From Planctomycetota bacterium (GTDB lineage Bacteria > Planctomycetota > UBA8742 > UBA2392), in NCBI GenBank assembly GCA_020848275.1, contig JADLAK010000018.1:26685-90684 (forward strand): DNA of 64,000 nucleotides, given 5' to 3'. The notes under the pieces are model-generated. The model saw only the letters and a program-made list of their open reading frames with translations. It made no database searches and was not told the DNA's origin. Of this stretch, positions 1 through 64,000 are shown piece after piece. Positions within the stretch are counted from its first letter, which is position 1; every line of letters begins with the position of its first letter. The translations under genes and the position numbers were made by a program.

Positions 1-2
1 CC

Positions 3-1589
3 GTGCCGGGTCTTGCCAAGGAAGACAACGCGGAAGCGGCCAAGGACTACGCCGAATTCAAGCGGCTTTGGGCGGCCAAGACTTACGTCGAAAAACTGAA
101 GGGGCTGGCCAAGCTGCCCGGCGGCTACGAGAGGGCGACCAAGGACATCCTCGACTGCCTCAACTCCGAGGACTGGGTTTTCCGCCAGGCGCCCTTCATG
201 CTGCTTTATAAAGAAAAGGACACAGAGCTGCTTGGGTGGTACGAGGAGCAGCTCTTCGAGAAGGAAAAGCGCGCCGCGGTGATGGAGCACATGGTATGGG
301 CGCTCTACAACAACGAAGCGTTTGCCAACGCCGCGCGCTGGGCGCGGCTGGGCGAGCTCATCGGCAACGTCAAGAAAGTCGACGTCAAGGTCCGCGGGCG
401 CGCCGCGCGCGAGATGGGCAAGTACCGCGGCGATGTCAAAAAAGCCGAGGACCAGAAGCAGGCCAAGGACAACTTCCTGGTGTTGCTGGGCCTGCTTGAG
501 AAGTACATGGACGAGAAGAAGCCGGACGCGTTGATGATCTTCCAGCTTTCGGACGCCATGGAAAACCTGACCGGCCAGGAGCACGGCAACGAGGTCAAGA
601 GCTGGCGTAACTGGTGGGACAGCGGCGCCAAGGACCGCGACCTGATCCCGCGCCAGGCCGACAAGCTCACCAAGGACCTGCAGGAAATCCAGCTTGAAGA
701 GCACTCCTATGCCCGCAAGCGCGGCCGCATGATCGAAAACCTCGACGTGCTGGTGCTGCCGGATTTCGGCTGGTCGGGCCAGTATTGGCAGCCCTACATC
801 TGCGAACTGAACAAGATATTCGCCTGCTACATGGTGTCGCTGCCGGACGCCAGCCGCGTCAAGCCCGAGCCCAAGCGGCCTTATGGCAACGACGCTTATG
901 TGTATCCGTTGCCGCAGCTTGTGGAGGCATTCGAGAAGCGCCGTGAGGCCTCGCAGCAGAAGAAAGTGGGCATCATCGCCCACGGCATCTCGGGCTGGAT
1001 TGCGCTGCAATACGCGCGCCAGAGGCCGGACAGCGTGGCGTTCATCATCGTGATCAGCACCTGGTCGGGCACCAAGTCGTTCAACTCGTCAATCTCGCAA
1101 TTGGAGAACAACCAGAACCCGATCATCAAGTATTTCGGCGCGGCGCAGCGCTACGACCCCAACCCAACCGCCCGGGTGGGCCCGCGCTCGATGACGGAAG
1201 AACAGAACACACTCGCGCATGTCGGGAGCTACAAGAGCATGCACCTGGACCCCTATGCGCTGGAGCCGCTGTTCTACGCGCTGGCGCAGGACCAGTTTCG
1301 GCAGCAGATTCCGGGCGTGGCGCTGGTGCCCGACGACTTCGAATTCAAGAAGGGTGTCACGCCCATCGACGTGCCGGCCATGATCATCTGGGGCGCCAAG
1401 GATTGGCGCCACGTAAAGGAAGACCAGAAGACCATCCCGGAGGCGTTCAAGAACCCGACGCTGGCGCTTTACGAGAACTCGTACCGTGTGCCGTGGGCCG
1501 AGGAGCCCGTGCGCTTTGTCAATGATGTCAAGAAGATGGTCGAGAAGTACGGCATCGGCAAAGAGGACAACAAGAAGGGCGGGAAGTAG
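3..1589 (+). CDS. Alpha/beta-hydrolase-fold protein with helical N-terminal region (possibly 5'-truncated by window edge)
   Basis: Long ORF; KVGIIAHGISGWIALQYARQRPD resembles a nucleophile-elbow region; GTG start at the very edge of the window. Confidence 0.6.
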   Translation: MPGLAKEDNAEAAKDYAEFKRLWAAKTYVEKLKGLAKLPGGYERATKDILDCLNSEDWVFRQAPFMLLYKEKDTELLGWYEEQLFEKEKRAAVMEHMVWALYNNEAFANAARWARLGELIGNVKKVDVKVRGRAAREMGKYRGDVKKAEDQKQAKDNFLVLLGLLEKYMDEKKPDALMIFQLSDAMENLTGQEHGNEVKSWRNWWDSGAKDRDLIPRQADKLTKDLQEIQLEEHSYARKRGRMIENLDVLVLPDFGWSGQYWQPYICELNKIFACYMVSLPDASRVKPEPKRPYGNDAYVYPLPQLVEAFEKRREASQQKKVGIIAHGISGWIALQYARQRPDSVAFIIVISTWSGTKSFNSSISQLENNQNPIIKYFGAAQRYDPNPTARVGPRSMTEEQNTLAHVGSYKSMHLDPYALEPLFYALAQDQFRQQIPGVALVPDDFEFKKGVTPIDVPAMIIWGAKDWRHVKEDQKTIPEAFKNPTLALYENSYRVPWAEEPVRFVNDVKKMVEKYGIGKEDNKKGGK

Positions 1590-1881
1590 TCGGTGGTCGG
1601 TTGCCTGTAGTCAGTTATCGGTCGACAGCCTGCGGGACGAGTGCTTCTACTCGTCCCGTTTGCGTAGGGACCGTGGCAAACCGTTGATGAGTTTGCCGAC
1701 AAGCGATGACTTTGCCGGCAGCGACGCGCAATCAATCCGTACAATTCTTACATGGGCCAACGGCGGGTCAGCAAATAGACATCGTGGGCGGGCTGCATGG
1801 CTTCTTTACAAACAGTCAACGATCTGTAACTCGCTATCGGTCCATCTCCAGTCAACTGACAACTGATAACCGACAACTGTC
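1588..1881. repeat. Degenerate word-repeat hairpin, CAGTTATCGGTTGTC family
   Basis: Left arm 1590-1626 (GTCGGTGGTCGGTTGCCTGTAGTCAGTTATCGGTCGACAG), right arm 1848-1880 is its reverse-complement style. Confidence 0.6.
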
Positions 1882-2813
1882 TAGGCCGCAGCGCGGATCT
1901 GTTTGCGCAGGGTCTGGTTGGCGTCCAGCAGCGCCTTGAGGAAGCCGGCGCGGGCGACCTCCCTGGTGCCGCCCGGCGCAACCAGGCTCGCCACACCCTC
2001 GTCCTTGTCCACAACGCCCGTGCGGGTGCTGAGCTTCTCCAGCTCGCGCGCCAGTTTCTTGATGCGCTGCTCCAGCTCGACGATACGGCCGCTCTCGGCG
2101 TTCTCGGGGCCTTCGATGTTGCGCTGGCGCTGGCTGTCCGAGATCGCCAGGCGCAGGTGGTTCTTGACCTCCTCGACCTCCAGCTTCTGTGTCTGCGTCA
2201 GTTTAATATGTTGCCGCGTAAGCTCGTTCTGTGCCTGCTCAAGGCCGGCAAGACGATGGGTCGCTTCCAGCACCTCGGCGTTGGCGTGCTCAAGCGCCAG
2301 GATACGTTCGTTGGCGGCCTTGATGTCGGCGAGCAGCGAGTTGCCGGCGCCTTGATCGAAGCTGCCGCGCATCGCCATTATCGCGTCGCGCAACTGGCGC
2401 GTCTCGTGGCGCGAATGCATCAGTTCGCGCTCCATCACGCCTACGCGCACGGCGGCGTTCAGCGTCTGCTCGCGGAACAGTCGTTCCTGGGTGAAGTGCG
2501 CGGCTTCGGCGGCAATGCGCAAACGATGGGCCTCGGCTTGGCGCGCTAGTTCGGCTGATACCGCCGCACGCTGGGCCGCGATGCGGTCGGCCCTGGCTTC
2601 GGCGGCCATGGCGGCGAGGTGGCGCGCCAGCAGCGCCGCGAGCGTAACGATTACCGCGCCTGCCAGCATCTCGGCCGCAAGCGCGCCGCCCATGCCGCCG
2701 TTGTGCAGGCGGTTAGTGAGGAATCCCGCGCACAGGCCAAACAGCGGGGCGAGGATCATGCGGTGAGGGTCGCGCCGCTGCACGGCGTCCATCAGGCTCA
2801 GTATGGATGTCAC
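1881..2813 (-). CDS. Membrane-anchored coiled-coil protein, unknown function
   Basis: ORF with N-terminal hydrophobic segments followed by long Ala/Glu/Arg/Gln-rich coiled coil. Confidence 0.65.
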   Translation of the reverse strand: MTSILSLMDAVQRRDPHRMILAPLFGLCAGFLTNRLHNGGMGGALAAEMLAGAVIVTLAALLARHLAAMAAEARADRIAAQRAAVSAELARQAEAHRLRIAAEAAHFTQERLFREQTLNAAVRVGVMERELMHSRHETRQLRDAIMAMRGSFDQGAGNSLLADIKAANERILALEHANAEVLEATHRLAGLEQAQNELTRQHIKLTQTQKLEVEEVKNHLRLAISDSQRQRNIEGPENAESGRIVELEQRIKKLARELEKLSTRTGVVDKDEGVASLVAPGGTREVARAGFLKALLDANQTLRKQIRAAA

Positions 2814-2822
2814 GGGACCTCC

Positions 2823-3377
2823 TTAGGCCGCGTCGGCGTCGTTGGCCGCGCGATAGTGGTCGATCACCACGCGGGTCTGCTCGCTCGTCGCGTGGGTTTT
2901 GTTGAGGATGACGCGGAAGATCTGGCGGTCGTCGATGCCGAGCGCGGCACAGACACAGTCTTCGAGGAACTTGATGCGGTTGGTCAGGTCGACCTGGCGA
3001 ACCGAACCCGACTTGGTGTAGGCGCGCAGGAAGACCTCGACCTGCAGTTCGTACAGGCGGTCGCGGCGCAACTTGCCGCGCACCAGCGTGAATATGAGCC
3101 TGCGGATGCGTCGGGCTTGACTTGTCAAGACGCGGCGGGTGACGCCGGTTTTGTCATCGAATATGGTCGCGAACAGCTTGTTCACCGACGGCGGCAAAAA
3201 TGGCAGCGAGATCGTGAGCGGCAGCGGGCTTTCGACGCCGCCGACCTCGGGCGCGACGTAACGGCGCAAGAGCTTCATTTCGTCGCGTTTGGGCTGTGCG
3301 CGCCGGCCAAGAGCAAGCGTGCGGAACTCGGCAGCGCTCATGCGCGGCGGTAATTGACGAACATTGGCAACGGGCAT
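2823..3377 (-). CDS. RusA-like crossover junction endodeoxyribonuclease
   Basis: LPFLPPSVNKLF...VDLTNRIKFLEDCVCAALGIDDRQIFRV matches RusA-type N/D motif layout. Confidence 0.7.
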   Translation of the reverse strand: MPVANVRQLPPRMSAAEFRTLALGRRAQPKRDEMKLLRRYVAPEVGGVESPLPLTISLPFLPPSVNKLFATIFDDKTGVTRRVLTSQARRIRRLIFTLVRGKLRRDRLYELQVEVFLRAYTKSGSVRQVDLTNRIKFLEDCVCAALGIDDRQIFRVILNKTHATSEQTRVVIDHYRAANDADAA

Positions 3378-3462
3378 AGTGGTCCCCCGCCCCTAGATCG
3401 GCAGGGTGATGCTTGAAACTGAACGCAATGTGGTGGGGCGGCCAGCGGCTCAACCACTTGGC

Positions 3463-5016
3463 CTACTTCTTGGCGAGGCGAAGGGCGTCGGCGACCTCAA
3501 AGGCGACGCGGAAGCCCGTGGTTTCATTGCCGCCAAAGGGGTTGCCCTCGCGCCGGTTATGCACCTTGGCGATCTGGCTGTCGTCGTCGGTGTAGCTTGA
3601 GCCGCGGACGCTGCGGCGTTGCTTGGGCTCGCCGCGCATCAGGGGGTTGGCGACGCTGTAAGTCGATTCTTTGTAGGCGCGCTCGAAGTAGCAGTCCTGG
3701 GTCCACTCGGCGACGTTGCCGACCACATCAAGCAGGCCGTAGGGCGACACGCTGCCCAAAAACGCGCCGACGTCGCTGACCTTGCGCGTGTTGAAGTTCG
3801 AGACGCCCGCGAGGTACTCAAGCGGCTTGCGGGCGGCCTTGAAGTCGACGTCGCCCCAGGGCAGCAAACGGCCGTCGTCGCCGCGCGCCGCTTTTTCCCA
3901 CTCGGCCTCGGTGGGCAGGCGGCCCCCGAAGAAGCGGCAGCAGGCGTCGGCCTCAAACCAGTTGACGAAGCAAACGGGCTTGCGCGGGCCGCCGTAGTTC
4001 TTGTTGGTGACCGTCGAGATGTCGTAAATGATCGGCGGCCTGGTAAGGCCGTCAAGGTAAGCCAGCACCTTCACGCTGTCGGAATCAGGGTGAAGCTTGA
4101 TGGTGCCCTGCTCGTTGGCGGTGTAGCGGTAGGGAGCCAGGCCGTCAATGCGGTCGATGTCTGCGCCGGTTACGTCCTTGCGCCAGCCTTCTTCCGCGGC
4201 GGTGGGCGAAAAGTTGCCGTAGATGACGACGCGGCCGCCCTCGGGCTGGCCCGACAGATACAGCTTCCATCCCTCGCCTACCGGGATTTCGGGCAGCACG
4301 TAAAAGCGCGCGCCCACGGCCTTGGGGCCGCGTTTGCCGTCGATGCCCGGGTCGAAGCCCTGCAACGCGAGATCGCCGCGCGGGCTGATCAGCCACGCCA
4401 GGCGGTCATCCTTGTTGGTGTTCCAGCCAATGGCGCCGGTGCCGCGAAGGTCGCGGCGGACGATGTCGGCCCAGCCCTCGGCCGACCAGTAGGACTCGGT
4501 CTGGTAGCCGTTGCGCAGGATGAAGGCGAAGTACTGCTCGTTGGTTACCTCCGTGCGACTGACGTAGTAACTCTTCAGGTACGTCCAGCGTTTGGGCATG
4601 TTACGCGTGACGCCGTCGTCTTCGCCCTGGATGAAGAATCCCTGGGTGACCAGCACCAGGTCGAGGTCGACGGGGTACTCGCCGTCCTCGTAGTGAATGG
4701 ACAGGTACTTGGGCAGGTCGCTTGGGTCGTTGCTGCGGTAAGGCCCAGCATCGGGCGGCACGGGGTTGAAGCTGTCGGCCTTGGCGGGCATGCGGCCATC
4801 GGAGGATTTGCCGTCGTCCTTGCCGATATCGGCGACAATGTTGTTGCCCTGCGGCTCGGGGAACAGCCACTTGCGAAGGTTGAGGGGGTCAAGCGTAAGG
4901 ATGATGAAAGCGCCGCCCGCCAGCGCCAAAAGCGCAAGGAAGGCAATCTTGACGCCAAAACCGTCGTTACTCTCTGCCATGGTGGCTGCGCCGATCATCG
5001 CACAGGGGGGCAGCAA
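3463..5016 (-). CDS. Formylglycine-generating-enzyme/SUMF1-domain membrane protein
   Basis: PVCFVNWFEADACCRFFGGRLPTEAEWEKAARG, GLLDVVGNVAEWTQDCY, RRSVRGSSYTDDD, GFRVAFE are typical FGE-sulfatase motifs; N-terminal TM. Confidence 0.85.
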   Translation of the reverse strand: MLPPCAMIGAATMAESNDGFGVKIAFLALLALAGGAFIILTLDPLNLRKWLFPEPQGNNIVADIGKDDGKSSDGRMPAKADSFNPVPPDAGPYRSNDPSDLPKYLSIHYEDGEYPVDLDLVLVTQGFFIQGEDDGVTRNMPKRWTYLKSYYVSRTEVTNEQYFAFILRNGYQTESYWSAEGWADIVRRDLRGTGAIGWNTNKDDRLAWLISPRGDLALQGFDPGIDGKRGPKAVGARFYVLPEIPVGEGWKLYLSGQPEGGRVVIYGNFSPTAAEEGWRKDVTGADIDRIDGLAPYRYTANEQGTIKLHPDSDSVKVLAYLDGLTRPPIIYDISTVTNKNYGGPRKPVCFVNWFEADACCRFFGGRLPTEAEWEKAARGDDGRLLPWGDVDFKAARKPLEYLAGVSNFNTRKVSDVGAFLGSVSPYGLLDVVGNVAEWTQDCYFERAYKESTYSVANPLMRGEPKQRRSVRGSSYTDDDSQIAKVHNRREGNPFGGNETTGFRVAFEVADALRLAKK

Positions 5017-5049
5017 ACATCGTGCCCCCCGCGCAGGCCTCGGGGTTGT

Positions 5050-6336
5050 TTACTTCGAAATGTTCTCGATCAAGGACACCAGGGGCAGGAAGAGCGCGAT
5101 CACGATAAAGCCGATTGCGCCGCCCATGCTGACAATCAGCATGGGTTCCAGGATGGAGATCAGGGACTCGACGGCGACGTCGACGTAAACGTCAAACGTG
5201 TCGGCGACCTTGAGCAGCATCTTGTCGAGCTCGCCGGTTTCTTCACCGACGTCGATCATGTTGACGACGATGTCGTCAAACAGGCCGGTTTCAGACAGCG
5301 GGCTTGCGATGGATTCACCTTCCTTGATCGAGGAGGCGACCTTCTCGATGGCTTCACCGAGAATCACGTTGCCCATGGCGTTTTTGCAGATCGTGAGCGA
5401 TTCCAGGATCGGCACGCCGGCCTGCACCAGCGTACCCAGGGTGCGGGTGAAGCGCGCGGTAATGGCCTTTTTGATGATGTTGCCGAGAATGGGCATCTTG
5501 AGCTTGAGCTTGTCCTTGACGCGTGTGCCCTTGGCGGTGCGGCCCCATGCCATCAGGCCAAAGGCGATCAGGATCAACGCCACCAGGCCGACAGCGCCCT
5601 GCCACGACGCGATGCCGCGCGACACGCTGACGAGGATTTCGGTCATCAGCGGCAACTTGAAACCCTGGTCCTTGAACATCTTTTCGAACGACGGCACCAC
5701 GAACACCATGATGCCGGTCAGGATGAACACGGCCACGGACATGACCACGATCGGGTAGATCATGGCGCCCACGACCTTCTGCTTCAGGCGCTGGGCTTTC
5801 TCAAGGAAGTCGGCCAGGCGCTGCAGGATCGTGTCGAGCACGCCGCCCGCCTCGCCGGCCTTCACCATGTTGACGTACAGGCGATCGAAGGTGCGGTTGT
5901 GCATGTTGAAGGCATCGGAGAGGCTCGAGCCCTGCTCGACCGACTCGGCGATGTCCTCAATCATGTATTTAAAAGTGCCCTCTTTTTGCTGCTTCGCGAG
6001 GACTTTCAAAGACCGCACGACCGGCAAGCCCGCGTCGATCAGCACCGACATCTGCGCGGTGAATTCGGCGACGTACTTGGACGCGACGCGGCCCTTGAGC
6101 CGCTTCGCTTTGTCGGCCGGGCGGGCTTTTTCCTTGGCGGCGGGCGTGGCGGCCTTTTTCTCGGCCTCCGAGCGCTGCGTCACCTTGGTGGGTTTTAAGC
6201 CCGCGTTACGGATTTCGATGATGGCCGCGTTGCGATTGGCCGCCTCGACTTCACCCGTCTCACGCTGACCTTTGTTGTTGATTGCTTCGTAAGCAAACAA
6301 TGGCATGAAAACACGCCTCCAACGGAATGCCCGCAA
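5050..6336 (-). CDS. Type II secretion system F / PilC family protein
   Basis: FTAQMSVLIDAGLPVVRSLKVLAKQ and duplicated TRTLGTLVQAGVPILESLTI motifs; TM segments. Confidence 0.93.
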   Translation of the reverse strand: MRAFRWRRVFMPLFAYEAINNKGQRETGEVEAANRNAAIIEIRNAGLKPTKVTQRSEAEKKAATPAAKEKARPADKAKRLKGRVASKYVAEFTAQMSVLIDAGLPVVRSLKVLAKQQKEGTFKYMIEDIAESVEQGSSLSDAFNMHNRTFDRLYVNMVKAGEAGGVLDTILQRLADFLEKAQRLKQKVVGAMIYPIVVMSVAVFILTGIMVFVVPSFEKMFKDQGFKLPLMTEILVSVSRGIASWQGAVGLVALILIAFGLMAWGRTAKGTRVKDKLKLKMPILGNIIKKAITARFTRTLGTLVQAGVPILESLTICKNAMGNVILGEAIEKVASSIKEGESIASPLSETGLFDDIVVNMIDVGEETGELDKMLLKVADTFDVYVDVAVESLISILEPMLIVSMGGAIGFIVIALFLPLVSLIENISK

Positions 6337-6538
6337 GCGGGCATCGGCACATGGCGCGATAAGCGTGGGGGAACACGCAAAAGGATGGAGTTAATGTAAT
6401 GCCGCCCTCTGCCGATTGCAACTCTATGTGCGCCCTGCCTGCGCCTTTCATGCTTGTTACCGGCGGGTGCCGCCGCACAGGCCATGCCAGCGATTTTAGC
6501 CTTTAGCCTTCCCGGCGTTGCCTGTAGAAGTGCACAAC

Positions 6539-6994
6539 ATGGACATCCATCGACTGATTGACCCCAAGCGCGTCATCCTGGACCTCAAGAGCACTTCCAA
6601 GCGCGAGGCCCTGCTCGAGATCATCGAGAACCTCGGCAAGTCCGAGGGCGTCACCGACGTCGCCGCATTGCGCAAGGCGCTTCTCGACCGCGAAGAAATC
6701 ATGTCGACGGGCGTGGGTTTGACCATTGCCGTGCCGCACGCGAAGCTGCCTTCGGTGAAGGTGTTTACGCTGGCGCTGGCGCGCTCGGCCAAGGGCATCG
6801 ACTACGACAGCCTCGATGGCCAGCCGGTGAAGGTGATTGTGATGATCGCCGCGCCGGACAATGACCAGAACACGTACCTGCGCGTGCTGGCGTCGGTGAT
6901 GCAGGTGCTGCGCAGCGAGCCCAACCGCAAGGCGATTCTCAACGCCAAGGACGCCGCCGAAATCATCGACGTGTTCAAGAAGGCGGCGGATTAG
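6539..6994 (+). CDS. PTS EIIA type-2 / PtsN-like protein
   Basis: LLDREEIMSTGVGLTIAVPHAKLP contains the conserved His region of the EIIA fructose/Ntr family. Confidence 0.85.
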   Translation: MDIHRLIDPKRVILDLKSTSKREALLEIIENLGKSEGVTDVAALRKALLDREEIMSTGVGLTIAVPHAKLPSVKVFTLALARSAKGIDYDSLDGQPVKVIVMIAAPDNDQNTYLRVLASVMQVLRSEPNRKAILNAKDAAEIIDVFKKAAD

Positions 6995-7071
6995 GAAAAC
7001 CAGAGCGCGCTGCGTAAGCGGCGGGTGTTTAAAAAAAGACAACAACACCCATCGCTTAGATGGGCTCCGGT

Positions 7072-7902
7072 TCACAGTTTCGAAACCAGCTCCTTCACCA
7101 GCTTCGTCAGCTTGGGCTCCGCCGCATTAGCGGCCTTGATGATGCGCGGCAGGTCGACAGCTTCGAGATGGTCCGGGTCGCACAGGTCCGTCACGATGGA
7201 AAAAGCGACCACGTCGGCGCCCATGTGCTTGGCCGCAATCACTTCCGGCAGTGTTGACATGCCAACAAGGTCGGCGCCCATGCCGCGCAGGAAGCGGTAT
7301 TCCGCCGCGGTCTCGAGGTTGGGGCCAAACACCATCACGTAAGTTCCCTTACGCAACTTGATGTCTAATTCCTTGGCTGCTTCTCGGGCCAGTTTGATCA
7401 ACTTGCGGCTGTAGGGCTCGCTCATGTCGAGGATGCGCGGGCCGAGCTTGTCGTCCTTGAGGCCGACCAGCGGGTTGACGCCGCAAAAGCCCGGCAGGTT
7501 GATGTGGTCTTCAAGCACCGCGATGTCGCCCTGCTTCCAGTCAAGGTTGAGGCCGCCCGCTGCGTTGCTAAGGACAATTTTCTTGCAGCCCAGGTGCGCG
7601 AGCAAACGCACGGGAAATGCGATGTTCTCGGCGCTGTGGCCCTCGTAGCCGTGGAGGCGGCCGTCCATCACCAGCACCGGCGTTTTGCCAAGGACGCCCA
7701 CAATCAACTGGCCCTTGTGGCTGTCGGCGCTGGTGCTGCCCATGTGCGGAATGGTGTTGAAGGGAATGGTCGCCGCGACAATCACTTCCTTGGACAGCCC
7801 GCCCAGGCCCGTGCCAAGCACGATGCCGACGTTGGCCTTGATCTTGACCTTGGAGCGGATGAATTTGACGGCGTCGTCGAGGCGGGTGATGAGGTCGGTC
7901 AT
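7072..7902 (-). CDS. Purine-nucleoside phosphorylase
   Basis: GIVLGTGLGGLSKEV, VMDGRLHGYEGHSAENIAFPVRLLAHLGCKKIVLSNAAGGLN, TYVMVFGPNLETAAEYRFLRGMGADLVGMSTLPEVIAAKHMG. Confidence 0.93.
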   Translation of the reverse strand: MTDLITRLDDAVKFIRSKVKIKANVGIVLGTGLGGLSKEVIVAATIPFNTIPHMGSTSADSHKGQLIVGVLGKTPVLVMDGRLHGYEGHSAENIAFPVRLLAHLGCKKIVLSNAAGGLNLDWKQGDIAVLEDHINLPGFCGVNPLVGLKDDKLGPRILDMSEPYSRKLIKLAREAAKELDIKLRKGTYVMVFGPNLETAAEYRFLRGMGADLVGMSTLPEVIAAKHMGADVVAFSIVTDLCDPDHLEAVDLPRIIKAANAAEPKLTKLVKELVSKL

Positions 7903-7911
7903 GGGTTTGAT

Positions 7912-8000
7912 AGGGGTTAGGGATTAGGGAGCAGGGATTGGGTCTGGCGATGACGAAGGGTTGTTTCCAATCCCTGATCCCCAGCCCCTAATCCCTTTTG
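7912..8000. repeat. Word-repeat hairpin, TTAGGGATTAGGG family
   Basis: GGGGTTAGGGATTAGGGAGCAGGGATTGGG ... CCAATCCCTGATCCCCAGCCCCTAATCCC. Confidence 0.75.
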
Positions 8001-8392
8001 TCAGTAGTCGCCGATAATAGTTTCGTCGCTAGTTCCTCTGCGGTCCCGCCGCAACGAATGCTCACCTGTTTATCCCGCGAAGTGTGTCCCGCCAAGACCT
8101 CAATGCACGCGGGCGGGAGATGCAGGGTTTTGGCGATCAGCCGCAACACGGCCTCGTTGGCCTTGCCCTTGTCCGGCGGCTCGGTGACCGCGACCTTGAG
8201 CGCGCCGCCATGCACACCGGTAATGGCGTCGCGGCGCGCCTTGGGCGCCACGCGCAGGCGCAACACAAACGCGCCGCCACGAGGCTGGATGTCGAGGGGT
8301 TCGATGAGAGGCTCGGCGGAAAGAAACGCGGCTTGGGGCGACCACAGGGAGCGAACCCATGAAACGCTATGCGTTTCATGGGAAAAACCCAA
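7988..8392 (-). CDS. DUF167/YggU-family protein (start uncertain)
   Basis: LRVAPKARRDAITGVHGGALKVAVTEPPDKGKANEAVLRLIAKTL is the YggU signature. Confidence 0.85.
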   Translation of the reverse strand: MGFSHETHSVSWVRSLWSPQAAFLSAEPLIEPLDIQPRGGAFVLRLRVAPKARRDAITGVHGGALKVAVTEPPDKGKANEAVLRLIAKTLHLPPACIEVLAGHTSRDKQVSIRCGGTAEELATKLLSATTDKRD

Positions 8393-8445
8393 GCCGAATC
8401 TTCGTGATCACTCGGCTTGGATTAGAAATCCAAGCCACGAAATGC

Positions 8446-9468
8446 CTACTTCCACTTCATGTCTTCGAGCCATTCGTCGCGGAACTTCTCGACGCCGTTA
8501 CGGGCCGTGAACATCAACAGCCGCATCGGCGCGTCGGTGCTTGAGTTCACCGCGCAGGCCTTCAGCGCCAGGTCGACCTGCAACGCCGCAACGTGGGTGC
8601 GAATGATCGCAAGGTCCATGCCGCCGTCCTTGACGCGCCTGAGGTCGCTGAAGCACTCTTTGACGGCCATCATCGCTGCGCGCGCGTTGATGTAGTTGGG
8701 CGAATCGTCGTTCTGGTAATTGCGGTCGGGGCCGGTAAGCGCAATCAGCGTGTCCCAGACCGCGATCTCGTCGCCGCGTTCCTTGCACGCGCGATGCGCG
8801 TTCCACAACGCCTTCCAGTGCGTGTAGCTGTTGTCGAGCCAGTTCTGCATGCCGCGTTTTACCAGCGCGCCCGCCTGTTCGCCCATTCCGCCCATCGAGA
8901 CGAACTCCTCAAACTTGACGATGATCTTCTGGGCTTCCTTCTTGGCCTTCTCCCAGTTCGACTGCAACAGGTCTTCCGTCTCGTAATCGCCGTAGCCTTC
9001 CCAAACCTCGGCCACCACGCGCAGGCGCCAGGGACCGCCGTTGTTGATCTCGGTGATCACCGCTTCCTGCACCGGGTTGAAGCTGGTCATCGGGTCGTTG
9101 ATGGGCATCTTGATGCGGCTGGCCTCGGCGCCGGCGTCCTTATAGAAGCCGAGCGCGAGGTAGGCCTTGGCGCGCAGGTAGACCTCAATGGCCGCGGGCA
9201 TCTGGTCGACGGACTTGTTGACGTCGCCCTTCTCGACGGACTTCTTGCCCAGCAGTGCTTTGCGGAAATCGAGGTACTTCTTGTAGGCGTTGGAGGTCGG
9301 CGTCTTGGGATCGACCGTGGGCTCCGGCGTCTCGACCACCGGGGTGTCCGGCGGGATCTTGGCGTTCTCCAGCGCGCGCTTGATTTCGTCGGCGTCGACT
9401 TTGGGAAACACCTGCGCTGACAGCGCGGGCGCGGCAATCAACAGGCAAATCAGCAGTGCGCGAAGCAT
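8446..9468 (-). CDS. Secreted protein of unknown function
   Basis: Signal peptide MLRALLICLLIAAPALSAQ; no family recognised. Confidence 0.6.
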   Translation of the reverse strand: MLRALLICLLIAAPALSAQVFPKVDADEIKRALENAKIPPDTPVVETPEPTVDPKTPTSNAYKKYLDFRKALLGKKSVEKGDVNKSVDQMPAAIEVYLRAKAYLALGFYKDAGAEASRIKMPINDPMTSFNPVQEAVITEINNGGPWRLRVVAEVWEGYGDYETEDLLQSNWEKAKKEAQKIIVKFEEFVSMGGMGEQAGALVKRGMQNWLDNSYTHWKALWNAHRACKERGDEIAVWDTLIALTGPDRNYQNDDSPNYINARAAMMAVKECFSDLRRVKDGGMDLAIIRTHVAALQVDLALKACAVNSSTDAPMRLLMFTARNGVEKFRDEWLEDMKWK

Positions 9469-9518
9469 CGGAGAATCTCCGAGGGGTACTGCTAGGGGCA
9501 ACGCTACAAAGTGTACGA

Positions 9519-9626
9519 TACGTCAGGTTCAGGTACAGGTTCAGGTTCAGAAAATACACGCCGCTCGCTGTCGCCGCCTCACGCCAAAATTGGATCTGGA
9601 CCTGAAAACTGGACCTGAACCTGGTT
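9519..9626. repeat. Word-repeat hairpin, CAGGTTCAGGT family
   Basis: CAGGTTCAGGTACAGGTTCAGGTTCAG ... CTGGACCTGAAAACTGGACCTGAACCTGGTTC. Confidence 0.75.
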
Positions 9627-11543
9627 CTAGTCCTTATCGCCCTCGATGCCGTAGCGTTCCATCTTTTTGCGCAGGCCCAGGCGCGAAAGCCCAAGCAATT
9701 CCGCCGCGCGGCTCTTGTTGCCCTTGGTGCGGTCCATCGCCTCGACAATCTTGCGTTTCTCAATGTTCTCGACGACGTCCTTAAGAGAGCTGCCGATTTC
9801 GGATAAACTTTCCTCTTCGGCGACTTGCCGCAGGCCGGGGCTGAGCAGCGACGCTTCGACTTTCTTGCCGTCCGACAGCGCCACCAGGCGCTTGATCTCG
9901 TTTTCGAGTTCGCGCACGTTGCCGGGCCACGAATAACTCATCAGCGCGCGCAAAACGCCGCGGTCGAGCTTGACGTGTCCATAGCCCGCGTCCGACGCCG
10001 CCTTCTTGAGGAAGAAGTCGACCAGCAGCGGGATGTCCTCCTTGCGCTCACGCAGTGGAGGCAGGCGAATGGTCACGACGTTGATGCGGAAGAACAAATC
10101 CTGGCGGAAGGTTCCCTTGCGGACTTCCTCGGCGAGGTTTTTGTTGGTCGCGCACACCAGGCGGAAATCAACCTTCTTGCTGGCCTTGGCGCCGATCGGG
10201 CGCACTTCGCCCTCTTCGATCACGCGCAGCAGTTTAGCCTGCATCGCCAGCGAGATTTCGCCGATTTCGTCCAGGAAAATCGTCCCGCCGTTGGCCAGCC
10301 CGAACATGCCGATCTTGTCACGGTCTGCGCCCGTGAACGCGCCCTTCATGTAGCCGAAAAGTTCACTTTCCAGCAGCGTCTCGGGCAAAGCGGCGCAGTT
10401 TTCGGCCACCAGTTTGCCCGAGGCGGCGCGCCCGCTGTTGAAGTGCAGCGCGCGGGCCACAAGTTCCTTGCCGCTGCCGCTTTCGCCCAAAATCAGCACC
10501 GGAACCGGCAAGTCCGTGACCTTGTCAAGCATGCGGAACACTTCGTGCATGCCCTGGCTGTTGCCGATCATCTCCGAGTAATCGAAGCGGTGTTGCGGCG
10601 CCTCGGCGTCCTCGGCTTCCTTCTTCATGTTCGTGAGTTCGGCGGTCTGCAGGTCGAGCTTGGCCTCCATCTCCTTGCGCAGTTGCGCAAGCTGGTCCTC
10701 GAGGTCCTCGATCTTTTCGCCCATGGTGTCTTCGCGGCTGCGTGAAACGCTTGCGCCCATCAGCGTGCCCGCAAGCAGGCTGGCGTTTTCGATCAGCTTG
10801 ACCTGCGTCTCCGAGATGTCGGTGTCCTTGTTTTCGCGCTCGACGTACATCACGCCCTGCACGCGCTCGCCGCAACGCAGGGGCACGAACACGCACGGCG
10901 GGTAGTCGCCCGAGCGCGCCTTGACTTGCGTCTTGGCCTTGTTGGCCAGCAGGCGGTTGGCGGTGGCGCGGAAAAACGCCGGCAGTTCGTCCTGCGGCGA
11001 ACCGCTGATGAAGTTGAAGAACGCCTTGGGCTCGAGCGCGCCATCGGTGTTGGCGATGCAGATGCATACGCGCAATCCGGGGATCAGCCGGCCGATGAAC
11101 TGTGCGGCGGCCTCGACGAAGGACTTCGGCGTATCCTCGGCCACGGCATAGGCAAGGCTGCCCAGCGCCTCGTTAATGCCCACGGCCTGGTGGCCGGCCA
11201 GCGGAGCAGCGTTGGCGGAAATCGGCTCCATCGCGCCCTGCGTTTCAAAGGCAGAGCTGTCTTCGTTTTGCAGGCGGATCTTGGCCTGGCCGATCTGGAA
11301 GAAGTCGCCGATTTCGAGGCGCTGCTCAAGCACGCGCTCGCCGCGCACCAGCGTGCCGTTGAGGCTTTTGAGGTCGCGCAGGATGAACTGCCCGTTCTCA
11401 AGGGTGAGGGTGCAATGTTTGCGGCTGGATTTCTCGTCGGCGAGCATGACGTCGTTTTCGGGGGAACGCCCGAAGCTGACGGAGTTTCCGCGAATGGGAA
11501 ATTGACGAGTGCCGTTCTTTTCTTCGACTACGAGAAATGGCAT
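9627..11543 (-). CDS. FHA-GAF sigma-54-dependent transcriptional regulator (AAA+ and Fis-type HTH)
   Basis: FHA at N-terminus; GESGSGKELVARALHFNS, ELFGYMKGAFTGAD, LDEIGEI, SWPGNVRELEN; C-terminal HTH. Start placed at MPFLVVEEK. Confidence 0.93.
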   Translation of the reverse strand: MPFLVVEEKNGTRQFPIRGNSVSFGRSPENDVMLADEKSSRKHCTLTLENGQFILRDLKSLNGTLVRGERVLEQRLEIGDFFQIGQAKIRLQNEDSSAFETQGAMEPISANAAPLAGHQAVGINEALGSLAYAVAEDTPKSFVEAAAQFIGRLIPGLRVCICIANTDGALEPKAFFNFISGSPQDELPAFFRATANRLLANKAKTQVKARSGDYPPCVFVPLRCGERVQGVMYVERENKDTDISETQVKLIENASLLAGTLMGASVSRSREDTMGEKIEDLEDQLAQLRKEMEAKLDLQTAELTNMKKEAEDAEAPQHRFDYSEMIGNSQGMHEVFRMLDKVTDLPVPVLILGESGSGKELVARALHFNSGRAASGKLVAENCAALPETLLESELFGYMKGAFTGADRDKIGMFGLANGGTIFLDEIGEISLAMQAKLLRVIEEGEVRPIGAKASKKVDFRLVCATNKNLAEEVRKGTFRQDLFFRINVVTIRLPPLRERKEDIPLLVDFFLKKAASDAGYGHVKLDRGVLRALMSYSWPGNVRELENEIKRLVALSDGKKVEASLLSPGLRQVAEEESLSEIGSSLKDVVENIEKRKIVEAMDRTKGNKSRAAELLGLSRLGLRKKMERYGIEGDKD

Positions 11544-11637
11544 GACGCATAGTGAACGGTGGCGGAGAGGCGGAGTCAAGACAAAGTGGCAACTTTGTTT
11601 ACAGGTGACTGTAGGCCAGCCTACAGAGCGGATTCCA

Positions 11638-11718
11638 AAAGGGTATCGGGTGTCAGGTTTTAGGTATCGGGTCCAATGCTGTTTACCCGAAACCGGATAC
11701 CCAAAACCTAATACCTCC
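11638..11718. repeat. Word-repeat hairpin, TATCGGGTGTCAGGTTTTAGG family
   Basis: GGGTATCGGGTGTCAGGTTTTAGGTATCGGG ... CCCGAAACCGGATACCCAAAACCTAATACC. Confidence 0.75.
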
Positions 11719-11777
11719 TTCTTGACGTTCTCGCGTTCTCGTCGCACCCTTGTCGCCCCAAACAAGGAAACGCGACG

Positions 11778-12305
11778 ATGAGCGATAAAGCCTGCACGAT
11801 CTGGTTCACGGGACTTTCGGGTTCGGGCAAAACGACGATTGCGCACGAAGTTGAGAAGGCGCTGCGCAAGGCCAACAAGAAGGTCGAGATTCTCGACGGC
11901 GACGTGGTGCGCGCGAACTTGTCCAAGGGCCTCGGGTTCTCAAAGGAAGACCGCGACACGAATATCCGCCGCATCGGTTTTGTCGCGCACCTGCTGACGC
12001 GCAACGGCGTGTTCTGCATCTGCGCCGCGATCAGCCCTTATAAGGAAGTGCGCAACGAGAACCGCAAGCGCATCGGCAACTTCATCGAGGTATATACGCG
12101 TTGCCCGATCCCGGTGCTGAAGGACCGCGATCCCAAGGGCCTGTACGAGAAGGCGCTCAAGGGAGAGATCAAAGGTTTCACGGGCGTCGACGATCCCTAC
12201 GAAGCGCCGGAGAATCCCGAAATCATCTGCGATACCGACAAGGAGTCGCTCGAACAATCGGTCGAGAAAGTCATCGCCGGCATCAAGAAAGCCGGATATC
12301 TCTAA
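11778..12305 (+). CDS. cysC: Adenylylsulfate kinase
   Basis: CTIWFTGLSGSGKTTIAHEVE, LDGDVVRANLSKGLGFSKEDRDTNIRRIGFVA. Confidence 0.95.
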   Translation: MSDKACTIWFTGLSGSGKTTIAHEVEKALRKANKKVEILDGDVVRANLSKGLGFSKEDRDTNIRRIGFVAHLLTRNGVFCICAAISPYKEVRNENRKRIGNFIEVYTRCPIPVLKDRDPKGLYEKALKGEIKGFTGVDDPYEAPENPEIICDTDKESLEQSVEKVIAGIKKAGYL

Positions 12306-12347
12306 TCGTGTGGCTGCGGCATCCTGCCGCGCCAAAGCTCTAAACCG

Positions 12348-12374
12348 AAACCCGTCGCGGAGCGACGGGTTTTG
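12348..12374 (+). terminator. Rho-independent-like terminator downstream of cysC
   Basis: AACCCGTCGC-GGA-GCGACGGGTT followed by T-rich tract. Confidence 0.6.
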
Positions 12375-12387
12375 TTATTATGGCCCC

Positions 12388-12708
12388 ATGGCGACGAAAG
12401 CACGTTCAAAACCGAAGTTGAGTCCTGAAAGTCCCCAGCGCAGGGAAGCTTTGGAAATTTTGTCCAAGCTTCCCGACGACAGGCTCGCACTGGCGATTAG
12501 CTACCTCGAATATCTCAAACTTATGGCTACTCGTCCTGATTTGGCCAAGTTGTGGGCGGAAGAGGTCGACGAACCGATCTCTGCCGAGGAAGAGGAGACG
12601 GTCAAGCAGTCGCGTGCGGAATTCGCGCGCGGTGAGGGGATCCCAATCGACGAGGCGATCAGGAAACTGAGGAGTCGGCGTAGCGGACGTCAGCGCATGG
12701 CGGGTTGA
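12388..12708 (+). CDS. Antitoxin-like protein upstream of a RelE-like toxin remnant
   Basis: C-terminal EEEETVKQSRAEFARGEGIPIDEAIRKL resembles RelE-partner antitoxin C-termini. Confidence 0.55.
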   Translation: MATKARSKPKLSPESPQRREALEILSKLPDDRLALAISYLEYLKLMATRPDLAKLWAEEVDEPISAEEEETVKQSRAEFARGEGIPIDEAIRKLRSRRSGRQRMAG

Positions 12709-12898
12709 GATTTCGGCGACGGTGTTCAGGTACCTCGACCGTATCCCTGCTCATGATCGCGAGCGACGTGAAACGTCTGAAGGGACGACCGGCTCGCGTC
12801 TGCGAATCGGAAAGTATCGAGCCCTGCTGTTGATCGATTCGGAGTCAAAGCTAATCCACGTCGAACAAGTCGGTCCGCGCGGCGACATCTACAAGTAA
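12689..12898 (+). pseudogene. RelE/ParE-like toxin, apparently degenerate (no ATG, internal deletion/frameshift)
   Basis: Hand translation: VSAWRVEISATVFRYLDRIPAHDRER...SRLRIGKYRALLLIDSESKLIHVEQVGPRGDIYK*; DVKRLKG is present in a different frame at 12765-12785. Confidence 0.55.
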
Positions 12899-12981
12899 CC
12901 ACGTAGCTGCGCCGTTCAGGCGCGTTAACGGCAAAGCTGCGGCTGAAAGCCGCAGCTTTGGGTTGGTGGTTTTTTGACCGG

Positions 12982-13845
12982 TTACTTGATCACGCCCATT
13001 TTTCCGGCGTGGAAGTCCATAAACGCCTGTTCGATTTCGTCGACAGTGTTCATCACAAACGGCCCGTGGCCGACAATCGGCTCGTCGATGGGCTTGCCGT
13101 CCATCACCAGCAGATGCGCGTCAGACTTCGCGGCGACGATCGCGTCGCTTCCGGCGCGCTCGAAGATCACGAGGTCGCCTTCGCTCGCGGTCTTGCCGCC
13201 GGTTTCGATCTCGCCCTTGAGAACCAGGAACGTCGACGTGTGGCCGTCGGGGAACGGAAGCTCGGCTGACTTGCCCGCGCGCAGGTTCACGTCCCACAGG
13301 TTGATGGGCGTAAACGTCAGCGCCGGTCCTTTAACGTTCTCGCCGAATGAACCCGCGATGACTCGGACCGTGCCGGCCCCCTCGGGCAAATTCGCAACCG
13401 GGATATTCTCCTTGGTCAGCGGCTGGTAGCGCGGCCTGGACATCTTGTCGCGCGCGGGCAGGTTGACCCAAAGCTGTGCCATCTGCATCACGCCGCCCTT
13501 GCGCGAAAATTCTTCCGAGTGAAATTCCTCGTGCACGATGCCGCCTGCGGCGGTCATCCATTGCACGTCGCCGGGCTTGATCGTGCCGCCGCCGCCACTG
13601 GAGTCGCGGTGGCTGACTTCGCCCTGGTAGGCGATGGTCACGGTTTCGAAACCGCGGTGGGGGTGCGAGCCGACGCCACGCCGGCCCTTGGTAGGCGTGA
13701 ATTCGCGCGGCGCGCCGTAATCGAGCAGCAAAAACGGGCTAAGGTGCTGCCCAAGCCCGTTGTAGTCGAACACCGAGCGCACGGCAAAGCCGTCGCCGAC
13801 CCAGTGCATGCCGGAACTTCTGTGAATCTTGAGTAGGTTTTTCAT
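12982..13845 (-). CDS. Pirin family protein
   Basis: RSSGMHWVGDGF, FSPFLLLDYGAPREF, GVGSHPHRGFETVTIAYQGEVSHRDSSGGGGTIKPGDVQWMTAAGGIVHEE. Confidence 0.95.
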   Translation of the reverse strand: MKNLLKIHRSSGMHWVGDGFAVRSVFDYNGLGQHLSPFLLLDYGAPREFTPTKGRRGVGSHPHRGFETVTIAYQGEVSHRDSSGGGGTIKPGDVQWMTAAGGIVHEEFHSEEFSRKGGVMQMAQLWVNLPARDKMSRPRYQPLTKENIPVANLPEGAGTVRVIAGSFGENVKGPALTFTPINLWDVNLRAGKSAELPFPDGHTSTFLVLKGEIETGGKTASEGDLVIFERAGSDAIVAAKSDAHLLVMDGKPIDEPIVGHGPFVMNTVDEIEQAFMDFHAGKMGVIK

Positions 13846-13898
13846 GGCGCCCTCCCGTTCTGTTTTACATAGAACAGTCGGGCCTCCATGAAAATTCC

Positions 13899-16800
13899 CT
13901 ATGTCCGCCGCGTCCGCCTGCGCGCGACCCACGCCGCGGCCAAAAGCGCCAGTGCGGCGAGCCACCCGCCGCTTTCGTGGCCGCTGCATGCCGCGCCGCC
14001 GTCCTTGCCGGCGAGCCCGGGACCGATGTTGGCCCTCTGACCAACCTTGACCTGGATGTTGGCGGCGACCTCGTCGTGATTGCCGAGCGCGTCGGTCACG
14101 CGCACGATGGCGAAGTAATTGCCCGCGTTGGCGCTGATGTAGCCGGAGATCACGCCGCCAGGCGACATAACCAACCCCTCGGGCAGCGAGCCGTCGTGGA
14201 TCGACCACGTGTAGGGCGCCAGTCCGCCGCTGCTGGCCAGCGCCATCGTCGGGTAATCCTCGAACTGGCGGCCAGCGCCGAAGCTGACGGGCAGGATGTC
14301 CACGGGCGGCACGTCAACGGCCACACCCTCCAGCGGGATGTCAAACGGCGTGGGTTCGTTGGTGGCTTCGTGCCGCAGCGTAATTTGCGCGTTGCGCGTG
14401 CCGACGGCTACCGGGTCGAAGCTGATGTAGAACATGCTTGCGCCGCCGGGCGGAATGCTGGGCTGGAAACCCGCAAGGTCGACGCGGTAGTCCCCCGCGC
14501 CGATGCCGCTGAGCGAAGGTTCGTAAACCGCCAGCGTGGTGGTGCCGATGTTGCGCAGCGTGAACTGGACGGGCGCAGAGCGGTCGGCCTTGATGTCGCG
14601 CGTGGCGAAGCTGCGCGGCGTGCCGCCCGCCGATGCGCCGGTGGAAAGCAGCGTCCCGTCGGTGCCGCCCTGGCGCACTTCCAGCAACATGATCGCGTGC
14701 TCGCCCTCCAGCGTGAATGTGAAGACGGAACTGTCGCGGCCGTCGTCGGCGATCAGCGTCACCAGGTGGCTCGATCCCAGCGGCGCGTCCAGCGCGCCCG
14801 AGGTGGGCGTGATCACGTAAGGTGCAAACACTGGCACATTGCAGAATTCGGAATCCTGGATGCCGCGGAACACGCCGTTGTGCACATGGCCCGTCAGCGC
14901 CACGAGTTCGCCGGCGTTGGGGTTGTCGACGCGGACCTGGATGCCAAGCGACGCGATGGTGGTCCCCGCGGGGTAGCTCAGGATTGCGCCCTTGGTGATC
15001 GCCAGGCCGCCGACAGTCACACTGATCACCGGCGGATCGTTGCCCTCGAAATGCCAGTTGTAGACGTCGTGCACCGGGTCATTGTTGAGTATCTCGATGT
15101 CGAATTCGAATACGCCGTTGGTCGCCATGACCGAGAGGCCGAAATTGGCCGAGCTGTTGGGGGCGACGAGCGCAGGCGGGTTCAGCACCGTCGCCAGGCA
15201 GCCCACGAGGTTGTGGAGGCGGACGCGAGGTTGACCCGTCAAGACAAGCCCACCTTGCCCGCTGTTCACAATGGTGTAGGTGAAGGTTGTCGGCACGCCG
15301 GGCGACAGGCCCGCACCCACCGAATCGACGCCGCCGTCGATCACCGGTGCACCCGCGCGGTTGATCGAGATCGCCGGGTCCGGCGGGCATTCGTCGGCGC
15401 CGATGTCGATGGCGCCGCGTTGCGGCCGCGTATCGCCGTCCAGGTCGACGGTCACCAGCCAGCCCGTGGTAGGAATTAAATCCACCAGCGGAGAATTGCC
15501 GCGGATGTGAAGGTCCACGGGGTCGGTTGTGCGGCGGAACTGCGGGTTGGCCTCCACGCTGTAATTGTCCTGGCCCGTCGCCTGCCACGCGCCAAGCGTA
15601 TTGTAGGACGCCGCGCCGTCCTCGATACGCACGCGCGTTGACGCTGCGTGAAAGCAGTTGCGTTCGGCAAGCAGCGAAAGATCGTTTTGCTTCAGCAGGT
15701 AAAGCGCGGGTTGGGCGCTGTCGGGTTGCGAGAGGATGTTCGCTGAGAAGTTCGCCAGCCGGCCCTCGCATATGGAGATCGCGGCGCAGGTGGTGCCGGG
15801 ATTCGACGCCCTTGCACGCACGGTGTTATGGCGCACGACCAGGTCTTTGCCGCCCCAGATCGCGAGGCTGCCGGCCATCACGTTGTAGGTCGGCCCGTTG
15901 GGCGCAAAGGGCTTGGAGCGTATGTCGACGCCGCCGACGCCGCAGTCCCACACCATGTTGTTCTCGACGACCATGTTGCGTCCCTGGCCGATTGAAACAA
16001 ACGCGATGCCGGGACCGCTGGCGATGCCGTGGACGCGGCAGCCGCGCACGGCGGAGGTGTGGCAACTGACAAGGTATTCGTTGATCATCACGATGCCGAA
16101 GTGCTCGCCGCCTCGCACCTCGATGCCCTCGAAGCTCACATAAGAGTGGCCGATGGCGACGGTGGCGTGATATTCCTCGTTGCGGAAGCGGAACTTCGCG
16201 CCCGAGCCGTCGATCACGGGGTGCTCGCCGGCGGCGGCCCTGAAGATCATGCCGCGGTTGACCCAACTCCCCCAGATGAAGGCATCGGCGCCGCGGTCGC
16301 TTTCCATGTTGTTGCCGATGCCAAGGCCGTAGGACGCGTTGGACACGTACGGGTCGACGCCCTCGTGCACGGTGAATGTGACCGCGTCCGTAACGCCGCG
16401 CTGCTCCAGCGCGTCGAATGCCTCGCCGATGTCGGCGAAATCGGCGTTTGCGCCCGGCGAGTTGTCGATGTCGTAATTGCCCGTGAGGCCGACGCCGCAC
16501 CAGAAGTGGATGACGAAGGGGTTTTCCTGGCCGCTGCTGTCGTCGTGCGACATGGTAAGGGTGAAGGTGCAGAAATCTCCCGTGGGAGTCACCTCGAGCA
16601 GGTAATAGATCTCGGTCAACTTGCTGAGCAGGATCGGGGCGGGAAATGACGGATCCAGCGCAACGGTGCAGTTGACCTCGTCGCTTACAGTGACCGACGA
16701 AATGAGCAAGTCGCCGCCCAACTCCAGGGTTTCGGCGGTGTTGAGGACGAAAATCTCGATGGGATTGGGCGCCTGGTTCACCAGCGCGCGGCGGATATGG

Positions 16801-17531
16801 GTGTCGCCGTTGTAGATGTCGTGCGTGTTCCAGTCGAGCACGCGGATTTCCGGGTCGGTCTCGACGAAGAACTCGTGGTCCTCGCACTCGCCGCCGACGC
16901 AGGTTCCCGCGGGGCTGCCGAAGTTGCCGGGGCCGATGGCGAAAACTCCCGTGCTCAAAACGCCGTTCCACACACGCACGCGCACGCGGATGGACGGGCC
17001 GACGAGGATATCGGGCATGCGAACCTTGAAGTAACTTGGATCGTTGATGCGAAACGGCTCGCTCGAAGCCACCGTGGCCGGCATCTGGTTGGCGCTGCCG
17101 CAGACGGCGTAGACGACCTGTTCGCCGGCGTCGTCCCAATCGCCGTCGCTGTTGAAATCCATCCACACGCCAAGCACGTCCTGGCCGGCCAGCGCCGTCC
17201 AGCACACGACTTCAAGATAGGCGTAACGCGGGTAAGGGCCCATGCCGCCGCCGCCGCTGGCGCGAATTTCCGTAAAACGCACACCGTCGTCGAAGTCGTC
17301 GCCCTTGATGCCGCCGGGCACCGGGTTGTTGGGCGCGGGCAACGCGGAGTCGTCTGTCATGCGACGGCCGATGTTGAGCCAGCGCGACGTGTTGGTGTAT
17401 GTGAACGTGTGCTCGCATGTGGGATAAGGGTCGGGGGCGTCGCCGTAATCGGCGGCAACGGGTACGACCTGGGCTGCGGCGGCTTGTGCGAATAGGACTA
17501 AGAAAAGGGCTGCGAGCGGCGAGCGGGACAT
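13899..17531 (-). CDS. Large secreted protein: GEVED-like, right-handed beta-helix-like and choice-of-anchor/Ig-like modules, C-terminal anchoring tail
   Basis: Signal peptide; DFNSDGDWDDAGEQV...GGECEDHEFFV; beta-helix style repeats; C-terminal GGAACSGHESGGWLAALALLAAAWVARRRTRRT. Confidence 0.8.
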   Translation of the reverse strand: MSRSPLAALFLVLFAQAAAAQVVPVAADYGDAPDPYPTCEHTFTYTNTSRWLNIGRRMTDDSALPAPNNPVPGGIKGDDFDDGVRFTEIRASGGGGMGPYPRYAYLEVVCWTALAGQDVLGVWMDFNSDGDWDDAGEQVVYAVCGSANQMPATVASSEPFRINDPSYFKVRMPDILVGPSIRVRVRVWNGVLSTGVFAIGPGNFGSPAGTCVGGECEDHEFFVETDPEIRVLDWNTHDIYNGDTHIRRALVNQAPNPIEIFVLNTAETLELGGDLLISSVTVSDEVNCTVALDPSFPAPILLSKLTEIYYLLEVTPTGDFCTFTLTMSHDDSSGQENPFVIHFWCGVGLTGNYDIDNSPGANADFADIGEAFDALEQRGVTDAVTFTVHEGVDPYVSNASYGLGIGNNMESDRGADAFIWGSWVNRGMIFRAAAGEHPVIDGSGAKFRFRNEEYHATVAIGHSYVSFEGIEVRGGEHFGIVMINEYLVSCHTSAVRGCRVHGIASGPGIAFVSIGQGRNMVVENNMVWDCGVGGVDIRSKPFAPNGPTYNVMAGSLAIWGGKDLVVRHNTVRARASNPGTTCAAISICEGRLANFSANILSQPDSAQPALYLLKQNDLSLLAERNCFHAASTRVRIEDGAASYNTLGAWQATGQDNYSVEANPQFRRTTDPVDLHIRGNSPLVDLIPTTGWLVTVDLDGDTRPQRGAIDIGADECPPDPAISINRAGAPVIDGGVDSVGAGLSPGVPTTFTYTIVNSGQGGLVLTGQPRVRLHNLVGCLATVLNPPALVAPNSSANFGLSVMATNGVFEFDIEILNNDPVHDVYNWHFEGNDPPVISVTVGGLAITKGAILSYPAGTTIASLGIQVRVDNPNAGELVALTGHVHNGVFRGIQDSEFCNVPVFAPYVITPTSGALDAPLGSSHLVTLIADDGRDSSVFTFTLEGEHAIMLLEVRQGGTDGTLLSTGASAGGTPRSFATRDIKADRSAPVQFTLRNIGTTTLAVYEPSLSGIGAGDYRVDLAGFQPSIPPGGASMFYISFDPVAVGTRNAQITLRHEATNEPTPFDIPLEGVAVDVPPVDILPVSFGAGRQFEDYPTMALASSGGLAPYTWSIHDGSLPEGLVMSPGGVISGYISANAGNYFAIVRVTDALGNHDEVAANIQVKVGQRANIGPGLAGKDGGAACSGHESGGWLAALALLAAAWVARRRTRRT

Positions 17532-17714
17532 TCCGTTCTCCAGTGGCGGGCGATGGAGAACAAACTAGCCGATGTGCGATATTTTAGACTCAAAGTTTTG
17601 AACCTTGCATAACAGTTATGCAACGGTTTTAAAACCGGTGCGAAAACGCGAGACCCAACTACGTGAGGATGTAGTTGCTGCTTCCAGCCGCAATGCTACG
17701 CCTTGAAGGCGCAG

Positions 17715-19181
17715 CTACTTCTCCAGTTGCCAGCGCAGCAGCGGGGCGGATTTGCCGGTAGTCCAAGGCGCGTAGAGGTTGCCTTCGCAAAGGTGCAGCG
17801 ACACCGGCGACGTGCTTCCATTTTCGCCGCCGGGGCCCGACAGCGGCGTGATCGCCAGGTTTTCGTCAACCAGCACGCAATGCACGCTGATGTCCGTCCA
17901 GGTTGCGGCGGCGCGTTTGCCGTCCGATACGAAGCTCAGGCAGTCGCGGTCGAGGTCGCGGTCGCACTCGAGCACGCGCGTCAGCACGCCGTCCTTGAGC
18001 GCGCCGAGCGCCACGCGTTTGCCGACGAAACATTCGACCAGCACCACGTCGGCGAATTTCACGCCATCGCACCACTTCACTTCGTGCGGCGAGAATCCTT
18101 TTTCAAACGCGATCTCGACCAGCGCGTCGCCCTTGAGGATGAAATGGCGCGTGCCGGCCTTGAGCATGTAACTGACGATGAAGCCGTGCGCGTCGCAAGT
18201 GACGATGTTCGCGGCGGCCTCGACGGGCGGCGCCTTGATCTCGACCGCCTTGACGCCGTCGAGCCTGAAGAAACGCGCGCCGTAACCTTTTTCGCCGTAG
18301 CTGAAAACCGGCAGGATGATTTGCTCGGCCGCGCCGTTGTGCACGGCCATGGCGTAGGCCCAGGTGCCGTCGAAAATTTCACCCGCGCCGTCGGTGATCC
18401 ACCTGGAGACGCCGTCTTTGATGATCCACGAGCGGCACTTCTTTCCCGGCTCGCCGCAACTGCAGATCAGCCCGCTGCGGAAGTCATTGAACAGCACCTC
18501 GCCCGACGCGAAGTCGCTTTGCGGCGGCGTTGTGACGGGTTTGATGAACGCGCCATTGATCAAAAGTAATCGTTGGTGGCCGGGGGGAGGCTCAAGGCGA
18601 ATTCTTCCGCCGGGGTCACATGAAAGCAGGCTGCTGTTCGGCAGTGCGTCGGTGAGTGGTTTCAACGCAGCGCCGGTAAGCAGGTACGGCGTTTCGGTCT
18701 TTTCGCCGGAGCCAAGCATGGCGACAATTTCGCCGGTGCTGGAACGCAGCCATTGCCCGCGCATTCGCGGCGACAAGGGCTTGCCGGCGGCGTCGCGCAG
18801 CGCCTGGGCTTTGTTGGCATCGACGCGGATGAACGCGCCGGGTTTCTCGGACGCGTCGCTGAGCCGGAAAATCGCGGGCTCGCCGGGCAGCACGCACTCG
18901 ATAACCTTGGCTTCGACCGCGGCGTTGCCCGCGCCGGTCACGCGCTGCGCGCTGTCGCCGTCAATCAACCAAAGGCTGAATCCCGCGCGGCCCAGCACCG
19001 TGGCGAGCGTTTTATCGCCGTGGGCCGTGAACGTCGCGTGCGGCGAGATCAGCGGTTTGGCGACGTCGGGCGACTCGAGCCCCGGCAGTTTTACCGCCGC
19101 GCCCGTGGTCGACGGGCCGGCCCACGCCGCGCTGCTTGCGGCGAACAAACAAAGCAACGCGAGGACAGGCCACGTTTTCAT
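17715..19181 (-). CDS. Secreted protein of unknown function
   Basis: Start placed at MKTWPVLALLCLFAASSAAWAG signal peptide. Confidence 0.65.
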   Translation of the reverse strand: MKTWPVLALLCLFAASSAAWAGPSTTGAAVKLPGLESPDVAKPLISPHATFTAHGDKTLATVLGRAGFSLWLIDGDSAQRVTGAGNAAVEAKVIECVLPGEPAIFRLSDASEKPGAFIRVDANKAQALRDAAGKPLSPRMRGQWLRSSTGEIVAMLGSGEKTETPYLLTGAALKPLTDALPNSSLLSCDPGGRIRLEPPPGHQRLLLINGAFIKPVTTPPQSDFASGEVLFNDFRSGLICSCGEPGKKCRSWIIKDGVSRWITDGAGEIFDGTWAYAMAVHNGAAEQIILPVFSYGEKGYGARFFRLDGVKAVEIKAPPVEAAANIVTCDAHGFIVSYMLKAGTRHFILKGDALVEIAFEKGFSPHEVKWCDGVKFADVVLVECFVGKRVALGALKDGVLTRVLECDRDLDRDCLSFVSDGKRAAATWTDISVHCVLVDENLAITPLSGPGGENGSTSPVSLHLCEGNLYAPWTTGKSAPLLRWQLEK

Positions 19182-19221
19182 GCGTTGAGGTAATAACGGC
19201 GCGCAGCGATTTCGGCCCGGA

Positions 19222-21312
19222 CTATTTGCCCGCAACGCGCTTGCGGCGGGCGACCAAAACAAGCGCAAGCACGGGCAGAAGCGGCCACAACGCGGTCTGC
19301 TTCGTACTGCAACCGCCGCCATCGCCGCCGCCGCCGGGGGGCGCGGGGGCAATCGGTGGTGCGACGGCTGCGTTGACCGTGAGCGTCGCCGCCGCGCTGG
19401 TATCGCTGCCGTTGGCGTTGGTGACGACGCAACGGAAGTTGTCGCCGTCGTCGGCGAGCGTCGTGTTGGCCAGCGTATAATTCGCGCTCGTGGCGCCGCT
19501 GATGTCCGCGCCGTTGCGCTGCCATTGGTAGCCCAGCGGTCCCGGGCCCGTTGCGCTGACGTTGAAGTGCGCGTCGTCGCCCTCGGTGACGGTTTCGTCG
19601 TCAGGATCGTTGGTGATGGTCGGCGCGGCGCTGGGCACATTGACGGTCTCGAATACGCCTGTGCCGAGGTTGTAGTAGCTGCCGCTGCCGGAGACCTGAA
19701 GCCGCACCGGCCGCACCATGTAGAAGTTGTCGCCCGCAAGCGGCGACGTGTCGGTGTAGGCAAGGCCGGCGATTGGCGACGGCGTCAGCAGCGTAAACGG
19801 CCCCTGCGCGTCGTCGGATCTATAAATGTAGTAGCCGCTCGCGTCGACCGATGCCGCCCAGTCGAGGTCTACCTCGCCCGCGGTGTGCGCACCCGACAGG
19901 GCCGAAACCGGCGCGACAATGTGCATGCGCAGCGTTGGGTCGCCCATCAGGCCCATGTGCGAGCCGCGCGTGCCGCTTGAACTCGTGATCGGCGAAGGGT
20001 CGTTCATGGAGTATCGCGTGCTGTAGCCGATGGTTTCGCCCAGCGCCATCGGCCAGAACGACCACGAGGGCCGCCCGGCCCACGCGCACGTGAGCGTCCA
20101 GCCCGAGCACAGCGAGGCGCGCATGAAGTTGTTCTGGCTGTCCCAGTCGCCGTGGTAACTGCCAAACAGCATCGTGAAAATGTTGCGGTTGTCGCTGGTG
20201 TTGAAGGTGGTGGTGCTGCCCACGCCGCCCGCGCTGGTGTACGTGCCGCCGCCGCAACCGTAGCTCCATAGATAACCCGGCCCGGCGGCGTTTTGCGTGG
20301 TGAAGTAATCGTCGGCGGTGACGTTTGCGGCGCCGAACATCGGCGCGAAGTTGCGCCAGCCGCTGGAAGCGAACGCCTCGGGGTAACTGCCGTAGGCGAA
20401 GTTGTCGTCAATGACGGCGCGCTCCTGGCAGACGTTGGTCTTGACGCGGAACAAGTGGTTCTTCGCAAGGTAGTCCTGCGTCAGGTCGATTTCGGCGCCC
20501 GCAAATGCCGGCATGTTGGAGAGGTCAACGCGGCCTACGCAAAGTTCGAGATCGCCGGGAAAACTGCTCTGGTCGAATTTGCCGTCGCCGGGGATGTTGT
20601 GGTTCTCGGTGCGCGCGGCTGTCGCGTTATTTACGCTGGTGTCGGTCCAGGCCCCGTCGATGTCGCCGTAGTAACCGTCGCAGGGCCAGGCGCCCGCGTG
20701 GTCCGGGTGGCCGTCGCGCGCGATGTTGCCCGAATACGGCACGGGCACGTGGCCCAGCAGGATCAAGGTGTTCACGTTGGAGGGATCGGCGTTGTAATCG
20801 GCGACGACCAGGGCCTTGACCGACGCGACGGAATCGCCCGTGGACACATCGTGGCGGATGACCCGCCAGCCGTCGGCGACGAGGTCGAGTTCAAATGTTT
20901 GCAGCTCGCCGGCAAGCGCCGCGGCAACGTTGGAGGCTGCGACGAGGATGACCGTGCCGCGAGAGTGCAGCGCGGGAACCTCGATGCCTGCGCGGCAGAA
21001 GCCGCGGCCGCCGGGCGTGCCCGACTTGTCGAAACGATATTCGTAGGCCGTGGCGACTGCGACTGTGGTGTCCGTCCAGCCTGTATCGGCGCCCGCAAGT
21101 GTCGCGATCGAAGCGCCCCAACTCGAGGCGCCGGCAGCCCGCCGATACACGGTGTAGCCTGTGGCCCCGGCGTCAACGGGCCATGTGAAGGCGATCTGCG
21201 GCGGCGCGGCCTGGACGGTGCAACTGACCTCGACGGCTGTCTGCCGCGTCTGCGCGTGCAGTGCTGCGGCGAGAATTGTGGTGACCAACGCTATTGCCAG
21301 TGCCCGGCCCAT
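19222..21312 (-). CDS. Secreted C25 (gingipain)-like peptidase-fold protein with Fn3/Ig-like modules and C-terminal anchoring tail
   Basis: Signal peptide; NTLILLGHVPVPYSG...DGYYGDIDGAWTD, LFGSYHGDWDSQNN; Ig-like YQWQRNGADISGATSANYTLANTTLADDGDNFRCVVTNANG; C-terminal GGGCS-hydrophobic-RRK tail. Confidence 0.65.
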   Translation of the reverse strand: MGRALAIALVTTILAAALHAQTRQTAVEVSCTVQAAPPQIAFTWPVDAGATGYTVYRRAAGASSWGASIATLAGADTGWTDTTVAVATAYEYRFDKSGTPGGRGFCRAGIEVPALHSRGTVILVAASNVAAALAGELQTFELDLVADGWRVIRHDVSTGDSVASVKALVVADYNADPSNVNTLILLGHVPVPYSGNIARDGHPDHAGAWPCDGYYGDIDGAWTDTSVNNATAARTENHNIPGDGKFDQSSFPGDLELCVGRVDLSNMPAFAGAEIDLTQDYLAKNHLFRVKTNVCQERAVIDDNFAYGSYPEAFASSGWRNFAPMFGAANVTADDYFTTQNAAGPGYLWSYGCGGGTYTSAGGVGSTTTFNTSDNRNIFTMLFGSYHGDWDSQNNFMRASLCSGWTLTCAWAGRPSWSFWPMALGETIGYSTRYSMNDPSPITSSSGTRGSHMGLMGDPTLRMHIVAPVSALSGAHTAGEVDLDWAASVDASGYYIYRSDDAQGPFTLLTPSPIAGLAYTDTSPLAGDNFYMVRPVRLQVSGSGSYYNLGTGVFETVNVPSAAPTITNDPDDETVTEGDDAHFNVSATGPGPLGYQWQRNGADISGATSANYTLANTTLADDGDNFRCVVTNANGSDTSAAATLTVNAAVAPPIAPAPPGGGGDGGGCSTKQTALWPLLPVLALVLVARRKRVAGK

Positions 21313-21670
21313 GTTTGCCCCCGCAAAGCAGTCCCGAGAGTGTAACACCGGCGGGGTCTTGGAAAGTGGCCAGGTACGATTTGCGTTGCACGTCGGCGGC
21401 GATTTCCCCGATCAGCGCCAATCCGTCGTCTGATGGTTCGAACCGGCAAACGAGGTCGATGACGACGCGTTTGCCGACGGCCTGGTGATAGATCTCCGGG
21501 AGCCGCCCCGTCAGCGTGACGCGGACGTACATCTGGATTTTGTCTTTCAGCGCCAGCGCATGGTACGCGAAGTCATCCCACTCAAGGTAATCGGTGATCG
21601 TGAGGATGAGGAGGCCGGTGGCGAACTCCACGCCGATCATGTCGAAGATGTCGTTCTGTTCGACGGACAT
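21173..21670 (-). CDS. DUF6572-like small protein; ORF 3' end overlaps the next gene
   Basis: MSVEQNDIFDMIGVEFATGLLILTITDYLEWDD matches the family start as remembered. Confidence 0.55.
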   Translation of the reverse strand: MSVEQNDIFDMIGVEFATGLLILTITDYLEWDDFAYHALALKDKIQMYVRVTLTGRLPEIYHQAVGKRVVIDLVCRFEPSDDGLALIGEIAADVQRKSYLATFQDPAGVTLSGLLCGGKHGPGTGNSVGHHNSRRSTARADAADSRRGQLHRPGRAAADRLHMAR

Positions 21671-21693
21671 AGTTTCTATCGCGCTGCCTCTGG

Positions 21694-22023
21694 TCAGGCT
21701 GCCTTGGCGCGTTTGCGAATTTTGCGGGCGGCATCTACAGCGGGTTCAAAAGTGAGATGCACGCGCGCGTTCAGGGCTTTTGCCACCCGGCGTAACATAC
21801 TGAGGGAGTGTCCTTCGTATCCCGGCGATTCAAGGCGACTAACCTGTTGCTGGGAGGTCTTGAGAAGCTTCGCAAGCTGCTTCTGTGAAAGTCCGGCTTT
21901 GTTGCGCAGCGCGGCGATTTGCAGGGAAACATCCCATGCTTCCCCGGCTGCGTCAAAACGGGCCGCGAACTCGGGATCCTCTAGATGTTCCTCCAGGTAC
22001 CGGTCAAAGTTTGTCTTGATCAT
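21694..22023 (-). CDS. HTH-XRE antitoxin (HigA-like)
   Basis: AALRNKAGLSQKQLAKLLKTSQQQVSRLESPGYEGHSLSMLRRVAKAL. Confidence 0.85.
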   Translation of the reverse strand: MIKTNFDRYLEEHLEDPEFAARFDAAGEAWDVSLQIAALRNKAGLSQKQLAKLLKTSQQQVSRLESPGYEGHSLSMLRRVAKALNARVHLTFEPAVDAARKIRKRAKAA

Positions 22024-22373
22024 GGTGTGTTTCTTTCCACCCAGTCGCGCATGCGATCTCGTGCGGCTTCGTGGTCATGTGCCGCGATAGCTTGCCCTTT
22101 GTTGCGGATGCCATGCACGAGGATGATCCGCTTGCCCCTGGTGAAGAACCAGAGAACACGAGTGTTCAACTTTCCCACGTGTCGAAGTTCAAAAAGGCCC
22201 TTTCCAATCGCTTTGGACAACGGCTCCCGGTGATAAGTGCGGTTCCTTAACTTGGCCAATCCCGCGACCACCGCGGCAAAGTCACCGGGGTCCGATGCGC
22301 TTAGGGCGTCCAAAAATTCCTGAACGGGACATCGCCCCGACGCCGATATGTAAAATTCTATGGAAAAGTCCAT
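22020..22373 (-). CDS. RelE/HigB-like toxin (Gp49-like)
   Basis: FLDALSASDPGDFAAVVAGLAKLRNRTYHREPLSKAIGKGLFELRHVGKLNTRVLWFFTRGKRIILVHGIRNK; 4-nt overlap with antitoxin. Confidence 0.85.
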   Translation of the reverse strand: MDFSIEFYISASGRCPVQEFLDALSASDPGDFAAVVAGLAKLRNRTYHREPLSKAIGKGLFELRHVGKLNTRVLWFFTRGKRIILVHGIRNKGQAIAAHDHEAARDRMRDWVERNTP

Positions 22374-22403
22374 CGGTGTGCCACATCAATATTGATGTAA
22401 GAC

Positions 22404-23765
22404 CTATTTCGCCACGTTGACGGGTTTGCCCGAGAGAAGGTCCAGCGCCGCAACAACGAACCGGTCCTCGGCCCTGAACGCGCGGCGTTCGGCGTCGGTT
22501 TCGAGCAGGTCTTCCGAGTTGATGCGCAGGCGCTGCAGGTTGAACTTTTCGTAGATCAGGTCGGCTTCGGCCTTGTCGCGGTAGTTGATTTCGATGTGCG
22601 GCGCGATGCCCCCGCGCTCGCCGTTGACGCCGTTCTGGACTTTGCGGCCAAGGGGCGTGAAGTACTGCGTGGTGGTGATGTTCATCGAATAGGTCGGGTC
22701 GGTCTTGAGGCTGATCACGGCCTGCACGAGGCCCTTGCCAAACGTGCGTTCGCCGATCACGACCGCGCGGCCCATGTCTTTCAGCGCGCCGGTGACGATT
22801 TCCGTGGCGCTGGCCGAGCTGCGGTCGACCAGCAGCACCAGCGGCAGTTGCGTGATCGCGCTTTCGTCGCGCGTGCGGTACTCCTTGTCGTCCTTGTGGT
22901 TCTCCGGCCGCGTGCTGCGCGTGAAGGTGATCAGCTTGTCTCTTTGCGCGATCAGCGAATCGACCAGCTCGACGGCGACCTCCACCTTGCCGCCGCCGTT
23001 GCCGCGCATATCGACGATCAGCCCCTCGGCGCCCTGCGACGTCAGCGTGGCGACCGCCTCGACAAACAACTTCTTGTAGGTGTTGCTATTGAAATCGGAG
23101 ATGCGCAGGTAGCCGAACTTGCGCCCGTCGCGCGTTTCAATGTGCACATCGTGCACGCTGTAGCTCGTGATCTCGCCGCGCTTGATCAGGATGTCCACGC
23201 GCTGGGCTTTTTCGTCGCGGCCGTTGGCGCCGCCGCCGCCGCGCAGGACTGTCAGCACCACGCTGGTGTCCGGCAGTTCGTTGCGGATGCGCTTGTGGAT
23301 TTCATCGGCGGGGCGGCCGAGGCACGAATAGCCGTCGACGGCGATCACGACGTCGCGCACCATCATGCCCGCGCGCTCGGCGGGGCCGTCGCGGTTGAGG
23401 CTGCGGATGAACAGGCTGCCGTCGGGGTTGTTGCGCAGCGTCGCGCCGATGCCGTAGAAACTTCCCTTGAGCTGCATTTCCTGCTCGCGCGCCTCCAGAG
23501 GCGGATTCACACGCGTGTACTTGTCGCCCAGGGCTTCCGCGGCGCCGACCAGCGCGCCGTTGCCGATCTTGAGGGGTTCCGCGTCGCCGTCCCAGCGCGT
23601 CATCAGGTTGTCGCGTACTTCCATATACAGCGCGATTTCCTTGTCGAGGCCTTCGCGTTTTGCGGCGTCGGCCTGCGCCGGCTGGCCGAAGAAATGCAGC
23701 ACAAGCACGCCGCCGATGACGATTACCGGCAGAAACGCGAAAGTGAGGAGGAAGTAACGATTCAT
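22404..23765 (-). CDS. S41 family carboxy-terminal processing protease
   Basis: PDZ region; GLIVDMRGNGGG, LVLLVDRSSASATEIVTGALKDMGRAVVIGERTFGKGLVQ. Confidence 0.95.
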   Translation of the reverse strand: MNRYFLLTFAFLPVIVIGGVLVLHFFGQPAQADAAKREGLDKEIALYMEVRDNLMTRWDGDAEPLKIGNGALVGAAEALGDKYTRVNPPLEAREQEMQLKGSFYGIGATLRNNPDGSLFIRSLNRDGPAERAGMMVRDVVIAVDGYSCLGRPADEIHKRIRNELPDTSVVLTVLRGGGGANGRDEKAQRVDILIKRGEITSYSVHDVHIETRDGRKFGYLRISDFNSNTYKKLFVEAVATLTSQGAEGLIVDMRGNGGGKVEVAVELVDSLIAQRDKLITFTRSTRPENHKDDKEYRTRDESAITQLPLVLLVDRSSASATEIVTGALKDMGRAVVIGERTFGKGLVQAVISLKTDPTYSMNITTTQYFTPLGRKVQNGVNGERGGIAPHIEINYRDKAEADLIYEKFNLQRLRINSEDLLETDAERRAFRAEDRFVVAALDLLSGKPVNVAK

Positions 23766-23821
23766 GGTGACGCGCGGTCCTGCGTAGTCGAACGACTGTG
23801 GATACAGCGGGAGTGCATTCT

Positions 23822-23902
23822 ACGGGTATTAGGTGTTGGGTGTTAGGTGTTAGGAAAGGCAAAACTGCGCCACCCCCAAGACCCAAGACCTAGAACCTAT
23901 TT
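23822..23902. repeat. Word-repeat hairpin, TTAGGTGTTGGGTG family
   Basis: GGTATTAGGTGTTGGGTGTTAGGTGTTAGG ... CCCAAGACCCAAGACCTAGAACC. Confidence 0.75.
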
Positions 23903-24904
23903 CTTCTTCTTCCCCCGTTCGTCCAGAAACTTCTTTTCCGACTTCGACAGCGCGCCGATGCCCTTTTCGCTGATTTTGGCCAGCAGCGTGTCGACCCTGG
24001 CCCTGTCGCGGTCGTTCGCCTCGCGTTGTTCGCGTTCGTGGCGCGCGTCGTCGCTGCGCTGTTCCAGCGATTGTTTCAGGCTGCGCTCCAGCGGGTCGGC
24101 GTCGGGCTCCATGCCGCTTTGGGTGACGCCGCCGCGCGAAAGTGCGGCGAGAGCGGGCAGGCGATTGCGCTTCTTGAGGTAGATCATGTACGCGGCGCTG
24201 ACGGCAATGGCAAAGACCCCGTGCGTCGGGCTGGTGACGACGCCCTGCGAAACCGCGGCGCTCAGGGTTTGCCAGACCACAAGGACGCAGACTGCGCCGA
24301 TCACGAAGTTGCGCAGCCGCCAGTTGAAAAACGTGCGCGCGTCGGGCGCAAGCCAGATCAGCGACGCGAAAAGCGCCATCAGGCCCGCGTCAGCGCCCAT
24401 GATCAGCACCAACCGCCCTCGAAGGATGAACGGGTCGACGGCGCAGGACGCGACGGCGCCGAGGATGCTCGAGACCACGATCAGGCCGATGAAGCGGCGC
24501 AGGCCGAGGAATTGTTCGACCAGGCGGCCGACGACGTAGACGCCGATCAGCGTGAACACGAACTGGATCAGCGATGGCGCAAGCAGCCAATGCGTGAGCA
24601 GTTTCCAGGGCGCGGGTTTTTCAAAGCCCGGCGCAAAGGGTGCTATGTCTTGCGGCGTCAAGACAAAGATGTCGTGGATCAGGCCGGGTTGGCCGCTGCG
24701 CGCTTCGCCGCCGAGTGACTGCTGAACGGCCATAAAAAAACGCGTGTCGACGTAATCGAGGTGGCCGCCGACGACCGCCGCGGAGAGGTACACGACGCCC
24801 AACGCAATCAGCAGCGCAAACGTGCCGCGCGGAATGCCGCTGGAAAGCTCAATTCCCGGCCTGCTTTGAAAGTAATCGCGATCTTCGTAGCCCATGCGTT
24901 GCAA
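23897..24904 (-). CDS. Rhomboid-like membrane protein
   Basis: Multiple TMs; YVVGRLVEQFLGLRRFIGLIVVSSILGAVASC...GADAGLMALFASL; catalytic Ser not confidently assigned. Confidence 0.65.
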   Translation of the reverse strand: MQRMGYEDRDYFQSRPGIELSSGIPRGTFALLIALGVVYLSAAVVGGHLDYVDTRFFMAVQQSLGGEARSGQPGLIHDIFVLTPQDIAPFAPGFEKPAPWKLLTHWLLAPSLIQFVFTLIGVYVVGRLVEQFLGLRRFIGLIVVSSILGAVASCAVDPFILRGRLVLIMGADAGLMALFASLIWLAPDARTFFNWRLRNFVIGAVCVLVVWQTLSAAVSQGVVTSPTHGVFAIAVSAAYMIYLKKRNRLPALAALSRGGVTQSGMEPDADPLERSLKQSLEQRSDDARHEREQREANDRDRARVDTLLAKISEKGIGALSKSEKKFLDERGKKKK

Positions 24905-25249
24905 CGTGTATCCTATCAGCCTGTGGAAAAATCGAGCAACGCATTGCGCGTGTTGCCCGATTTATGGGCGGAGTAAATGTGGTGTTAAGGCGTCGCCGAA
25001 CTACCTGGAATTGCACAAAACGTGACGCGCCGGAAATGTCTTAAATCGCGCGGAAGTCGTCGCATCGATGCCATTTTTCCACACACATCCGCGGAACATA
25101 ACTCCTTGTAATATTGCAATCTCTGACAAGAATTTCGTGAAGGTTAGGCACTTTCGCGCATAACGCACAACGCCGGAATGTATCATCAGGATGTCATTTC
25201 TAACCGTCTGTTTACGCGCCGCGTTTTACACCGAGACGAGAGCACCGAC

Positions 25250-26845
25250 ATGAAGGCCGAACTGGTCATCCGTGGCGGAAAACGTGATGGTGAAGTGATC
25301 GGCTTGTCGCCGCACGGGCGCATTACATTCGGGCGCTCGCCGTCGTGCGACCAGCAATTCGTCGAAGAAAATATCAGCCGCACGCACTTTGCGCTCGAGG
25401 GCAAGGGCAGCTTTTTCCTGCTGACGGATTTGCAGTCGTCGGCGGGCACACTCGTCAATGGCAAGAAAGTCGCGTCGAAAATTCTGCACCCCGGCGATTT
25501 GATCACCGCGGGCCCGATCAGCTTCGATTTCAAGGCGCCCGAGGCGGTCTCGCCGAAGTTGTCGGCGAACAGCGCGATGCTGGTCAACGACCCGGCGATT
25601 TCGTCCATCAAGCTCGAAAAGAATTTCGAAGACGGTTCGTTTGCCCTTGGCGATAACGAAGTCGAGGACAACAGCCCCGCCAACGCACCGGAGCTTCTGG
25701 GCCGCGCGCGCAAGGCGCTGCAGACGATCTACCAGGTCGGCAACCTGATCCACACCGAGGAAAGCCTCGACCGCGTGTGCCACACGATTATGGACGTCGT
25801 GATGGACGTGATCAAACCGGACCGCGGCTTTTTGGTGATGTACCACCCGGAAGACAAGACGCTGGAGCCGATTGTCGTGCGTCGCCGCCGGCTTACGTCG
25901 GGCTCGGCGCGCACCAGTACGCGCATGCTGCGCGCCGTGGACGACGAGCTGCAATTGTGCAAGCCCGTGGTGTTGTACAGCATCAAGAAGGCGATGGCGG
26001 TGATCTCGGGCGAAGTCTTCCCTGAAACCGGCGACGCCAACAGCAAACACATCCGCAGCGCCATGAGCGTGCCCGTGCGCACCAACACCGACGTCATCGG
26101 CGCCGTGTACGTAGACAACGTCGACACGGAAGCGCCCTTTGCGGCGCACCACCTCGAACTGCTGGCAGCCATCGGCCGCCAGGCGGGCATTGCCATCCAG
26201 CGCGCGCGCTTGTTTGAGGACATGGAAGGCCTGTTCTATTCGTGCGTGCGCACGCTGGTGAGCAGCATTGAAGCCAAGGACCAATACACGCACGGCCACA
26301 GCGAACGCGTGACGGCCTTTGCCGTCACCATCGCCGAAGAAATGGCGCTGGACGCCGAGACGCTCGACAACGTGCGGCTGGGCGGGCTGCTGCACGACGT
26401 CGGCAAAATCGGCGTGGCGGAAAAGATTCTCACCAAGCCCTCGCGCCTGACGCCGGACGAAATCAAGGTGATTCGCCAGCACCCCGCGCGCGGCGGTGAA
26501 ATTCTCAGCCACATCCGCAACATCCCGGGCGTGATTGCGGCGGTGAAACACCACCACGAGATGTACAACGGACTGGGTTATCCCGACGGCCTCTCGGGCC
26601 AGGAGATTCCGCAAACGGCGCGCATCGTCGCGCTTGCTGATGCCTTCGACGCCATGACGTCGAATCGAAGCTACCGGCGTAATTTCGACGTCGGCGAGGC
26701 GGTGGCGGAGTTCACGCGCTGCTCGGGCGACCAGTTCGACCCGGAAGTGTGCGAAGTGATGATCAAGCTGCTGAAGGAAGGCCGCATTATCCCCTGCAAC
26801 GAGCTGTTCGCGCGCGGCATCGACGTCACCAAGAGCATCTATTAA
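25250..26845 (+). CDS. FHA-GAF-HD-GYP protein (putative c-di-GMP phosphodiesterase/sensor)
   Basis: FHA FGRSPSCDQQFVEENISRTHF; GAF; HD-GYP: HSERVTAFA, GLLHDVGKIGV, HHEMYNGLGYPDGL. Confidence 0.92.
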   Translation: MKAELVIRGGKRDGEVIGLSPHGRITFGRSPSCDQQFVEENISRTHFALEGKGSFFLLTDLQSSAGTLVNGKKVASKILHPGDLITAGPISFDFKAPEAVSPKLSANSAMLVNDPAISSIKLEKNFEDGSFALGDNEVEDNSPANAPELLGRARKALQTIYQVGNLIHTEESLDRVCHTIMDVVMDVIKPDRGFLVMYHPEDKTLEPIVVRRRRLTSGSARTSTRMLRAVDDELQLCKPVVLYSIKKAMAVISGEVFPETGDANSKHIRSAMSVPVRTNTDVIGAVYVDNVDTEAPFAAHHLELLAAIGRQAGIAIQRARLFEDMEGLFYSCVRTLVSSIEAKDQYTHGHSERVTAFAVTIAEEMALDAETLDNVRLGGLLHDVGKIGVAEKILTKPSRLTPDEIKVIRQHPARGGEILSHIRNIPGVIAAVKHHHEMYNGLGYPDGLSGQEIPQTARIVALADAFDAMTSNRSYRRNFDVGEAVAEFTRCSGDQFDPEVCEVMIKLLKEGRIIPCNELFARGIDVTKSIY

Positions 26846-26854
26846 AAGTGTGGC

Positions 26855-27217
26855 ATGAGCCACCTCGTAACCACGTTTCTCACCTGCCGCGCGATCCTGC
26901 AAGAGCAGGGCGAATATGTAATCGATCGCGTGGCGCGTCGATTTAGCAACCTGAATTTCAAAGCAAGTGCTTATTTTGAGATCGTCCCCGAAAAGGGTCC
27001 GTTGTCTTTTGATGTCCTGCTTCTCCTGCGTGACGGAGAGGACGAGGTTGTCTGGGGATCGGCTGTGGAACTGGTTTTGATTCAACATTCATCAATTGAA
27101 TTAACTACAATGATCGAACCGGAGGACCGCATAGAAAGCGGATCCTATGCGTTAGACCTGCTGATCGATGGCGAGCTTAGGCAAACGCGGCTTCTTTATC
27201 TGGATGCTCAGATATGA
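26855..27217 (+). CDS. DUF6941-like small beta-rich protein (cassette 1, gene A)
   Basis: ORF with alternating hydrophobic pattern; C-terminus ESGSYALDLLIDGELRQTRLLYL aligns with 44810 and 51575 proteins. Confidence 0.65.
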   Translation: MSHLVTTFLTCRAILQEQGEYVIDRVARRFSNLNFKASAYFEIVPEKGPLSFDVLLLLRDGEDEVVWGSAVELVLIQHSSIELTTMIEPEDRIESGSYALDLLIDGELRQTRLLYLDAQI

Positions 27218-27384
27218 AAGAACAACGAAAAATTGTCGGTCATATGACGCTGTCTTATCGTGGCGTTGGTCCCGACGGTCACGGCCCAACGACCGTAAAG
27301 AGAGTGCCGCTCTACGCTGGCCCCGGCTATGAACGGGCCACCGGCACCGGCAAGTCCAAGCGCCAACGCCGCAAGTCGGCCTGA
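27214..27384 (+). CDS. Small basic protein, 56 aa (cassette 1, gene B)
   Basis: Hand-translated: MKEQRKIVGHMTLSYRGVGPDGHGPTTVKRVPLYAGPGYERATGTGKSKRQRRKSA; ATGA overlap with upstream gene; below the ORF-track cutoff. Confidence 0.6.
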   Translation: MKEQRKIVGHMTLSYRGVGPDGHGPTTVKRVPLYAGPGYERATGTGKSKRQRRKSA

Positions 27385-27400
27385 ACGACCAAGGATGTTG

Positions 27401-27429
27401 AAACCCGTCGCCTTGGCGACGGGTTTTTG
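27401..27429 (+). terminator. Rho-independent-like terminator after cassette 1
   Basis: AAACCCGTCGCC-TT-GGCGACGGGTTTTTGTTT. Confidence 0.7.
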
Positions 27430-27503
27430 TTTGGTAAATCGCTGCGGCGGTGAGCGCGTGTGTTAGCTACAATCGGGTTGTTGCCGGGCATAAGGAGACA
27501 GCC

Positions 27504-28373
27504 ATGCCCCGGCCAATCTGGAAAGGTCACATCAGTTTCGGTCTCGTCAGCATCCCTGTGGTGCTGATGAACGCCATTTCGCCGCGCCGCGAGCTGCATT
27601 TCACCATGCTCGACAAGCGCGACCACTCGCGCATCAAATACCAGCGCGTCAACGCGACCACCGGCAAGGACGTGCCCTGGCCCGAGATCGTCAAGGGCTA
27701 CAACACCGGCGACAATTTCGTGCTGGTGACCGACAAGGATTTCAAGAACGCCGCCGTCGAGGCGACGCAAACCGTCGACATCCTCGATTTCGTGCAGCAG
27801 GACGAAATCGACCGCATGTATTACGACAAACCCTTCCACATCGTCCCCGGCAAGAAGGGCGAGAAGGGTTACAGCCTGCTGCGCGAGGTGCTCGAGCGAA
27901 CTGGAAAGGTCGCGATCGGAAAAGTCGTGATTCGCACGCGCGAGCACCTCGCCGCAGTTTTCCCGCACAACGGCGCGCTGGTCTTGAACCTGCTGCGCTT
28001 TGACCACGAACTCGTGAAGTTGAAGGAACTCCATTTGCCTGCGCAAACGCTGAAGCCCATTAAAGTCAGCCCGAAGGAACTCGACGTCGCGAATCAGCTG
28101 GTCGAAGCGATGACGAGCAAGTGGAAGCCCGAAAAGTATCGCGACGAGTACTACGACAAGATGATGAAGTACATTGAGCGCAAGGCCAAGGCCGGCGGTG
28201 TGGAAGTGCCTCCAGAAGAAAAGCCGCAGCGCGAGGCCAAGGTCTACGACATGCTCGACCTGCTCAAGAAGAGCGTGGGCGACAAGCACGCGCGGCCGAA
28301 GATCGCCAAGGCCGCGCAACGCAAACGCGCCCCAGCCCGCAAAGGCAAGCTGCTTCGCATGCACGCGGCGTAA
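27504..28373 (+). CDS. ku: Ku DNA end-binding protein
   Basis: MPRPIWKGHISFGLVSIPVVLMNAI...KRDHSRIKYQRVNATTGKDVPW...VKGYNTGDNFVLVTDKDF. Confidence 0.96.
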   Translation: MPRPIWKGHISFGLVSIPVVLMNAISPRRELHFTMLDKRDHSRIKYQRVNATTGKDVPWPEIVKGYNTGDNFVLVTDKDFKNAAVEATQTVDILDFVQQDEIDRMYYDKPFHIVPGKKGEKGYSLLREVLERTGKVAIGKVVIRTREHLAAVFPHNGALVLNLLRFDHELVKLKELHLPAQTLKPIKVSPKELDVANQLVEAMTSKWKPEKYRDEYYDKMMKYIERKAKAGGVEVPPEEKPQREAKVYDMLDLLKKSVGDKHARPKIAKAAQRKRAPARKGKLLRMHAA

Positions 28374-28443
28374 TGTGGCTGCGGTTTCCTAACCGCAGTC
28401 GTGGGCGAGCGGGTATACTCGTGCGGTCAGCAGGGGCGAACCT

Positions 28444-29067
28444 TTGTCCGACTATCCCCATCCGAACCGGAATTTTCCTGCGCCGCCGCGCCGCGGCGAC
28501 TTCCGTAAGCCGCTGAAGCGGCTTGCGTTGTCTTGGCTGATTCACTTTCTCGCATATGGCGGCGTCGCGTTACTGATCGGTTTTGTGCTCCAACCTACGG
28601 GAGCGTTCGGCTCGCCGTTTCCCATGCTGTGGGTCTTCCTGGCCGTCGCGTTTTCTGACTGCGTGCAGCCGCTGTCTGAAGTGATGAGCTGGCGGCGGGG
28701 ATGCATCATTCCGGCGCTCGCCGACAGTTACGGCATGCCGCTGGGCGTCGCCAAAGCCACGGTCGCGACTGATCGCAAGCCATGCATCGATTGCTGCAAG
28801 CTTTATTATGTTGTCGGTGGTCGTATGAAGACGATCACGGCGCTCGGCATTCCAGCCGGCATGCAAGTCCGGCCCGGGGACATCGTGTGGATTATTGAGC
28901 CCGTTTGGTGGGGGACGCCGCGTATCGTTTCCGGTGTCAACCTCGACGGAACCGCCGTGCCGCAGCCGACCGCCGAAGACCGCAAATGGTTGCTCGACGC
29001 CATCGCCGAAGCGCAGCACGCCGCCCCAACGCCAGCACCGGCAAACAAGACCGTCACCGCCTCTTGA
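28444..29067 (+). CDS. Hypothetical protein with hydrophobic N-terminal half
   Basis: ORF in a gap between Ku and recA on the same strand; TTG start; no family recognised. Confidence 0.5.
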   Translation: MSDYPHPNRNFPAPPRRGDFRKPLKRLALSWLIHFLAYGGVALLIGFVLQPTGAFGSPFPMLWVFLAVAFSDCVQPLSEVMSWRRGCIIPALADSYGMPLGVAKATVATDRKPCIDCCKLYYVVGGRMKTITALGIPAGMQVRPGDIVWIIEPVWWGTPRIVSGVNLDGTAVPQPTAEDRKWLLDAIAEAQHAAPTPAPANKTVTAS

Positions 29068-29115
29068 GAAGCATTGTACGTCCGTTAGCATACGCCGACC
29101 GCTCGGAGAACACTC

Positions 29116-30189
29116 ATGGCCGTTAAAGATGAAGCCGCCGCACGCCGTCTGCAGGCCGTCGACATGGCCCTGGCGCAGATCGAGAAATCCCACGGCAAGG
29201 GCTCGCTGATGAAGCTTGGCGACCGCCCGGCCATTGAAATCCCGGGTATCACCACGGGCGTGCTTTCGATCGACCTCGCGCTCGGCGGCCGCGGGGTGGC
29301 GCGCGGGCGCATTACCGAAATCTACGGGCCGGAATCCAGCGGCAAGACCACGCTGGCGCTGCACGTCGTCGCCAACGCCCAGCGGCTGGGCGGGCTTGCG
29401 GCGTACATCGACGCCGAACACGCGCTCGACCCGGCCTATGCCAAGGCGTTGGGCGTGGACATAGACAACCTTTACGTCAGCCAGCCCGACAGCGGCGAGC
29501 AGGCGCTCGACATCTGCGAAACGCTGGTCCGCAGCAACGCGTTCGACACGATCGTGGTCGACTCCGTTGCGGCGCTGGTGCCCAAGAGTGAACTCGAGGG
29601 CGACATGGGCGACGCGCAGATGGGTTCGCAGGCGCGCCTGATGAGCCAGGCGATGCGCAAGCTGACCGCGGCGGTTTCGCGCGCACACACCGCGCTGATT
29701 TTCATCAACCAGATCCGCATGAAGATCGGCGTGATGTTCGGCAACCCTGAAACCACGACGGGCGGCAATGCTTTGAAGTTCGCGGCGTCGGCGCGCGTGG
29801 AAGTGCGCCGTGCGGCGCCGATCAAAGTCGGCGACGCGGTCGTGGGCCACGAGACCAACGTCAAGATCGTCAAGAACAAGCTCGCGCCGCCGTTCAAGGT
29901 CGCGCACGTGGAGATGATTTTTGGCGAGGGAATTTCGCGGCTGGGCGACCTGCTTGAGCTCGGCGCGCAAAGCGGCGTGGTGAAACGTTCGGGCGCGTGG
30001 TGGATTTACGGGCAGACCAAGCTTGGCCAGGGCAAGGACAACGCCAAGCAATTCCTGCGCGAGAACGCGGACATCGAAAAGCAGCTCGACAAGGAAATCC
30101 GCGAGGCGCTGGCGATGAACACTGCGAGCGGTGAACGGCAAGAAGCCAAAGCCGAAAGCAAAACGCCGGAACACAGCGGCAAACGTTAG
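29116..30189 (+). CDS. recA: Recombinase RecA
   Basis: [78 protein letters not shown]. Confidence 0.99.
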
Positions 30190-30196
30190 GAAACAA

Positions 30197-30262
30197 CTTA
30201 CACGGATGGGCAGGATAGACAGGATAAAGCCAATCCTGTTGATCCTGTCCATCCGTGTAAGC
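30197..30262. repeat. Hairpin repeat ACACGGATGGGCAGGATAGACAGGAT
   Basis: TTACACGGATGGGCAGGATAGACAGGAT...ATCCTGTTGATCCTGTCCATCCGTGTAA, downstream of recA. Confidence 0.8.
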
Positions 30263-30436
30263 TTTTAATTGGTTTGGCGGTTTGGCGTTTTGACGGTATT
30301 AATGTGTGCATGAAACGCGCGACGAATATTTCTGGTTGGAGCGCCGAGCGGCGAGCTAGATAGCGGCAAACGCTATCGTCCTGCCGTCGGCGGGACAATT
30401 TATACGACCGCTCGCTGAGCAATCTGGAAGACCAAC

Positions 30437-33400
30437 ATGAGTACCGTCAATCACATCGAAGTGCGTGATCGTTTTTTGAAGTTCTTTGACCGCAAATTCC
30501 GCGAATGGGCCAAAGCCAAGGGCGAGGACCCGGCCAAGCTGCCGCAGATGATCCTGCCGGCATATTCGCTCGTGCCCGATGACCCGTCGACGCTCTTTAC
30601 CACGTCCGGGATGCATCAATTTAAGGATGACTTCACCGGTAACTTAAAACATGGAACCAAGCGCGCGACGACGTGCCAGAAGTGCATGCGCACGCCCGAC
30701 CTCGAGAACGTCGGCAAGACCGCGCGCCATCACACGATGTTCGAGATGCTCGGCTTTTTCTCGTTCGGTGATTACTTCAAGAAGGAAGCGATCGCCTGGA
30801 TCTGGGAGTTCTACACCGTCGAGATGAAGCTGAGCAAAGACAAGCTGCGCATCAGCGTCTATCAGGACGACAACGAAGCCTACGAACTCTGGGCCAAGCT
30901 CGAACCGTCGCTCAAGCAGAAGAACTGGATCTATCGCTTTGGCGAGAACGACAATTTCTGGCCCGCAGGTTCGCCCTCGCAAGGCCCCAACGGCGTGTGC
31001 GGCCCGTGCAGCGAAATTTTCTATGACCTCGGCGCGAGTTATGACAAACCCACGCTCAATGGAGCGGACGACCCGAGCAACAACGGCGACCGTTTCATGG
31101 AAATCGGCAACATCGTTTTTACGCAGTTTGAACGCAGCGGCCCGATTCCCGGCAAAGGCACGCTGACGCCGCTTCCTGCGAAAAACATCGACTTCGGTGG
31201 GGGTCTCGAACGCCTGATTGTCGCGCTCGAGAACGTACCGACGACGCTCGACACCAGCCTGTTCACGCCCGTACGCGAAAAAATGCGCGCGCTGCTCGGC
31301 AAACCCGCGCCGCAAGTCGGCGGCGACGAAAACGTGCGCGAAAAGCGCATCGCCGATCACATTCGCGCTTCAACGTTCCTGATTGCCGACGGCGTGGTAC
31401 CCAGCAACGAAAAGCAGGGCTACGTGCTGCGCCGCGTGCTGCGCCGCGCCTATCGCGACGGCAATAAACTTGGTTTTAAAGGCCCGTTCTTGCACAAGCT
31501 GGCGCGGCCGATTATCGACACGTTCGGCGATGTGCCGGATTACCGCAACCTGAAGGAAAATCCTGCGGCCATCGAAGGGGCGATCAAGCAGGAAGAAGAA
31601 GCCTTCGACAAAGTGCTCGCCCGCGGCCTCGAAAAGGTCAACGCGCTAATCGCCGATCTCAAGAAGCGCGGCCAGAAGGTTCTCGACGGCGCGCTCGCGT
31701 TTGATCTGCACTCGACCTACGGCCTGCCCGTGGACGTCACACGTGACGAACTCACTGAAGCGGGTTTCACGCTAGACGAACCCGGCTTTGAAGCCGCGTT
31801 CGACAAGTTCCGCGAAGACAGCCGCAAAGCCGGCGGATTCAGCGGCGAGGTTTTCGACAAGGGCTGGTTCGCGCAGCTCAAGGCCAAGGCCAGGCCGACG
31901 GAATTCCTGGGGTACCAGACTTCGCGCGCCGCGGGCAACGTCGTCGGCATTTCGCACAACGAAAATCTGGTCGATTACATCCGCGAAGGCAGCACGGCGA
32001 CCGTGATCCTCGACAAGACGCCGTTCTACGGCGAATCGGGCGGCCAGGTCGGCGACAGCGGTGTTTTGCAACTGCCCGGCGGCAAATTCATCGTTGCCGA
32101 TACCAAGAAGAAGGAAGATTACATCCTTCACGTCGGCAAACTCGAAAGCGGCAAGCTGTCCACGAGCGACACAGTCGAGGCGATTGTCGACGATGCCCGC
32201 CGCACGCAGATTCGCGCCAATCACTCGGCGACGCACCTCATGCATGCGGCGTTACGCAAAGTCCTGGGCGAACACGTCGTCCAGCGCGGCAGCGAAGTTG
32301 CGTCCGACCGCCTGCGCTTCGATTTCACGCACACCAAACCGGTGAGCTGGGACGAGCGCCGCGAAATCGAGCGCATCGTCAACGAGCAGATCGTCCACAA
32401 CGCCGACGTCTGCACCGACATCATGTCGCCCGACAAAGCCCGCGAAGCCGGCGCCATGGCGCTATTCGGCGAAAAGTACGGCGATCGCGTCCGCGTTTTG
32501 AGCATGGGCAGCATGTCGGACGTCCCGTCCGACGGTAGCGCGGGCTTCCAGCCCGCAAAGGGCGCATTGGACATCCGCGACCGCGGTTACCTGCCCCATT
32601 GGGAGAAGCTCGGGGCAACATATTTCGTCACCTTTCGTCTCGATGATTCACTTCCCGAAAGCGTCAGGAAGGCTCTTGAGTTCGAGCGCAAGGACATTGT
32701 GCTGACCGCCGAGCAAGTTGGCAGGCCCCTGTCGGAATCTGAATTGGATCGACTCGACCATCTGTATTCGGAAAAGATGGAGGATGTCCTCAATGCCGGC
32801 CATGGGGCGTGCCACTTACGCCGCGCCGATTGCGCGAAAATCGTTTCTGACGCATTCAAACACTTCGACAAAAAACGGTACGACCTCTTCGCGTGGGTGG
32901 TTATGCCCAATCACGTCCACGTAGTGTTTTGCCCCTATGACGGTGAAAAGCTTGCCGACATCATGCACTCGTGGAAATCATTTACTGCAAAGGAGTGCAA
33001 CAAAGTCCTGGGTCGTGAAGGAATCTTCTGGCAACCGGAGTATTTCGACCGGCTGATTCGCAACAAGGCAGAGTTCGCCAGGAAAGTCACGTACGTCGAA
33101 CAGAACCCTGTTGTGGCCAAATTAGGGAATTGGGATTGGGTCTGGACGTTCGAAATGCAAGCGGCCGGGACGGCCGCGCTACCTGCGGGCCAGAGGCCCG
33201 CGAATTCCGAGACGCCTGCAACACCTGCGGGCCTGAGGCCCACATCACGTGCGGCCGAGACGGCCACATCACAACGTCCGTTCTCGCGCGAACTTTGCGG
33301 CGGCACGCACGTCCGCCGCACGGGCGACATCGGTTTGTTCAAGATTGTGAGTGAAGGCTCATCGGCGGCCGGCGTGCGGCGTATCGAAGCCGTGACCGGC

Positions 33401-33931
33401 ATGCGCGCGGTGAATGCTATGCAGGCGGAATCGGACGTGATCGCGCAACTCGGCGCGTTGCTGAAAACGCCGCCGGACAAAGTCCTGGCGCGGGTTGAGG
33501 CCATGCAGAAGGAAAACCGCGAGCTGAAATCCGCGGGCCCGAAATCGGCCGGGATCGACGCCGGGGCGCTGGAAAAACTCCGCACCGGGGCGCAAACGGT
33601 TGGCGGCGCGAAGGTTATCGTTGCAGAACTTCCGGTGGGGGATGCCGCCGAGTTATTGACAATCATGGAGTCTCTGCGCCAAGATGCTCCGCCCCACGCG
33701 GTTCTGTTGGGCGGTAAGGCGGAAGACAAGGCCATGTTGGTCGTGGGTTTTTCGCCTGAACTGGTCAAACGCGGCCTTCACGCGGGCAAGCTTATCGGCG
33801 AAATCGCCAAGCTTGTCGGCGGCGGCGGCGGCGGCAAGCCGGAGCATGCACAGGCCGGCGGCAAGAACCCGCAGGGGCTGCCCGAGGCGTTGAAGCTGGG
33901 GCAGGAACGAATTTTGAAGGCATTGTCGTAG
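30437..33931 (+). CDS. alaS: Alanyl-tRNA synthetase with an in-frame REP-associated transposase insertion
   Basis: Class II AlaRS core (TTSGMHQF, FEMLGFFSFGDYFK, GPCSEIFYD); editing HSATHLMHAAL before and FSRELCGGTHVRRTGDIGLFKI after the insertion; 1164 aa, far longer than usual. Confidence 0.95.
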   Translation: MSTVNHIEVRDRFLKFFDRKFREWAKAKGEDPAKLPQMILPAYSLVPDDPSTLFTTSGMHQFKDDFTGNLKHGTKRATTCQKCMRTPDLENVGKTARHHTMFEMLGFFSFGDYFKKEAIAWIWEFYTVEMKLSKDKLRISVYQDDNEAYELWAKLEPSLKQKNWIYRFGENDNFWPAGSPSQGPNGVCGPCSEIFYDLGASYDKPTLNGADDPSNNGDRFMEIGNIVFTQFERSGPIPGKGTLTPLPAKNIDFGGGLERLIVALENVPTTLDTSLFTPVREKMRALLGKPAPQVGGDENVREKRIADHIRASTFLIADGVVPSNEKQGYVLRRVLRRAYRDGNKLGFKGPFLHKLARPIIDTFGDVPDYRNLKENPAAIEGAIKQEEEAFDKVLARGLEKVNALIADLKKRGQKVLDGALAFDLHSTYGLPVDVTRDELTEAGFTLDEPGFEAAFDKFREDSRKAGGFSGEVFDKGWFAQLKAKARPTEFLGYQTSRAAGNVVGISHNENLVDYIREGSTATVILDKTPFYGESGGQVGDSGVLQLPGGKFIVADTKKKEDYILHVGKLESGKLSTSDTVEAIVDDARRTQIRANHSATHLMHAALRKVLGEHVVQRGSEVASDRLRFDFTHTKPVSWDERREIERIVNEQIVHNADVCTDIMSPDKAREAGAMALFGEKYGDRVRVLSMGSMSDVPSDGSAGFQPAKGALDIRDRGYLPHWEKLGATYFVTFRLDDSLPESVRKALEFERKDIVLTAEQVGRPLSESELDRLDHLYSEKMEDVLNAGHGACHLRRADCAKIVSDAFKHFDKKRYDLFAWVVMPNHVHVVFCPYDGEKLADIMHSWKSFTAKECNKVLGREGIFWQPEYFDRLIRNKAEFARKVTYVEQNPVVAKLGNWDWVWTFEMQAAGTAALPAGQRPANSETPATPAGLRPTSRAAETATSQRPFSRELCGGTHVRRTGDIGLFKIVSEGSSAAGVRRIEAVTGMRAVNAMQAESDVIAQLGALLKTPPDKVLARVEAMQKENRELKSAGPKSAGIDAGALEKLRTGAQTVGGAKVIVAELPVGDAAELLTIMESLRQDAPPHAVLLGGKAEDKAMLVVGFSPELVKRGLHAGKLIGEIAKLVGGGGGGKPEHAQAGGKNPQGLPEALKLGQERILKALS
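32540..32556. repeat. REP-like hairpin GCGGGCTTCCAGCCCGC
   Basis: Perfect inverted repeat; related hairpin at 42591-42609. Confidence 0.7.
33161..33267. repeat. Cluster of four REP-like hairpins in alaS after the transposase domain
   Basis: GCGGCCGGGACGGCCGC, GCGGGCCAGAGGCCCGC, GCGGGCCTGAGGCCCAC, GTGCGGCCGAGACGGCCAC. Confidence 0.75.
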
Positions 33932-33971
33932 GGACACGCGGCAGCGTGTCCGCGGAAACCGGAGTCATGCA

Positions 33972-34160
33972 ATGGCTACACCGAAAAAACGCAGTTCGAA
34001 ATCGCGTCGCAACACGCGCCGCTCGCATCACGCCCTCAAGCTGCCCCACCTTGGCAAAGATCCCAAGACCGGCGCGCCCAAGCTGCCCCATACCGTCTGC
34101 GAAGACAGCGGCTACTACGGCAAGGAGAAGCGCGTCTTCGTGGTCGAGGAAAAGCTGTAA
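33972..34160 (+). CDS. rpmF: 50S ribosomal protein L32
   Basis: MATPKKRSSKSRRNTRRSHHALKLPHL. Confidence 0.95.
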   Translation: MATPKKRSSKSRRNTRRSHHALKLPHLGKDPKTGAPKLPHTVCEDSGYYGKEKRVFVVEEKL

Positions 34161-34175
34161 TCGGGGAGAGCAGCC

Positions 34176-35201
34176 ATGCCGCGGATTGCCGTGGATGCAA
34201 TGGGTGGAGACAACGCCCCGGGCGTTGTCGTGCGCGGCGCGTACAAATACGCGCAGACGCAACCCGATCACCAGGTCATTCTCGTTGGCATCGAGGACAA
34301 AGTCGCCCCGGTGCTGGCGCAGTGCGGCCCCGCGCTCAAGAACATCTCGCTGGTACATGCTCCTGATGTGATCGGGATGGACGAGCATCCGCGCGACGCC
34401 CTGCGCAAAAAGAAGCACAACTCGCTGAGCGTCGGCTGCGACCTTATCCGCCAGGGCAAAGCTGACGCCGTGCTCAGCGCCGGCAACACCGGCGGCCTGG
34501 TCATGGCGGCCACGGTAATCCTGCGCACGCTGCCGGGCGTGATGAAGGCCGGCATCGCGACCACGCTGCCCACCGTCAAGGGCCGCATCGTGATGATGGA
34601 CGTCGGCGCCAACGTCGAGACCAAGCCCAATCATCTGCTGCAGTATGCGGCGATGGGCGAAATTTTCTACCGCGCCCTGATGCCTGCGCGCGAAAAGCTG
34701 CGCGTCGGCTTGCTGACCGTCGGCTCTGAAGAAGGCAAAGGCAGCACCGTGATCCGTGAGGCCCACGCGTTGCTCACGCAAAGCGGCTTGAGTTTCTCGG
34801 GCAACTGCGAAGGCAACGACATCTTCGAGGGCAACTTCGAAGTGGTTGTCTGCGACGGCGAGCTTGGCAACGTGGTGCTCAAAACCGCCGAGGGCATCGC
34901 CGACGCGATCACCAAGCTGCTGATGGGCCACGTGAAGGCCGCGGAACTCGCGACCGACCCGCGCTGGGCCAAGGCGGCGGGCGGCCTGATGAAGGACATC
35001 GACTGGCGCGACGTCGGGGGCGCGGTGTTGCTTGGCGTGGGCGGGACTGTCGTGATTTCCCACGGCCGCAGTGACGAGCGTGCGATTTTCTCGGGCATCC
35101 GTGTGGCCGCCGAGTGCTGCCAGCACAAGGTCAACGAGCAGATCGTCAAGGTGCTGGAGTCGCAGAAGGCCAAAAGCGGCGCCGGCGTCACACCGGCGTA
35201 A
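34176..35201 (+). CDS. plsX: Phosphate acyltransferase PlsX
   Basis: MPRIAVDAMGGDNAPGVVVRGAY, SAGNTGGLVMAA. Confidence 0.97.
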   Translation: MPRIAVDAMGGDNAPGVVVRGAYKYAQTQPDHQVILVGIEDKVAPVLAQCGPALKNISLVHAPDVIGMDEHPRDALRKKKHNSLSVGCDLIRQGKADAVLSAGNTGGLVMAATVILRTLPGVMKAGIATTLPTVKGRIVMMDVGANVETKPNHLLQYAAMGEIFYRALMPAREKLRVGLLTVGSEEGKGSTVIREAHALLTQSGLSFSGNCEGNDIFEGNFEVVVCDGELGNVVLKTAEGIADAITKLLMGHVKAAELATDPRWAKAAGGLMKDIDWRDVGGAVLLGVGGTVVISHGRSDERAIFSGIRVAAECCQHKVNEQIVKVLESQKAKSGAGVTPA

Positions 35202-35315
35202 TCATTGTCATTCGCGAAATTTCAAGATGGCGTGGCCGCAGGGCCGCGCTACAGCCTTTCCAGAGCGGCGCAATTTATCTAATGTGCGCCCTTCAATCTG
35301 GCGGGGCCTCAAACG

Positions 35316-36299
35316 GTGCAGAACCTGAGTCCGGGCATTATCGGCGTCGGCTCGTATATTCCCGAGCGCGTTGTCACCAACGACGACCTTAAGCAGTTTG
35401 TCGATACCAACGATGAGTGGATCCGGACCCGCACCGGCATCCGCGAGCGCCGCTTTGCGCGCGCCGACGAATACACCTCGGACATGGCGCTGGCGGCCCT
35501 GAAAAAGGCGCTGGCGCGCGCCGAGATCGACGCCAAGAAACTCGATTACATCCTGGTCGCGACCGCGAGCCCTGACAACACCTTCCCCAACACCGCGTGC
35601 TGGGTGCAGAAGGGGCTGGGCCTCGAAGGCGTGGCATGTCTTGACGTGTCAACGGCGTGTTCGGGCTTTGTATACGCGCTGCAGCTCGCCACCGCACTGG
35701 TTGCCTCCGGCCAGAACAAATGCGTCGCGGTCATCGGCGCCGAGAAACTTTCGGCCATCACGAACTTCCAGGACCGCGGCTCTTGTATTTTGTTCGCGGA
35801 TGGCGCGGGCGCGGCAGTCGTTACGATGACGCAGGGCCGCGGCACGATCATCTGCAGCAACACAGGCGCGCTGTTCGATTACGACGCGCTGGCCGTGCCC
35901 GCCGGCGGTTGCCGCCTGCCGGCTTCGCGCGAAACCGTCGAAAAGAACCAGCACACGATCGCCATGAACGGCCGCGCGACCTACCAGACCGCCGTGCGCA
36001 AGTTTGTCGAGATGGCCAACGAGGCCTGCACGCGCGGTGGCATCAAGATTTCCGACCTGAACATCGTGATCCCGCACCAGGCCAACGAGCACATCGTCTA
36101 CAGCGCCATGGACCGCGCCGGTGTGCCGCGTGAACGGGTGATCCTGAACATCGACCGCGTCGGCAACACGAGTTCGGCCAGCATCCCGATCGCGTTCGAT
36201 GAGGCCGTCGGCGACGGCCGCATCAAGCGCGGCGATTACATCCTGCTGATGGGCTTCGGCGGCGGCCTGAGCTGGGGATACAATCTGATCAAGTGGTAG
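35316..36299 (+). CDS. fabH: Beta-ketoacyl-ACP synthase III
   Basis: IIGVGSYIPERVVTNDDL, ACLDVSTACSGFVYAL, VIPHQANEHI, GNTSSASIPIA. Confidence 0.97.
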   Translation: MQNLSPGIIGVGSYIPERVVTNDDLKQFVDTNDEWIRTRTGIRERRFARADEYTSDMALAALKKALARAEIDAKKLDYILVATASPDNTFPNTACWVQKGLGLEGVACLDVSTACSGFVYALQLATALVASGQNKCVAVIGAEKLSAITNFQDRGSCILFADGAGAAVVTMTQGRGTIICSNTGALFDYDALAVPAGGCRLPASRETVEKNQHTIAMNGRATYQTAVRKFVEMANEACTRGGIKISDLNIVIPHQANEHIVYSAMDRAGVPRERVILNIDRVGNTSSASIPIAFDEAVGDGRIKRGDYILLMGFGGGLSWGYNLIKW

Positions 36300-36309
36300 T
36301 CGGGGAAAA

Positions 36310-36394
36310 ATACAGGCTAAAAGCTAAAGGCTAAAATTTGATTTGGGTCGGCGATGACCCGGGACAAATTTTAGCTTTTGGCCTTTAGCTTGTT
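36310..36394. repeat. Word-repeat hairpin, GGCTAAAAGCTAAAGG family
   Basis: AGGCTAAAAGCTAAAGGCTAAAATTTG ... CAAATTTTAGCTTTTGGCCTTTAGC, between fabH and fabD. Confidence 0.8.
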
Positions 36395-36414
36395 GTTTCA
36401 AAGGGACATTTCGC

Positions 36415-37353
36415 ATGCCAAAGACAGCATTGTTGTTCCCCGGTCAGGGTGCGCAGTTCGTCGGGATGGGTAAAGATCTGGCGGAAGCGTTTCCGGCCGC
36501 AAAAGCCGTGTTCGCGCAGGCCGACAAGCTGCTGGATTTCCCGCTCTCGCGCGTGTGCTTTGAGGGCCCGGAAGCGGACCTCAACAAGACCGACGTCAGC
36601 CAGCCCGCGATTCTGGCGCATTCCTGGGCCGTGTTCGAAGTTCTTAAATCGACCGAAAAAGGCCGCGCGCTCATAGATCGCGGTCTGGTTGCCGCGGGAC
36701 TCTCGCTCGGTGAATATTCCGCGCTGGCCGCTGCCGGCGCGATGAGCTGGGCCGACGCACTCAAGCTTGTCCGGGCCCGTGGGCGTTATATGCAAGAGGC
36801 GTGCGTTATTAAACCGAGCACCATGGCGAGCATCGTCGGGCTTGACGACGACAAGCTTGAGGCGGCGGTTGCGCCTGCGCGTGCGCTGGGCGTCTGCGTG
36901 CTCGCGAACTTCAACGCACCGGGACAGGTCGCGATCAGCGGTGAGAAGCCTGCCATTGAAGAAGCCATGAAACTGGCCAAGGCCGCCGGCGCGAAGCTGA
37001 TTGCGCCTCTCGCGGTCGCGGGTGCCTTCCACAGCCCGCTGATGGAGCCTGCGCGCGAACGCCTTGCCAAGGAAATCGACGCGACGAAATTCAGCGTGCC
37101 GCGCATCGGCGTGGTTGCCAACGTGGATGCAGCGGAGAGTCGCGACCCGGCGGTGCTTAAACAGAACCTCGTGCGCCAGTTGACAGTGCCGGTGCTGTGG
37201 GCGAAGTCGATGCAGAAGCTGGTCGATCAGGGCTACGACGAGTTCGTCGAAATCGGCCCCGGCACCGTTCTCGCGGGCCTGTTGAAGCGTACCGCAAAAA
37301 CCGCCGCACGCCTAAGCCTCGGCAAACCCGACGACCTAAAAGCGTTCGCGTAG
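36415..37353 (+). CDS. fabD: Malonyl-CoA:ACP transacylase
   Basis: ALLFPGQGAQFVGMGKDL, VAAGLSLGEYSAL, AFHSPLMEPA. Confidence 0.97.
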   Translation: MPKTALLFPGQGAQFVGMGKDLAEAFPAAKAVFAQADKLLDFPLSRVCFEGPEADLNKTDVSQPAILAHSWAVFEVLKSTEKGRALIDRGLVAAGLSLGEYSALAAAGAMSWADALKLVRARGRYMQEACVIKPSTMASIVGLDDDKLEAAVAPARALGVCVLANFNAPGQVAISGEKPAIEEAMKLAKAAGAKLIAPLAVAGAFHSPLMEPARERLAKEIDATKFSVPRIGVVANVDAAESRDPAVLKQNLVRQLTVPVLWAKSMQKLVDQGYDEFVEIGPGTVLAGLLKRTAKTAARLSLGKPDDLKAFA

Positions 37354-37360
37354 TTGCGAG

Positions 37361-37428
37361 CCCACTGCGTAAGCGGTGGGATATTGGGTGTGCACTGGTT
37401 TCCATCCCACCGCTTACGCAGTGGGCTT
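37361..37428. repeat. Long near-perfect hairpin GCCCACTGCGTAAGCGGTGGGAT
   Basis: GCCCACTGCGTAAGCGGTGGGAT ... ATCCCACCGCTTACGCAGTGGGC between fabD and fabG. Confidence 0.85.
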
Positions 37429-37452
37429 GAATAAGGCAACAAAAGGACACAC

Positions 37453-38199
37453 ATGCCCACATTGAATGGCCGTAAGGCTCTGATTACCGGTGCGAGCCGC
37501 GGCATTGGACGCGCGATTGCCGAGGCGTTTGCCCGCGAAGGCGCCGCCCTGGCGTTGATTGCCACCGCGCTTGAAAAAACCAACGAGACCGCGCAGCGCT
37601 GCAAGGAAATCGGCGCGCCGAAGGTCATGCAGTTCGCGCTCGACGTTCGGTCCAGCGCCGAATGCGACCGCGTGATCAAGGAAGCGACCGCCGGGCTCGA
37701 CGGCATCGACATCGTTGTCAACAACGCGGGCGTCACCAAAGACAATCTGTTGATGCGCCTGACCGACCAGGACTACGATGCCGTCCTCGATACCAACCTG
37801 CGCGGCGCGTTTAATATTACTCGGGCTGCATGTCGCCCGCTGATGAAGTCCAAGGCTGGCCGCCTCATCAACATTGCCAGCGTCGTCGGCATGACGGGCA
37901 ACGCCGGGCAGGCCAATTACGCCGCAAGTAAGGGCGGTTTGATCGCGTTTACGAAGAGCGTCGCCAAGGAGCTCTCGGGCCGCGGCGTGACCGCCAACGT
38001 GATCGCGCCCGGGTTCATCGAGACGGATATGACCGCGGGGCTGGACCCGAAGGTCAAAGAGGGCGTGCTGAAGGAAATCCTGCTGGGTCGCCTCGGCAAG
38101 CCCGAGGACATTGCGGCTGCCGCGGCCTATCTGGCCAGCGACGCCGCGGGTTACATCACCGCGCAGGTGCTGGTGGTGGATGGGGGCCTGACGGCGTAG
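37453..38199 (+). CDS. fabG: 3-oxoacyl-ACP reductase
   Basis: SDR TGASRGIGRAIAEAFA, YAASKGGLIAFTKSVAKEL; synteny with fabHD. Confidence 0.95.
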   Translation: MPTLNGRKALITGASRGIGRAIAEAFAREGAALALIATALEKTNETAQRCKEIGAPKVMQFALDVRSSAECDRVIKEATAGLDGIDIVVNNAGVTKDNLLMRLTDQDYDAVLDTNLRGAFNITRAACRPLMKSKAGRLINIASVVGMTGNAGQANYAASKGGLIAFTKSVAKELSGRGVTANVIAPGFIETDMTAGLDPKVKEGVLKEILLGRLGKPEDIAAAAAYLASDAAGYITAQVLVVDGGLTA

Positions 38200-38223
38200 G
38201 GTCGCGCTTGTTAGAATGCCTGC

Positions 38224-38445
38224 ATGGCGCCGTTTGAACGAATCGCGGTTGATCCAGCCATCATGCGCGGCCAGCCTTGCATCAAGGGCACGCGCATTAC
38301 CGTGGCGTCCATTCTCGGCATGCTGGGCAAGGGCCACACTCGTGAGCGAATCCTTAAGGGTTATCCGGACCTCAAGCCCGAAGACATTGATGAGGCGCTT
38401 GCGTACGCGTCCTGGCGCATGACTGAATCGGAAGTTCACGCCTGA
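38224..38445 (+). CDS. DUF433 family antitoxin-like protein
   Basis: RIAVDPAIMRGQPCIKGTRITVASILGMLGKGHTRERILKGYPDLKPEDIDEALAYA. Confidence 0.9.
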   Translation: MAPFERIAVDPAIMRGQPCIKGTRITVASILGMLGKGHTRERILKGYPDLKPEDIDEALAYASWRMTESEVHA

Positions 38446-38460
38446 CCGCGACAAACGTCC

Positions 38461-38736
38461 ATGCAAATCGTAATCGATTGCTGTCTGACAACGGATTGGG
38501 AGCCGATCCTCAAAACCGCCGGCTTTGACGTGGTTCATTGGCGCAATATCGGTCCGATTCAGGCCAGCGACATTGAAATCGCTCGCTGGGCCGCAGCGAA
38601 CGATCACGTAGTGTTGACGCAGGATCTTGATTACGGCGCATGCCCGCATTCGTCTGTTGCCTTTGAAGTGAAATCAGACTGGTTGGTCGCAAACGCTGCA
38701 AAACCATCCACAGATGACGCAGATTGGCGCAGATAA
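38461..38736 (+). CDS. DUF5615 PIN-like toxin, C-terminus possibly truncated/replaced
   Basis: IVIDCCLTTDWEPILKTAGFDVVHWRNIGPIQASDIEIARWAAANDHVVLTQDLDYGA. Confidence 0.7.
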   Translation: MQIVIDCCLTTDWEPILKTAGFDVVHWRNIGPIQASDIEIARWAAANDHVVLTQDLDYGACPHSSVAFEVKSDWLVANAAKPSTDDADWRR

Positions 38737-38776
38737 AAGCGCTATCTGTGTTCATCTGCGCAATCTGTGGATGGCT
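38701..38776. repeat. Hairpin repeat CCATCCACAGATGACGCAGATTGGCGCAGAT
   Basis: CCATCCACAGATGACGCAGATTGGCGCAGATA ... TCATCTGCGCAATCTGTGGATGG. Confidence 0.85.
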
Positions 38777-38841
38777 GTTATGCAGTTCTTTGCGTCATTG
38801 CGCCTTTGCGTGAGCGCAGTTCTGTGGCTAAATAGCCCGCC

Positions 38842-40446
<1,605 letters not shown>

Positions 40447-40457
40447 GAAACTGCTTT

Positions 40458-40560
40458 TTGTCCACGGAAGACACGGAGAAACACGGAATGGCAGCGAATC
40501 AGTCAACGCTTCAGGAATACGCGTCTGTTTTCCGTGGTTTCCGTGCCTTCCGTGGAAAAA
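40458..40560. repeat. Word-repeat hairpin, CACGGAAGACACGGA family
   Basis: TCCACGGAAGACACGGAGAAACACGGAA ... TTTTCCGTGGTTTCCGTGCCTTCCGTGGA. Confidence 0.85.
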
Positions 40561-41180
40561 TGCTGTTGCTTTTGGTTTTTGTATTTGTGGCCGCATGTCC
40601 ACGCGATCCGCGCCTTGAACTCACGCCCGACCAGCAGGCGGTCGTCACGGCCGCTGAGCGTTACGCCGTGGCGCTCGGCAAGTCCGACTACGAGGGCATG
40701 TGGAATCTGCTTAGCCCCAGCAGCCAGGAGTGGGTTGTGCGCAACCTTGAAGGCGAAGGGGGCGTGCGCATGACCATTGCGCTGAAAACGAAGGAACTCG
40801 AAACCAACGCACTTGCCGGCAAGGAAAAAGCGGAGGCCGAGGCCTACCTGGCGCGCATGCCCAAGGCGCCCGAGCTCAAGGAGATGACCGGTAAGGACTA
40901 TTATATCTGGCAGCTCAAGCGCACGGTTACCGATGCCCAGCGCGCGGAAACCGCCCGGTTGTTCAATTTCAGCAACGTCCGCGAGGTGGTCGTGCCCGCC
41001 AACAGCGACATGGCGACCCTGGTGTTGAAGGCCGGCGATCCCGACCGTTACACTTTTGTACGGGCACGCGATGGCTGGAAATTGGAGCTTCCGCAGAAGC
41101 GTTTGCTCGATCTTGACGCGGCGCGGATGAAGGAAGTTGACGCAATACCCAAAAAAGAGCATGACGAAAGCCGCGATTAG
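40560..41180 (+). CDS. Lipoprotein-like protein of unknown function
   Basis: MLLLLVFVFVAACPRD lipobox; upstream part of the longer ORF is repeat sequence. Confidence 0.7.
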   Translation: MLLLLVFVFVAACPRDPRLELTPDQQAVVTAAERYAVALGKSDYEGMWNLLSPSSQEWVVRNLEGEGGVRMTIALKTKELETNALAGKEKAEAEAYLARMPKAPELKEMTGKDYYIWQLKRTVTDAQRAETARLFNFSNVREVVVPANSDMATLVLKAGDPDRYTFVRARDGWKLELPQKRLLDLDAARMKEVDAIPKKEHDESRD

Positions 41181-41237
41181 AAGTATTTGTCTTAGGCCAA
41201 AAGACTTGGGGACCAATCTTCCAAAGGAGGCGGGAAC

Positions 41238-41846
41238 GTGAAATCAATGACCAGAGTGACGCTGTTGCTCGTGCTTTGTGCGGGCGTGATTTACCTTGCG
41301 GGTTGCGGCGGCGGCGGCGGAACGGCCCAGCCGGAAGATATCGCCACGGGCGCAATCAACGCGATAAAGGGTGAGAACTTCACCGCGCTTTATAACTACG
41401 GACCGCAGTGGGCTCGCGATGCACAGCCCAAGGAGACCGAGGTGCGCAAGTGGCGCGCTAAGGAAAAGTGGGACTTGTGGAAGGACTTCAAGAAACGTTT
41501 TGACGGAGATGGCAACTTGGACCCGAAGAATAAGTCCGGCATCACCGAATCAGAAGAAAAGTGGATGGGCGCTTCAGACGCACAGCGCACGGCCGTGCTG
41601 ATGGGCCTCTACCGCATCTACAACAATGAGGAATGGGAGAAGCGCCTGAAGGAGGGTGACTGGTACCTCGACGGTCGTGACGTCAAGCTGGACATCGAGG
41701 GCCAAGGACGCGCGACGTTCACCTACAGGAACCGTTACAACGACACAATAACCGTCGTTTGCACTCGTGAGAACGCGCTGTGGTCGCTTGGAAACGTCAC
41801 GGTTGAGATGCCCAAGGATATGCCGAAGAAGCCGAAGGACGAGTAG
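41238..41846 (+). CDS. Lipoprotein, paralog of the following gene
   Basis: LVLCAGVIYLAGCGGG lipobox; strong SD AAAGGAGG; C-terminal half nearly colinear with 41926-42576. Confidence 0.75.
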   Translation: MKSMTRVTLLLVLCAGVIYLAGCGGGGGTAQPEDIATGAINAIKGENFTALYNYGPQWARDAQPKETEVRKWRAKEKWDLWKDFKKRFDGDGNLDPKNKSGITESEEKWMGASDAQRTAVLMGLYRIYNNEEWEKRLKEGDWYLDGRDVKLDIEGQGRATFTYRNRYNDTITVVCTRENALWSLGNVTVEMPKDMPKKPKDE

Positions 41847-41925
41847 TTTGGGTGAAATCTTCAACGGGCGCGACAATCTGTCGCGCCCGTTTTGTATTCT
41901 CGCGCCATCCCTAACGGAGAAGCCC

Positions 41926-42576
41926 ATGTTCCTACGCGTAGCAGCCGCAGGTTTTGTTTCGCTGGCCGTGCTGGCCGGCGCGGGAGTGATGCCGCAGTCG
42001 CGCGCCGAGGCGCCCGTGCCCGTCGAAATCCAGAGCAAAGCCGATGCGAAGACGCCGCAACAAGTTGGCCGCGAGATCATGGGCCACATTGCGGCGGAGG
42101 ATTTCACCAAGGTGTATGCGTACTGCCCAACGTGGGCGCTTGAGGCTGCGCCGGAAGAGACCGAAGCCCGCATCTGGCGGATGAGGGAAAAGTGGGACCT
42201 GTGGAAGACACTGAAGCGGGCCAATTTTGAAGGCGACGGCCCCAACAATCTCGATCCCAAGAGTAAGTCCGGGATTACCGACGACGAGGAAAAGTGGCTC
42301 GGCGCGACGGATGCCCAGCGAACGGCGGTCTTCATGGGCTTCTATCGAATCTACTCAAGCGACGACTGGGAAAAGCGGCTAAAGGCGCCGTGGTATCTCG
42401 ACAGCCGCAACGTGAAACTTGACATCGAGGGTCAGGGCCAGGCGACGCTTGTCTATCGGAATCGCTACAACGACTCCGTTACGGTCACGCTGAGTCGCGA
42501 AGATGGCAGATGGTTCCTTTCCAATGTTCAACTCAATATTCCCAAGGACCTGCCGAAGAAGCCGAAGGAAGAGTAA
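41926..42576 (+). CDS. Secreted paralog of the preceding lipoprotein
   Basis: Signal peptide MFLRVAAAGFVSLAVLAGAG; EEKWLGATDAQRTAVFMGFYRIY...VKLDIEGQGQATLVYRNRYNDSVTV. Confidence 0.75.
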   Translation: MFLRVAAAGFVSLAVLAGAGVMPQSRAEAPVPVEIQSKADAKTPQQVGREIMGHIAAEDFTKVYAYCPTWALEAAPEETEARIWRMREKWDLWKTLKRANFEGDGPNNLDPKSKSGITDDEEKWLGATDAQRTAVFMGFYRIYSSDDWEKRLKAPWYLDSRNVKLDIEGQGQATLVYRNRYNDSVTVTLSREDGRWFLSNVQLNIPKDLPKKPKEE

Positions 42577-42632
42577 CCAGTGACCGATGGGGCAGGCTGG
42601 AAGCCCGCCCCACGGGTCTCTATATTCCGCGC

Positions 42633-44120
42633 ATGTTCAAGAAGGTCCTGATAGCCAACAGGGGCGAGATTGCGCTGCGCGTGATCCGCGCGTGCAAGAA
42701 GCTCGGTATCGCGACGATTGCCGTTTTCTCTGACGCGGACGCTCATCTGCCCTTTGTTAAAGCCGCCGACGAAAGCCACTATCTTGGGCCATCGCCCGCC
42801 GCCGACAGCTATCTCAACGGCCCGCGCATTATCGAACTCGCCCAGCGCCACGGCGCTGAGGCCATTCACCCGGGCTACGGTTTTTTGAGCGAGAACCCGG
42901 ACTTCGCCGAACTTTGCGAAAAGAGCGGCATCGTCTTTGTTGGCCCGCCCAGCGCCGCGATCCGCAAGCTTGGCGACAAACGCGCCGCCAAAGCGATTGC
43001 GCAGCAGGCCAACGTACCCGTCACGCCCTGGGTCGAGTGCACAGCCGCCGACGTCGACAAAGTCGTGCCCGCGGTGGCCAAAATCGGCTACCCCGTCCTG
43101 ATCAAACCGGCGGCGGGCGGCGGCGGCAAAGGTATGCACCGCGCCAACGATGAAGCGAGCCTGCGCGAACTGCTGCCGCGCGCGGCGCGCGAGGCCAAGG
43201 CCGCGTTTGGCAAGGACGCGCTGCTGATCGAGAAGTTTCTCGTGAACCCGCGCCATATCGAAGTGCAACTGCTCGCCGACAAGCACGGCACCGTCCTGCA
43301 CCTTTTCGAGCGCGAGTGCTCGCTCCAACGCCGCAACCAGAAGCTGCTGGAAGAGTCGCCCAGCATCGCGCTTACGCCAGACCAGCGCGAGCGCATTTGC
43401 GGCGACGCCGTCCGCATCGCCAAGGCCGCGGGTTATCACAACGCGGGTACCTGCGAATTCCTGATGACCGGCGATAGCTGGTACTTCTGCGAGGTCAACA
43501 CGCGCCTGCAAGTCGAGCACCCCGTGACGGAGATGATCACGGGCGTCGATCTGGTCGAGCAGCAGTTCCGCGTCGCGAGCGGCGAGAAACTCGCGATCAA
43601 ACAGACGGACCTCAAGCAGAACGGCCACGCGATCGAACTGCGCATCAACAGCGAAGATCCCTTCGCCGATTTCATGCCATCTCTGGGCTACATCGAGGCG
43701 CTGCAAGTTCCTGAGGGTGAGGGCATCCGCGTTGATGCTGGTTATGCCGTCGGCGATTCCGTGACGCCGTTCTACGACAGTTTGATCGGCAAATTGATTG
43801 TGCACGGCAAAACGCGCGCGGAGGTGATCGAGAGACTAAAGGTCGCGCTGAAGGAATTCGTCGTGGTAGGGGTGGCGACGACGGTGCCGCTGCATCTGGC
43901 GTTCATGGACGACCCCGGCGTGCGCAAGGGCGACTTCCACATCCAGTACGTCGAGGCGCGCCTGAAGGATTTGCTGAAACGCGAGCGCGAGGAAGATGCG
44001 GCGGTTCTGGGTGCGCTGATGGAATACCGACGCCTCAACAAAATCCGCGAGGCCCAGGGCCGCGCAGGCGAATCGCACTTCGACCCGTGGAGCAGCAGTT
44101 CGCTGCCGCGGGTTCGGTAA
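42633..44120 (+). CDS. Biotin carboxylase subunit of acyl-CoA carboxylase
   Basis: MFKKVLIANRGEIALRVIRACKKLGI, AIHPGYGFLSEN, ECSLQRRNQKLLEESPS, EVNTRLQVEHPVTEM. Confidence 0.97.
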   Translation: MFKKVLIANRGEIALRVIRACKKLGIATIAVFSDADAHLPFVKAADESHYLGPSPAADSYLNGPRIIELAQRHGAEAIHPGYGFLSENPDFAELCEKSGIVFVGPPSAAIRKLGDKRAAKAIAQQANVPVTPWVECTAADVDKVVPAVAKIGYPVLIKPAAGGGGKGMHRANDEASLRELLPRAAREAKAAFGKDALLIEKFLVNPRHIEVQLLADKHGTVLHLFERECSLQRRNQKLLEESPSIALTPDQRERICGDAVRIAKAAGYHNAGTCEFLMTGDSWYFCEVNTRLQVEHPVTEMITGVDLVEQQFRVASGEKLAIKQTDLKQNGHAIELRINSEDPFADFMPSLGYIEALQVPEGEGIRVDAGYAVGDSVTPFYDSLIGKLIVHGKTRAEVIERLKVALKEFVVVGVATTVPLHLAFMDDPGVRKGDFHIQYVEARLKDLLKREREEDAAVLGALMEYRRLNKIREAQGRAGESHFDPWSSSSLPRVR

Positions 44121-44123
44121 AGA

Positions 44124-44282
44124 CGTTATCCACGGAGGACACGGAAGGCACGGAAAAGACAAAAGCTGCCCACAGATGACGCAGATTCACGCGGATGAAG
44201 CTTTGATCTGCGGGCATCTGCGCAATCTGTGGGCTGCCTTGGCAGTTTTCCGTGTAACTCCGTGTTTTCCGTGTAAGAAGCA
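44124..44282. repeat. Nested hairpin: CACAGATGACGCAGATT hairpin inside the loop of a CACGGA hairpin
   Basis: Outer arms ATCCACGGAGGACACGGAAGGCACGGAAAA / TTTTCCGTGTAACTCCGTGTTTTCCGTGTAA; inner CCCACAGATGACGCAGATT...CGCAATCTGTGGG. Confidence 0.85.
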
Positions 44283-44294
44283 GTTGAGACAGAA

Positions 44295-44810
44295 ATGGAA
44301 TACGAAGTCACAGTCGGCGAAAAGACCTTCACCGTGCGTTTTAGCGAGCGCGACGGGCAGCTCTACGTCACATCGCCGCGCGGGACTTTCCCGGTCAAGA
44401 TCGACACGCCCTTGCGCGCGAAAATCCAGCGCGTGCAGGTCAACGGCGGACCGGTGGCGTTCGGGTTCCATCGCGACAAGGAAGAAGATCGCGTTGTTCT
44501 CGACGGTGTGAACTACGAAGTCGCCGTGCGCGAGGCTGAACACGCGAAATTCACGGCGCTGTCGGCGCGACAGGGCGTCGCGACGCGCTTTGAGGTCAAG
44601 GCGCCGATGCCCGGCATGGTCGTGAGTGTGCGCGTGAAAGTCGGCGAAGTCGTGAAGAAGAACCAGACGCTGCTGTTTTTGCATGCAATGAAGCTTGAAA
44701 ACGATATCCGGTCGCCGCGCGCGGGCAAGGTTCTCGACATCAAGGTCAAGGACGGCAATGCGCTCGAAAAAGGCGCGCTGATGATCGTGCTTGGCCCCGA
44801 AGGCGTGTAA
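44295..44810 (+). CDS. Biotin carboxyl carrier protein
   Basis: VKAPMPGMVVSVRVKVGEVVKKNQTLLFLHAMKLENDIRSPRAGKV. Confidence 0.9.
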   Translation: MEYEVTVGEKTFTVRFSERDGQLYVTSPRGTFPVKIDTPLRAKIQRVQVNGGPVAFGFHRDKEEDRVVLDGVNYEVAVREAEHAKFTALSARQGVATRFEVKAPMPGMVVSVRVKVGEVVKKNQTLLFLHAMKLENDIRSPRAGKVLDIKVKDGNALEKGALMIVLGPEGV

Positions 44811-45184
44811 TGGCCAAACTCAATGCAATTGTCTGTTGCACTCAGGCGGTCTTCACAGATCCCTACTGGCATCTGATTGGCGTACTCGAGCAGATTTGGG
44901 TGCGCAGCAACGAAACGGCCCGATTTGATGTCTTTATCAAACTTGGGGACGTGTTGTCGACCTTCGATTCCGACATCACTATTGTTGTTAGATCCTTTGA
45001 TGATGGTCCAGGGGAGGTCATTGCGAACCGCACCCAAAAAACGCGCGGCGGCGGTGACGGAGTCGCGTTAGCCAAGTTCAGCCTTGAAGTGGAGTTCGAG
45101 AAGGAAGGCACCTTCAATGTGGAGGCGTATTTAAATGGTGCCTTGTTGGATGAGCAAAAGCTGAAAGTCCTTATAATCGATTGA
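44810..45184 (+). CDS. DUF6941-like small beta-rich protein (cassette 2, gene A)
   Basis: LNAIVCCTQAVFTDPYWHLIGVLEQIWV...KEGTFNVEAYLNGALLDEQKLKV; start overlaps stop of BCCP. Confidence 0.7.
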   Translation: MAKLNAIVCCTQAVFTDPYWHLIGVLEQIWVRSNETARFDVFIKLGDVLSTFDSDITIVVRSFDDGPGEVIANRTQKTRGGGDGVALAKFSLEVEFEKEGTFNVEAYLNGALLDEQKLKVLIID

Positions 45185-45185
45185 T

Positions 45186-45455
45186 ATGCGACCCAAGCAA
45201 CGAATTGTGAAGGACATCGTTTACATCACGACATACGTGAATGGCTGGCCGGTGGTGACCCCGACCGAAAGCACGGTCATCTACTACCCCAAGGCTACTC
45301 AAAGCAGGACAGAAGTTCTGCGGCAGTACGCGCAACTCGCTGAACGTCAAGCCGAGCATCAGCGCAGGATGGCCGAATATCAGCGCAAGTTGAACGAAGA
45401 TCGCGCCAAGCGCCTGCCCGCCAAACCCGCTGCCAAGCGCCGCAAGGCTGGGTAG
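45186..45455 (+). CDS. Small basic protein, 89 aa (cassette 2, gene B)
   Basis: Immediately downstream of gene A; basic tail RAKRLPAKPAAKRRKAG. Confidence 0.65.
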   Translation: MRPKQRIVKDIVYITTYVNGWPVVTPTESTVIYYPKATQSRTEVLRQYAQLAERQAEHQRRMAEYQRKLNEDRAKRLPAKPAAKRRKAG

Positions 45456-45503
45456 CGTCCGCCAACGCTTCACAATCGCCCGTTGTCCGCTATCCTTCGC
45501 GCC

Positions 45504-47168
45504 ATGAGCGTGCAGGACGATTACATCAAGTGGCTGGAAGGCAGCCGCAAAGCCTACGTCGCCAAGACGAAGGAACGGCGCGAGAAATTCGCGACCTCCA
45601 GCGGCATTGAAATCCCGCCATTGGCGACACCTGTGCCGGGCAGCCTCAGCGAGCAGGGCGAGGCCGATTACGCCGCCAAACAAGGTTTTCCCGGCGAAGC
45701 GCCCTTTACTCGCGGCGTTTACCCGAGCATGTACCGCGGGCGTTTCTGGACGATGCGCCAGTACGCGGGCTTTGGCGACGCGGAGGAATCCAACAAGCGT
45801 TATCGCTACTTGTTGCAGCAAGGCACCACCGGCTTGAGCGTCGCGTTCGATTTGCCCACGCAGATCGGCTACGACAGCGACCACCAGATGGCCGAGGGCG
45901 AAATCGGCAAGGTCGGCGTGCCGATTTCCTGCCGCGACGACATGCTCACGCTGCTCGATAACATCCCGCTCGACAAAGTCAGCACGAGCATGACGATCAA
46001 CTCGAGTGCGTCGTGCCTGCTCGCGTTCTATTTGCTCGTCGCCGAAAAACAGGGCGTGAGCTACGACAAGCTGCGCGGCACGGTGCAGAACGACCTGCTC
46101 AAGGAATTCGTCGCGCGCGGGACGTACATTTACCCGCCGCGCCACAGCCTGCGCGTCACGACCGACATAATTGAGTTCTGCGCCAAAGAGGCGCCGAATT
46201 TCAACGCGATCTCGATCAGCGGCTATCACATCCGCGAAGCGGGCAGCACCGCCGCGCAGGAAATCGCGTTTACGCTCGCCAATGGCCTGTGCTACGTGGA
46301 ACACGCGGTCAAACGCGGCCTGGACGTCAACGAGTTCGGCGGCAACCTGAGTTTCTTCTTCAATGGGCACAACAACCTGCTTGAGGAAGTCGCGAAGTTC
46401 CGCGCTGCGCGCCGCCTCTGGGCACGCCTGATGAAGGAGCGTTTCAAGGCGACGGACAAGGCCGCGTTGCAGTGCCGTTTTCACACGCAGACCGCAGGCA
46501 GCACGCTCACGGCCCAGCAGCCCGAAAACAATATCGTGCGCACGACGCTGCAGGCGCTGGGCGCGGTGCTGGGCGGCACGCAGAGCCTGCACACCAACAG
46601 CTTTGACGAAGCGCTGGCGCTGCCGACCGAAAAATCGGTCGAGATCGCGCTGCGCACCCAGCAGATCATTGCCTACGAGTCAGGAGTCTCCGACACGCCC
46701 GATCCGCTGGCCGGCAGCTATCACGTGGAGAAGTTGACTGACGAGTTGGAAGCCGCGGCTATTAAACTGATTGAGGATGTCGACAAGCGCGGCGGCAGCG
46801 TGGGCGCGATTGAGCAGCGCTTCATGCAGGGCGAGATCGCTCGCGCGGCGCTGGCCTATCAGCGCCAGGTCGAAAGCGGCGACGCCGTGGTTGTGGGGGT
46901 GAACAAGTTCAATACTGTCGAGAGCCGGGATCTGCCCCTTCAGAAGATCGATGCTGCGGCGACGCGCCGCCAGCTCGAACGCCTGAAGGCCTTCAAGACG
47001 GGCCGCGACGGGGCCAAGGTCAAGGCGGCCCTTGCCGACCTGCAAGCCACGGCCAAGGGAACCGGCAATCTGATGCCAAAGATACTTGCAGCTTTACGGG
47101 CGGACGCCACACTAGGCGACGTGTGCGATACCTTGCGCACGGTTTTCGGCGAGTATCGCGAAGGTTAG
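45504..47168 (+). CDS. Methylmalonyl-CoA mutase, catalytic (large/N-terminal) subunit without B12 domain
   Basis: [67 protein letters not shown] ends before a cobalamin-binding domain. Confidence 0.96.
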
Positions 47169-47177
47169 GGGATAGCC

Positions 47178-47798
47178 ATGTGGGGTAAGAAAAAAGACAC
47201 CGTCGCCAAGCACCCGTCCAAGCCGGCCCTGGCCAAGGCGCCGTCCAAGGGCGCGATGCCGACGTCCAAGGATACCGGCAAGATCGACCGGCATTCCGCG
47301 CCCAAGCGCCCCACGATCAGCGCCACGAGCATGATCGAGCGCATGGAACTCGTGAAGGTGTGCGAGGGCATCGGCGCGCTGGCCATTGGCGGCCGCGGCG
47401 ACAAGGTCGCGATGGCTGTGGAAGCGCTGCACAAGTCCGCGCGCACGCTGCTGCTCCAGCAGCATCTCGATGTCTGGCTGCCGAAGTTCGAGGAGCACTT
47501 CGCGAACCTCGAGAAGGTGCTCGGCCCCGCCGAAGCCATCAAGCCCGAGAACCTCGTGACCGAGATTAAGGAAAAAGTCGCCAAGGGCGGTTTTCCCACC
47601 ATGCGCGAGTTTGTCATCCGCGTGGTATTGCCGGTCGTCAGCTACCACGGTCTGCTGTTGTTCTTGAACAACCAGGCCGGTGTACGCCTTCCCGACCACG
47701 CGCGTGACAAAGTCATCCAGAAGATGAACCACATCAACCGCATCCTTGGCGGCTCCTGTGCGGCGATGGTGTTGCAGGAGTCGATGAGCGTAGGATAG
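47178..47798 (+). CDS. Hypothetical protein, Lys-rich N-terminus, between mutase and epimerase genes
   Basis: Same-strand ORF directly downstream of the mutase; no family recognised. Confidence 0.6.
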   Translation: MWGKKKDTVAKHPSKPALAKAPSKGAMPTSKDTGKIDRHSAPKRPTISATSMIERMELVKVCEGIGALAIGGRGDKVAMAVEALHKSARTLLLQQHLDVWLPKFEEHFANLEKVLGPAEAIKPENLVTEIKEKVAKGGFPTMREFVIRVVLPVVSYHGLLLFLNNQAGVRLPDHARDKVIQKMNHINRILGGSCAAMVLQESMSVG

Positions 47799-47807
47799 AC
47801 GAATCAG

Positions 47808-47934
47808 AGCCCGTCGCGTAAGTCGAGCAAAGGGAGATGTCGCGCAGCAAAGCACAGCTTTGCAAGCGACGGGGCAATAAGATAAGGCTTTCAGTTGTTA
47901 TTGCCCCGCCGCTTGCCCAGCGGGCTCTGAGGAA
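47808..47934. repeat. Complex REP-like inverted repeat CAGAGCCCGTCGCGTAAG...
   Basis: CAGAGCCCG..CGCGTAAG ... CAAGCGACGGGGCAATAA ... TTATTGCCCCGCCGCTTGCCCAGCGGGCTCTG. Confidence 0.75.
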
Positions 47935-47937
47935 TTC

Positions 47938-48351
47938 ATGCGCCTTGATCACATCGGAATTGCGGTAAAGTCGATTGCCGCCTCGCGCAAATTTTACGAG
48001 GGTGGCTTGAAGCTCCGAGCGTTTCCACAAGTTGAAGAGGTAGCCGGGGAAAAGGTCAAAGTGCTCAAGCTCGACCTCGAGCCGGGCCTGCACATTGAGC
48101 TTCTTGAGGCCACGAGCCCTGACTCCGCCGTCGCCAAATTCATTGAAAAGCGCGGCGAGGGCATGCATCACCTGTGCTACGCGGTTGATGACGTCGTTGC
48201 TGCAACGCACGAGCTTGAGATGCGCGGCTTTGTCCCGATATGGGCCGAGCCTCACGTAGGGGCCGGGGGCTGCCTGGTGAACTTCTTTCACCCCAAGGAG
48301 ACCTTTGGGGTACTGACAGAACTGTCACAACCGCCGGTTAGCGGAAACTAA
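47938..48351 (+). CDS. mce: Methylmalonyl-CoA epimerase (VOC family)
   Basis: LDHIGIAVKSIAASRKFYEGGL...HIELLEATSPDSAVAKFIEKRGEGMHHLCYAVDDV. Confidence 0.95.
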   Translation: MRLDHIGIAVKSIAASRKFYEGGLKLRAFPQVEEVAGEKVKVLKLDLEPGLHIELLEATSPDSAVAKFIEKRGEGMHHLCYAVDDVVAATHELEMRGFVPIWAEPHVGAGGCLVNFFHPKETFGVLTELSQPPVSGN

Positions 48352-48528
48352 GTAGGGGGTTGGTGGTACTTGCGGGCTGTTTTTCCCGTCGCTAAACTCC
48401 CGACCCAAGCAGCTTTGTGCAGCAAGGCGCCTACCGCGCCCGATGTCCTGTGAGGGGAAACCATAAGCAGGGCCGCCTCGTTGGCGTGCCGTAGCCGTGA
48501 TTCAAACAGTACGTAGAGGAGACACAGC

Positions 48529-48783
48529 GTGCCGAGCCGCGAAGAAATCCAGGAATCCGTAGTGCAGATCGTTTGCGACCAGATGGGCGTCAGCCGTGAC
48601 AAGGTCACGATGGAGACGTCCTTTGTGAACGACCTGGGCGCGGACAGCCTCGATACCGTTGAACTGGTGATGGAGTTCGAGGACGAGTTCGAGTTGACGA
48701 TCCCGGACGAAGACGCCGAGAAAATCCAGACCGTGGGTGACGCGGTCAAGTACATCGAGGAAAAGACTGCCGCCAAGGGCTAA
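48529..48783 (+). CDS. acpP: Acyl carrier protein
   Basis: [42 protein letters not shown]. Confidence 0.97.
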
Positions 48784-48864
48784 TTCCTGACGTTTGCGGG
48801 CAAGCGTCGATGCGCCCTCACGGCGTACGCGCTTGCCCGAACAGTTTTCGACGCAGAGGTTTGA

Positions 48865-50121
48865 ATGTCCAATCCCGCCCGTAGACGCGTTGTGATCACC
48901 GGAATCGGTGCGATTACCCCGTTGGGAAACAGCGTACCCGAGTTCTGGAACGGCCTGCTCAGCGCCCAGAATGGCATTCGTTCGCTGCCCTGGGCCATTG
49001 AGAAGAAGCTGACCACCACCATCGCGGGCACGGTGCAGAATTTCGACGCCGCAACGGTGTTGGGCGACCGCAAGTACGCGCGCCAGACCGACCCGTTTGT
49101 GCACTTCGCCGTTGCCTCGGGAGCCGAAGCCATCAAGGACTCGGGCCTTGATCTTGCCAAGGAAAACCTCGAGCGCTTCGGTTGCATTCTGGGCTCCGGC
49201 ATCGGCGGCCTGGCCGAAATTGAAGACGGCACGCTGACGCTGCATACGCGCGGCCCCAGCCGCATCAACCCGTTCTTCATTCCCAAGCTGATGCTCAACG
49301 CCGCGGCGGGCAATGTGGCGATCCGCTTTGGCCTGCGTGGGCCGAATTTCGCGACTTCCAGCGCATGCGCCGCGGCCAACCACGCGCTTGGCGCGGCGTT
49401 TCGAACCATCCAGTACGGCGATGCCGACGTGATGTTCGCCGGCGGCTCGGAAGCTGCCGCGACAGAAATCGGCATGGCCGGTTTCTGCGCGGCGCGGGCC
49501 ATGAGCCAGCGCAACACCGACCCTGAACACGCCAGCCGCCCCTTTGACAAGGAGCGCGACGGCTTTGTGATGGGTGAAGGTGCGGCGGTCGTGATCTTCG
49601 AGGAACTCGGGCGCGCCAAGGCCCGCGGCGCCAAGATTTACGCCGAAGTGCTGGGCTATGGCGCGACGGACGACGCCTACCACATGACCTCGCCCAGCGA
49701 GGACGGCACCGGCGCCATGAAGTCCATGGAGAACGCGCTCAAGGACGCCGGTGTAAACCCCAAGGATGTCAGCTACATCAACGCCCACGGCACCAGCACC
49801 GAATACAACGACAAGACCGAAACGCTGGCGATCAAGCGCCTGTTTGGCGACCACGCAAAGAAACTGATGATCAGCTCGACCAAGAGCATGACCGGGCATT
49901 TGCTAGGCGCCAGCGGCGCGGTGGAGATCGTGGCGACGGCGCTTGCGGTCAAGCACGACCGCGTGCCGCCCACGCGCAATTTGACGGTCCCCGACCCCGA
50001 GTGCGACCTCGACTACGTGCCCAACGTGGCCCGCGAGGCGCGCGTGACCTGCGCGATTTCCAACAGCTTCGGCTTCGGCGGCCACAACGCCACCATCGCG
50101 CTGGGCAAGTTCACCGGCTAG
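48865..50121 (+). CDS. fabF: Beta-ketoacyl-ACP synthase II
   Basis: VVITGIGAITPLGNSV, ATSSACAAANHALG, NAHGTSTEYNDKTE, KSMTGHLLGASGAVE. Confidence 0.97.
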   Translation: MSNPARRRVVITGIGAITPLGNSVPEFWNGLLSAQNGIRSLPWAIEKKLTTTIAGTVQNFDAATVLGDRKYARQTDPFVHFAVASGAEAIKDSGLDLAKENLERFGCILGSGIGGLAEIEDGTLTLHTRGPSRINPFFIPKLMLNAAAGNVAIRFGLRGPNFATSSACAAANHALGAAFRTIQYGDADVMFAGGSEAAATEIGMAGFCAARAMSQRNTDPEHASRPFDKERDGFVMGEGAAVVIFEELGRAKARGAKIYAEVLGYGATDDAYHMTSPSEDGTGAMKSMENALKDAGVNPKDVSYINAHGTSTEYNDKTETLAIKRLFGDHAKKLMISSTKSMTGHLLGASGAVEIVATALAVKHDRVPPTRNLTVPDPECDLDYVPNVAREARVTCAISNSFGFGGHNATIALGKFTG

Positions 50122-50139
50122 TCAGCGGCAAAGGTACTC

Positions 50140-50616
50140 ATGCGATTGCGCATTACCCTGGGTGTCGGCCTTCTGGCGCTGCTGGCAGGTTGCGGCAGCG
50201 TGTCGGACTATTACCGCCTCGAGGAATGGGGCGAGGGCTGGAAGCTTGAAGTCCGCGAGAAGGGCAAGCAGTTCGAGGCCCGCTGGATCGAGGGCAAAAA
50301 CCGCAGCGTGCGCCTGACCAACCTCGATGACCGCAACTCGAAGGTCACGATCATCAACACGCTTTATCTTGAGCTAGGCGTCGACGGCGGCGTAATTAAT
50401 GGCCGCCTCAAGCGCGTCGTGACAGCCAACCTCGACCGCCGCGCCTACGAGGAAAGCCACGCCCAGTGGTTCAAGGTCGAGGCCGGGCAGTGCGTGCTGG
50501 ACGGAACGCTCAACGGCAGGGTCGATGTAAAGTGCGAAGGCGGCTACACCTTCAGCGGCACCGTCCGCCCCGCCAAAAACGTCCAGAAGATCGAACACGA
50601 AAAGAAGAAGCCATGA
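50140..50616 (+). CDS. Lipoprotein of unknown function
   Basis: LGVGLLALLAGCGSVSDYY lipobox; ATGA overlap with dapF. Confidence 0.7.
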   Translation: MRLRITLGVGLLALLAGCGSVSDYYRLEEWGEGWKLEVREKGKQFEARWIEGKNRSVRLTNLDDRNSKVTIINTLYLELGVDGGVINGRLKRVVTANLDRRAYEESHAQWFKVEAGQCVLDGTLNGRVDVKCEGGYTFSGTVRPAKNVQKIEHEKKKP

Positions 50617-51569
50617 CCATTAAGACGATTGTCAAATCCGGCCGCAAGCGTTCGTCGAAGGCCCGCAGCGCGTCCTCGGGCAAGAAGTCCGGGGCGTCAG
50701 CCAAGCCCGTGCGCGGCATTTCGTTCGTCAAGATGCACGGGGCGGGCAACGATTACATTTACCTCGACGCTCGCGACAAAGCGCCCGACAACCTGCCGGA
50801 GCTGGCCCGCAAGATGAGTGACCGGCACTTCGGCATTGGCGCCGACGGCATCATCCTTATCCGCCGCAGCGAAAAGACCGGCGTGCGCCACCGCATGCAG
50901 ATGCTCAACGCCGACGGCAGCGAATCGGAGATGTGCGGCAACGGCATTCGCTGTGTCGCGAAGTTCCTGTACGACCGTAATTACGAAAAGACGGAAACGT
51001 TCCCGATTGAAACCGGCGCGGGCGTGCTGACGCTGGCCGTCACCCCCAAACCCGGCACGCATGTCGCGCAAAAAGTGCGCGTGAACATGGGCAAGCCGCG
51101 GCTGACGCGCGCCGAAATCCCCATGGCCGGCGACGGCGGCAGCAAGTGCATCAATGAGTCCTTTGAGCTCGATGGACGCAAGTTCAGGATCACGTGCGTG
51201 TCGATGGGCAACCCGCACTGCGTGATTTTCCTCGAGCAGCCGCCGACCGACGACTGGGTGCTGGGCCTTGGCCCGAAGCTTGAGCGCCACGCGATGTTCC
51301 CGCGCCGCTGCAACATTCATTTCGTCTACAAGCAGTCGCCGGAGTTGCTCATTCAGCGCACCTGGGAGCGTGGCACCGGCGAAACGCTTGCCTGCGGCAC
51401 GGGCGCGTCGGCGGTGTGCGTTGCGGCGAGCCTCAACGGGCTGACCGGGCGCAAGATGACCATTCGCGTGCTGGGCGGCGACCTTGAGATGGAGTGGAAC
51501 GAGAAGGACGGCTGCGTCTACAAGACCGGCCCCGCTGAGGAAGTCTTCAGCGGCGTCTGGCCGGCGTAG
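50613..51569 (+). CDS. dapF: Diaminopimelate epimerase with basic N-terminal extension
   Basis: FVKMHGAGNDYIYLDA, SEMCGNGIRCVAKFLYD, ETLACGTGASAVCVAA. Confidence 0.97.
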   Translation: MTIKTIVKSGRKRSSKARSASSGKKSGASAKPVRGISFVKMHGAGNDYIYLDARDKAPDNLPELARKMSDRHFGIGADGIILIRRSEKTGVRHRMQMLNADGSESEMCGNGIRCVAKFLYDRNYEKTETFPIETGAGVLTLAVTPKPGTHVAQKVRVNMGKPRLTRAEIPMAGDGGSKCINESFELDGRKFRITCVSMGNPHCVIFLEQPPTDDWVLGLGPKLERHAMFPRRCNIHFVYKQSPELLIQRTWERGTGETLACGTGASAVCVAASLNGLTGRKMTIRVLGGDLEMEWNEKDGCVYKTGPAEEVFSGVWPA

Positions 51570-51574
51570 GTTCC

Positions 51575-51949
51575 ATGACCACCCATGCGCGCGAAGTCGT
51601 GAACTTTATTACGGCGACGAAAGTCAGTCCGGGGTTTCCTATCCGACTGGATGATGTCTTTACCGTTCGGCCGGTCACCGTCAAGTTTGTTGAGTTTGGC
51701 GTGTACATTGAGATACGAGTTCGAGAGTTCTCGCCTTTTAACGTATCTGTAAGCATCGAGGGATTTGATGGAGACGAATTCGAACTTCGGCGAGGAACGG
51801 TAATACCTTATCGCTCACTGATTCAGCTGTCGTGGAGACGGGTTTGGTTTGGCCCCATGCTCAGGGAGGGAGAATTGGGGCTACATGTGCGAATAAATGG
51901 TAGTCTGGCCGCGAGTAGGCCGATCAGTGTCGAGGAGAAGGGACCGTGA
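51575..51949 (+). CDS. DUF6941-like/related small beta-rich protein (cassette 3, gene A)
   Basis: C-terminus REGELGLHVRINGSLAASRPISVEE aligns with the 26855 and 44810 proteins. Confidence 0.6.
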   Translation: MTTHAREVVNFITATKVSPGFPIRLDDVFTVRPVTVKFVEFGVYIEIRVREFSPFNVSVSIEGFDGDEFELRRGTVIPYRSLIQLSWRRVWFGPMLREGELGLHVRINGSLAASRPISVEEKGP

Positions 51950-52116
51950 AAGATCGATTCAAAACGACAATGACGATCATTCAGGGAAACAAGGTTGAGA
52001 AACGCCGTGTTTGGATCAATCGTCCTCCGCTGGACAAGCTATTTGGAATCAAGACCGGTGCCTCGCTAGCCGCCAAATCCGCCAAGCGTGTGTCCAAGCG
52101 GAAGAAGGCAGCCTAA
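51946..52116 (+). CDS. Small basic protein, 56 aa (cassette 3, gene B)
   Basis: Hand-translated with GTG start: MKDRFKTTMTIIQGNKVEKRRVWINRPPLDKLFGIKTGASLAAKSAKRVSKRKKAA; GTGA overlap with upstream gene. Confidence 0.6.
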   Translation: MKDRFKTTMTIIQGNKVEKRRVWINRPPLDKLFGIKTGASLAAKSAKRVSKRKKAA

Positions 52117-52142
52117 CTTTCAATTCGTGGCGGGGACGTTGA

Positions 52143-52907
52143 ATGCTTATCCACACGTTGCCGCTTGGGGTTGCGCTTAGCGACGGCGTTGGCATCAAGC
52201 TCGTCGTCGGCATGATCGCGTGGTTTGCGCAAATGGGCTTCCACGAAGGCGGCCACGCCTGGGCGGCCTGGTGGCTCGGCGACGACACCGCATACTTGAT
52301 GGGCAAGCGCACGGTCAACCCCATGCGCCACGTTAACTGGCGCGAGCCGATGTCGCTGCTGTCAACGCTCGTGCTGCCCGCCATCACTTCAATTACTTTT
52401 GGCGCCAAGTTTGGGTTGGCCTACATCGTCATTCCCATGGGCATGGCTTATGTGCCCGTGAACATCGCGAATTTCCGCCGGCCCCTGCGCGATCACGCCA
52501 TTGTGGCTTTTGCGGGGCCGGCGGGCGGCTTTGTCGTCGCGCTGGTGGCGTTTCTTGCGCACCTTGTTCTGTTTAAGACGTTCTACGGGAGCGAGATGAC
52601 GCAGATGATGAACCTGCTGGCTGCGATCATCATCAGCATTTACTTTTCCGCCATCATATACAGTGTTTTCAACCTTGTGCCCATTCCGCCGCTCGACGGC
52701 AGCAACATCCTGTATTACTTCGTTAATTGGCGCGCTCGCGAGATCATGGACAAAGTCCGGCCTTACGGGTTCTTCATCATCATTCTGTTATTCTGGATTG
52801 GTCCCGGTGGCGCGCTGATTGATCCTGTGATCAACTTCCTGCTGATACCGTTTTTCGTCTGGCCCGCACGCATTTGGGGCCTGGACAGCCCATTTGACTT
52901 CGGATGA
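52143..52907 (+). CDS. Site-2 protease family (M50) membrane protein
   Basis: GFHEGGHAWAAWWLGD (HExxH-like HEGGH), NLVPIPPLDGSNILYYF. Confidence 0.9.
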   Translation: MLIHTLPLGVALSDGVGIKLVVGMIAWFAQMGFHEGGHAWAAWWLGDDTAYLMGKRTVNPMRHVNWREPMSLLSTLVLPAITSITFGAKFGLAYIVIPMGMAYVPVNIANFRRPLRDHAIVAFAGPAGGFVVALVAFLAHLVLFKTFYGSEMTQMMNLLAAIIISIYFSAIIYSVFNLVPIPPLDGSNILYYFVNWRAREIMDKVRPYGFFIIILLFWIGPGGALIDPVINFLLIPFFVWPARIWGLDSPFDFG

Positions 52908-52910
52908 TCC

Positions 52911-53648
52911 ATGGCTGAACCGCGCGTATCGACAAGCGTTTACACCGGGCCCCTGGACCTTCTGTTGTACCTGTGCAGGCGGGCCGAGGTCGACATTTAC
53001 GACCTGCCCGTCGCCGAAATTGCCGAGCAATACATCAAGGAACTCGAGGCGATGCAGACCCTCGACCTCGAATACGCCGGCGAATTTTTGTCGATGGCCG
53101 CTTCGCTGCTGAAACTCAAGAGCGACCTCGTGCTCGCGCGCAGCACGCAAAACAAAGAAGCCGAGGAAGAACGCAGCAAACTCGTCAAGCAATTGCTCGA
53201 GTACAAGCGCCTGCGCGACCTCGCGTTTTTGCTGGGTGAGCGCTGGAACGCCCAGGCCGCGCGCCACGGCCGCCCGCAGGGACTGCTGACGCCCGCCGAG
53301 ATCAACAGCGACAACGATACGTATCTCGAGGATGCCAAGCTCTCGGACATCTACCGCGCCTATTTCCGCATCGCGGGCGAAATCTCCGAGCATCGCGCGC
53401 ACGTCGTCGATCTTGGCGGCCGCACGGTGCGCGATTACATCGAACTGATCCTGGCGCAACTCAAGAAAACCGGGCGCGTGAATTTCACCGAGCTTGTAGG
53501 GCCCGGGCGCGAAAAGGGCGAGAAGATCGGCAACTTCCTCGCGCTGCTCGAACTAGTGAAGCAGCACGAGGTCGAGCTTGTGCAGGAAAACGAAGGCGGC
53601 GACATACTCGTGGTCAAACCCGCGCCGCCGGAGCCAGGCGCCGGGTAG
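52911..53648 (+). CDS. scpA: Segregation and condensation protein A
   Basis: YTGPLDLLLYLCRRAEVDIYDLPVAEIAEQYIKEL...AGEFLSMAASLLKLKSDLVLA. Confidence 0.95.
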   Translation: MAEPRVSTSVYTGPLDLLLYLCRRAEVDIYDLPVAEIAEQYIKELEAMQTLDLEYAGEFLSMAASLLKLKSDLVLARSTQNKEAEEERSKLVKQLLEYKRLRDLAFLLGERWNAQAARHGRPQGLLTPAEINSDNDTYLEDAKLSDIYRAYFRIAGEISEHRAHVVDLGGRTVRDYIELILAQLKKTGRVNFTELVGPGREKGEKIGNFLALLELVKQHEVELVQENEGGDILVVKPAPPEPGAG

Positions 53649-53785
53649 CACACTTCTAGGCAATCTGTTTGTTCAATGCGAAACGCGCCCATGAATATCG
53701 AGACGCGGTCGGCGCGCATTGCAAACGTGCGGTACACTTTTCCTTGGTGGGGAGAGGCGGGCAAATTGTTCTACCGGGGGCAACC

Positions 53786-54301
53786 ATGTCCAGCAAAGAG
53801 ACATTCCGTGACGTTGGCCTTCTTTGGTTGAGAGTGGCCGGCGGCATCTATCTCATGTCCCACGGCGTCCAGAAAATCGGCGTGATTTTCAACGGCGCCG
53901 TGTTCGCGGCTGACTTCCAGTTCTCGCCTGACCTCGGCCTGGGGCCGCAACTCGCCTTCATTGGCCTCGCCTTGAGCGAAACGCTGTTTGCGCTGCTGGT
54001 GGTGATAGGCCTGTTCACGCGGGTGTCGGTGCTCCCCGTGATCTTCTCAATGTGCGTCGCGGCGTTTGTGTTCCATGCCCAACCCGGCCAATCGCCGTTT
54101 CGTGACGGTGAAAACGCGTTGCTGTATGCGATTGCTTTCACCACGCTGCTGCTCACCGGCCCCGGCGAAGTCAGCATGGACCGGTTAGTGGGCCAGTGGT
54201 GGGGTCGACGGCGCGGCGAAAAGCGTATGATCACTGAAGTGGGGCTGAGGCCTGCGGCGGCCAAAGCGGTCGCCGGCAAACCGTCGCTGGCCAGGGCGTA
54301 G
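53786..54301 (+). CDS. DoxX family membrane protein
   Basis: WLRVAGGIYLMSHGVQKIG...; paralogous to 54890 and 55425. Confidence 0.85.
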   Translation: MSSKETFRDVGLLWLRVAGGIYLMSHGVQKIGVIFNGAVFAADFQFSPDLGLGPQLAFIGLALSETLFALLVVIGLFTRVSVLPVIFSMCVAAFVFHAQPGQSPFRDGENALLYAIAFTTLLLTGPGEVSMDRLVGQWWGRRRGEKRMITEVGLRPAAAKAVAGKPSLARA

Positions 54302-54361
54302 CGCTGTCTCAAGGGATTGAAATTGTAGACTGAACATACGGGCTGGGCGGAGGATGCGCCG

Positions 54362-54841
54362 ATGTCCGTTGTCACCCTGATCTGGTTGATATTGCCGGCG
54401 ACGCTGCTGAACGGGCTCCTCACCGGCGCCAACGGCGACCGCTATGTCGTCCAGGTTCCCGCTTGGCGGCATTTCGATCTGCAATTATGGGCTGAGCACA
54501 GTCGGCATGCCGACCTCGGCAACGGGCGATTCTGGTATCCGGTGCTCGCAATCGGTGCGGCTGCCCTCTCGTTGGTCGTGGCTGTCGCCGCAACGCTGAA
54601 CGCGGCCTGGGCGGCATCCCTCGGCCCTCCCGCACAAGCCGCGGCGATCTTTAGCGTAGGCGGCCTGGTCGTGACTGGATTTGCGGCTCCACGCTTGCTG
54701 CGTCTCCGCAAACCCGCGGATTCCTCGACTGTCGCGAAGATATTTGGTGAATTCCATGAGCGGGGCCGAGTCCGGGCATTGCTTCAGGCGGCGGCCTTTG
54801 CCGCAAACTTGTGGTCGCTCGTCATAGCGGCGCGGTTATAA
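54362..54841 (+). CDS. Hypothetical membrane protein
   Basis: Same-strand ORF between DoxX genes with hydrophobic segments. Confidence 0.5.
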   Translation: MSVVTLIWLILPATLLNGLLTGANGDRYVVQVPAWRHFDLQLWAEHSRHADLGNGRFWYPVLAIGAAALSLVVAVAATLNAAWAASLGPPAQAAAIFSVGGLVVTGFAAPRLLRLRKPADSSTVAKIFGEFHERGRVRALLQAAAFAANLWSLVIAARL

Positions 54842-54889
54842 TGAAGACGATTCGTTCGCCGGGTGGGGCGTTTCCTCACGAGGTGGACC

Positions 54890-55372
54890 ATGTCCAGAGA
54901 TTCCTTCCGAAACCTCGGTTTATTGTTCCTGCGCCTCACTGCCGGCGTGTTCCTCATGTCCCATGGCGCGCAGAAGGTCGGCAAAATCGTTGACGGCAGC
55001 ATCTACGCCCCTGACTTCCAGTTCTGGCCCGATCTGGGCCTAGGACCCCAACGCGCCTTCATGGGCCTGGCTGCCAGCGAATTCCTGTTTGCGGGCCTGG
55101 TCGTGATCGGCCTGGCGACCCGCCTTGCGGCGTTGCCGGTGGTGTTCTCGATGTGCGTGGCGGCATTTGTTTTCCACGCCCAGGCGGGACAAACGCCGTT
55201 CAACGAAGGAGAAAAGGCGCTGTTGTACGCGATTATTTTCTCGACATTGGTGATGACCGGCGCGGGACGTTATAGCGTCGACGGCGCAATCGGCCGCTGG
55301 CGTCAAAACCGCAAACACGTCATTCCCGGCCGCACCGAAAGTGGCCGCCGCGTCGCGCTCAAACCGGCGTAG
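54890..55372 (+). CDS. DoxX family membrane protein
   Basis: FLRLTAGVFLMSHGAQKVGKIVDGSIYAPDFQFWPDLGLGPQ. Confidence 0.85.
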   Translation: MSRDSFRNLGLLFLRLTAGVFLMSHGAQKVGKIVDGSIYAPDFQFWPDLGLGPQRAFMGLAASEFLFAGLVVIGLATRLAALPVVFSMCVAAFVFHAQAGQTPFNEGEKALLYAIIFSTLVMTGAGRYSVDGAIGRWRQNRKHVIPGRTESGRRVALKPA

Positions 55373-55424
55373 TCTTTGCTGCGGCAAACAGCTAACTTAA
55401 CCGCTTCACGAGCGGGAGTTAGCC

Positions 55425-55874
55425 ATGTTCGGAATCAAGGAATCGACGGAACGCACGCTGCGCGATATCGGCCTGCTGGTGCTTCGCGCCGTGCCAAGCC
55501 TGTTCATGATGTCCCACGGCTGGGGCAAGATGGAGAAAATCTTCAACGGCGAAATGTTCAACGCAGATTTCAAGTGGGCCGACCCGATCGGTCTTGGCTC
55601 GCACGTCAGCCTGATGTCCGCCGCAGGCGCCGAGTTCGCCTGCGCGGCGATGGTCGTTGTGGGTTTTTTGACACGTGTGTTCGCCGCGCCGGTAGCCTTC
55701 ACGATGCTGGTCGCGGGTTTCATCGTGCACAGTGCCGATCCCTTCGGCAAAAAGGAAATGGCGTTCCTCTACGCGGCGGTGTTCAGCGCGATTATCCTGC
55801 TGGGCGGTGGGAAGTACTCCGTCGATCATGCATTGGTCGGCATGCGCGCGCGCAAGAAGGCTAAGGCGAAGTAG
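55425..55874 (+). CDS. DoxX family membrane protein
   Basis: VLRAVPSLFMMSHGWGKMEKIFNGEMFNADFKWADPIGLG. Confidence 0.85.
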   Translation: MFGIKESTERTLRDIGLLVLRAVPSLFMMSHGWGKMEKIFNGEMFNADFKWADPIGLGSHVSLMSAAGAEFACAAMVVVGFLTRVFAAPVAFTMLVAGFIVHSADPFGKKEMAFLYAAVFSAIILLGGGKYSVDHALVGMRARKKAKAK

Positions 55875-55876
55875 CC

Positions 55877-56440
55877 CTACTTTCTCAGCGAGGCGCCGGG
55901 GGTGGACCGTTTGACCGCCGAGGCAAATCGCACGTCGTCCACCACGTAAAAGCAATCCGGGTCGAGCACGCGCGCGGCAACTGCGGCGGCCACCGCCTCG
56001 CGGCGGTGGACCTGGATAAACAGCAAATCGACGCGCCCGTCGCGGCCTTTGCCCTCGAATGACGTCACGCGAAACCCGCGCGAGCGCAGGCCGTCTGCGA
56101 CCGCCTCACCCTTGGCTGTGAATATCCGCAACACTTGCTCGCCCATGGCGACCGCACGCTCGATGGTCATGCCCAGGAACGTGCCGGTGGCAAAGCCAAG
56201 CGAGAACGCGATGGCGTAAAGTGGTTCGTTGAGGTGCGTCAACACTTTCGACGCGGCGAATACCCAGATGCCGGCCTCGAGAAAGGCGATCAGCCACGCC
56301 AGTGCACGCCGGCCGTTGATAACCAGCACGAAGCGGAAGGTGCCGAGCGCGACGTCGGCCATGCGAGCGACCATGATGAGCAGAGCTGTGAGGATCAGCT
56401 CGGCGGTCGGGATGGGCGCGCTGTCGGCGAGAAAAACCAT
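55877..56440 (-). CDS. UPF0316/DUF5698-like membrane protein
   Basis: RMADVALGTFRFVLVINGRRALAWLIAFLEAGIWVFAASKVL...GFATGTFLGMTIE. Confidence 0.85.
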   Translation of the reverse strand: MVFLADSAPIPTAELILTALLIMVARMADVALGTFRFVLVINGRRALAWLIAFLEAGIWVFAASKVLTHLNEPLYAIAFSLGFATGTFLGMTIERAVAMGEQVLRIFTAKGEAVADGLRSRGFRVTSFEGKGRDGRVDLLFIQVHRREAVAAAVAARVLDPDCFYVVDDVRFASAVKRSTPGASLRK

Positions 56441-56449
56441 GCCACCGTA

Positions 56450-56911
56450 CTACGAAGCTTCGACGGTTTTTGCGAGACCTTCCAACCGCGCGGCGAAAGG
56501 TTCTGTCTTTTCGCCGACGATCACAACGTAGAGGTTTTCGAGGGGCTCGCCGTGCGTCGGAAAGCCGAAGTGTACGGCGTCGCGCACGGATTCTTCGAGG
56601 TTGTCTTCGTCCTCGCCCGTGGTCATGCAGGGTTCATCGGGCTTTTGCTCAAGTTCGTAATCAACGATCGCTTTATCGAAGATTTCGTGCAGCTTGTGTG
56701 TCCCCTTGCCCGCGTGGATCGTGACCCAGACGCACCCGCACTCGATCAGGGACTTGGCCAGGTGTTTGGCTTCCTTCAGCTCTTTTTTGTCCGGCATGAC
56801 GACCAACAACGCCCCAAACGGTGCGGCTGGGACGTTTTTCAACGCCTCGGCGAACGTCTTTTGCTCGACGATGACGGCGTTGCGGCTGTTTTTTGTCTTC
56901 GCACTGCGCAT
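56450..56911 (-). CDS. Conserved-looking hypothetical protein
   Basis: ORF in a same-strand block; PDKKELKEAKHLAKSLIECGCVWVTIHAGKGTHKLHEIFD; family not confidently named. Confidence 0.6.
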   Translation of the reverse strand: MRSAKTKNSRNAVIVEQKTFAEALKNVPAAPFGALLVVMPDKKELKEAKHLAKSLIECGCVWVTIHAGKGTHKLHEIFDKAIVDYELEQKPDEPCMTTGEDEDNLEESVRDAVHFGFPTHGEPLENLYVVIVGEKTEPFAARLEGLAKTVEAS

Positions 56912-56920
56912 GGCGCCATT

Positions 56921-58321
56921 CTATCCGTCAAAGCCCGCTTGCGGGTAGCGCTTGGTCAGATAGTCGAGGTCGTAGTACTTCTGCTCTTGCTCGGGCGTGA
57001 GGATCTTGTGCTCGGCGATCAACTGCTTGGGCGTTTTGCCGGTCGTCAGCGTTTCTTTGGCGATCTTGGCCGACGCCGCATAACCGATCACGGGGTTGAG
57101 CACGGTCACGAGCGCCTGGCTGGTCTCGAAGTACTGCTTGCAGCGTTCGGCCTGCACCGTGCAGCCGCTGACGCTGTCCTCGGCAAAGCGCGGCAGGAAG
57201 TTCGCCAGCCAGTTCATGGACCAGAGCGTCGTGCAGCACATGGTCGGCATCATCACGTTGAGGTCAAGCTGGCCCGCCATCGCGCATAACATGACGGTGT
57301 GGTCGTTGCCCAGCACCTGGTAAAGCAATTGGTTCATGCACTCGGGGTTACTGGGGTTGATCTTGCCCGGCATGATGCTGGAGCCCGGCTGCACCGCCTT
57401 GAGACGGAACTCGTCGAGCCCCGTGGTCGGCCCGCACGACAGCAGGCGGATGTCGTTGGTGATGCGCGTGAGTTCCACGGCCATTGTGCGAATGGCGGCG
57501 CTGAAGTTGTTGAAGGCCCAGCGCGAGTTGACCGCTTCGAACGGATCCTCAGGCTCACGCACCTTGAGGCCTGTGAGCTTGCGCAGATGCTCGTAGACCT
57601 TGGGACGGTAGCCATCGGCGGTATTTAACCCTGATCCGATGGCACTTCCCCCCAAGGCCAATTCCAAAAGTTTGTCGGCGGCGTCTATTAAATTCTGGCG
57701 CAGGTGGCGCACACAGTTGCGCCAGCTCATGAATTCCTGGCCCAGTGTGATCGGTACCGCGTCCTGCAGGTGCGTGCGGCCGGACTTAATCACGCCCTTC
57801 CATTCTTTGCCCTTCTTTTCGCAAGCGTCCTGCACGGCTTTTAAACCCGCATCCAGGCGTGGGAACGCGATCAAAGCGCTCAAGTGCAGCACGGTGGGGA
57901 AGGTGTCGTTGGTGCTCTGGCCGTAGTTCACGTGGTCGTTGGGATTGATTTTGACAGCGGGGTCGTACTGCATCGCGCGCGTGGCCAGCACTTCATTGGC
58001 GTTCATGTTGATGCTGGTGCCCGCGCCGGCCTGGAAGACATCGACGACGAATTCCTTGTTGTGCTTGCCCGCGACCATTTCGTCGGCGGCCTTGCAGATC
58101 GCGTCGGCGATTTTGCCATCGAGCGCCTTGACGTCGCGATTGGCCAGCGCGCAGGCTTTTTTCAGGTATCCGTAGGCTTTAATAAGGTCGGGCAAAGTAC
58201 TGCCCGCCTGGCCCGAGACGGGGAAGTTTTCAACTGCGCGGGCGGTCGATGCTCCCCACAGGGCGTCTTTGGGCACTTGCATCTCGCCCATGGAGTCTTT
58301 TTCGATGCGGTATTCGGTCAT
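56921..58321 (-). CDS. Aspartate ammonia-lyase / fumarase superfamily
   Basis: YRIEKDSMGEMQVPKDALWGASTARAVENFPVSG, QAGAGTSINMNANEVLA, GSSIMPGKINPSNPE. Confidence 0.93.
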   Translation of the reverse strand: MTEYRIEKDSMGEMQVPKDALWGASTARAVENFPVSGQAGSTLPDLIKAYGYLKKACALANRDVKALDGKIADAICKAADEMVAGKHNKEFVVDVFQAGAGTSINMNANEVLATRAMQYDPAVKINPNDHVNYGQSTNDTFPTVLHLSALIAFPRLDAGLKAVQDACEKKGKEWKGVIKSGRTHLQDAVPITLGQEFMSWRNCVRHLRQNLIDAADKLLELALGGSAIGSGLNTADGYRPKVYEHLRKLTGLKVREPEDPFEAVNSRWAFNNFSAAIRTMAVELTRITNDIRLLSCGPTTGLDEFRLKAVQPGSSIMPGKINPSNPECMNQLLYQVLGNDHTVMLCAMAGQLDLNVMMPTMCCTTLWSMNWLANFLPRFAEDSVSGCTVQAERCKQYFETSQALVTVLNPVIGYAASAKIAKETLTTGKTPKQLIAEHKILTPEQEQKYYDLDYLTKRYPQAGFDG

Positions 58322-58497
58322 GGCTGTGGCCTCGTGTTGGACACCCTCGATTTAGCTACTCGCCGCGCCAAAAACCAGCAATTGCTTTCTTGGAATAGAC
58401 AGAGTGTCGCCGCATGTTGTATTAGTTTCATGTAGATCAAAACTTAGGCTGGACGAGGGTCTGGCCGGGACACTTTTAACCGACAGGGGAGACTGCA

Positions 58498-59097
58498 ATG
58501 AAGCGAAGCATGTTGCTTTTGCTGGTGAGCGGTGCGTTGTTGATCGGCTTTGGGATGCCGGTGCTTTCGGAGGATTCGGGCAAGATCGACTTCAAGAAGG
58601 TGATGGAGGATTACATGAAGCTCCATCAGCCCGGCGAGGAGCACAAGCAATTGATGTTCGCAGTCGGCGACTATGACGTTCAAGGCAAGATGTGGATGGA
58701 GCCGGGCAAGGACCCCATGCCGATGCGCGGTACTTCGACGATTCGCGCCATTGGCGCGACGTTCCTGCATGAGAAGATCATGCTGATCATGCCGGGCAAC
58801 AAGAAGATGGACGTTGAAGGGTTCATCGGCTACGACAACGAAAGCAAGCAGTACCAAGCCACGTTTGTCAGCGGCGGCTGCACCACCACCCGCACGATGA
58901 ACGGCACCTACGACGCCAAGACCAAGACGGTGACCTACCAGTGCGCGTTCAAGTGCCCGGTGACCGGCAAGAATTACAGCGAAAAGATGATCGCCAAGCA
59001 CGAGGGCAACGGCACCATGACCCTTACCGCCAGCGGCACCTACGAGGGCATGCCCGAGTTCAAGATGTGGGAAGCGACCTACACCAAGCTGGAATAG
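58498..59097 (+). CDS. DUF1579-like secreted protein
   Basis: Signal peptide; HKQLMFAVGDYDVQGKMWMEPGKDPMPMRGTSTIRAIGATFLHEKI...GFIGYDNESKQY. Confidence 0.8.
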   Translation: MKRSMLLLLVSGALLIGFGMPVLSEDSGKIDFKKVMEDYMKLHQPGEEHKQLMFAVGDYDVQGKMWMEPGKDPMPMRGTSTIRAIGATFLHEKIMLIMPGNKKMDVEGFIGYDNESKQYQATFVSGGCTTTRTMNGTYDAKTKTVTYQCAFKCPVTGKNYSEKMIAKHEGNGTMTLTASGTYEGMPEFKMWEATYTKLE

Positions 59098-59147
59098 TCT
59101 CAGCTTCTTGCGTAATTCGCAGGGCGGGCCGCCACGGCCCGCCCTGT

Positions 59148-59456
59148 TTATTTCCGTGTGCTCAAAAGTGCGGCGATGACGTCAGGATCGCGGCGCGAAT
59201 CCGTGGCGAGGACCACGACGACTGCGGCCTGGTCGACGCGATAAAACACCGCGGCACCCGTGCGAGGAAACGTGAGTCTCCGGACGGCACGGTGAACCAG
59301 CGGTGCGGATTGCGGGAAAGTCGTGATGCGCGTCAGGGCGCTGGCGATTTCGGATTCAAACTTCGCGAGCGAGGCCTCTCCAAAGCCAAGAGCGTTGGCT
59401 CTGAGTTCGTCGAGTTCAAGGAGTGCGTCTGACAAGAACTCTAGACGCAGCGTCAT
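59148..59456 (-). CDS. ParE/RelE-type toxin
   Basis: LRLEFLSDALLELDELRANALGFGEASLAKFESEI...FPRTGAAVFYRVDQAAVVVVLATDSRRDPDVI. Confidence 0.8.
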   Translation of the reverse strand: MTLRLEFLSDALLELDELRANALGFGEASLAKFESEIASALTRITTFPQSAPLVHRAVRRLTFPRTGAAVFYRVDQAAVVVVLATDSRRDPDVIAALLSTRK

Positions 59457-59719
59457 CCGGCAGCCTTGCGAGCCGTGGTCGTTTTCTTGCGCTGAGTTCG
59501 CTCTTTGGCCCACTTACGTTTGATTTCGTCCCAGGAAACGCGGTCTTCAGGGTGCGCGTCGGCATAAGCGACACGGCGATCGAGCTCCGCTTTCAACTCA
59601 TCCATGGTTCTGCCGCGCGGTCTGGCGACCATTTCCTGTAATACCGAGATCAGGGCGAGCAGGGCACCCTGATCCAATTTCCTGGCTTGCTCAACAATGG
59701 TTTTCTGGGTTTTGGTCAT
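59453..59719 (-). CDS. Addiction-module antitoxin-like protein
   Basis: RVAYADAHPEDRVSWDEIKRKWAKERTQRKK; 4-nt overlap with the toxin gene. Confidence 0.75.
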   Translation of the reverse strand: MTKTQKTIVEQARKLDQGALLALISVLQEMVARPRGRTMDELKAELDRRVAYADAHPEDRVSWDEIKRKWAKERTQRKKTTTARKAAG

Positions 59720-59994
59720 GGTTTCACCAACCACAGGATAACAATGGCCACGGCGGTGAGCAGGACGATCACGCCAAGCCGGACCGCGAGCCGAATGACG
59801 CCGGAGGGCTTTTCCGCCGAAGCGGGGATTTCGTGGCAAAACTGGAACGCCGGGCCGTTGAAATTCAAGCCGCAACGTTCGCACTTGCTGGCAAACCAAT
59901 CAACCAGACCCTTGCAGCGTGTACAGATAACTTGGCCGAACGCCTGCGCCCGCTCACGAAACTTCTCCAGGTCGTGAATGGGCGCGTCAGCCAT
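59716..59994 (-). CDS. Zinc-ribbon single-TM protein
   Basis: ICTRCKGLVDWFASKCERCGLNF + C-terminal TM; overlaps antitoxin start. Confidence 0.65.
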   Translation of the reverse strand: MADAPIHDLEKFRERAQAFGQVICTRCKGLVDWFASKCERCGLNFNGPAFQFCHEIPASAEKPSGVIRLAVRLGVIVLLTAVAIVILWLVKP

Positions 59995-60383
59995 TAGGTC
60001 GGGATTTCGGCGATGGCTTCGATCTCTACCAGCATGCTCGGGATCGCCAGGCCCGCGACGGCGACGGTGCTGCGCGTGGGCATCGGCTGCTTGAAGAACT
60101 GCTTGTAGACCTCGTTCATCGTCGCGTAGTGGCGCATGTCGGTGAGAAAGATCGTCACCTTGACCACGCGTTCCATGTTCGTGCCCGCGGCCTCGCACAC
60201 CGAGCGAACGTTGGTCAGCGTCTGCTTCATCTGGTCGCGAAAATCGCCCGCGATGATGTCGCGCGTGCCGGGTTTCATCGCCACCTGGCCCGAAATGAAC
60301 AGCAGGTTGCCCACCACCCGCCCCTGGCTCAGGATGGTCGGAAAGTTCGGCGCTTCGGCTGAGTCGATGACGCGCGATTCCAT
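59994..60383 (-). CDS. RidA family protein
   Basis: NLLFISGQVAMKPGTRDIIAGDFRDQMKQTLTNVRSVCEAAGTNMERVVKVTIFLTDM...PTRSTVAVAGLAIPSMLVEIEAIA. Confidence 0.95.
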   Translation of the reverse strand: MESRVIDSAEAPNFPTILSQGRVVGNLLFISGQVAMKPGTRDIIAGDFRDQMKQTLTNVRSVCEAAGTNMERVVKVTIFLTDMRHYATMNEVYKQFFKQPMPTRSTVAVAGLAIPSMLVEIEAIAEIPT

Positions 60384-60507
60384 AGTTGCCCCCTTTTTCC
60401 GTGTCCAATGGCAATTTAGCAGCGCCCGCCGCCGCGTCCACGGGTTGACAGGGCCCCACCGTCGCGTTACTTGTATCGGCTCAAATTGCGGTGGTTGAGG
60501 AGATTCA

Positions 60508-61071
60508 ATGATCAAGGCAACTGAACTTCGCGTCGGCAAGGTGATCGTGCTCGAGGGCAAGCTCATCCGCATCACCAATTTCGAACACATCACGCCCGGA
60601 AACTGGCGCGGCATCGTCCAGATCAAGTTCAAGGACGTGATGACCGGCGTCGGCTCGCAGAAGCGCATCAACCCCGACGACAAGTTCGAGGAAGCCTACC
60701 TCGAGACCAAGCCCATGCAGTTCCTCTACAAGCAGGGCGAAAACTTCGTGTTCATGGACAACGAAACCTTCGAGCAGCCGGAACTTGCGGCCGACGTCGT
60801 GGGTGAAGCCGCCAAGTACCTCAAGGAGAACGACGAGGTCAAGATCTGCTTCTTCGAGGGCAAAGTGGTTTCGTTGGAACTTCCCGCCGCCGTGGTGTTG
60901 ACGATCAAATACACCGAACCCGGTGCGCGCGGCAACACCGTCAGCAACGTGTTCAAGGACGCCGAGCTTGAGACCGGCATGAAGATCAAGGTGCCCAACC
61001 ACATCAACATCGGCGACAAGGTGAAGGTCGACACCCGCACCGGCGAGTTCCAGGAACGAGTAAACAGTTAG
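60508..61071 (+). CDS. efp: Elongation factor P
   Basis: MIKATELRVGKVIVLEGKLIRI...FMDNETFEQ...VVLTIKYTEPGARGNTVSNVFKDAELETGMKIKVPNHINIGDKVKVDTRTGEF. Confidence 0.96.
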   Translation: MIKATELRVGKVIVLEGKLIRITNFEHITPGNWRGIVQIKFKDVMTGVGSQKRINPDDKFEEAYLETKPMQFLYKQGENFVFMDNETFEQPELAADVVGEAAKYLKENDEVKICFFEGKVVSLELPAAVVLTIKYTEPGARGNTVSNVFKDAELETGMKIKVPNHINIGDKVKVDTRTGEFQERVNS

Positions 61072-61079
61072 CCGCCGTT

Positions 61080-61190
61080 TGTGGCTGCGATTTCCTGATC
61101 GCAGCTTTGCCCTTGTTTGCCCAGTCAAGTGACACGCGTGGCGAGCCCTATGGCTCGCCACTGCTGCGGTTGGAAACCGCAGCCACGTTC
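61080..61190. repeat. REP-like tandem hairpins GTGGCTGCGATTTCC..ATCGCAG / CTGCGGTTGGAAACCGCAGCCAC
   Basis: Three short palindromes downstream of efp; related words at 12306-12335, 12903-12960, 28375-28402, 17660-17717. Confidence 0.7.
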
Positions 61191-61268
61191 GGGCGGGGCT
61201 GTATTTTTGCCCGCCTGGACCTAATCTACACCGGCCTTACTTAGTGACGGCGCTCACGCGCCAAACCA

Positions 61269-62699
61269 ATGCAGACGCCAGGACTTTTGCCGCCGCAACC
61301 CGTAGCTTCCAGTGACCGACTAAGAATCGTTACTGACGAAGCGCCGCCGAAAAAGCGGCCGAGTGGTGTGCTGGGCGCCGGAACGCGGCCGCTGAGCGAG
61401 GCGATCGAGCGCCGCACGCTGCGCTTTGCGCTGGCGGGTTCGATCTGCGAGGGCTTGTTCAATGGCCTGTGCAGCATGAGCGCCTACGTGGCCATCACGG
61501 CCATGGGCGACTGGAAGAAATCCGAAGGCCTGATCACCTCGCTGATGGGCATGATCCCGTCGGTTCTGATGGTGCTGGCTGTCGTCTATGGCAGCTCCGG
61601 GCGCATGCGCAAGGGCACGCGGCTGTTCATGGCAACTGCGTTTTTGGGCCGCATGATCATCGGCGCAGTAGCACTGGTGGCCAACCCGTACATTTTCGTT
61701 GCGGTGGTTACGATCCAGGCGCTGGTGGGCGCCGGCCTGTCGCCGGCCTTCAACCAGATTTGGGGCGCGAATTATTCGACCAGGACGCGCACCAAGTTTT
61801 TCGCGATCAACAGTGTGGTGGGCTGGTGCTGCACGATGTTCGGCGCGCTTGCGGCGGGCCTGATTCTCGACGCCAACGACGGCGCCAATTACGTCTACCT
61901 GTACCCCGCGGCAGGTGTGATCGGCTGCCTGGGCATGGTGTTTTTCTCGCGCATTCGCGTGCGCTACGTGACATCAGGGGGAAACTCGCGCCAGAAAGCG
62001 CCGCCGTTCTGGTCGCGCTTCTCGCTGGCGATCACGCAAACGCGTGCGCTGCTCAAACGCGACCCGGATTTCCGTCTCTACGAGACCGGGTTTTTCCTCT
62101 ATGGCGTGGCGTTCATGATGATGCAACCGGTGATCCCGTTGCTTTACAAACACGACCTTGCCGCCAAGTACAACGAGTTTGGCATCGCCAACGTGCTCAT
62201 CGTGCACCTGGTGCTGATGCTGACGGCGCCGATTGTGACACGCGCTCTGGCGGGCAAACGCGTGACGGTCGTGACGCGCATGGCCTTTCTCATCCTGACG
62301 ACGTGGCCGGGGTTGTTGATGCTGGCGGGGTGGCTCCACAGCATCGAAATCGCGTACCTTGCCTGCGTGGTGCACGGCGCGGGCATGACGTTCATCCACT
62401 TCGTCTGGAATCTGGGCCCGGTGCAGTTCGCCAAGGGCCAGAGCCCGATGCCGTATACCTCGACGCACGCGGCGCTGGTGGGCGCGCGCGCCAGCATTGG
62501 CTATCCCATCAGTTTCCTGCTCATCATGTTGTTTCCCGACCAGTGGCTGCCGATCTGCGCCCTGGGCACTTGCTGCCTGGTTGCGGCGATTGTGCTGATG
62601 ACGGTGCTGGACCGCCGCCTGCGCAACCGCATGCCGCCGCCACCCGTGGAACGCGACGTCACGATGACGATGTCGCCGATTCAACGGCGTGCGGCGTAG
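61269..62699 (+). CDS. MFS-type transporter
   Basis: About 12 hydrophobic segments; two-half architecture. Confidence 0.75.
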   Translation: MQTPGLLPPQPVASSDRLRIVTDEAPPKKRPSGVLGAGTRPLSEAIERRTLRFALAGSICEGLFNGLCSMSAYVAITAMGDWKKSEGLITSLMGMIPSVLMVLAVVYGSSGRMRKGTRLFMATAFLGRMIIGAVALVANPYIFVAVVTIQALVGAGLSPAFNQIWGANYSTRTRTKFFAINSVVGWCCTMFGALAAGLILDANDGANYVYLYPAAGVIGCLGMVFFSRIRVRYVTSGGNSRQKAPPFWSRFSLAITQTRALLKRDPDFRLYETGFFLYGVAFMMMQPVIPLLYKHDLAAKYNEFGIANVLIVHLVLMLTAPIVTRALAGKRVTVVTRMAFLILTTWPGLLMLAGWLHSIEIAYLACVVHGAGMTFIHFVWNLGPVQFAKGQSPMPYTSTHAALVGARASIGYPISFLLIMLFPDQWLPICALGTCCLVAAIVLMTVLDRRLRNRMPPPPVERDVTMTMSPIQRRAA

Positions 62700-62703
62700 T
62701 CGT

Positions 62704-62812
62704 TTATCAGTTGCCAGTTCTCGGTAGCCAGCAGTCGGCAAAAAACAACCCGCGTTCCAGGTGGGGCTTTTGCTGACAACCGACAACTGAACACTGATAA
62801 CTGGCTACTTCT
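62704..62812. repeat. Word-repeat hairpin, CAGTTATCGGTTGTC family
   Basis: TTATCAGTTGCCAGTTCTCGGTAGCCAGCAGTCGGCAAAA ... TTTTGCTGACAACCGACAACTGAACACTGATAACTGGCTAC. Confidence 0.75.
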
Positions 62813-63701
62813 TTTCTTTGTTGTACTTGTCCAGGCGCTCGAGGTAGATCGCGCCCCACGGATCGTCGTCGCCGATTTCGAACTCGCTCCAGTCCTTATG
62901 CGCGGCGTCGAGTTTGCGCTGGTCGGCGGGCGACAGCACGCGTGAAATTGCTTCACGGTTCTGCTTCTTGAGGTCTTCCACGGCCTTGACGTAACTGCGG
63001 CCCTGCGGGTCGCCGGGCACTTTCTCGCTCGAGAGCTCCAACAGCAGCTTGCCGAAGCGTTCGTCGGCGCCCTGTTCCTTGGCGCCGATGCGAATCAGCG
63101 TATCGATGACTTCCTCGGCGGGAACGCGGCCGTTGTGCATCGGGATTTCCAGCAATTCGAGCATGTCTTTCTTGGTCTTCTTGACCTCGTCGCGGATCGC
63201 CGCCTTTTCGGCGTTGCTGATGTTCAGCCGCTCCATTGCGTCGGCAAAATTCTTGGTCGGTGTGGCGGATTCCTGCTGTTCGGCGAGCTTCTTGTCCACA
63301 ATCGCGGAGATTGTCTTTTCATCGACGGCCGCGGGTTTCATCTCGGCCTTCGTCGCGGTTTCCTCCTTGATGCGCTCGACGCGGGTTTCGACCTCGGCGA
63401 GGCGCTTTTCCAGCCCCGCTTCGACCGGTTTGCCGGTTGCGCGCAGTTCGACGACATCTTTGCGCAGCGCCGCAATGTCTGCGCCGCTGTATCCACGCTC
63501 GAGTGCATCGAGCTTGTCTTCCAGCGCCTTAAGGCGTTGGGCGGCGTAGCCCTGCTGGCGCTCGGCGTCCGCGCGGGCGTCCTCAAGGGCGCCGCGCGTT
63601 GACGCGAGGTCGTCCTGCAGCGCGCGGATATCGGCGCCATGGTCTTTGCAGCCTGACAGCGCCAGCAACGCAACGGCGGCTAACGCAAGCATGATTCGCA
63701 T
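62805..63701 (-). CDS. Coiled-coil lipoprotein
   Basis: Lipobox LALAAVALLALSGCKD, long coiled coil. Confidence 0.75.
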   Translation of the reverse strand: MRIMLALAAVALLALSGCKDHGADIRALQDDLASTRGALEDARADAERQQGYAAQRLKALEDKLDALERGYSGADIAALRKDVVELRATGKPVEAGLEKRLAEVETRVERIKEETATKAEMKPAAVDEKTISAIVDKKLAEQQESATPTKNFADAMERLNISNAEKAAIRDEVKKTKKDMLELLEIPMHNGRVPAEEVIDTLIRIGAKEQGADERFGKLLLELSSEKVPGDPQGRSYVKAVEDLKKQNREAISRVLSPADQRKLDAAHKDWSEFEIGDDDPWGAIYLERLDKYNKEKK

Positions 63702-63712
63702 AGGGTCTCCCT

Positions 63713-63925
63713 CAGAGCATTTTCGGACTTGCTGTAGCGGATTCTGCTTGCAGCGGGCGTCGCATCTCGGCGTCGGCCTCGCTGAGCGTGGCCCATAGAG
63801 CATTTTCAAGATTACCATGCCGGTTTCTGCTTGCGGCGAGGCGACGTTCGGAGCGTGCCGGAAAAGCGCCAGTGGCGCTTTTCCGGTGGGCATCTCTGCG
63901 TCGCGCTCGCTCAGCGTGGCTTCCA
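63713..63925. repeat. Two decayed direct-repeat copies beginning AGAGCATTTTC
   Basis: AGAGCATTTTC...TTCTGCTTGC(A/G)GCG...CATCTC(G/T)GCGTCG...CTCGCT(G/C)AGCGTGGC occurs twice. Confidence 0.6.
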
Positions 63926-64000
63926 GCCACGCCGTCGCTCGCGCTTCTTGATCTGCTCGCTCGGCGCAGCGCATAAACTCGGCACACTAACCTTGAAAAA

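Follow-up and report, generated by a model that had tools for sequence, protein, structure and literature searches.

REP-associated transposases nested in frame within essential bacterial proteins: an alaS insert and its recurrence across phyla

Introduction

How can the gene of an essential enzyme carry a whole transposase within its own reading frame, and in what form is such a guest kept? This question is raised by the alanyl-tRNA synthetase gene (alaS) located in the window, that is, the 64,000-nucleotide stretch of planctomycete DNA analyzed here. An earlier note had described a REP-associated transposase (RAYT) inserted at 32515–33280 and had left its history between several options, namely a domesticated domain, an exapted REP transposase fused to a tRNA synthetase, or a very recent insertion selected for frame.

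Results

The alaS frame (30437–33931) contains no internal stops, and the earlier claim that it stays open for 1164 amino acids is thus borne out. The main features of the locus are as follows.

30437..33931, + strand: alaS with the nested element, a single open frame of 1164 codons plus stop
30437..32509, + strand: N-terminal part of AlaRS, comprising the catalytic domain and the beginning of the editing domain and ending in VRVLSMG
32222..32236, + strand: HSATH, which supplies HxxxH to the zinc motif of the editing site
32516..32532, + strand: REP-like palindrome TCGGAC-GTCCC-GTCCGA, 5' end of the element
32540..32556, + strand: REP-like palindrome GCGGGC-TTCCA-GCCCGC, read in frame as AGFQPA
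32576..33145, + strand: RAYT (HUH/Y1) core domain
32903..32920, + strand: MPNHVH, the HUH motif
33092..33094, + strand: codon of Y886, aligned to the tyrosine of VDYIYINPV in 4ER8 and taken as catalytic
33161..33177, + strand: REP-like palindrome GCGGCC-GGGAC-GGCCGC, 3' end, with its loop inverted relative to the 5' one
33185..33201, + strand: REP-like palindrome GCGGGC-CAGAG-GCCCGC
33281..33931, + strand: C-terminal part of AlaRS (rest of the editing domain and C-Ala/DHHA1)
33296..33310, + strand: CGGTH, within the C-terminal part

The product has the catalytic, editing and C-Ala domains of an alanyl-tRNA synthetase, together with the HSATH/CGGTH zinc motif; HxxxH, here HSATH, is part of the zinc site used in editing by AlaRS. 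The AlaRS sequence breaks after VRVLSMG (32509) and restarts at FSRELCGGTHV (33281), so that HSATH and CGGTH lie on opposite sides of the insert, as had been noted. Pfam domains were found in the order tRNA-synt_2c (residues 8–587), Y1_Tnp (810–889), tRNA_SAD (948–984) and DHHA1 (1058–1157), which agrees with the claimed in-frame position within the editing domain, and NCBIfam gave both an alaS match and a match to REP_Tyr_transpos NF047646. A second, uninterrupted alaS, which would have counted against the earlier reading, was looked for in the window's genome (88% complete, multi-contig) and in 15 relatives of its family, and none was found; a single alaS was detected in each of the 16 genomes.

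The insert is a complete REP-RAYT-REP unit at approximately 32513–33280 that interrupts the editing domain at a hairpin turn; its transposase ORF has no stop codon and is in frame with alaS. Its identification as a RAYT is confirmed by the Pfam Y1_Tnp domain, by the sequence match of its core to the solved TnpA-REP structure 4ER8 (E 6.3e-8) and by the intact HUH motif followed by Y886, which we take to be the catalytic tyrosine from what is known of TnpA-REP. This motif and the downstream tyrosine were invariant across 13 aligned rows. The window RAYT scores 73.9 bits against the NF047646 cut-off of 80, and a copy nested in ispG scores 80.9. The earlier boundaries gave the right location, except that the element starts at ~32513, with its first palindrome at 32516; the earlier description of the insert also stands, but it had left out at least four REP-like palindromes. 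Two further imperfect ones follow that at 33185..33201 and reach ~33275. Next to the RAYT, perfect palindromes reach approximately 15 times their background density, and their loop sequences are inverted between the two ends.

The reading phase of the upstream REP was compared between nested and solo loci described below. Among 42 nested loci, phase 0 was found in 30, phase 2 in 12 and phase 1 in none, the corresponding counts by host being 9, 5 and 0, since the loci include related, non-independent ones; solo loci gave six, five and three for phases 0, 2 and 1. The absence of phase 1 from the nested upstream REPs fits their being translated. An internal translation start for the RAYT found no clear support, a start codon with a Shine-Dalgarno-like site being present in just 4 of 56 nested copies.

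An AlphaFold model of the 1164-residue protein (mean pLDDT 85, pTM 0.53, at which the placement of domains relative to one another is unreliable) gave an answer to the earlier query of whether the AlaRS halves could still fold around the insert. In this model, the AlaRS domains are predicted to be normally folded and well formed, and the RAYT forms a separate confident fold. Low-confidence, apparently disordered linkers are placed at residues 693–702 and 908–945, where the REP-encoded residues sit, and host strands 685–690 and 950–953 flank the turn on each side. A Foldseek search with the whole model matched AlaRS structures, AlaX editing enzymes, C-Ala and 4ER8, the last at E 1.8e-6, albeit with an rmsd that was high across the joined alignment.

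When 60 relatives were searched, G004, G007 and G014 proved to have a RAYT at this turn of alaS, which is occupied in three genera of the family. Together with the window's genome, 4 of the 16 family genomes have a RAYT at this turn and the other 12 have none; in relatives lacking a RAYT, the loops at this position are short. A single very recent insertion is not supported by these findings, as the same turn is filled in three genera by different RAYTs. A FabZ-like paralog holds a RAYT at one position in ten genomes, although its being an essential gene is not supported, because an uninterrupted FabA/FabZ-type gene is also present in all ten. Further in-frame hosts in the relatives, named by eye from sequence, were PurH, a monooxygenase/oxidoreductase fusion and DNA methylases.

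In the tree, 14 alaS and fabZ inserts and one solo copy form one clade (98/97), within which the two hosts are intermixed. At the same time, the flanks of each insert are mostly 90–99% identical between G007 and G014, whereas the inserts themselves are ~45–75% identical over most of their length. Because like flanks thus enclose unlike inserts, the occupant of a site changes faster than the site itself; this, together with the intermixing of alaS and fabZ inserts, is the reason why vertical inheritance of one ancestral alaS insert is not favored as the sole explanation, although the AU test alone does not exclude it (single origin not rejected, p 0.23). In the alaS gene of G010 (L028), a REP-sized remnant without a RAYT is located at the same turn and could be either a landing site or a scar.

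The arrangement is not limited to this family. Scanning of named genomes with a RAYT profile yielded 80 loci from many phyla. About half of these (40, by an open frame of at least 160 residues before the RAYT and at least 80 after it) were nested, with domains or flanking sequence of the host recognized to either side, a share that is inflated by the profile having been built mainly from nested copies. Solo copies stop soon past the domain, and nested copies read on. RAYTs of the same subfamily were thus found in frame in ~15 kinds of host gene, identified by Pfam and flank comparison, which speaks against a unique domestication. The hosts included the following.

valS: 9 loci at one site, one of them cut by a contig end
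leuS: 2 loci
IleRS/ValRS-type enzyme: one locus
ispG: 5 loci
dinG: 2 loci
carB, metH and tsaC: present among the hosts
alpha-mannosidase: one locus
B12/radical-SAM proteins: 2 loci
DNA methylases: many loci

The valS insert is located between YPLxx and the TVATTRPETMLGD motif, which corresponds to a point between residues 207 and 209 of Thermus ValRS and borders the editing domain. The leuS insert lies within the editing domain, between residues 364 and 377 of Thermus LeuRS. Carriage of the RAYT by phages or plasmids was considered and set aside, as phages gave no match and plasmids only distant ones. Two side observations concern these hosts. The valS gene of L184 has a second REP-like insert (HGQDGRDTNHGQDARAT), in frame and without a RAYT, further downstream of its RAYT. 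In Verrucomicrobiaceae L247 and L248, a solo RAYT directly follows tsaC, and this tsaC matches, on both sides of the nested RAYT, the tsaC host of L207.

The catalytic H, H and Y were present in all 57 nested copies examined; conservation of HUH is partly built into the search criterion, and the tyrosine was no criterion. For the valS pair L194/L188, the RAYT shows a dN of 0.077 against a dS of 0.72, while dS in the host flanks is 0.55–0.77. These values indicate joint inheritance of RAYT and host under purifying selection. Two other nested pairs gave dN/dS near 0.06 and 0.11, so that purifying selection (dN/dS ~0.1) is seen over the comparable nested pairs, which are valS and methylase pairs rather than the alaS insert itself, alaS inserts at the same site being too divergent for dN/dS. 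The valS host and RAYT trees are in partial agreement, with a supported conflict over L192, and 14 changes between nested and solo states are needed on a 101-row tree. Conservation of the catalytic residues, together with the low dN/dS of such pairs, favors retention as a transposase over exaptation of a dead domain.

Discussion

We consider it likely that the alaS insert represents an HUH transposase element, apparently active, which is translated as part of essential proteins, is not spliced out and settles time and again in the same loops. Ribosomes would most likely run straight through alaS and the insert, giving one protein of 1164 residues in which the AlaRS fold is unchanged and disordered REP-encoded linkers attach the RAYT to the hairpin turn of the editing domain. 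With its HUH motif and tyrosine kept, the transposase probably still works, nicking and joining single-stranded REP hairpins. Translation within an essential gene would keep the element expressed and shielded from deletion or frameshift, and the repeated occupation of given loops in given genes by different RAYT lineages may come about through new transposition or through recombination. That the polypeptide remains uncleaved, that both of its parts are active and that the element is currently mobile are points that we infer together.

A somewhat different fate, recruitment of the RAYT fold for the benefit of the host, e.g., as a nucleic-acid-binding module tuning the editing reaction, would fit the location of the inserts within the editing domain of AlaRS, ValRS and LeuRS or at its border, and also the long persistence in valS under purifying selection. 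Such exaptation, which was among the earlier options, is nonetheless unlikely: the hosts are very diverse and share no common function, occupancy is patchy even within one family (4 of 16 alaS genes), near relatives have different RAYTs at the same site, REPs are retained at both ends, and the conserved catalytic residues and low dN/dS favor a kept transposase.

It is still less probable that the insert is removed by RNA splicing, ribosome bypassing or protein splicing to leave a mature AlaRS without the RAYT. Removal would explain the tolerance of essential enzymes to the insert, and hairpins do flank the RAYT; but neither RNA removal nor bypassing needs an open frame, and the whole element, REPs included, is open, with a biased reading phase. 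As for protein splicing, no intein (Hint) domain was found in the Pfam and NCBIfam scans, and the residues at the junctions vary between copies. Moreover, removal would be unnecessary according to the model, because the ends of the insert are predicted to be loose linkers in turns.

An artefact of assembly or binning, or decay of this alaS beside an intact copy at another locus, is hardly credible, even though the genome is multi-contig and incomplete and the alaS genes of G007 and G014 contain frameshifts: these are mostly one-base differences in C or G runs, of the kind that sequencing errors give, a second alaS was found in none of the 16 genomes, nested copies also occur in records without a MAG label (e.g., Pontiella sulfatireligans F21(T) and Dolichospermum LEGE 00240), and chance or assembly error, including the chimera considered earlier, is very unlikely because three further, independent assemblies have a RAYT at the same turn.

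By its tested features, then, the insert is a RAYT element, and its novelty lies in its location and way of life. It resembles the RAYT/TnpA-REP proteins of REPtrons in its HUH and tyrosine motifs, its match to 4ER8 and the inverted REP palindromes on both sides, and its pattern of NHVH, WQ and YxxxNP is similar to that of subclass 2.4, its probable class (Quentin et al. 2018, PMC6006769). Known RAYTs have been treated as separate genes, whereas the present ORF runs, stop-less and in frame, within the gene of a host enzyme. REPs read in frame within genes, those of tRNA synthetases among them, are already on record (Di Nocera et al. 2013, PMC3733652), and such intragenic REPs, as well as the Rickettsia palindromic elements, are similarly palindromic repeats translated inside genes; they are, however, short and devoid of a transposase, unlike the entire transposase found here inside a host protein. 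REPs within subclass 2.4 RAYT genes, with the frame kept, were also reported, and unexpectedly long proteins were removed as fusions or annotation errors in the same survey (Quentin et al. 2018, PMC6006769). Because at least one earlier survey proceeded in this way, nested RAYTs may have been overlooked.

The closest parallel in lifestyle is provided by inteins with homing endonucleases, which also place a DNA-processing domain in frame in essential proteins, are patchily distributed and recur at fixed sites. The present insert differs in that no splicing domain was found in it, in its location in loops, where it apparently stays, and in its enzyme, an HUH single-strand transposase. A broader proposal, to which we would give somewhat less than even chances, is that stop-less REP-RAYT elements form a dispersed class whose normal niche is in-frame nesting in essential genes, the fused transposase itself driving the re-colonization of loops in a homing-like manner while it remains a permanent domain without splicing.

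In-frame nesting of RAYTs is real and recurrent. As a lifestyle, it appears to be undescribed: a search of the literature that took in few of the subscription journals brought up no paper on in-frame RAYTs inside host genes, which is weak evidence of absence. The findings suggest that a bacterial transposase may persist for long as a translated domain in enzymes such as AlaRS, ValRS and LeuRS, a way of living generally associated with inteins. Nested RAYTs also offer natural tests of the tolerance of proteins to a large inserted domain and of the way in which RAYTs are maintained.

Two minor observations were made alongside. The alaS genes of several relatives (e.g., L028, L029, L131 and L008) have a hypervariable in-frame insert of up to ~100 residues in the catalytic part, between NIDFGGG and REKRIADH (residues ~250–305 of the window protein), with no evident similarity between genomes; a REP origin of this variable insert, near AlaRS residue 290, was mostly rejected, as it is not REP-like in most relatives. 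Elsewhere in the window, palindromes with the TGGAA/TTCCA loop found in the REPs of the insert are located at 61165 and 63915.
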